Of a stretch of DNA of 24,749 nucleotides, positions 1 through 24,749 are shown piece by piece. Made by a program: the position numbers and the translations under genes. Below the pieces are notes generated by a model. The model worked only from the letters and a program-made list of their open reading frames with translations. It was not told the DNA's origin and searched no databases. Source of the DNA: a virus. Positions within the stretch are counted from its first letter, which is position 1. Every line of letters begins with the position of its first letter. The stretch spans positions 1 to 24,749 of the IMG/VR virus record IMGVR_UViG_3300042905_004733, one strand, 5' to 3'.

Positions 1-66
1 GAGACTGTACTCCACGAACGGGAACGCGATGCCGCCGAACGACATGCGCGCGAGCGTGATTGCCAT
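1..66 (-). CDS. Baseplate-side tail protein, 5' end only (cut by window edge)
   Basis: Only the first 22 codons are present. They start with ATG at 64-66, and AGAGG lies five bases upstream. The gene begins 9 bases after the tape measure stop, in the same operon. The visible N-terminus contains SFGGIAFPFVEYS. This resembles the opening strand of proteins that follow the tape measure in Mu-like phages (DNA circulation N-terminal / baseplate hub type), but the stretch is too short for a family call. The position just after the tape measure supports a role at the tail tip or baseplate. The ribosome site and reading frame are visible; the function is inferred from gene order. Confidence 0.6.
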   Translation of the reverse strand, partial: MAITLARMSFGGIAFPFVEYSL

Positions 67-75
67 GGGTGCCTC

Positions 76-2283
76 TCAGTTCGCGCCGGGGGGAGGCGTG
101 CGGCCGTCGTCGGAGACACCAGGCGGGCCGGCCTGGCCAGACATCTGGACCTTTACCTGACCGCTCAGCAACGCCGCCGTGAGCTTCTGGCTCTCCGCGA
201 GCATCTGCTTTTGGAGCTCCTCGGCCTGCGCGACACGAGCCTCGGCCGCCGCGGTGTCCTTCGCGCGCGAGTCCTGGATCGTCCCCGCGATGCCGTTGCC
301 TTTGCCAGAGCCGAAGGCCATGTCTCCCGCGCGGAAGATCATGCCGGCCATCGAGTTGTCGTAAATCTTCGCTGCGATGGACCCTGGGATCGAGAGCTTC
401 TCTTCGCCCTTCATCCGCACGGCCTCAGCCTTCGCCGCGGCCAGTGCCCTGTCCGCCTCACCTTGGGCCTTGAAGTTCAGTTCCTTCTGCCCAGCGTTCA
501 CGTTGCCGCTCGCGAGACCAGAACGGTTCGCCGCGATGACGGCGCCGACCGACGACTGCGCATCCTGCACCTGCGTGGCGACAGGAGACGAGCCGGTGAT
601 CCACTGCACAAGCTTCGCCGCGGCCTTGGCCGCCTCGACCATCGCGGGCGCGAGGGCGACAAGCGCAGGCGTGAGCTCGTTCTGCATGCGCATCGTCATC
701 TCGCGCATGGTCTGGTTGTAGACCTCGGCCTGAGACTTCGGCTGCTTCATCGCGAGCGCGAAGGATTGCTGCGCCTCGGCCGCGTCGATCGACGCTTTCT
801 TGAGCCTGTCGAACTCCTGCGCGACAGCCTCTTCGCCGGCCTTCCCTCCGCCTGCTTGGCGGTAGATGGTCGCGAACTTCTCGACCGACTGAGCGCCCTT
901 GACGTTCGCGAAGATGGTCTTGAACGCGAGCGGGTCCATGCCCTTGGCGCGCAGCGCTTCGGTGATGATCTCCTGCGGGTTGCGGAGCATGCCCTTCTTG
1001 TTGAAGACGTCAACGCCAGTCGCTGCCTTGAACTCCTCAGCGCGCTTCGGCGTCTTCAGCATCGACGTGAACGCCGCGACGGAGTTGGCCGCTTGCGAGG
1101 CGTTCGCAGCGCCACCGCCCTGACGAGCGGCCTGCGCGAGGGCACCGAGCATGACCATGTTGTCCGCAACGTTGCCCTCAAACTGCCCGGCCTGCGCGGA
1201 CATCTTGTCCATTTGCGAGGCGAGGTCCTTGATCTCGACGGCGCCGAGCTTACCCTGCGCGGCGAAGCTGTTCATGATCGAGTTGAGCTTGCCGGCCTTG
1301 TCGTCCGTGTCGCCCATCGCCATCGCGACACCACCGGCCGCCGCCATCATGTCGGAGAGGTTGGCGCCTGTGGCCTTCGACAGTCGCGCCATGTCGGCGA
1401 AGATTTCGCGCGCCGTCGCGAGGTCGCCGGTCTTGCCGACGAAGTCCCCGAGACCTTGAAGCGCGTCGTTCGCGTCGAGACCGGTCTTGCGACCGATCGC
1501 CAGAGACTCATCGGCGAGCGTCTGCGCGCTGACGCGCATACCGTTCCGCGAGTCGCCGGCCGAGTAGCCGGAGTTTGCGATATTCTGCGCTTCCATGAGC
1601 AGGTCGGAGTTTCTCCGAGCCATGCCACCGAAGTCGGTATCAACACCCGCACCACGAGCAAGATCGCCCGCAATGCCAGCAGCGAACCCAGCGGCCGCGC
1701 GCGCGCCGCTCCCCACCATGCCAGCGGCGCGCCCAGCGCCTTTACGCATGGCTGCGTTCTGCGAAGAACGATCCTTGGCAAGGTCGTCCGAGGAACGGTT
1801 GGCCATCGCGGCCATGGTGCGAGCGTGAGCGTTTGCGTCTCGCTGACGCTTGGCCATCTCACGCTCGAGGTCGCGCGTCTTCTTCTGCTCAGTCCGAGCC
1901 TCTTCGGCAGCCGTCTTTGCAGCGAGTTGGCCCGCGTATGCCGCCGACCGCTCACGGATCTTGTCGCGCTGCTTGGAGAGCTTCTCCGCCGCAGCGAGCT
2001 CCGCCTTGGCCGCCTTGGCCGCAGCCTCTTCCTTGGACTTGGCGGCCTTCTCTGCGGCCTTGACCTCTTGCCGGCGCCACTTCTCCGTCTCCTTGACGAG
2101 CTTCGCGTATTCGCGCTCCTCGGCCGAGACGCCGGCCTTCGCCGAACGGACGCGCTGGTCCGCCTGCGACTTGCCAATGCGGTTGATGGTCGCCGCCGCG
2201 CGGTTCGCCGCTTCGATGAGTGGGCGGTACGCCTCGCTTAGCGAGCGGTCGACCGCAGCGCCGACTCGGATGGTGAGTTGCAC
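76..2283 (-). CDS. Tail tape measure protein
   Basis: This 735-residue protein sets tail length and occupies the lumen of the tail tube during assembly. Residues about 40-160 are a charged, Ala/Lys/Glu-rich coiled coil. Residues about 195-470 are Gly/Ala/Met-rich helical repeats resembling the TP901-1 tape measure core, with segments such as GLGDFVGKTGDLATAREIFADMA. A hydrophobic helical stretch at about 545-570 (ALVALAPAMVEAAKAAAKLV) is typical of these proteins. The start is GTG at 2281-2283, with GGAG nine bases upstream. It follows the tail chaperone genes after a 26-base gap, the standard order. It is short for a tape measure, so the contractile tail should be fairly short. The family assignment is confident; exact domain limits are estimates. 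Confidence 0.88.
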   Translation of the reverse strand: MQLTIRVGAAVDRSLSEAYRPLIEAANRAAATINRIGKSQADQRVRSAKAGVSAEEREYAKLVKETEKWRRQEVKAAEKAAKSKEEAAAKAAKAELAAAEKLSKQRDKIRERSAAYAGQLAAKTAAEEARTEQKKTRDLEREMAKRQRDANAHARTMAAMANRSSDDLAKDRSSQNAAMRKGAGRAAGMVGSGARAAAGFAAGIAGDLARGAGVDTDFGGMARRNSDLLMEAQNIANSGYSAGDSRNGMRVSAQTLADESLAIGRKTGLDANDALQGLGDFVGKTGDLATAREIFADMARLSKATGANLSDMMAAAGGVAMAMGDTDDKAGKLNSIMNSFAAQGKLGAVEIKDLASQMDKMSAQAGQFEGNVADNMVMLGALAQAARQGGGAANASQAANSVAAFTSMLKTPKRAEEFKAATGVDVFNKKGMLRNPQEIITEALRAKGMDPLAFKTIFANVKGAQSVEKFATIYRQAGGGKAGEEAVAQEFDRLKKASIDAAEAQQSFALAMKQPKSQAEVYNQTMREMTMRMQNELTPALVALAPAMVEAAKAAAKLVQWITGSSPVATQVQDAQSSVGAVIAANRSGLASGNVNAGQKELNFKAQGEADRALAAAKAEAVRMKGEEKLSIPGSIAAKIYDNSMAGMIFRAGDMAFGSGKGNGIAGTIQDSRAKDTAAAEARVAQAEELQKQMLAESQKLTAALLSGQVKVQMSGQAGPPGVSDDGRTPPPGAN

Positions 2284-2309
2284 GGCGGTTCACTCCGTTG
2301 GAAGGTCGG

Positions 2310-2870
2310 TCACGAATTGCCTGCAATCTCGTCGAGAATGAAGGCCAGAAGTCTCCGAGCCCGCGAGCTCGTCGTCCGAGTGAGCGTCGGTCCCTTCTCG
2401 CGCATGAGCGCCGGCAGGGTGTCGATCTCCTCGTCCGTCGCCTCACGCTGCGTCGGGTCCACGCTGATGCGGGTGCGCTCCCACGCGTCGTAGATGAGCC
2501 GCAGCCCATCGGACGTCATGAACTCGCGCACCATGTCCTCGGGTGCTGCCTTGATGGGCTCCCAAGGCTCCGAGACGTCGTTCGGATCGCAGAGCGCCAT
2601 CGCGACGATGTGCCCAAGGATCGCGTCGTTGTACGCGTCCGCCCACGCCTGGAGGTCGAGCGGGTTCTCGATGTCGATGTCGGGGAAGGCCTGCTTCGCC
2701 CGCTCGCTACCTTGAGCCCGCGCGGCCTGAAGGTCCTGGTGGGAGATGAGTCTCAGCCCTGCGGCGAGCTCCTCCTTCGGACGGTCTTCCCAGTCACTTC
2801 GCCACGCGTCGACCGGTACGACGACGAAGGACGGGGGCTGCACTGCGGCGATTGCCGAGAAAGCTGTCAT
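2310..2870 (-). CDS. Tail protein between chaperone and tape measure, probable second assembly chaperone
   Basis: This is a 186-residue acidic protein with no recognised domain. Its ATG (2868-2870) directly follows the TGA of the zero-frame chaperone product. Its first 77 bases overlap the end of the predicted frameshifted product in another frame. It contains a helical middle (PLDLQAWADAYNDAILGHIVAMAL) and a C-terminus ending RARRLLAFILDEIAG. Position suggests a tail-assembly chaperone or a minor tail component. It could be a bona fide third chaperone-region gene, since it has its own start and good coding character. Function is inferred from location only. Confidence 0.7.
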   Translation of the reverse strand: MTAFSAIAAVQPPSFVVVPVDAWRSDWEDRPKEELAAGLRLISHQDLQAARAQGSERAKQAFPDIDIENPLDLQAWADAYNDAILGHIVAMALCDPNDVSEPWEPIKAAPEDMVREFMTSDGLRLIYDAWERTRISVDPTQREATDEEIDTLPALMREKGPTLTRTTSSRARRLLAFILDEIAGNS

Positions 2871-3494
2871 TCAGCCTCTTGTCGTCGCTGGCTGCGGCTC
2901 GGAGCCCGAGGAAGAGAGCGATGCGAGCATCGTCGAGCTCGCCAGCAGCTTCGCCATAGAAAGCGTGAAGCTCCACCGCATTCCGGGCCGCGAAGAGACG
3001 AAAAAACTCATGTCGCCGTTCTCGCCGGCGGCGGTCTGCATGACGGCCACCGCGAACTCCGCGGGGCTCATGCTCTTGAGAAGCGGGCTCACCTCGTCCT
3101 GGTGAATCTGCTGCTGCTCGTACAGGTACGCGATGAGCTCGGGAGTCAGTTCGTCGGCGCCGAGGATCTCCTCGACTCCACCCTCGAAGAACGGGGCCGG
3201 CGCATCCTTCGGCGAGTCGGTGTCGATGCACGCGATCGCCAACGTGTGGACGATCCGACCGCGCTCGAAGAGCTCGTCGCCCTCGGCAGGGTTCTCCGCG
3301 CCGAGCTTCTTCGCGTAGGCGCGAGCGTCGGACAGGACCCGGTCGTGCTCGTCGCCACGGAGAGCGCGCACGTCGAGCTTGACGGTCGGACCCTTCCACG
3401 TCGCCGTCTCGGCGTCGAACGTGGCGCCAGGACGCGGAAGCTCGATGGTCTTCCGCGCCCGAGGCCCCTGCACGATGCTGGCGTACTTCGCCAT
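2794..3494 (-). CDS. Tail assembly chaperone, -1 frameshift product (GT-like)
   Basis: This is the predicted transframe protein of 233 residues. The first 165 codons are shared with the zero-frame product. Ribosomes then slip -1 on T TTT TTC (3006 down to 3000) and add 68 residues beginning RLFAARNAVELHAFYGEAAG, stopping at 2794-2796. The extension is helical and charged (ELDDARIALFLGLRAAASDD), unlike the Ser-rich zero-frame tail. Frameshifted chaperone pairs (lambda G/GT type) are conserved across long-tailed phages even when the sequences are not. The slip site, the frames and the stop are visible in the sequence; use of the site is inferred. Confidence 0.68.
2871..3494 (-). CDS. Tail assembly chaperone, zero-frame product (G-like)
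   Basis: This is a 207-residue zero-frame product lying between the tail tube and the tape measure genes. That is where phages of this type place the chaperones that coat the tape measure before tube polymerisation. Residues 1-165 look like a normal folded protein, with LDVRALRGDEHDRVLSDARAYA and ELTPELIAYLYEQQQIHQDE. After residue 165 the zero frame becomes Ser-rich and less protein-like, while the -1 frame reads as a helical acidic protein. That change coincides exactly with a slippery heptamer at 3000-3006. The start is ATG at 3492-3494, right after the TAA of the tube gene. The chaperone role is inferred from position plus the frameshift signal. Confidence 0.8.
   Translation of the reverse strand: MAKYASIVQGPRARKTIELPRPGATFDAETATWKGPTVKLDVRALRGDEHDRVLSDARAYAKKLGAENPAEGDELFERGRIVHTLAIACIDTDSPKDAPAPFFEGGVEEILGADELTPELIAYLYEQQQIHQDEVSPLLKSMSPAEFAVAVMQTAAGENGDMSFFVSSRPGMRWSFTLSMAKLLASSTMLASLSSSGSEPQPATTRG
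3000..3006 (-). other. Programmed -1 ribosomal frameshift site
   Basis: The minus strand reads TTTTTTC, in phase as T TTT TTC with zero-frame codons TTT (Phe164) and TTC (Phe165). This is an exact X XXY YYZ heptamer. Slippage allows both tRNAs to re-pair in the -1 frame, and the next codon becomes CGT. A six-base complementary pair (AGCTTC / GAAGCT) lies downstream, but it is about 27 bases away, farther than usual stimulatory hairpins. Confidence 0.72.
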
Positions 3495-3497
3495 GCG

Positions 3498-3875
3498 TTA
3501 GCCGCTCACCTTGGGCTTCGCGCCCTCGAGAACGATGTTCCCGGTGGTGACGCCCTTCTCCGTGTCGCTCTTGTACGACGCGGTCATGACGGCCATCTTC
3601 TGCTTGTAGAACTTCCCGCCGAGGATGAACGAGACGTCGATGTCCTCCTGGTCGAGGATCTTCTCGATGTCGTTCGTGGTCGTCGAGCCGGTGACCGGGA
3701 CGACCTCGGCGATCGTGACCTTCATGGTCGCGATGCCCTTCGAGTAGGCGAGGATTCCCTCCTGCCCGATGAGCTTCTCTCGCCCGTTGTTGAACTCGAC
3801 CTCGACCGAGTTGGTCTCGGCCGCCTTCTTGTTGCGCCAGTAGAAGGCAATCTGGCGAACCACTACGTCGGCCAT
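3498..3875 (-). CDS. Tail tube protein
   Basis: This 125-residue protein follows the sheath gene and precedes the chaperone genes, the fixed place for the contractile-tail inner tube. It is rich in beta-strand segments (NSVEVEFNNG, GIATMKVTIAEVVPVTG, FYKQKMAVMTASYKSD), as expected for the tube fold. Length fits Mu gpM-like tubes. The start is ATG at 3873-3875, with GAAAGGGG upstream. A strong hairpin sits between this gene and the sheath gene, so tube expression may be set independently of sheath. Tube identity rests on position, size and strand pattern rather than on a diagnostic motif. Confidence 0.8.
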   Translation of the reverse strand: MADVVVRQIAFYWRNKKAAETNSVEVEFNNGREKLIGQEGILAYSKGIATMKVTIAEVVPVTGSTTTNDIEKILDQEDIDVSFILGGKFYKQKMAVMTASYKSDTEKGVTTGNIVLEGAKPKVSG

Positions 3876-3906
3876 GCTCGGCCCCTTTCCGTTGGGAGTC
3901 GGTACG

Positions 3907-3952
3907 CAAAAGCCCGCCGACCGAAGGGCGCTATGCCTTCCGTCGACGGGCT
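3907..3952 (-). terminator. Long-stem intrinsic terminator between sheath and tube genes
   Basis: On the minus strand the arms AGCCCGTCGACGGAAGG and CCTTCGGTCGGCGGGCT flank a short loop. They pair over 17 positions with one G-U and one mismatch. The 3' arm runs into TTTTG (3907-3910). This is a convincing rho-independent terminator or attenuator in the middle of the tail operon. Confidence 0.75.
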
Positions 3953-3988
3953 CATGTTTGCCGCGCGACTACGCGCAGCGGTCAGCCG

Positions 3989-5506
3989 TTAGGCCGAGTT
4001 GGAGATTTGCCGGATCACGTTGTCGACGCGGTGGAGGACGCGTCGGACCGCAAGCGGGGTGTCACCCTGGAGGTACTTGCCCGCCTTGTTGTACTGCACG
4101 ATCGGAGCCCACACGCCGACCGGTCGCTCTTCGAGCCAGCCGTTCGCGAAGTACTCCTGAAGGCGCGTCGAGAGCGCCGCAGCCCAGAGCTTCGGGTACG
4201 CCACACCAGCCGGAGGCGGCTCCTCGCCCTCCGCCGGATCGGGTCCGACGTACGGGTTCTGGGGACGGAACTCCGTCTCGTAGAGCAGCTTCGTGTCGAT
4301 CGTCGCGTAGTCGGTCATGACCGCGTCGCCGATGTCGAGGCAGCGCTCGTCCTGCGCCGAGCCGTTCAGCGAGTAGGACGTGATGGACCTGACCACCACC
4401 GCCTCGCCGTCGATCGTCGTGAGCGGGGTCACGCTCGCGTTGAGCGCCGAGTCCTGCTCCGTGTCCGTCGGCACGTCGGCGTCGAACGCCTGCGGCGCGA
4501 TGCCCGCGAGCACGAGACCGTCGTAGTCCGGAACCGGGTTCGCCTGCTCGTGCACCGCTCGGTAGGCCGCCTTCGCCGCGGCGATCTCGCACGGGTGCGA
4601 CTCCGCGTTGCGCATCCAGAGGACCTGCGCGCGGTACGCGTTCAGGGTCGTCTGCGCGAGGGAGGTCGCGTTCGCAAGAGCCCCGTTGTGCGCAAAGACA
4701 AGCTGCTCGAGCATGAGCGAGAGCGGGCCGGCCTTCGTGTTGACGTGCGTCTCCCAGAGGGCCGCGTTCGTCGTGTCGTTGTGGCCGACGGCGATGCGCG
4801 CGTAGCGCTTGCCGAGGAGCTTCGTGAGGAGCGTCGTGACGTCCTCCGAACCGGTGCCCGTGCCAGACGCGCCGAAGCGGTAGCCGCCCGTGTTCACCGT
4901 CGCCGAACCCGTGAAGGTCAGCGTCAGCGCCGACGGCTTGTCGGTGGCGTCGTGGTACAGGATCCAGTCCCGCCCGTTCGCACCCTTGTTCTTGATCGTC
5001 CACGTGAGCGTGTCCGAACCCGAGTTGTACGTGCACGTCGCGGGGAGGCGGGTCTTCGCCGTGAACGCCGCGGCAACCGCGTTGCCCACGTCGTCGAGCG
5101 CCATCGTCGCAGCGACCGCCACGTTGACCGACTCACCGGCAAGCCGGAAGCGGAGCGTTCCGTTGCTCACGGTGCCCGCGAGGACACACGTCACGGTCGC
5201 CTGCGTGCCCGCTCCGGGCTCCGTCACCGCCGCGAGGTAGACCTCGCCGCTCGGGACCTTGAGCGCCTTGTAGGCCATCCTGGCGAGCTGGGAGCCGGCT
5301 CCCGCGTACGCGTCGACCTCGTCCTCGCTCGTCACCCTGACGATGTCCTGGTCGGCCACCATCGAGCCCGACGCGGTCTTCATCCCCACGAGGAGGCACT
5401 TGAGTCGGTCCGCGCCCGCCGACACCGAACCGGCGCCGAAGACGATCTTCGCGATGTACCGCGGGACCTTGTAGGACGAGCTGATGCCCGTATCACCAAT
5501 GCCCAT
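3989..5506 (-). CDS. Contractile tail sheath protein
   Basis: This 505-residue protein forms the outer sheath whose contraction drives the tube through the cell envelope. It resembles Mu gpL-type sheaths: an N-terminal SYKVPRYIAKIVFG segment, a strand-rich insertion at about 95-215, and a helical C-terminal half. That half has EIAAAKAAYRAVHEQANPVPDYDG and ends in an LxVRRVLHRVDNVIRQI segment like the arm region of sheaths. The length is typical. The start is ATG at 5504-5506, with AAGGGAAG upstream overlapping the end of the preceding gene. It is followed by the 17-base-stem terminator and then the tube gene. Its presence makes this a contractile-tail (myovirus-morphology) phage. Confidence 0.88.
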   Translation of the reverse strand: MGIGDTGISSSYKVPRYIAKIVFGAGSVSAGADRLKCLLVGMKTASGSMVADQDIVRVTSEDEVDAYAGAGSQLARMAYKALKVPSGEVYLAAVTEPGAGTQATVTCVLAGTVSNGTLRFRLAGESVNVAVAATMALDDVGNAVAAAFTAKTRLPATCTYNSGSDTLTWTIKNKGANGRDWILYHDATDKPSALTLTFTGSATVNTGGYRFGASGTGTGSEDVTTLLTKLLGKRYARIAVGHNDTTNAALWETHVNTKAGPLSLMLEQLVFAHNGALANATSLAQTTLNAYRAQVLWMRNAESHPCEIAAAKAAYRAVHEQANPVPDYDGLVLAGIAPQAFDADVPTDTEQDSALNASVTPLTTIDGEAVVVRSITSYSLNGSAQDERCLDIGDAVMTDYATIDTKLLYETEFRPQNPYVGPDPAEGEEPPPAGVAYPKLWAAALSTRLQEYFANGWLEERPVGVWAPIVQYNKAGKYLQGDTPLAVRRVLHRVDNVIRQISNSA

Positions 5507-5509
5507 GGA

Positions 5510-6064
5510 TCACTTCCCTTCGTCGGTGACGAGGTTGAGGTTCGGCGAGACGGTCACGCCCTTTGCGGCGCGCGCCTTCGCGACAGTCGGCGGGAGCTTC
5601 TCCGCCTCTTCGGCGGTCTCCTCCTCGGTCGGAATTTCTGCGAGCTTCGCCTCGGGACCGTGCGCAGCCTGAAGCGCCTCGAGCGCCTTCGCGCGCTCAG
5701 CTTCGAGCGCCTTCTCCACGGGGAGGAAGCTCTCGTCGCTGATGCCCACGATCTTCGCCGTGTGCTTGTCCGCAGCGATGAGCGAACCGTCGAGGATCGC
5801 GTTGGCGATCATCCCGCGCACGTTCGCGTCGTCGACGTTGATGTCGATCTCGCGGCGCTTCCCGTCCTTCGAGAGGGGGAAGTAAAAGTGGTTCTTGCCA
5901 GTCCGCGCCGACTTCGTGCCGTCGAGACGAGCGCCGATCCAGATGCCGCGCGCGCCGGGAAGTCCGACCACGCCCTGGGGCACGCCGACCTTCGCATCGC
6001 CGTCTCGCGACGGCTGCATGGCGAGCGCCGCGAACGGATTCGCGACGACCTTCGCAATCTTCAT
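5510..6064 (-). CDS. Unknown protein between tail terminator and sheath
   Basis: This is a 184-residue protein not recognised by family. Residues 1-115 look folded, with GVVGLPGARGIWIGARLDG and HFYFPLSKDGKRREIDINVDD. Residues 115-165 are an acidic coiled-coil-like helix (EKALEAERAKALEAL, TEEETAEEAEKL). In Mu-type phages a small DUF2635-like protein occupies this slot before the sheath, and this could be an enlarged counterpart; that is inference. I chose ATG at 6062-6064 because GAGG lies five bases upstream. Reading further upstream in frame gives Arg/His-rich sequence overlapping the previous gene. Confidence 0.75.
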   Translation of the reverse strand: MKIAKVVANPFAALAMQPSRDGDAKVGVPQGVVGLPGARGIWIGARLDGTKSARTGKNHFYFPLSKDGKRREIDINVDDANVRGMIANAILDGSLIAADKHTAKIVGISDESFLPVEKALEAERAKALEALQAAHGPEAKLAEIPTEEETAEEAEKLPPTVAKARAAKGVTVSPNLNLVTDEGK

Positions 6065-6096
6065 GTGAGCCTCGTTGTTTGGGTGAGAGGCGCTCG

Positions 6097-7086
6097 TCAC
6101 GCGTACGTGAAAGCGCTTGCGAGCGAGGCCGACGCACCACTCGGGAGCGTCACCTTCACCGTCTTGGCTCCGGCCGTCCCTGCGGGCGTCGTCGCCGTAA
6201 TCGTCGTTTCGTCCACGAAGGCCACGTCGGTGCACGCGACGTCGTCGACCGTGACCGCGATGTCCCCGAGGTAGTCGTCCTCGAAGAACTGCGCCCCAGT
6301 GAGCGTGATGGCCGTGCCTCCGGCCGTTGGACCCGATGACGGCGAGACCGCCGAGAGCGTCGGCGTCCACCGCGCGCTGATGTACGTGAGCGGCTCCTCA
6401 CCAAGCGTGAACGTCCCGCGCACCTCAGCGAGGTCGGGGTAGTCGTCCACCAGCGGCTCGAGGAGCTCCGTGAGCTCGATGGTCAGCAGGAGCGCGTCGT
6501 ACGGGAACTCTCTGTCACCGCGCGTGATGGACAGGGGAAAGGGCTTGATGTCGAGCGCCTGCATCTTGGCGACGTTCAGCGCCGCCAGCACGAACGAGCC
6601 GTAGTCTTCGGCCTTCGGGTCCGTGTCGCCGTCGATGCGCCACGCGGGATTCCGCCCCCTCTCGAGGTTGCGGTGCATCGCCTTAGCGATCGCGTTCCTC
6701 ATCGGGTCGCGACGCTGCTCCCTACCGAACTCTTCCTGAGAGGGCACCCATAGGACCCCCACTTGGGACACCTGAGCTTTCCACTCTTGCGAGTACGGAG
6801 TCAGGCGTGGCCATCCGATGCGCCACACGAAGATCGCCGGGAGCTTGTTCTCCTCGAAGGCCGACTTGTCCGGATTGTGCGTGAAGACGTGGGCGATGGG
6901 GACCGGAGACTCGTGCGGCTTCGTCGCCCTCGGGCTCACCGCTGCCCATCCCACCGAGACGTCGGCGTTCACCGAGGCCTGAAGGAATGACGCGAGCACG
7001 TCGAGGATCGGGTCTCCGACGGCGCTCGTCTTCGGGTCGCTCGCCTCCGTCATCGGGAGTCTGAGCAGCCCTTGGCGATCGGACAT
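6097..7086 (-). CDS. Tail terminator-like protein fused to a C-terminal IPT/TIG domain
   Basis: This is a 329-residue protein. Residues 1-235 sit where contractile-tail phages encode the tail terminator that caps the tube and joins it to the neck. They contain DPILDVLASFLQASVN and a later strand-rich part (FPYDALLLTIELTELLEPL). Residues 241-329 match the IPT/TIG immunoglobulin-like fold: PTLSAVSPSSGPTAGGTAIT, then an ITATTPAGTAGAKTVKV strand and SAFTYA at the very end. Such domains on virions usually bind surfaces or decorate the particle. ATG is at 7084-7086 with GAGG upstream, 14 bases after the neck gene. The IPT/TIG call is strong; the terminator call is from position. Confidence 0.78.
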   Translation of the reverse strand: MSDRQGLLRLPMTEASDPKTSAVGDPILDVLASFLQASVNADVSVGWAAVSPRATKPHESPVPIAHVFTHNPDKSAFEENKLPAIFVWRIGWPRLTPYSQEWKAQVSQVGVLWVPSQEEFGREQRRDPMRNAIAKAMHRNLERGRNPAWRIDGDTDPKAEDYGSFVLAALNVAKMQALDIKPFPLSITRGDREFPYDALLLTIELTELLEPLVDDYPDLAEVRGTFTLGEEPLTYISARWTPTLSAVSPSSGPTAGGTAITLTGAQFFEDDYLGDIAVTVDDVACTDVAFVDETTITATTPAGTAGAKTVKVTLPSGASASLASAFTYA

Positions 7087-7100
7087 CGGGACCTCGTCAG

Positions 7101-7643
7101 TCAGTCGGAGTCGAGAATCTTCTGCGCGTCCGCGATGCCGCGTTCGATCTCGCGGATCATCACGCGCTCACACTTCAGGTACGCGAAGCTCATGTACGGG
7201 TGCGGCCTCGAGCCGGGATGGTTCACTCGCTGCGCGAAGTGCCACTCACCCGCAGGGCGCTCCCACGCGAGCCATCGGCCCTTCTTCGGGAGGATGAGGT
7301 GCGGTCGCGTGCCGTTCTCGACGAACGACGCGTAGGGCATCGTCGCTTCGATGAGACCGAACTGCGCGCCGTCGTTCGGGTCGAGTGATGTGCGGGAGCT
7401 CTGCGAGCTCGGGATGTTCGTGCCGCGCGATGCGCCGACGCTCGTCCTGTTGCCAGTGAGCCGACCAACGATCGACCGCTCCAGGTCACCCGTGCGGTTC
7501 TTGAATACGTGCTTCGTCTTCGCCTCGGCTGCGCCCTCTTGGACGCCTTGCGAGACCCCGCGCCGCATGCCCGCTCGGACCGCGGCGCGAACGCCTACCC
7601 ACGTCGTCGCGAAGTCTTCGGAGTCGACCGTAGCGTGGAACAT
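7101..7643 (-). CDS. Neck / tail-completion protein, HK97 gp10-like
   Basis: This is a 180-residue protein with the pattern of HK97 gp10-like neck or tail-completion proteins. It has an N-terminal helix with many Ala/Arg (GVRAAVRAGMRRGVSQG), then KNRTGDLERSI and later ATMPYASFVENGTRPHLILP. That is followed by FAQRVNHPGSRPHPYM. The YAxFVExGTRPHxI and HPGxRPxPY signatures are recurrent in this family. These proteins help join head to tail. The start is ATG at 7641-7643, with GAGG five bases upstream. It lies between the small unknown gene and the tail terminator, consistent with the role. Confidence 0.82.
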   Translation of the reverse strand: MFHATVDSEDFATTWVGVRAAVRAGMRRGVSQGVQEGAAEAKTKHVFKNRTGDLERSIVGRLTGNRTSVGASRGTNIPSSQSSRTSLDPNDGAQFGLIEATMPYASFVENGTRPHLILPKKGRWLAWERPAGEWHFAQRVNHPGSRPHPYMSFAYLKCERVMIREIERGIADAQKILDSD

Positions 7644-7679
7644 TGGCGCCTCTTCTGGGCTGCGGCCGCGCGCCGACGA

Positions 7680-7937
7680 TCACCCGCCGGACTTCTTCAC
7701 CGAGCGCACGCGAACGACGCGAGGCCTTATCCTTGCCCATGTACCTGGCCCAAGGAAACCCCTCATCAGATCGCACTGCCTCCTGGCATCATCCTGGTGC
7801 TGCCACCTCGTAGCGACAGCCAGGAGTGGCTCGTAGTCGGTGGCCGCCAAGGTTCGTCCAGTGTCGTACGAGATGCCAGCCGACACGTAGAAGTCTCCAC
7901 CGCCCAGCGTGACCTTGATGACGTAGACGTCGCTCAT
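7680..7937 (-). CDS. Small unknown protein in the head-tail joining cluster
   Basis: This is an 85-residue basic protein, MSDVYVIKVTLGGGDFYVSA at its start, with a Lys/Arg-rich C-terminus (RIRPRVVRVRSVKK). No family is recognised. I chose the ATG at 7935-7937, since an in-frame ATG six codons upstream lies in the promoter-like element. There is no good Shine-Dalgarno, and a GACAGTCCGC-containing element at 7945-7972 ends only seven bases before this ATG. Leaderless translation is therefore possible. Its place between the DUF1320-like gene and the neck gene suggests a virion or assembly role. Confidence 0.65.
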   Translation of the reverse strand: MSDVYVIKVTLGGGDFYVSAGISYDTGRTLAATDYEPLLAVATRWQHQDDARRQCDLMRGFLGPGTWARIRPRVVRVRSVKKSGG

Positions 7938-7944
7938 GCCCGCC

Positions 7945-7972
7945 AACGTAGCCACCCGATGACAGTCCGCAA
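7945..7972 (-). promoter_or_regulatory. Promoter-like element carrying the GACAGTCCGC motif in inverted orientation
   Basis: The minus strand reads TTGCGG, 16 bases, TACGTT, then 7 bases to an ATG. The 10-mer GCGGACTGTC (7961-7970 on plus as GACAGTCCGC) starts inside the -35 position. The whole element aligns with the one at 22769-22796: TTG, CATCG, TGGCTAC, TTG and CGGG are at matching spacing. Confidence 0.35.
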
Positions 7973-7975
7973 CTC

Positions 7976-8446
7976 CTACCAGTCGCCGGTGTCGTCCCAG
8001 AACGCAGACGGGTCTTCACCCGCCTCCGCTGCCGCGACGGCCGTGGCCGTGTTGTTGTAGACCGCGCCGCCGTGGTTCGCCGGTGGGTCAGGCGCGCTCG
8101 GCGCCGTCCCGAGCATCGTCTCGCCCTTGCGGAGCCGGCAGAGGTCCTTCTCCGCCTGTTCCATGAGCTTCTCCCAGTTGTGGGAGGTCGCCGCCTCGGG
8201 GTGCCGCTGAATCGCGTACGCCATCGCGATGTCGAGCTCGAGCCGAATCACCTCGTTCGGGTACGGTGCCGTGAGCGGCAGCACTCCGAGCGGGGCCAGG
8301 TACGAGTCGACCTTCGACGACGCGTCCTCCAGCAGCTGGGCTACGGGGTCGTAGTCCGCGATGCCGTCGTTGTCGTCGTCGAGGATCCGCGCCATGAGGC
8401 TCGGGGAGACACGGTTCTCGAACTGCTTGCGCGTTGCTCTCGCCAT
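7976..8446 (-). CDS. Head-completion / adaptor protein, DUF1320 (Mu gp36-like)
   Basis: This is a 156-residue protein with the DUF1320 layout. It has an N-terminal RILDDDNDGIADYDPVAQLL, a helix with ASSKVDSYLAPLG, then RLELDIAMAYAIQRHPE, and LMEQAEKDLCRLRKGETML. Members are head-completion or adaptor proteins that bind the portal and prepare the head for the tail. The C-terminus is Ala/Pro-rich and ends AFWDDTGDW, an acidic aromatic tail. ATG is at 8444-8446 with GAGGGAG just upstream. It follows the major capsid, a small unknown gene and a micro-ORF, as in Mu-type operons. Confidence 0.82.
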   Translation of the reverse strand: MARATRKQFENRVSPSLMARILDDDNDGIADYDPVAQLLEDASSKVDSYLAPLGVLPLTAPYPNEVIRLELDIAMAYAIQRHPEAATSHNWEKLMEQAEKDLCRLRKGETMLGTAPSAPDPPANHGGAVYNNTATAVAAAEAGEDPSAFWDDTGDW

Positions 8447-8459
8447 GTCTCCCTCGGGC

Positions 8460-8528
8460 TCACGTCATCTTGATGGGCGAGTTCGGGTGCATCGGGTGAC
8501 GCTCGATGTCCGGCTGTTGCTCGGCCAT
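8460..8528 (-). CDS. Candidate 22-residue micro-ORF
   Basis: The ORF reads MAEQQPDIERHPMHPNSPIK then MT and stops at 8460-8462. Its ATG overlaps the TGA of the upstream gene as TGATG, the same coupling used elsewhere in this operon. It fills the gap to the DUF1320-like gene almost exactly. It has no independent ribosome site, so translation would depend on re-initiation. It could be chance; no family is recognised. Confidence 0.42.
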   Translation of the reverse strand: MAEQQPDIERHPMHPNSPIKMT

Positions 8529-8920
8529 CACTTCGACTCGACGGGCAGGAGGACGCCCATCTCCACGAGGCGCTCGAACTCCTCGCGCTTGCACTTGGTC
8601 GTGTCCACGACGAAGACCTCACCCGCCTTCAGGCTGAGCGAGTTCCAGTCGAGGCCACCATGGTCCCAGACGCGCGCGGTCGGCCCGAGAATGCCCGGTT
8701 CCGGCGGAGCATCGAGGCCTTTCGGAGGCTCGTGCCCGTGGGCCGGATCGTCGCACCCTTCGCACGGCGCAGACTCCGACGAGGCAGCCACCTTCGCGGC
8801 CTCCTCATCGGCAATCATCGCGTCGAGCTCGGCGTCTTCGGCGCTCTTGGCCGGCTCGTCGCCGAGCGGGAGGCTCTGCGCCTCCACGCCCGACGATGCC
8901 GCCTTGCCGCCCTTCGCCAT
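8528..8920 (-). CDS. Small virion-operon protein downstream of major capsid
   Basis: This is a 130-residue protein overlapping the capsid gene stop by one base (TGATG). Residues 1-75 are low-complexity, acidic and Ala-rich with DAELDAMIADEEAAK, plus a short CEGCDDPAHGH segment that might bind metal. Residues 80-130 look folded: WNSLSLKAGEVFVVDTTKCK, then EEFERLVEMGVLLPVE. Genes at this place often encode head-associated proteins with a short folded C-terminal domain. I do not recognise the family. The ATG is at 8918-8920; further in-frame sequence upstream overlaps the capsid gene and is not protein-like. Confidence 0.72.
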   Translation of the reverse strand: MAKGGKAASSGVEAQSLPLGDEPAKSAEDAELDAMIADEEAAKVAASSESAPCEGCDDPAHGHEPPKGLDAPPEPGILGPTARVWDHGGLDWNSLSLKAGEVFVVDTTKCKREEFERLVEMGVLLPVESK

Positions 8921-9999
8921 CAGGCGATGACCGCCTTGAGAAGGTACCCGGTGTCGGGGGCCACGACCTTCTCGTCGACCTCCCAACCCACCTTCGCGCG
9001 GTAGCCGCCCTTGACGCCCACCTCGGGATCGAACTGCTCCCAGGTGAACTTGTCCTCGAACTGGAACGTGTACCCGAAGGACGCGTGCCGGATGCCGGGC
9101 GACTGGGCGACGCGGACGATGCCGAAGTCCTTGCCCCAGATGCGACCGTACGAGGCCGACTGACCCTCGTTCGCCGTGTCCTCCCACGCGCCGCCGATGA
9201 GGAGCTCGTCGAGCTCGAAGTACTCGGCGAGCTGCGCAGCCGTCGGGAGACGGAGGCCGGACTGGTGCTTGAAGTCCGTGATGATCGTCGGGTGACGGCG
9301 GAGCTTGTTGAAGACCGCGCGCGAGGTGAAGCCCACGAGACGGCTCGGACCCTGAGCGGGGTTCCAGATCGCGTCACGGGCCGTAGCAATCGCCTCGGCC
9401 GGGCTCTCGGTGTAGGTCGAGTAGTCCGACCACTGCGTGGTGCCGGACTTCGTCGCCGTGTTGCCGGCGTAGTTCGCCGCGGTCGTCAGGACCGTCGCGT
9501 GACGCTTCTCCTGCGCCAGCGCGAGCTGGTCGTTGATGAGCGCCACGAGGTCGACCATCTCGTTGAGCGGCGCGTCCTGGTTGTGGAGCTCCGACGCGTC
9601 GATCGTGTTCGCGAGCGCGTACGGCTTGACCGAGTAGTTGTCGGTCGAGCGGTTCGCGTTGACCTCGTTCGCGGTCGAGCGGTTCGACATCGAGTCGTCC
9701 GGCGTCGCGAGGATGTCGCGCTTCGAGTACTTGAAGAAGGTGTTGCTCTTCTTCGGCACCATCACGGTCGGCATCAGGCGCGAGCCGATGAAGTCCTCGT
9801 TGCGGTACTGGACCGAGATCGAGGAGAGCGTCGAGTCGACGTGCGTCGCGCCCGAGAGCGCCTTGAGACGCACGAGAGCCTCGTTCGCCTTGTCGACCTT
9901 CTGCTTGACGTCGGCGTCGCCGCGGGCCGCGCGCTCGAGAAGCTCTTTCACGCGCTTGATGACGCCAACCTTCGAGGCGTTGCTGTCGAATCTGGACAT
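8920..9999 (-). CDS. Major capsid protein
   Basis: This is a 359-residue protein, the expected size of an HK97-fold coat protein, directly after the decoration protein gene and preceding the head-completion genes. An N-terminal helical arm (residues 10-50) is followed by the segment VDSTLSSISVQYRNEDFIGS and by MPTVMVPKKSNTFFKYSKRD. This opening is common in phage coat proteins. The middle has a helix with DLVALINDQLALAQEKRHAT, and the end has strands rich in Phe/Tyr (ASFGYTFQFEDKFTWEQFDP). ATG is at 9997-9999 with AAGGA nine bases upstream, a strong site fitting an abundant protein. Coat identity is confident from size, order and style; I see no single catalytic marker. Confidence 0.86.
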   Translation of the reverse strand: MSRFDSNASKVGVIKRVKELLERAARGDADVKQKVDKANEALVRLKALSGATHVDSTLSSISVQYRNEDFIGSRLMPTVMVPKKSNTFFKYSKRDILATPDDSMSNRSTANEVNANRSTDNYSVKPYALANTIDASELHNQDAPLNEMVDLVALINDQLALAQEKRHATVLTTAANYAGNTATKSGTTQWSDYSTYTESPAEAIATARDAIWNPAQGPSRLVGFTSRAVFNKLRRHPTIITDFKHQSGLRLPTAAQLAEYFELDELLIGGAWEDTANEGQSASYGRIWGKDFGIVRVAQSPGIRHASFGYTFQFEDKFTWEQFDPEVGVKGGYRAKVGWEVDEKVVAPDTGYLLKAVIA

Positions 10000-10029
10000 G
10001 ATGCGGAATCCTTTTCTTGGGTGAGCGCC

Positions 10030-10057
10030 ACCGCCCGACGCGCCTCTCTTGGGCGGT
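10030..10057 (-). other. Hairpin in the leader of the major capsid gene
   Basis: A perfect seven-base inverted repeat (ACCGCCC / GGGCGGT) has a 14-base loop, about 30 bases upstream of the capsid ATG. There is no T-run, so it is not a classical terminator. It could protect the 5' end of capsid mRNA or affect readthrough. The rest of the 136-base gap (10000-10135) holds only a repeated TGACGTCGA. Confidence 0.35.
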
Positions 10058-10135
10058 CGGGTGCGGTGCGCATCGGGTGGTGGGCTCGACGTCAGGGCGA
10101 ATGCGCGTCGACGTCACACGCGCGTGGGTTGCGAC

Positions 10136-10546
10136 TCAGGCCGTCGACTTCGGGGTCGCGACACCGATGAGAAGCCCGACGAGGTCGCCAGCGACACCCG
10201 ACTGCATGAACTTCCCGCGGAGTCGACGAACCGTGGTGCCGTCGGCGATCGCCTGGTCGGTGTGGCCGTTGGCGACCGTGACGGCGTAGGCGCCGCGCGT
10301 CGCGCCGCCGGTGCCGACCACGACCGGAACGACAGCGAGTCCGTCCAGGAGAACGGAGACCTTCTGCCCGGCCGCCGCGGTATTGAGGGCGATACCAATG
10401 CCGTCCTCACCCGCACCGCAGTTCTGGCACTCGTCGTCCGCCGAGGCGAACTTGACGCTGTAGCCCTTCGTCGCGGCCTGTCCGGACGCGACGGTGAACT
10501 CCTGGATGCAGGCGTTGTCGATCTTCATGTGTGCACGAGTGGCCAT
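10136..10546 (-). CDS. Capsid decoration (cement) protein, DUF2190-like
   Basis: This is a 136-residue protein between the protease/scaffold gene and the major capsid gene, the usual place for head decoration proteins. It is strand-rich with many Gly, Ala and Val: QEFTVASGQAATKGYSVKFA, AAAGQKVSVLLDGLAVVPVV, and TPKSTA at the end. The pattern of a KGxxVxxA segment followed by GIALNTAAAGQKVSVLLDG is that of DUF2190-type cement proteins, which stabilise expanded capsids. ATG is at 10544-10546, with GAAAGG eight bases upstream. A CxNC pair (ECQNCGAGEDG) lies in one loop. Confidence 0.75.
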   Translation of the reverse strand: MATRAHMKIDNACIQEFTVASGQAATKGYSVKFASADDECQNCGAGEDGIGIALNTAAAGQKVSVLLDGLAVVPVVVGTGGATRGAYAVTVANGHTDQAIADGTTVRRLRGKFMQSGVAGDLVGLLIGVATPKSTA

Positions 10547-10663
10547 TGCTGAAGCCTTTCAAGGCAATGCGTCGCCGCCCGTGCTGGCCACCTTGGCCGT
10601 CGGTTCCGCTCGACGCGTTTTGGATTCTGGTGACGCCGACTCAGTCAGCGCCGGAGTTGTGGG

Positions 10664-11167
10664 TCAGATGAGATCGGCGAGGTCCGAGGAGCCTTCGCCA
10701 CGCGGCGAGTCCGAAGACACGTCGCCGATGAGATCCGCGAGGTCGCCCGAGGTCGGCAGCGTCGCGACGTCCTTCGTCGCCACGATGGGGCCGCCGAGGA
10801 TGTTGAGGTCCGCGAGACCCTTCACGATGCCGTCGTAGAGGGCCTTGTCCTTGCGAGCGAGCGAGAGGAACTCGTCCTTCTGCGCAGGGGTGATCTTCAC
10901 GCCGACAATGCCGTCGACCTCGCGAACGAGGAGCTCGTCCGTGGCCTTCGCCACCTGCTCACGAAGCGAGACGGCCTCCTTCTCGGCGGCCTCCGCTCGC
11001 GCGGCGTTCTCGGTCGCCTTGGCGGTCGCCTCCGCGAGAGCCTTCGCGCTCACGTCGAGGTCGGCCTTGGCCTTCTCGAGCGACTTGGTCGCGGCCTCGA
11101 ACTCCGACCTGATGCCCGTGAGCTCCGCGTCCTTCGCCGCGAGCGCCTTCTTCGTCTCTTCGTCCAT
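10664..11167 (-). CDS. Nested scaffold protein from internal start in the protease gene
   Basis: An in-frame ATG at 11165-11167 is preceded by AGGAG with six bases between, an ideal ribosome site inside coding sequence. It lies exactly where the protease domain ends and the coiled coil begins. The product would be 167 residues: an acidic start (MDEETKKALAAKDAEL), a long coiled coil and the C-terminal DLADLI repeat. Nested in-frame scaffolds are known from lambda (C/Nu3) and Mu (I/Z). The ribosome site and domain boundary are visible; production of the short form is inferred. Confidence 0.65.
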   Translation of the reverse strand: MDEETKKALAAKDAELTGIRSEFEAATKSLEKAKADLDVSAKALAEATAKATENAARAEAAEKEAVSLREQVAKATDELLVREVDGIVGVKITPAQKDEFLSLARKDKALYDGIVKGLADLNILGGPIVATKDVATLPTSGDLADLIGDVSSDSPRGEGSSDLADLI

Positions 11168-11800
11168 CTGCTTCTCCTGCGTGACGGGCGAGCCGTCGGT
11201 CTTGGTCAGCGACGCCTGGAGCGCCTTGCCGATTGCCACCGCCCGCATCTTCGCGAGCGCTTCGTGATTCGCCGGCACCGGCGTCACGCTGATTTCTCGG
11301 AGGCTGTTCCCGTACAGGACCAGCACCTCCACGCCGTTGCGCTTCTCCCATCGGTAGTCGCGCGGGATGAACCCAACCGACACCGCGCGGAGGAAGCCGC
11401 CCTGCACCATCTTCCACACGCGCTCCGCCTCGGGGTTCATCTCCTCCGTGGCGAATTCGATCGTGCACTCGAGCCGACCATTCCGGACCATCACGTCCGT
11501 CGACCGACCGATCGGAAGCTCGCGCGACTTGTGCGCGAACAGCGCCACCGGGTTCGACCGGTAGATGTCGAGCTCCCACGTGCTCTGGTCGACGATCTCG
11601 TTGTACGAGTCGATCGCATCCGTCGACGCGACGAAGTCCGCCGTGCGCTTCTCGGCGTTGATGCCCTTCAGCGTGATGCCGAGGGTGACGATGCCGTCAT
11701 CCCCCATCGACGCCGGGGTGGCGTTCACCTCTCCCATGGGGAGCCTCACCTTCGCCCGTAAAGGGCCCTTGGCGCGCGTTTGCCGCGCGGTCGTTGTCAT
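10664..11800 (-). CDS. HK97-family prohead protease fused to scaffold domain
   Basis: The N-terminal half is a prohead maturation protease. ALFAHKSRELPIGRS carries the catalytic His (about residue 90), RAVSVGF the catalytic Ser (about 141), followed by SLREISVTPVPAN. The C-terminal half (about 215-330) is a long Ala/Glu/Lys coiled coil typical of scaffolds, and the end carries two DLADLI copies. In vivo the scaffold would organise coat assembly and then be cleaved. I chose ATG at 11798-11800, with GAGG nine bases upstream. A GTG at 11846-11848 overlapping the portal stop (GTGA) is a real alternative, adding 16 residues of less protein-like sequence. An internal start gives a free scaffold. 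Confidence 0.88.
   Translation of the reverse strand: MTTTARQTRAKGPLRAKVRLPMGEVNATPASMGDDGIVTLGITLKGINAEKRTADFVASTDAIDSYNEIVDQSTWELDIYRSNPVALFAHKSRELPIGRSTDVMVRNGRLECTIEFATEEMNPEAERVWKMVQGGFLRAVSVGFIPRDYRWEKRNGVEVLVLYGNSLREISVTPVPANHEALAKMRAVAIGKALQASLTKTDGSPVTQEKQMDEETKKALAAKDAELTGIRSEFEAATKSLEKAKADLDVSAKALAEATAKATENAARAEAAEKEAVSLREQVAKATDELLVREVDGIVGVKITPAQKDEFLSLARKDKALYDGIVKGLADLNILGGPIVATKDVATLPTSGDLADLIGDVSSDSPRGEGSSDLADLI
10667..10744. repeat. 60-base tandem repeat encoding DLADLI at the scaffold C-terminus
   Basis: The plus strand carries GATGAGATCGGCGAGGTC at 10667-10684 and the same 18-mer with one mismatch at 10727-10744, exactly 60 bases apart. Both encode DLADLI in frame, 20 residues apart, and the second ends the protein. 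The bases between the copies are not alike, so only this peptide is duplicated. Confidence 0.7.
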
Positions 11801-11844
11801 GCTCCAGGACCTCGCGCGTCTCGTGTTCTGGGCGCATTGCCCGG

Positions 11845-13311
11845 TCACGCAGCGGCAGGTTCCTCGATGTCCTCGGCCGTGGGCGCATCCTCACCATCAC
11901 CTTCGGTCGGCGGCGGCTCGCCACCATCGTCGCTCGGCTCCGGGTCGGGCGTGTCATCCGTCTCCGGAGCCTCCGCCGTTCCGCCCATGACCATGATCTC
12001 GTCGTCCTCGTCAGGCTCCGGCGCACCGATGCGCGCTCGTGCCCACGCTTGCGGGATCTTCAGTCCGGCCTCGACCAGCTTCGCGATGCCAGGCCCGAAC
12101 TTGTCCACCTCGACCAGGTCGGGGAGCACGAACTCGAACTTGGGCACCATGACCTTCTTGCCGAAGTTCAGGTGAATCATCGGACGAATCAGGTCGCGCG
12201 TGATGCACGCAGCAAGCTGCCTCGCTCGCGAGCGGAGGATCGTCCGAGAGACGCCCTTGTGTACGCTCGCCTGCGCGTAACCCGACGACGAAGAGGACTG
12301 TACCGTCTCCGTCGCGCCGAGCACCGCCTTTGACATCTCCATCGCAACGACGTTGAAGAGCTCCGCGTGAGTCGGTCGCGACGATGAACCACCCGAGCCA
12401 CCCGCCCACTCCACCTTGAAGTTCGTCGACGACGCCAGCACCGCGGACCCCGTCGTGACGAGGTCGCTCATCACCGTCTTGAGGTTCTCGATGTCCGGCT
12501 CGCTCGCGCCCTTCTCGTAGTACCCGATGCGCCACGGCTTCCACGAAAGCTCCGCCGTCCTGAGCCAGTCCGAGACCGACCAGTTGCGGAAGAGCGCGCA
12601 CCACATCAGGACGCGACCGAGGCCCTCTCGGACCGGAACGTCACCGTTCACGCGAGGCTGAAAGACCACGAACCGATTCGGGTACTCGACCTGAATCTGA
12701 ACGCCGTGGTAGCCCGTAGACTCGTCTCGCCACACGAAGGCGGAATCGCCCTGCCGATAGCCGAATCGTCGCGCTGACAGCAGGTAGAAACCGCGCGGCG
12801 ATAGGTACCCGAGGGAGTCCTTCCCCCACGCGGTCTCCGTCACACCGTGGCCGTAGTAGAACGCTCCCGCGAGGTGCGGGATGATGTCCTGAAACCCGCG
12901 CGTCTCGTCGGGCGAAGAGCCCGTGCACGCACGAAGGGTCTCCTCCGCCCACTCCTTCGCCTTGCGGTCACGACGGCGCGCCGTGTCGGGCAGCGTAAGC
13001 TGCCACGGTAGCTCTCCGATCGACTCCTCGGCCTGCGACAGAACGCCGTGAAGGTGGCCGTCTTTCTGCCGAGACTCGTTCAGGAGGTCGATGAACGGTG
13101 CCAGGTCTCCCGAGTCCGCCGTGCGGATGATCTGCGAGAGACGCATGGGCGTCATACCGCCACCGATGCGCTGGTACTGGTGCCAGATCGCCTGGTCCTG
13201 CACCACGCGAGACGTCATCCCCACGCGCTGCCCCTGGGCGCGCTCGATGGCTTCGGATACTCCGAAGGCCCTCGACACCGCCGAGAGTGCTTTGGTGAGG
13301 TACGCTCGCAT
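11845..13311 (-). CDS. Portal protein, DUF935 (Mu gp29-like)
   Basis: This 488-residue protein forms the dodecameric portal through which DNA enters and leaves the head. It shows the DUF935 pattern: FIDLLNESRQKDGHLHGVLS at about 73-92 followed by GELPWQL. It then has MWCALFRNWSVSDWLRTAEL at about 236-255 and KPWRIGYYEKGA, where the family has its conserved 'WxxYFKNFxxxDWxxFxExyGxPxRxGxY'-like segment. The last 55 residues are an acidic, Pro/Asp/Glu-rich tail, probably disordered. ATG is at 13309-13311, directly after the TGA of the large terminase. No Mu F-like head morphogenesis gene follows; the protease comes next, which differs from Mu itself. Confidence 0.9.
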   Translation of the reverse strand: MRAYLTKALSAVSRAFGVSEAIERAQGQRVGMTSRVVQDQAIWHQYQRIGGGMTPMRLSQIIRTADSGDLAPFIDLLNESRQKDGHLHGVLSQAEESIGELPWQLTLPDTARRRDRKAKEWAEETLRACTGSSPDETRGFQDIIPHLAGAFYYGHGVTETAWGKDSLGYLSPRGFYLLSARRFGYRQGDSAFVWRDESTGYHGVQIQVEYPNRFVVFQPRVNGDVPVREGLGRVLMWCALFRNWSVSDWLRTAELSWKPWRIGYYEKGASEPDIENLKTVMSDLVTTGSAVLASSTNFKVEWAGGSGGSSSRPTHAELFNVVAMEMSKAVLGATETVQSSSSSGYAQASVHKGVSRTILRSRARQLAACITRDLIRPMIHLNFGKKVMVPKFEFVLPDLVEVDKFGPGIAKLVEAGLKIPQAWARARIGAPEPDEDDEIMVMGGTAEAPETDDTPDPEPSDDGGEPPPTEGDGEDAPTAEDIEEPAAA

Positions 13312-14964
13312 TCAGAATCCTCTGTCGGAGCCCCATCGCCCCGCGTTGCTCTTTGCCGCTGCCGGCGACATCGTCATGACCAGCGGCATCGACTGCGCCG
13401 AGTACACCGCGAGACACCCAGCGTCCGCTCGGTCCGGCGACCGGTTGAGCCGCTTCTTCGTGTCGTCCTTCGGCTCGACCACCTTCCGACCGCGAGGGTC
13501 GAACTTGTAGGTGGGAGTCAGCAGCTCCGATTCGAGCTTGCCGTCTTCCTCGCCCGCCATCGGGAAGATCGCTCCGCCGTCCTTAAGCCACTCCGGGAAC
13601 CCAAACCACAACTGCGACCGCATGTTGGGGAAGTGCTCCTCGTCGTCCGCCTTCGTCGACACGTTGATCTCGATGACCTCGATCTCCGACCGGTACGGCT
13701 CGACCTTCCGCAGTGTGTCCACCACGCCAGATCCCCACCCGCCGGTGCCGTCGATCTTCACTCGCGCCCGAGGCTCTCCGCTCTGGCGATGCATCCGCAC
13801 CACCGCGAGAATCGCCCCAGCAACCTCGATACTGTCGGCACCCGACCGCGTCTCGTACGGCAGAAGGTAGCGACCTCGACGCGGACAGATGACCGTCGAG
13901 TCATCGCCGAACCGCGCCACGTCGACACCGACCTCAAGAGGCCCATCACTCGGCCCAAAGAGCCGCGCGACCTCCTCATTCGATAGCCCCACCACACGGC
14001 CCGTCCCGTCCGTTGTTGGGTCGGCCATCTTCTGCGCGCAGAGTCGTCGGAACGCCTCCGCGAGGAACCGCTCCTTCGCCGCGTCAAGCTGCGCAAGCGA
14101 CACCACCGAGTTGACCGCCGAGCTCGGGAACTGCCCCAAGATGCGGATGCGGAACCACGGCGAGTCGCGACCAGCGTCCTTCTCTTTGCGCTGGATCGTC
14201 TCAGGCCTCATCAGCCCAGGGAACTCGTCGGCGTACTTCGACGCTTCCTCCGACGAGAGCGCGAACTTCTTCCACGTCGCCGCGCTCCGGTGGAACGCAT
14301 CGAAGAAGAAGCCGCTCGGCTGCGTCGGATTCGAGATCGCCAAGAGCCGCCCGAACTTCGATCCGCCGAGGTTGCCCTCGATGGCGTCAAAGATCGTGTT
14401 CGAGAAGCCCGAAGCTTCGTCGATGACGTACATCAACGTCGCGCCGGACGTGCCGGCCATGTTCTCACTCTTCGTGTCCGTGACCGAGAAGCCGATGATC
14501 TGGCGACCATCCTTGAAACGCATACCGCCCGCTGGCGTCTTCGCCGGCGATGCCCCGAGCGGCCGAGCCGCGCCGTTGCACACGTTGCGGAGCTCGTTCC
14601 AGAGGATCTCTCGCACCTGCCTCGCCGTCGGCGCGGTCATGATGACCTTCGCCCCCTCGAAGCAGCACACGAACCAAAGCGCCGCAAACACCACCAAGCG
14701 CGACTTGCCGCACTTCTGCCCCGACCGAATCGCGATCCGATCGCTCCCCACCACCGACCGGAGGATCTCCTCCTGCATCGGCCAGAGTCGGCAGTTCAGC
14801 ACGTCCCGCACGAACCCAACCGGATCCTCGCGGTACTCCGCAAAAGCCTCAGGTCCCTTCGGGATCCTCCCAGCCAACTTCGCCTGCTTCTGCCTCGCTA
14901 TCTCCTTCAGCCTCGTCGCCGCTAGTCTCGCCAGAAGCGATCGCGAGGACGCGTTCGTAGACAT
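13312..14964 (-). CDS. terL: Terminase large subunit
   Basis: This is a 550-residue DNA packaging motor with ATPase and nuclease domains. Walker A is RSGQKCGKS (about residues 80-88), and Walker B is LMYVIDEAS (about 177-185). The nuclease domain has VGVDVARFGDDSTV (Asp about 348), KIDGTGGWGSGVVD (Asp about 405) and RSPDRADAG near the C-terminus. All expected acidic positions are present, so it should be active. The start is ATG at 14962-14964, with AAGGAA upstream; a GTG one codon earlier is possible. It overlaps the small subunit gene by 116 bases in another frame. It translocates DNA through the portal encoded next. Confidence 0.94.
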   Translation of the reverse strand: MSTNASSRSLLARLAATRLKEIARQKQAKLAGRIPKGPEAFAEYREDPVGFVRDVLNCRLWPMQEEILRSVVGSDRIAIRSGQKCGKSRLVVFAALWFVCCFEGAKVIMTAPTARQVREILWNELRNVCNGAARPLGASPAKTPAGGMRFKDGRQIIGFSVTDTKSENMAGTSGATLMYVIDEASGFSNTIFDAIEGNLGGSKFGRLLAISNPTQPSGFFFDAFHRSAATWKKFALSSEEASKYADEFPGLMRPETIQRKEKDAGRDSPWFRIRILGQFPSSAVNSVVSLAQLDAAKERFLAEAFRRLCAQKMADPTTDGTGRVVGLSNEEVARLFGPSDGPLEVGVDVARFGDDSTVICPRRGRYLLPYETRSGADSIEVAGAILAVVRMHRQSGEPRARVKIDGTGGWGSGVVDTLRKVEPYRSEIEVIEINVSTKADDEEHFPNMRSQLWFGFPEWLKDGGAIFPMAGEEDGKLESELLTPTYKFDPRGRKVVEPKDDTKKRLNRSPDRADAGCLAVYSAQSMPLVMTMSPAAAKSNAGRWGSDRGF

Positions 14965-15496
14965 CACGGGGCAGTTCCTTCTGGAGACGATCGAGCATCG
15001 CCGTCATCTCGCGGTCCATCTCCACGCGCAGCGACTTCGGCTGGTCGAGCCCGTAGAGCGCCGCGATCCGCGTGCCCACCTTGATGCACACATCCGCCGA
15101 GTCCTTCGACGGAGGCTTGAGCGACCCATCCTCATCACGTGCGCCAGACATCCCACACGCGTACGGGTAGTGCGCCCGGTGAATCTCCAACAGGTCGTGA
15201 ACCTGCTTCCGCCGCAGAATCTCCGCGCTCGGCGCGGGCAGGTCGGCCAGAGCCTTCTGGATGGCTCTCCACGCCCCGCTCGGCTCGGAGTAGCCAAGCT
15301 CTTTGGCGATCTCATCCAGCGACCAGTTCATCGCCCGGAGCTCGCAGGCCCGCCTCCTTCTCTCCGCCGCCGTGTACTTCCGCATGAAGACCTTCGTCTT
15401 CGGCGGGCCAGGCTGGTGAGCCTCTTCCGCCTGCTCCACCGCCGTTTCCTCGGCAGTTTCGCTAGGCATTTCGTTTTGATCGGGCGCGTTCGCCAT
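14849..15496 (-). CDS. terS: Terminase small subunit
   Basis: This is a 215-residue DNA recognition subunit of the packaging motor. Residues about 45-85 form a helix-turn-helix (AERRRRACELRAMNWSLDEI, then KELGYSEPSGAWRAIQKAL). A helical oligomerisation part follows, and the C-terminus is acidic (SGDEAEGDSEAEAGEVGWED). I chose ATG at 15494-15496, with GGAGAG ten bases upstream; the in-frame extension upstream is Cys/Trp-rich and not protein-like. It is the first gene of the virion operon, after a 488-base non-coding gap. Its 3' end is overlapped by the large subunit gene. Confidence 0.88.
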   Translation of the reverse strand: MANAPDQNEMPSETAEETAVEQAEEAHQPGPPKTKVFMRKYTAAERRRRACELRAMNWSLDEIAKELGYSEPSGAWRAIQKALADLPAPSAEILRRKQVHDLLEIHRAHYPYACGMSGARDEDGSLKPPSKDSADVCIKVGTRIAALYGLDQPKSLRVEMDREMTAMLDRLQKELPRDVYERVLAIASGETSGDEAEGDSEAEAGEVGWEDPEGT

Positions 15497-15857
15497 GACT
15501 CGTTGACTCTCCGGAATCCCTTCGGCGACCCACCGCCACCGTTCAGAGACCCCAAAACACACCCACACGTCGCAAGATGCATGGACACTGCACGCACCTA
15601 GCGCGAACGATTCTGGCAACTTGCAGGCGACCTCTTGACATACCTCGGGCCGAGTGGTCCGATCTGTATGCCCTCGCGCGCACGCACGCGGTTACTGGTC
15701 ACCCTCTCACAAGGATCGACGCCACTGGCCACGCACACCCTCATTCGCCACGAGGGACGACGTCGCGACCGAGCCTGGCGACAAAATCGCACGCGTACAC
15801 CCTGACGTGTAGACCGAGCCCCGAACGGACCTACTTGGGTCGGCGCAGCCAACAGAA
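15497..15857. promoter_or_regulatory. Non-coding leader and probable late-control region
   Basis: No convincing gene is seen in this 361-base stretch. It precedes the first virion gene and must hold its promoter, but I find no strong minus-strand -35/-10 pair. That suggests an activator-dependent late promoter. An imperfect palindrome, GGTTACTGGTCACC, lies at about 15690-15703. A plus-strand TTGACA at 15635-15640 is the best sigma70-like hexamer. It points away from the virion genes, toward the terminator at 15858-15892. Confidence 0.45.
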
Positions 15858-15892
15858 AAGCCCCGAGGCGCTTCGTTGCACCGTCGGGGCTT
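15858..15892 (-). terminator. Intrinsic terminator closing the right-hand operon
   Basis: A perfect nine-base inverted repeat (AAGCCCCGA / TCGGGGCTT) has a 17-base loop. Minus-strand reading ends with CTTTTCTGTT. Plus-strand reading gives TTCTCTT, so the element may stop transcription in both directions. It lies 93 bases past the last right-hand gene and isolates the virion operon from upstream transcription. Confidence 0.82.
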
Positions 15893-15984
15893 CTCTTGGT
15901 CTGGCTTCGCTGAGGCGCTGTCGCGTTGCCTCGCGCGCCGTCGTTGCGGCCGCTACGCCTTGGGCTCGGCTGGGCAGATCGCGA

Positions 15985-16359
15985 TCATCGCCGCCGCTGA
16001 TTCGGTTGCAGCGCCTCCACCATGGCGATGGCGGAGCGTACTGCGGCTAGCACGTCCTCGCTCTCGTTGCCGTCGAGGCGCTCTCGGGCATGGCGTGCTG
16101 CGCGTTCGAGGTGACTCGCCGCGATCCTCGTGTCGACCGTCACGTCGTTGCCGTCTGACCACGGAGTGATGTAGAGACGCGACACTGGTGGGTGCTTGCC
16201 GTTACCGGTGCGCTGGTCGAAGGTGCCTGGCCTCTCGTCGATGAGGACGTATCCATCGTTGGCAGCCACGACGACGGCAGGCGTCGGCGGCAGGCTGAAG
16301 TCGAGGTCCCTGTACCTCACCGCGACCTTGTCGCCTACCTTGAAGCGATTCGCGCTCAC
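15985..16359 (-). CDS. Unknown protein, last gene of right-hand operon
   Basis: This is a 124-residue protein, family not recognised. It begins with a strand-rich SH3-like module (RFKVGDKVAVRYRDLDF, AVVVAANDGYVLIDERPGTF), similar in style to the DUF2158 protein upstream of the sliding clamp. It ends with a helical half (SHLERAARHARERLDG, DVLAAVRSAIAMVEAL). The start is GTG at 16357-16359, overlapping the previous stop as GTGA, with GGAGG seven bases upstream. It is the final gene before the terminator. Nothing in the sequence fixes its function. Confidence 0.78.
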   Translation of the reverse strand: MSANRFKVGDKVAVRYRDLDFSLPPTPAVVVAANDGYVLIDERPGTFDQRTGNGKHPPVSRLYITPWSDGNDVTVDTRIAASHLERAARHARERLDGNESEDVLAAVRSAIAMVEALQPNQRRR

Positions 16360-16706
16360 GGCTTCGCCTCCTTCGGCGGGATCTGCGATGCGGCGCTGGC
16401 CACCTCCAAAAGAAGGCTCCCGAGTGTGTCACGCAGAAGCATGGCGGCACTTCGGCTCCTGGATTCGTCGCCCGCCGCAACGGACACACGAAGCCTTCCC
16501 ACGCAGTCGTGGACCCACTCCGGCTCGCGGTCGCCACATGCGACACAAACCCGTACATTCGGGCTCGCATGCTCCGCGAGGATGAGCGCATCGCCAATGA
16601 TGCCGCCCGCCTCGCGAAGCGCGATGTCCACCAGTTCACGCGCCTTGACCCAGTCGTCGTTGTCGACCGCCTCCTGAAGCATCCTGACCCTCGACTCGAT
16701 GCGCAT
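16356..16706 (-). CDS. Unknown small protein with a CxxC-x11-C segment
   Basis: This is a 116-residue protein, not recognised. It starts with a helical MRIESRVRMLQEAVDNDDWV, then a central NVRVCVACGDREPEWVHDC that could be half of a zinc-binding site. A Ser/Ala-rich helical end follows (SAAMLLRDTLGSLLLEVASA). The start is taken as ATG at 16704-16706, overlapping the upstream stop as TGATG; a GTG one codon upstream is equally possible. Coding is supported by the operon of overlapping neighbours. Confidence 0.72.
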   Translation of the reverse strand: MRIESRVRMLQEAVDNDDWVKARELVDIALREAGGIIGDALILAEHASPNVRVCVACGDREPEWVHDCVGRLRVSVAAGDESRSRSAAMLLRDTLGSLLLEVASAASQIPPKEAKP

Positions 16707-17119
16707 CACTTCTCTCCTGTCTTCGCCGCGAGTCGGTCGATGACCATCTCGAGGCGTTGCTCCGTCAACCTAAGTCGCGCTTCGAGGTCGTCCACCTTCT
16801 CTTCGGTCGCTTCGGTCTTCGACTGAAGGAATTCGAGCTCCAACTGAAGACGGTCGTTGTCCTCGAACCAGTTCGCCGCAAGCTTCTTCAGCGCCGCGAC
16901 GGAGACCGTCCACCGCGGGCGCTTGTCGCCGAAGGACGCGTCGATGAGCAGCCGGCCGCCCATGCGCTCGTTTGCCTTGATGAGCAGTCGGTACATGCGA
17001 CGACGTGACCACCCGACCATGCGAGCGACCTGCGGCGGGGTGAGAACGTGCTCCGGGTCGCGGACCGGTGTTCCTGGCTTTGCCGGTCTTGGGTCCGCCA
17101 GCTTCGCCAAGGCGCTCAC
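16706..17119 (-). CDS. Helix-turn-helix / coiled-coil protein
   Basis: This is a 137-residue protein. Residues about 25-50 form a predicted helix-turn-helix (LTPPQVARMVGWSRRRMYRL), the kind used by MerR/excisionase-like proteins (PPQVARMxGxSRRxMYRL). Residues 80-135 are a continuous coiled coil (LQLELEFLQSKTEATEEKVD, then LEARLRLTEQRLEMVIDRL). It probably binds DNA as a dimer and could be a regulator of this operon; that is inference. The start is GTG at 17117-17119, sharing one base with the upstream TAG, with AAGGAGG seven bases upstream, a very strong site. Confidence 0.8.
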   Translation of the reverse strand: MSALAKLADPRPAKPGTPVRDPEHVLTPPQVARMVGWSRRRMYRLLIKANERMGGRLLIDASFGDKRPRWTVSVAALKKLAANWFEDNDRLQLELEFLQSKTEATEEKVDDLEARLRLTEQRLEMVIDRLAAKTGEK

Positions 17120-17358
17120 TACGCGCCCTCCTTCGGGCAGACGCAGAGGATCGCCCGCTCACGCACCTCGAGAAGGGCGCCGTTCTTGCACTCGACTGAA
17201 GCCGCGATCGTCGTCTCGGTGTAGCTCTCCTCGCACGCAGGACCATCGGCAAGTCCGGTGACGAGTCGGGTCACACTGGCCCCAAGGAGGAGTCCGGCCA
17301 AGGCCATCTTGATGAGATCGCCGAGTGTGCCGACGAATGGTTCGTCGAGTCGTCTCAC
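17119..17358 (-). CDS. Small membrane protein with C-x14-C-x14-C-x-C ectodomain (copy 1)
   Basis: This is a 79-residue protein. A short charged N-terminus (MRRLDEP) precedes one hydrophobic helix at about 12-36 (with Lys17 and Arg31), then a 40-residue tail with Cys42, Cys57, Cys72 and Cys74. The cysteine spacing and several other positions match the protein at 21497-21853 exactly, so the two are paralogues. I chose GTG at 17356-17358, which overlaps the upstream stop as GTGA and has GGGGGAAG upstream; a TTG four codons earlier is the alternative. The tail most likely lies outside the membrane, with two disulfides or a bound metal. Function unknown; an envelope-modifying role such as superinfection exclusion is possible. 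Confidence 0.75.
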   Translation of the reverse strand: MRRLDEPFVGTLGDLIKMALAGLLLGASVTRLVTGLADGPACEESYTETTIAASVECKNGALLEVRERAILCVCPKEGA

Positions 17359-17999
17359 GGCTTCCCCCAAAGGCGCTCGTGCGTCGCCTGCAGGGCCACT
17401 TGCAGCGCCTTGTCTCGCTCGCCACGACGTCGCTCCCTGTCCTGCCTCTCGAGCTCTTTACGGGCCAGCATGAGCGTCACGTAGGCGTCCACCGTAGGCA
17501 TGAGCTCGTAGAGCGCGTCGCGGAACAGTCGCTTCAAGGTCTCCACCGGCGCCTTCTCCAGCAGCGCGAGGAGTTGGTCCTGGTCAGGCATCACGAGCGA
17601 TTCGTGGTGGCTCGCCCACGCAACGCGCATCGCTCGCGAGTGCAGCACATACCCGAGGATCGACGCGCGCTCGAATCCGAAGGTCACCTCGAAGTGAGTC
17701 GCGATCCGATGCTCCACCCTTCCGCCTGGCGCGAAGGCCAGCTTCAGCGCGGCGCGCTGGTCAGGCTCTAGCGCCCAGAGCGTCGAGTCGATGGCGCGCA
17801 TCCGGTTCACCGCCCACCGATGCTTCTCGTCTCGGAGGGACATGTGGAGCTCGTGCGAGGCCGCAGCGTCGAACACCTTGGCGCCCTTCACGTCGCCCAT
17901 GTTCTGCGCGCGGATGCCGATCGCTGCCTCCGCAGAGTGGAACCGCCAGACAAGCTCGTGCATCGCGTCCCGCCGAAGCGGGGTGTCGTTGTCGTTCAT
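17355..17999 (-). CDS. Unknown protein heading the last right-hand operon segment
   Basis: This is a 214-residue, mostly helical protein, not recognised. It contains ELVWRFHSAEAAIGIRAQNM, HELHMSLRDEKHRWAVNRMR, and a basic C-terminal helix (ARKELERQDRERRRGERDKA). ATG is at 17997-17999, with GGAAGGAGGG upstream, a strong site. It follows a 139-base gap that contains a one-mismatch copy of the GACAGTCCGC motif. It is the first gene of a coupled set running to the terminator at 15858-15892. No enzymatic motif is seen. Confidence 0.8.
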   Translation of the reverse strand: MNDNDTPLRRDAMHELVWRFHSAEAAIGIRAQNMGDVKGAKVFDAAASHELHMSLRDEKHRWAVNRMRAIDSTLWALEPDQRAALKLAFAPGGRVEHRIATHFEVTFGFERASILGYVLHSRAMRVAWASHHESLVMPDQDQLLALLEKAPVETLKRLFRDALYELMPTVDAYVTLMLARKELERQDRERRRGERDKALQVALQATHERLWGKP

Positions 18000-18030
18000 G
18001 CGCGCGACCCTCCTTCCGTCGTGCGCCGTT

Positions 18031-18040
18031 GCGCACTGTC
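18031..18040 (-). promoter_or_regulatory. One-mismatch copy of the GACAGTCCGC motif
   Basis: The minus strand reads GACAGTGCGC, preceded by GGT to give GGTGACA, 32 bases upstream of the ATG at 17999. It is in the gap between the sliding clamp gene and the next gene. No good -10 is seen at normal spacing. Confidence 0.35.
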
Positions 18041-18103
18041 ACCATTCATTGCACGCGCGCGGCCATCTCGCAACGACACGCGCGGGCAATGTCTTGGTGG
18101 GAC

Positions 18104-18129
18104 GGCGCGCCGAGTCTCCCCGACGCGCC
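18104..18129 (-). terminator. Possible terminator hairpin after the sliding clamp gene
   Basis: Arms GGCGCGTCG and CGGCGCGCC pair over nine positions (one G-U), with an eight-base loop, ten bases after the clamp stop codon. No T-run follows, so termination would be inefficient or of another type. It could instead stabilise the 3' end of the mRNA. Confidence 0.4.
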
Positions 18130-18138
18130 TCCGGCCCT

Positions 18139-19245
18139 TCACGCACGCATCGGCATGATGACGGTCGTCGTCGTGTCGCGGGTCAGCTTGATCGGGTCCA
18201 TCTCGCCACCCGTTGCCAACGTGACCGTGCCGTCCTCGAACGCATCGCACGCCTGGCACACGTACTCGCCGGCCACCGCGATCCGAAGGCCATCGCTGCC
18301 CCACGTCGTCTCGGCCTTCACGATGTCCTCGGAGTCGCCTCCCTCCGGATCGCTCGTGCTGACCTTCACCTCGTCGCTGCCCTTCTTGAGCTCGATGACG
18401 ACGCGTCGGCCCGTCACCTTCGTCGAAGCCACCGCCACCGCCATGACGACGTTCTTCAGCGACGGCGCGTGGATGTCGATCGTGCGCTTCGCGTCCGTCT
18501 TCGGGACCACCTGCTCCCACGGTGGGAATGTCGCGTCCACGAGCGACGTGTGGAACCGGTACCCGCCGAAGTCGAAGAACGCCTTGGTCGGAGTGCTCGT
18601 GAACGTCACCGACTCGCACGTGTCGCAAAGCCGACGCACCTCCGCCAGGCTCGCCCGCGGCACCAGAAGCCGGAACGTCGCGATGCCGTCGAGCTTCGCC
18701 TCCGTCACGTGGAGACGGTGCCCGTCCGTCGACACGATGCGAAGCGTGTCGTCGACGCGCTCGAACAGCGCCGCGTTCAGATGTGCCCGCGTTTCGTCGA
18801 GCGAGATCGCTCCGAACACCCGATCGATCGCCGTCGCCAGGATGCCGCTCGGCAGCGTGTGGGCCACGCTCTTGTCGGCCGCTTCCGGCGTCGGCGGGTA
18901 GTCGTCGCCGGGGATCGACTGCACCACGAACTTGCGTGCCGAGCCCGATGCCGACAGCGTCGCGCGACCCTTCTGCACCGCCAGGATGACCGGACCGTCC
19001 GGCATCGCCTTGACGCGCTCGAGGAGCGGCTTGCCCTGGATGCACACGCTGCCGTCGGTCTTCACCTCCGAATCGATCTGCGTCGACGCGCCGATCTGAA
19101 GGTTCGTCCCGCGCAGCGTGAGCTTGCCGCCTCCCGTCTCCAACAGGACGTTGGACAGAACCGGCATCGTCGACTTCGTGTCGATGAACCGGCTCACCGT
19201 CGACAGCGCCGCGACCATGTCCTTCTTTGCGAACGTGACGTGCAT
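18139..19245 (-). CDS. dnaN: DNA polymerase III sliding clamp, beta subunit
   Basis: This is a 368-residue protein, the usual clamp length. The N-terminus (MHVTFAKKDMVAALSTVSRF, then STMPVLSNVLLETGGGKLTL) matches the first clamp domain. The middle has AISLDETRAHLNAALFE and IVSTDGHRLHVTE, equivalent to the conserved 'xTDGHRLA' region. The C-terminus ends TTVIMPMRA, the classic clamp ending. It should form a dimeric ring that tethers a polymerase to DNA. All three domains are present, so it looks functional. ATG is at 19243-19245, overlapping the DUF2158 gene stop as TGATG, with GAGGGGAAG upstream. Clamps are uncommon in phages of this size; it may replace or hijack host polymerase III tethering. 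Confidence 0.94.
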   Translation of the reverse strand: MHVTFAKKDMVAALSTVSRFIDTKSTMPVLSNVLLETGGGKLTLRGTNLQIGASTQIDSEVKTDGSVCIQGKPLLERVKAMPDGPVILAVQKGRATLSASGSARKFVVQSIPGDDYPPTPEAADKSVAHTLPSGILATAIDRVFGAISLDETRAHLNAALFERVDDTLRIVSTDGHRLHVTEAKLDGIATFRLLVPRASLAEVRRLCDTCESVTFTSTPTKAFFDFGGYRFHTSLVDATFPPWEQVVPKTDAKRTIDIHAPSLKNVVMAVAVASTKVTGRRVVIELKKGSDEVKVSTSDPEGGDSEDIVKAETTWGSDGLRIAVAGEYVCQACDAFEDGTVTLATGGEMDPIKLTRDTTTTVIMPMRA

Positions 19246-19475
19246 CAGGACTTCCCCTCGTAGCGGGCCGACGGATCGACCTCGAAGTGCGTGATGGTGT
19301 CCACGTGGAACCACCCCTGCTTCAGCGTCGGATCTCCGCCGAACCACTGGCAGTGCGCTCTCAGTTGGTCGCCCGCACCGTCGAGCTCGATGTCGACCAC
19401 CGTCATCTTCGGACCCTTCGAGTTCAGGACCACCACATCACCGACCATAAACTCTTCGTATGCCTCGTCGCTCAT
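19245..19475 (-). CDS. DUF2158 (YodC-like) small protein
   Basis: This is a 76-residue protein. The core FMVGDVVVLNSKGPKMTVVD followed by RAHCQWFGGD matches the DUF2158 pattern (VGDxVxLxSGGPxMTVxx...CxWF), a small SH3-like family of unknown function found in bacteria and phages. ATG is at 19473-19475 with GAGGTGAG just upstream. It directly precedes the sliding clamp gene with one-base overlap, so the two are likely made together. The 64-base gap upstream carries two GACAGTCCGC copies. Whether it acts with the clamp is unknown. Confidence 0.85.
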   Translation of the reverse strand: MSDEAYEEFMVGDVVVLNSKGPKMTVVDIELDGAGDQLRAHCQWFGGDPTLKQGWFHVDTITHFEVDPSARYEGKS

Positions 19476-19501
19476 CTCTCACCTCTACTCGCGCGACATG
19501 C

Positions 19502-19543
19502 GCGGACTGTCCTCAGTAGGCGCACGCCGATGCGGACTGTCAA
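19502..19543 (-). promoter_or_regulatory. Promoter with two GACAGTCCGC copies 30 bases apart, ahead of DUF2158-dnaN
   Basis: The minus strand has TTGACAGTCCGCATCG, with the dUTPase stop codon inside the TTGACA (19538-19543), and a second GACAGTCCGC at 19502-19511. Seventeen bases after TTGACA is CCTACT, a weak -10. The first 16 bases are identical to the element at 22769-22796. The two motif copies start exactly 30 bases apart, about three helical turns. Confidence 0.55.
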
Positions 19544-19962
19544 CGGCCCGTCGAACCAAATCCGCCGCTACCTCGTTCCGTCGACGTCAGCTCGTCGACC
19601 ACCGACACTGCCACGTACGAGACCGGCACCACCACCATCTGGGCGATACGGTCGCCCTTGCGCACCGCGTACGCGTTGCCGTGCGTCGCCAGCACCGCGC
19701 TCACCTCGCCTCGGTAGTCCGAGTCGATGATGCCCACCGATGGCGCGTACACGTGCCCGCTCGACGCGATGCTCGAACGCAACACCAGCATCCCGGCGAA
19801 GCCTTCTGGGATCTCGCACGCGAACCCAAGCGGGATGCGTCGCGTCTCGTACGGCATGATCCGCACGTCCTCGCGGGCGTAGCAGTCGAGCCCCGCAGCG
19901 CCCGCCGTCTTCCGCTCTGGCGCTCGCCCGCCGTCGATGACCTTGACCTTCAGCCAGCGCAC
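19540..19962 (-). CDS. dut: Deoxyuridine triphosphatase (dUTPase)
   Basis: This is a 140-residue trimeric dUTPase that hydrolyses dUTP to dUMP and keeps uracil out of phage DNA. All five motifs are present: AGLDCYA (23-29), LRSSIAS (61-67, with Leu where Pro is usual), GIIDSDYRGEV (77-87), GDRIAQMVV (103-111) and RGSGGFGSTG (130-139). Length is typical. The start is GTG at 19960-19962, overlapping the previous gene by 13 bases, with GAGG close upstream; no in-frame ATG fits. Its stop codon lies inside the TTGACA of the next promoter. It ends the first right-hand operon. Confidence 0.94.
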   Translation of the reverse strand: MRWLKVKVIDGGRAPERKTAGAAGLDCYAREDVRIMPYETRRIPLGFACEIPEGFAGMLVLRSSIASSGHVYAPSVGIIDSDYRGEVSAVLATHGNAYAVRKGDRIAQMVVVPVSYVAVSVVDELTSTERGSGGFGSTGR

Positions 19963-20390
19963 TTGGCCTCGCCTGCGACTTCGACGGCCGTCTCCGTGTC
20001 CACCTTTCCGCCGAGGAAGAGGATCGCGTCATTCACCAGCGACTCCCTGTACGACGGGAAGGATTCCATGGCGCGTGTCAGACGACGGTACGCCTCGCCA
20101 CTCCGCGCACGGAGCTCTTCGTTCTCGGCCCGAAGCTGCCTCAGTTCGGCGAGTACCTCCGGCATCGCACGGACGACTCGACGAAGGTCGCGAGTGCACT
20201 CATGGGCATAATCCGCCGCGTCACACTGCGCGTCTCGGGTCATCGGAACCGGTCCGAACTGGATGCGAGCCACGACGCCGTGGACGGGGTCGATCTCGAC
20301 TTTCACGCTACCCCTCACGAGGTCATAGACGTTCGCGACGCGCGTCTCCAGCACGTCGATGTTTTCGGTTTCCAGGATCTTCGTGGTCAT
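19950..20390 (-). CDS. Unknown coiled-coil protein
   Basis: This is a 146-residue protein, not recognised. Its N-terminus is strand-rich (LVRGSVKVEIDPVHGVVARI), and the middle is a short coiled coil (VLAELRQLRAENEELRARSG). It ends GEAKCAG, the same KCAG ending as the protein encoded just upstream. I chose ATG at 20388-20390, because AAGGAG lies nine bases upstream. An ATG at 20421-20423 overlapping the previous stop (ATGA) would add 11 residues but lacks a ribosome site. It overlaps the dUTPase start by 13 bases. Confidence 0.75.
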   Translation of the reverse strand: MTTKILETENIDVLETRVANVYDLVRGSVKVEIDPVHGVVARIQFGPVPMTRDAQCDAADYAHECTRDLRRVVRAMPEVLAELRQLRAENEELRARSGEAYRRLTRAMESFPSYRESLVNDAILFLGGKVDTETAVEVAGEAKCAG

Positions 20391-20438
20391 GTGGTCTGTC
20401 TCCTTGTTGTGTCCCAGTGTCATCCAGCGCACTTGGCC
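19954..20438. repeat. Two 15-base identical gene-junction repeats
   Basis: CCAGCGCACTTGGCC occurs at 19954-19968 and again at 20424-20438. Each copy spans the 3' end of one gene; on the minus strand the codons read Lys-Cys-Ala-Gly then TGA. Extended to the stop codon, they agree at 18 of 19 bases. The intervening 455 bases are essentially one gene, so that gene is bracketed by direct repeats. Confidence 0.7.
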
Positions 20439-20662
20439 GCCTTCTTCGCCGCACTCTCCGCGGACCGGATGACCGCTCGCTCGCAGTCGCGAACGCGGAG
20501 GATCGCTTCGACGGCGTCGTGGTCGCCGCTCGCGTTCAGGAGTCGAACGACGGCTTTTCGAAGCTTGTCGATCGAACTATCGCTCGGGTTGTGCTCGATG
20601 TTGACGAGCTTGATGTAGAGTCCAGTGGGGTCTCTGCCGTACACGACCTTCGGCTTCTTCAT
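20420..20662 (-). CDS. Small basic unknown protein
   Basis: This is an 80-residue protein (MKKPKVVYGRDPTGLYIKLV at its start), not recognised. It is followed by a helical part, SSIDKLRKAVVRLLNA, and it ends AAKKAAKCAG. I chose ATG at 20660-20662 because AAGGAGG sits exactly six bases upstream. The ATG two codons earlier would touch the Shine-Dalgarno itself. It lies 14 bases after the resolvase gene in the same operon. No function can be assigned. Confidence 0.72.
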   Translation of the reverse strand: MKKPKVVYGRDPTGLYIKLVNIEHNPSDSSIDKLRKAVVRLLNASGDHDAVEAILRVRDCERAVIRSAESAAKKAAKCAG

Positions 20663-20676
20663 CTTCATCCTCCTTG

Positions 20677-21156
20677 TCACGCTGCCTTGGCCATCACCTG
20701 CCGGGCCGCGAAGCACGCGATACCCGCCGCGTCTCGGTGGTGCGAGTTGGACCGCGTCGGCCATCCCTTCACCAGTCGCGAGATCGCAACCTTCACCTGC
20801 GCGTCCGTCGCCGCGGCCTTGCCGACGATCGCCTTGCGCCACTCGTTCGCCGTCACCGTCACGACCGTTCTGTTCCCGGCGATGCCGGCGCAGAGACCCG
20901 CGACGAATGCGGTGTCCATCAAGGCAGGGACGACTCCGCCTCCCTTCGCGTTGAAGGCGATGCCGCGCGGGCGCTCGATGGCGACGATGTCCCATGGGAA
21001 GAGGCTCCCCATCCATCGCGCTACATCCAGATGGTTGCTCTGGACGATGTCGACCGAACCGAAGCTCACCTTCCCGTCATCAAGGTAGAGCGACGCGAAG
21101 CCGCACTGCTTCGGCCCGGGGTCGATCCCCAAGATGCGGATGTGGTTGCGGATCAT
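20677..21156 (-). CDS. RuvC-like Holliday junction resolvase
   Basis: This is a 159-residue RNase H-fold nuclease. The first strand carries ILGIDPGPKQCGFAS (catalytic Asp12), the second acidic site is VAIERPRG (Glu61), and the C-terminal site is HHRDAAGIACFA (His140, Asp142), matching the RuvC DxG...E...HxxDA pattern. The length is near that of RuvC (about 170). It would cut branched recombination or replication intermediates before packaging. ATG is at 21154-21156, overlapping the upstream stop as ATGA. It is encoded in the replication block with DnaB, DnaN and dUTPase. Confidence 0.9.
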   Translation of the reverse strand: MIRNHIRILGIDPGPKQCGFASLYLDDGKVSFGSVDIVQSNHLDVARWMGSLFPWDIVAIERPRGIAFNAKGGGVVPALMDTAFVAGLCAGIAGNRTVVTVTANEWRKAIVGKAAATDAQVKVAISRLVKGWPTRSNSHHRDAAGIACFAARQVMAKAA

Positions 21157-21500
21157 CTCGACACCTTCGGTGGCTTCTCCGGCGACGCGAACCCGCCAGG
21201 AATCGTCTCGATTCGGACGAGGTACGTGATGGTCGTACGGAACTCGTGCGGGTAGTCGTCATGCCTCGCACCGATGTCGATCGACGTCGTCGACCGGATC
21301 TCGTTGGCGATGCGCCACTCGTCCGCCGCGACGCTCACGACCTTAGCCGCGGCCCCTGCGTAGTCCGCGTGCTCGCGCCACGAACCTGCGTTGTACGGGT
21401 AATGCTGCGTCGGTCCCATCGGCTGCGGGCCGTTGTGTCTCGTCACCGAGAGAGGCTCGGTCTCCCCGACGCGGTAGTAGCTGACGGTCCATCCACTCAC
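21153..21500 (-). CDS. Unknown protein in the replication operon
   Basis: This is a 115-residue protein, not recognised. It is rich in Tyr, His and strands: GWTVSYYRVGETEPLSVTRH, then VVSVAADEWRIANEIRSTTS, and a strand ending ITYLVRIETIPGG. It has no cysteine and no membrane segment. The start is GTG at 21498-21500, overlapping the stop of the membrane protein gene (GTGA), with GGAGGTGTGAG upstream. It is coupled to the resolvase gene downstream (ATGA). Nothing shows its role. Confidence 0.76.
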   Translation of the reverse strand: MSGWTVSYYRVGETEPLSVTRHNGPQPMGPTQHYPYNAGSWREHADYAGAAAKVVSVAADEWRIANEIRSTTSIDIGARHDDYPHEFRTTITYLVRIETIPGGFASPEKPPKVSR

Positions 21501-21853
21501 CTCACACCTCCGTCATGCCCGCACCGGCAGACGATTCCGCTGGCGCTCGTCTCCACCGTCGCTCTCGCGTCACACTTGACCTCGTACTGGTATCCCGGCG
21601 GGTGATAGGTCTCGATGCACGGCGGAGGTGCCGGAGCAGGAATCGCCGCACACGCGCGAATCGCCTCACCCGTCGCGATGACGACTGAGAGCCCGACGAA
21701 CGCGGACAGGATCCTCGGCGCCCACACGGCACGCTGCGTCGCCTTCGCTTCTTGGTATGCCTTCGCCGCGTCCTTCGCGAGACGCTCCGCCCCGATGTAG
21801 GCCGCTTGCGCGTCCGCGATCGTCGGCTCATGAGGTGTCGTTCTGTAGGTCAT
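21497..21853 (-). CDS. Membrane protein with C-x14-C-x14-C-x-C ectodomain (copy 2)
   Basis: This is a 118-residue protein. Residues 1-42 are a soluble helix rich in Ala/Lys/Glu, residues about 45-66 a membrane helix (RILSAFVGLSVVIATGEAI), then a Pro-rich linker (AIPAPAPPP). The tail has Cys79, Cys94, Cys109 and Cys111. Its tail aligns with the one at 17119-17358 without gaps: same cysteine spacing plus shared Glu, Ser/Thr, Tyr, Val, Ala, Glu and Ile positions. The N-terminal part is longer than in copy 1. ATG is at 21851-21853, overlapping the upstream stop (ATGA). The topology with the tail outside is inferred. Function unknown. Confidence 0.78.
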   Translation of the reverse strand: MTYRTTPHEPTIADAQAAYIGAERLAKDAAKAYQEAKATQRAVWAPRILSAFVGLSVVIATGEAIRACAAIPAPAPPPCIETYHPPGYQYEVKCDARATVETSASGIVCRCGHDGGVR

Positions 21854-22395
21854 GACCCGCTCCTGTACTTCTCGCGCATCTCCGCCTCGCGAATGGCGCG
21901 TTCCTCTCGGGCCCGCTGCTCCGCTCGCTCGACTCGGTCCAGCATCTTGCCGACGACCTCGCGCAGGTTTCGCTCCGTCACGCGTTCGCGGTTGTCGCCG
22001 ATAAGCGACTTGATGCAGACCTCCGATTGCGTGCCACCGATCGATTGCCAAAGCTCGATGCCCGCATTGGCCTTCATCGCTCGCACGAGAAGGCACTCAC
22101 GCTCCGCGAGTTCCTTCGCCTCCCGCTCGGTTCGCTGGTTGATCCGGTAGACGATCGGGCCCGCTTCGTTGAAGCCGATGCCTCGCGCGACGTAGTCGAG
22201 CGTCTGCTCCAGTTCGGCGATGCGCTTGTGCGCCTCGGCAAGGCTATCTGCGAGAGCCACCTTGTCGTGTAGCCCGGCAGCGCCACACGCATCGCGCAGG
22301 TCCTCGACCGTCGCATCGGGCAGCCCGCTCTTGCCCGTCACATCGACGACGAGGCGGACGCGCACCGTCTTGTCCCATTCGATTGGCTTGGTCAT
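21850..22395 (-). CDS. Unknown coiled-coil protein
   Basis: This is a 181-residue protein, not recognised. Residues 1-45 are a folded start (TVRVRLVVDVTGKSGLPDAT), then helices (LAEAHKRIAELEQTLDYVAR; REAKELAERECLLVRAMKAN). It has a long charged C-terminal coiled coil (LREVVGKMLDRVERAEQRAR, then EERAIREAEMREKY). ATG is at 22393-22395, overlapping the upstream stop (ATGA). The sequence further upstream in frame overlaps the zinc-finger gene and is not protein-like. Function unknown. Confidence 0.8.
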   Translation of the reverse strand: MTKPIEWDKTVRVRLVVDVTGKSGLPDATVEDLRDACGAAGLHDKVALADSLAEAHKRIAELEQTLDYVARGIGFNEAGPIVYRINQRTEREAKELAERECLLVRAMKANAGIELWQSIGGTQSEVCIKSLIGDNRERVTERNLREVVGKMLDRVERAEQRAREERAIREAEMREKYRSGS

Positions 22396-22742
22396 CGCGA
22401 CAGTTCTCCAAACTCTGCGAGGGTGTAGATCACCTTCGCCCGCACGTAGGCCGGCTGGATGATGTCTGGCTTGCGGACATAGGCCCACTCCCGCTCGACG
22501 TGGGCGAGCTCCTCGTCGCCAAGGTCGTAAGGCACGATCATCTCCTGCTTCGTGTGATGGCACACGAACAACGAACCGAGCACGCAGAGACGGCACATAC
22601 GGAACTCTGGTGGAGCGCTCGTGTACCAGTTGAAGTCGCGCGGCATGGGAAGCGACAAAGCACGAGCGCGGATGAGGCCAGTGCCGTTGCAGGCTCCGCA
22701 GCGTCTGGCGACGCAGTGGCATGGTGGGTGTCTGAAAATCAT
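22392..22742 (-). CDS. Small zinc-finger protein with DnaJ-type CxxCxGTG motif
   Basis: This is a 116-residue protein. The N-terminus has CHCVARRCGACNGTG (Cys8, 10, 15, 18), where CxxCNGTG resembles one repeat of the DnaJ zinc-binding domain. A second group, MCRLCVLGSLFVCHH (Cys50, 53, 61, His62-63), could complete the metal site. The C-terminal half is acidic and helical (DLGDEELAHVEREWAYVRK). I chose ATG at 22740-22742 because it has GAAGG upstream and follows the promoter at 22769-22796. In-frame sequence further upstream runs back through the helicase gene's end. A role in DNA or protein binding is inferred. Confidence 0.8.
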   Translation of the reverse strand: MIFRHPPCHCVARRCGACNGTGLIRARALSLPMPRDFNWYTSAPPEFRMCRLCVLGSLFVCHHTKQEMIVPYDLGDEELAHVEREWAYVRKPDIIQPAYVRAKVIYTLAEFGELSR

Positions 22743-22768
22743 GCGACTACCTTCGGCATCGTCCCGAC

Positions 22769-22796
22769 AAGGTAGCCATGCGATGCGGACTGTCAA
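22769..22796 (-). promoter_or_regulatory. Promoter with GACAGTCCGC motif ahead of the long operon
   Basis: The minus strand reads TTGACA (22791-22796), 16 bases, then TACCTT (22769-22774), 26 bases before the ATG at 22742. The -35 is a perfect consensus; the -10 is weak, and the spacer is one base short. GACAGTCCGC overlaps the -35 (22785-22794). It lies in the only sizeable gap after the helicase gene. Confidence 0.6.
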
Positions 22797-22810
22797 CACC
22801 TGTAGCGCGG

Positions 22811-24163
22811 TCAGTACCCGTCGAAACCGTCGTCCGAAGAAGACGACGTCGCATCGACGAACGTCGTCAGATCCCCGCGCCATCCGACCGAGACCACGCC
22901 AGGTTGCCCGTTGCGGTACTTCGCCACGATGACCTCCGCCATCTCCGTCTCGCCAGGCTTCGCCTCTGTCTTGTCGTAGTACGCCTGTCGGTAGACGAAC
23001 ATGACCGTGTCCGCGTCTTGCTCGATGGCGCCTGACTCGCGGAGGTGCGCGAGGTTCGGCCGACCGTCCTTCGTCTTCTCCGCCTCGCGAGAGAGCTGCG
23101 ACAGCAGGATTACCGCGACCTTCTCCTGCTTCGCCAAGGTCTTGAGTGCCTTCGTGATGTTCGCGACCTCCTCCTCCCGCGTACCATTCCGCCGAGTCGT
23201 CTCAGGCGTCATGAGCTGAAGATAGTCGATGACCACGGCGCGAAGTGCACCCTTGCCGCGCTTCTCGAGCTCTCGCCGCGTGTGCCTCGCGAAGGCTCGC
23301 ACTTCGCTCAGGGTGAGCCCCGGCTTGTCGACCGTCGCCACGTTGGCCTTGCGGACCTGGTCGAAGGCCCCGACGAACGCCGCACCGTACCGCGCCTGTT
23401 CTCTCACCGCGCGAAGGAACGGCGCGCCAACGGGTCCAGCGATCGCGCGTCTCGCCATCTGGCCGTTCGGCATCTCGAGGGAGCAGAAGAGCGAGTTCCC
23501 GGTCGCCATCGCGTACTGGCTCGCGAGAGACGACTTCCCCATCCCTGGTCGGCCCGCGATGATGACGAGCTCACCGGGCATGATGCGGAGCTTCGCGTCC
23601 AGTTCTGCGATGCCGCTGAACGCGGTCGGCACATCCTCGTTGCCTGTCGTCCGAAGGCTTTCGATCTCTGCCTTCAGTACCTCGTCGACGAAAACCGGCT
23701 TGTACTCGGCCGCGTCGAGCTTCGTGGCAGCCTCGAGCTTGCCCATCGTGTCGCGGATGAACTCCTCGGCCGACAACTTCCCCGCGTACCCGATCGCTTC
23801 CGACTCTTGGAGCGCACGGAGCAGCGCGCGGGATCTCGCAAGGTCGACGACGATCCTGGCGTACTCCTCGGTCTTCCCGAATGAGTACTCCGCTCGGCCA
23901 GGCGTGAAGCTGTCGAACACGTGAGCGTCGACGACACCCGCGTCGCCGTTGCGTCGCACTCGCGCCTGAAGCTGGATGACGTCGGGCACCTTGCCCTCGG
24001 CGACGATGTCCGAGAGTGCCTTCCACGCGCGAGAGTGCGCCTCGGAGTAGAACGCCTCCGGCTTCACCGTCGCGACCAGGCTATCCAGGTCCGCGCCATG
24101 GTCGGAGATCGATGCCGCGATGAGCGCGCACTCGGCCTTCAGGTCATGAGGCGGTGCGCTCAC
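22811..24163 (-). CDS. dnaB: Replicative DNA helicase, DnaB family
   Basis: This is a 450-residue hexameric helicase. The N-terminal domain (1-105) is the DnaB helical collar region (ECALIAASISDHGADLDSLV). The RecA-like domain starts near 180 with AFSGIAELDA and has Walker A GRPGMGKS (204-211), Walker B VVIDYLQLM (310-318), the Gln sensor LLSQLSRE (353-360), then NLAHLRESGAIEQDAD and the KYRNG arginine-finger region (415-419). All key residues are present. The start is GTG at 24161-24163, overlapping the upstream stop (GTGA). It unwinds DNA ahead of the polymerase; no phage polymerase is in this window, so it may work with host enzymes. Confidence 0.95.
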   Translation of the reverse strand: MSAPPHDLKAECALIAASISDHGADLDSLVATVKPEAFYSEAHSRAWKALSDIVAEGKVPDVIQLQARVRRNGDAGVVDAHVFDSFTPGRAEYSFGKTEEYARIVVDLARSRALLRALQESEAIGYAGKLSAEEFIRDTMGKLEAATKLDAAEYKPVFVDEVLKAEIESLRTTGNEDVPTAFSGIAELDAKLRIMPGELVIIAGRPGMGKSSLASQYAMATGNSLFCSLEMPNGQMARRAIAGPVGAPFLRAVREQARYGAAFVGAFDQVRKANVATVDKPGLTLSEVRAFARHTRRELEKRGKGALRAVVIDYLQLMTPETTRRNGTREEEVANITKALKTLAKQEKVAVILLSQLSREAEKTKDGRPNLAHLRESGAIEQDADTVMFVYRQAYYDKTEAKPGETEMAEVIVAKYRNGQPGVVSVGWRGDLTTFVDATSSSSDDGFDGY

Positions 24164-24749
24164 ATGAACCTCCGCGTTTTCGGGGGCGGGGTCGCCTCGC
24201 GCTGTCGTTCCTCTTCGGCCTTCTCGGCATCGACCTTGGCCAGAAAGTCGCCGAGAACGGCCATGCTCTTTGCGGCCTGCTCCTTCTCTGCGGCGAGCTC
24301 CTCCGGCGTCTTCTTCGGTGCCGGCTTCAGGATGCGACGCTCCGGCTTGTGTGCGGTATCACGTCGATCTTGCGACTGGCCGTTGCTCCGCTCGTAGCGC
24401 TGCTCGTTGGTCAGCCACTTGAGCCATTCCGCGGCGCCGAGCTGTCTCGCCTCACCACGCTCACGACAAGCGAAGATGTGCGCGACGAACCGAGCCCACG
24501 AGGCTTTCGGGTCGCCACGGTAGCCGGCCGTCATCTGCGCTGTGCCAACTTGTGCCGTCGCCCAGCCAGGGATCGTTGCGGCAATGGTCGCGAGGTCGTT
24601 CGGGTCGGCCTGAATCGGAGTCGCGCCAGGATGCGTTTTACGGGCCTCGGAGGAGTGAGGTGCGGCATGGGTAGCATCGTGGTGGCGATCGTCCGTTCTC
24701 GGGCCGCTCTCGTTGGCCGGCGAGGGGTCGGCGGTCTCGACCGGATCCG
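24160..24749 (-). CDS. Unknown protein upstream of helicase, cut by window edge
   Basis: The reading frame stays open from its TGA at 24160 to the right edge, with no stop and no ATG beyond an internal one at 24532-24534, so the true start lies outside. At least 196 residues are visible. The first 70 are Pro/Ala/Asp/His-rich and probably disordered (ADPSPANESGPRTDDRHHD). A folded block follows (SWARFVAHIFACRERGEARQ, then AAEWLKWLTNEQRYERSN). A charged coiled coil (TPEELAAEKEQAAKS) ends in PPPKTRRFM. Its coupling to DnaB suggests a replication initiator or helicase loader C-terminus; no family is recognised. Confidence 0.68.
   Translation of the reverse strand, partial: DPVETADPSPANESGPRTDDRHHDATHAAPHSSEARKTHPGATPIQADPNDLATIAATIPGWATAQVGTAQMTAGYRGDPKASWARFVAHIFACRERGEARQLGAAEWLKWLTNEQRYERSNGQSQDRRDTAHKPERRILKPAPKKTPEELAAEKEQAAKSMAVLGDFLAKVDAEKAEEERQREATPPPKTRRFM

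Follow-up and report, generated by a model that had tools for sequence, protein, structure and literature searches.

Two small membrane-type proteins with a shared cysteine-framed tail in a contractile-tailed phage

Two small genes in the packaging and replication operons

The DNA analyzed herein, IMG/VR record IMGVR_UViG_3300042905_004733, comprises 24,749 bases (the whole stretch is hereafter called the window) and is probably a fragment, given that the record is classed as linear. All of the window genes with family matches lie on the minus strand, where a series of a tape-measure-sized gene, tail sheath, neck/head proteins, protease, portal, and terminase is followed by a replication block made up of sliding clamp, dUTPase, RuvC, and DnaB. 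The source of the window is therefore a contractile-tailed phage (myophage). Two small genes, termed A and B, are embedded in this layout, A in the pre-terminase operon and B in the replication operon, and their position near the clamp, dUTPase, RuvC, and DnaB genes suggests that they would be expressed early or midway through infection. The features of the region are as follows.

16706..17119, minus strand: helix-turn-helix / excisionase-like regulator, directly downstream of A (phrog_66, E 2.7e-4)
17119..17358, minus strand: gene A, GTG start, 79 aa (translation)
17122..17253, minus strand: tail of A, the shared domain (match to profile A2)
17355..17999, minus strand: 214-aa gene directly upstream of A, its sole match a weak one to phrog_18883 (a family of unknown function)
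18139..19236, minus strand: DNA polymerase sliding clamp (phrog_947, E 1.5e-65)
20677..21156, minus strand: RuvC-like Holliday junction resolvase, two genes downstream of B (phrog_159, E 6.7e-11)
21153..21500, minus strand: 115-aa gene directly downstream of B, without a family match
21497..21853, minus strand: gene B, ATG start, 118 aa (translation)
21506..21634, minus strand: tail of B, the shared domain (match to profile A2)
21850..22398, minus strand: charged 182-aa gene directly upstream of B, without a family match
22811..24163, minus strand: DnaB-like replicative helicase (phrog_19, E 2.3e-81)

Two other minus-strand genes may be recorded here. The one adjoining the DnaB helicase gene (22392-22883) encodes a protein that is rich in Cys and contains a DnaJ-like CxxCxGxG stretch, and the one preceding the terminase large subunit (14849-15619) matches a PHROG labelled "RNase E" (E 1.2e-20); the position of the latter suggests a terminase small subunit, and the PHROG label may be wrong.

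Translation confirmed the coordinates that the first-pass annotation had given for A and B and placed both genes on the minus strand, which it had left unstated; a plus-strand reading was rejected, as both stretches contain stops. Gene A reads MRRLDEPFVGTLGDLIKMALAGLLLGASVTRLVTGLADGPA-C-EESYTETTIAASVE-C-KNGALLEVRERAIL-C-V-C-PKEGA and consists of a short N-terminus (17 residues), a helix at approximately residues 12-37, and then the tail, with cysteines at C42, C57, C72, and C74. Its start overlaps the upstream stop as GTGA, and its end overlaps the downstream start as TAGTG; an alternative start, TTG at 17370, would make the protein 4 aa longer. Gene B, which ends in APRILSAFVGLSVVIATGEAIRACAAIPAPAPPP-C-IETYHPPGYQYEVK-C-DARATVETSASGIV-C-R-C-GHDGGVR, has a charged helical N-terminus of about 45-47 aa, a helix at approximately residues 48-69, a Pro-rich linker, and a tail with cysteines at C79, C94, C109, and C111, and it carries a fifth cysteine, C68, just past the helix. 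An AGGAG precedes its ATG, which overlaps the upstream gene as ATGA, and the overlap with the downstream gene is GTGA. Because their starts and stops overlap neighbors on both sides, A and B are very probably real, and probably co-translated, genes.

Each protein had been credited with a single hydrophobic helix, and this stands for both, with maximum 19-residue mean hydropathies of 1.70 (A) and 1.81 (B), although the helix of A is weak and is bordered by Lys and Arg. No other small protein among the 24 of the window has a membrane-like helix; the remaining high-hydropathy stretches fall within the soluble enzymes TerL and RuvC. The charge distribution (A: N-terminus 3+/3-, tail 4+/8-; B: N-terminus 7+/5-, tail 5+/6-) provides a weak positive-inside bias. 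No lipobox cysteine was found in either protein by direct reading, as the -3/-2 pattern is missing from IRAC and GPAC, and no clear signal-peptidase site was seen in the sequences. The label of putative envelope proteins, which the first-pass annotation gave to A and B, is drawn from hydropathy and cysteine content.

A tail common to A and B

The first-pass annotation regarded A and B as paralogues on account of their tails, and the cysteine arrangement on which it relied, C-x14-C-x14-C-x-C, is reproduced upon translation with identical 14/14/1 spacing in both. The other shared residues are likewise as described (E at +2, S/T at +3, Y at +4, and V at +13, then A at +4, E at +7, and I at +13), and we found one further match, a Gly 4 residues past the last Cys. 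For four randomly placed cysteines, the chance of identical spacing is approximately 1e-4. Further, the ungapped alignment of the two tails scored 55, against a shuffled mean of 21.1 (sd 3.8, maximum 41 in 6000 shuffles), which extrapolates to p ~7e-6 per pair and to ~0.002 over all pairs among the 24 genes, and direct comparison of A with B gave E = 0.001 in BLASTP and E = 5e-5 in phmmer (a single comparison). The assertion that chance agreement is unlikely is therefore upheld for the tail as a whole, yet with the cysteines held fixed, the remaining positions alone reach only p ~0.01-0.02, so that most of the signal comes from the cysteine frame. That frame is itself rare: across 1.32 Mb of phage DNA, most of it related, it occurred exactly in 5 of 18,150 reading-frame stretches, two of which were copies of a single locus. 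When loosened and required to follow a hydrophobic stretch, it occurred once in the same DNA, in a 188-residue stretch.

Structure models were examined for a common fold. The AlphaFold2 models of A and B were built from a two-row alignment, such that each prediction included the other sequence. In A, the model places a helix at residues 12-37 and strands at 45-47, 62-65, and 70-73, and in B, helices at 12-43 and 48-69 and strands at 82-84, 98-103, and 106-111. Counted from the first tail cysteine, the strands lie at +3..5, +20..23, and +28..31 in A and at +3..5, +19..24, and +27..32 in B. This matching three-strand layout is consistent with one predicted fold, in which a small beta hairpin terminates in C-x-C, in models of low-to-medium confidence (tail pLDDT ~67-80; whole-model means of 59 and 60). 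A Foldseek search with both models returned no match better than E 2, an outcome to be expected for models of this confidence.

Taken together, these comparisons argue that the two tails very probably descend from a common ancestor, and hence for two paralogues sharing a tail domain, a view supported by the sequence statistics and weakly by the strand positions in the models. The competing explanation, that the two small membrane proteins are unrelated and arrived at a short cysteine frame by convergence, draws on the modest similarity left once the cysteines are fixed, on N-terminal parts that cannot be aligned, and on the lack of a duplicated block among the neighboring genes; we consider it quite unlikely in the face of the whole-tail and phmmer values, the rarity of the frame in phage DNA, and the presence of both genes within one 25-kb fragment. 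As to how the pair arose, duplication inside one genome fits, and it is equally possible that both genes were acquired from a broader family not yet seen. A segmental duplication that included the neighbors was rejected, as the genes flanking A and B either differ in their family matches or have no match, and no block of similarity was observed.

Searches for further members and a CDGSH near miss

Neither protein could be placed in a known family. Searches of Pfam, NCBIfam, PHROGs, and PADLOC returned no match better than E 0.1 for A or B, and no relatives of either were found among PDB sequences or among phage and plasmid records. Peptide seeds recovered no close relatives in IMG/VR (A and B) or in GTDB genomes (B only), and a scan of IMG/VR with the A/B alignment gave no match. 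DNA-pattern scans of IMG/VR, combining the cysteine frame with its conserved neighbors, yielded 6 and 12 matches, none of which placed the full frame after a membrane helix within a single open frame; most were broken by stops or lay within Cys-rich, low-GC frames. Such seed and pattern scans detect close or fixed-spacing relatives, and a diverged family could escape them. The tail profile, which recovers A and B in the window, found no match in 30 related virus records (gathered via capsid, terminase, and clamp) and no third member in 148 + 396 actinobacterial genomes, where the best matches, both rejected, were a CDGSH protein and a 49-aa reading frame lacking part of the cysteine set. On the 30 virus records, a looser pattern gave roughly the number of matches seen with a reversed control and was set aside as chance. 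The refutation that had been set out for the kinship of the tails, membership in two different known families, was not borne out by any of the families searched, and within the libraries searched the family is, as was proposed, an undescribed one, with two members.

The CDGSH protein deserves closer consideration, as it is the closest outside match to the tail profile and the reason for retaining a metal-binding alternative. Specifically, the match aligns VECSDGTLLEVRNRMTLCRCG with VECKNGALLEVRERAILCVCP of A over 22 positions, with 14 of 21 residues identical (E 7.6e-5 for one of the 148 genomes), and covers a strand and its entry into C-x-C. The matched protein (L119, genome G092, at approximately 1501-1632) is actinobacterial and contains two CDGSH-type motifs, the second hairpin of which resembles the A tail up to C-x-C. 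In such an alternative, the cysteines would bind zinc or Fe-S, or exchange disulfides, and the tail might face the cytoplasm. The CDGSH domain (PF09360) does share with A a beta strand running into C-x-C; however, it continues into a C-D-G-S-H half that A and B lack, and the C-x14-C-x14-C-x-C spacing is not part of it. Both proteins end soon after C-x-C, the pattern C-x-C-x2-(S/T)-x3-P-x-C-D-G-(S/A/T)-H is absent, no C-D-G-S-H stretch was found in another frame, and PF09360 gave no match to the window at a threshold as permissive as E 10. Given also the shortness of the match, a metal or redox microdomain appears rather unlikely, and we treat the likeness as probable convergence, judged from sequence, on a hairpin with C-x-C.

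Possible roles at the host envelope

Phages commonly carry small accessory membrane proteins, and an A/B pair alone is thus no surprise. In environmental phages, the functions of small membrane proteins are almost never assigned. If the kinship of the tails is true, an undescribed two-member family would join the poorly charted small membrane proteins of such phages, and its cysteine fingerprint would offer a means of finding further members.

The reading that we prefer, with a probability of roughly one in three (0.35), is that A and B are diverged copies of an accessory envelope protein with a disulfide-held outer domain, acting foremost in superinfection exclusion. Each protein would reside in the host cytoplasmic membrane with its N-terminus inside and its tail outside, the outer part forming a beta-hairpin microdomain of about 35 residues with two disulfides among the four tail cysteines. 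The differing N-termini (17 versus ~47 residues) may link the same outer domain to different cytoplasmic partners or oligomers. In this way, A and B would modify the envelope of the infected cell, for example by closing off the channel through which the DNA of a second phage enters, as with SieA of phage P22, an inner-membrane protein that blocks DNA injection (PMC10883804). Like A and B as proposed here, SieA is phage encoded, located in the inner membrane, and envelope acting (PMC10883804), but it has 162-164 aa and three predicted membrane helices and is expressed from a prophage; the exclusion role is a guess drawn from class and position. An envelope-guarding role is favored given the probable expression with replication genes, the patchy presence, and the lack of a lysis context. 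The paired or competing sensor, exclusion, or anti-exclusion role raised in the first-pass annotation would likewise be conjectural.

The patchy presence can be seen in one relative. In L069, the one relative with a comparable early region (ordered clamp, DnaB, HTH, terminase), no A/B-like gene was seen, which suggests that A and B are accessory genes. Directly before its HTH gene, at the place where A would have been expected, stands a 219-aa, soluble-looking protein, whose similarity to the gene preceding A is not significant (E 0.056). A separate observation from the early region of L069 is a small protein (4373-4795) that has a hydrophobic helix at its N-terminus and a lysozyme-like stretch, "YRESSLDNSAIGD", possibly a SAR-type endolysin. 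The closest relative of the window phage by capsid (61%) and sheath (78%), with the tape measure at 68%, is JAAFHT010000025.1 (L060/L103), a contig from an Actinomycetota MAG. Its capsid gene was recovered from none of 197 further genomes sampled from that order; the contig may thus be mis-binned or a free phage, and the host link is doubtful.

A role in lysis timing offers a second way to read the same architecture, in which A and/or B would be sensors of the antiholin kind, with an outer domain that binds a holin or detects an incoming phage, comparable to T4 RI, which acts as an antiholin in the periplasm and is believed to sense superinfecting DNA (PMC8385771). A small exported protein with an outer domain fits the general layout of RI, which is likewise small and has a hydrophobic segment at its N-terminus followed by an exported C-terminal domain (PMC8385771), and A and B as a pair could be antagonists. 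However, the signal peptide of RI is cleaved, whereas A and B show no such cleavage site by eye and lie outside a lysis module: no recognized holin or endolysin was found near either gene, the window stops before any lysis module, and in JAAFHT010000025.1 the small membrane or lipoprotein-like (lysis-like) genes are located past the tail genes, far from the A and B positions. Spanins (i-spanin, o-spanin, and unimolecular) are also small phage envelope proteins, but A and B have neither lipobox, long periplasmic coiled coil, nor lysis-cassette context. As both genes sit in replication and packaging operons, lysis proteins are the less likely, and we regard a part in lysis timing as unlikely.

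Alternatively, A and B could serve neither exclusion nor lysis and be membrane factors with a structural or assembly role, or proteins that take over the host by acting on an envelope enzyme. Their place within replication and packaging operons is functionally neutral, but nothing positive supports such roles, and the absence of the genes from L069 argues against them; we hold this to be a tentative option, somewhat unlikely. Far more speculative, and very improbable in our estimation, is that the tail represents a new minimal Cys microdomain, extracytoplasmic or membrane proximal, through which A and B pair as a membrane sensor of envelope redox or phage entry, by way of either a disulfide-linked heterodimer or a split metal/Fe-S site to which each contributes one C-x-C.

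Finally, two further genes on the reverse complement of L103 (12112-12477 and 13572-13901) encode small proteins with an N-terminal hydrophobic segment, a lipobox-like Cys (in the stretch LSSC for 13572-13901), and Cys-rich C-terminal parts, and both lie near a possible cysteine-peptidase gene.
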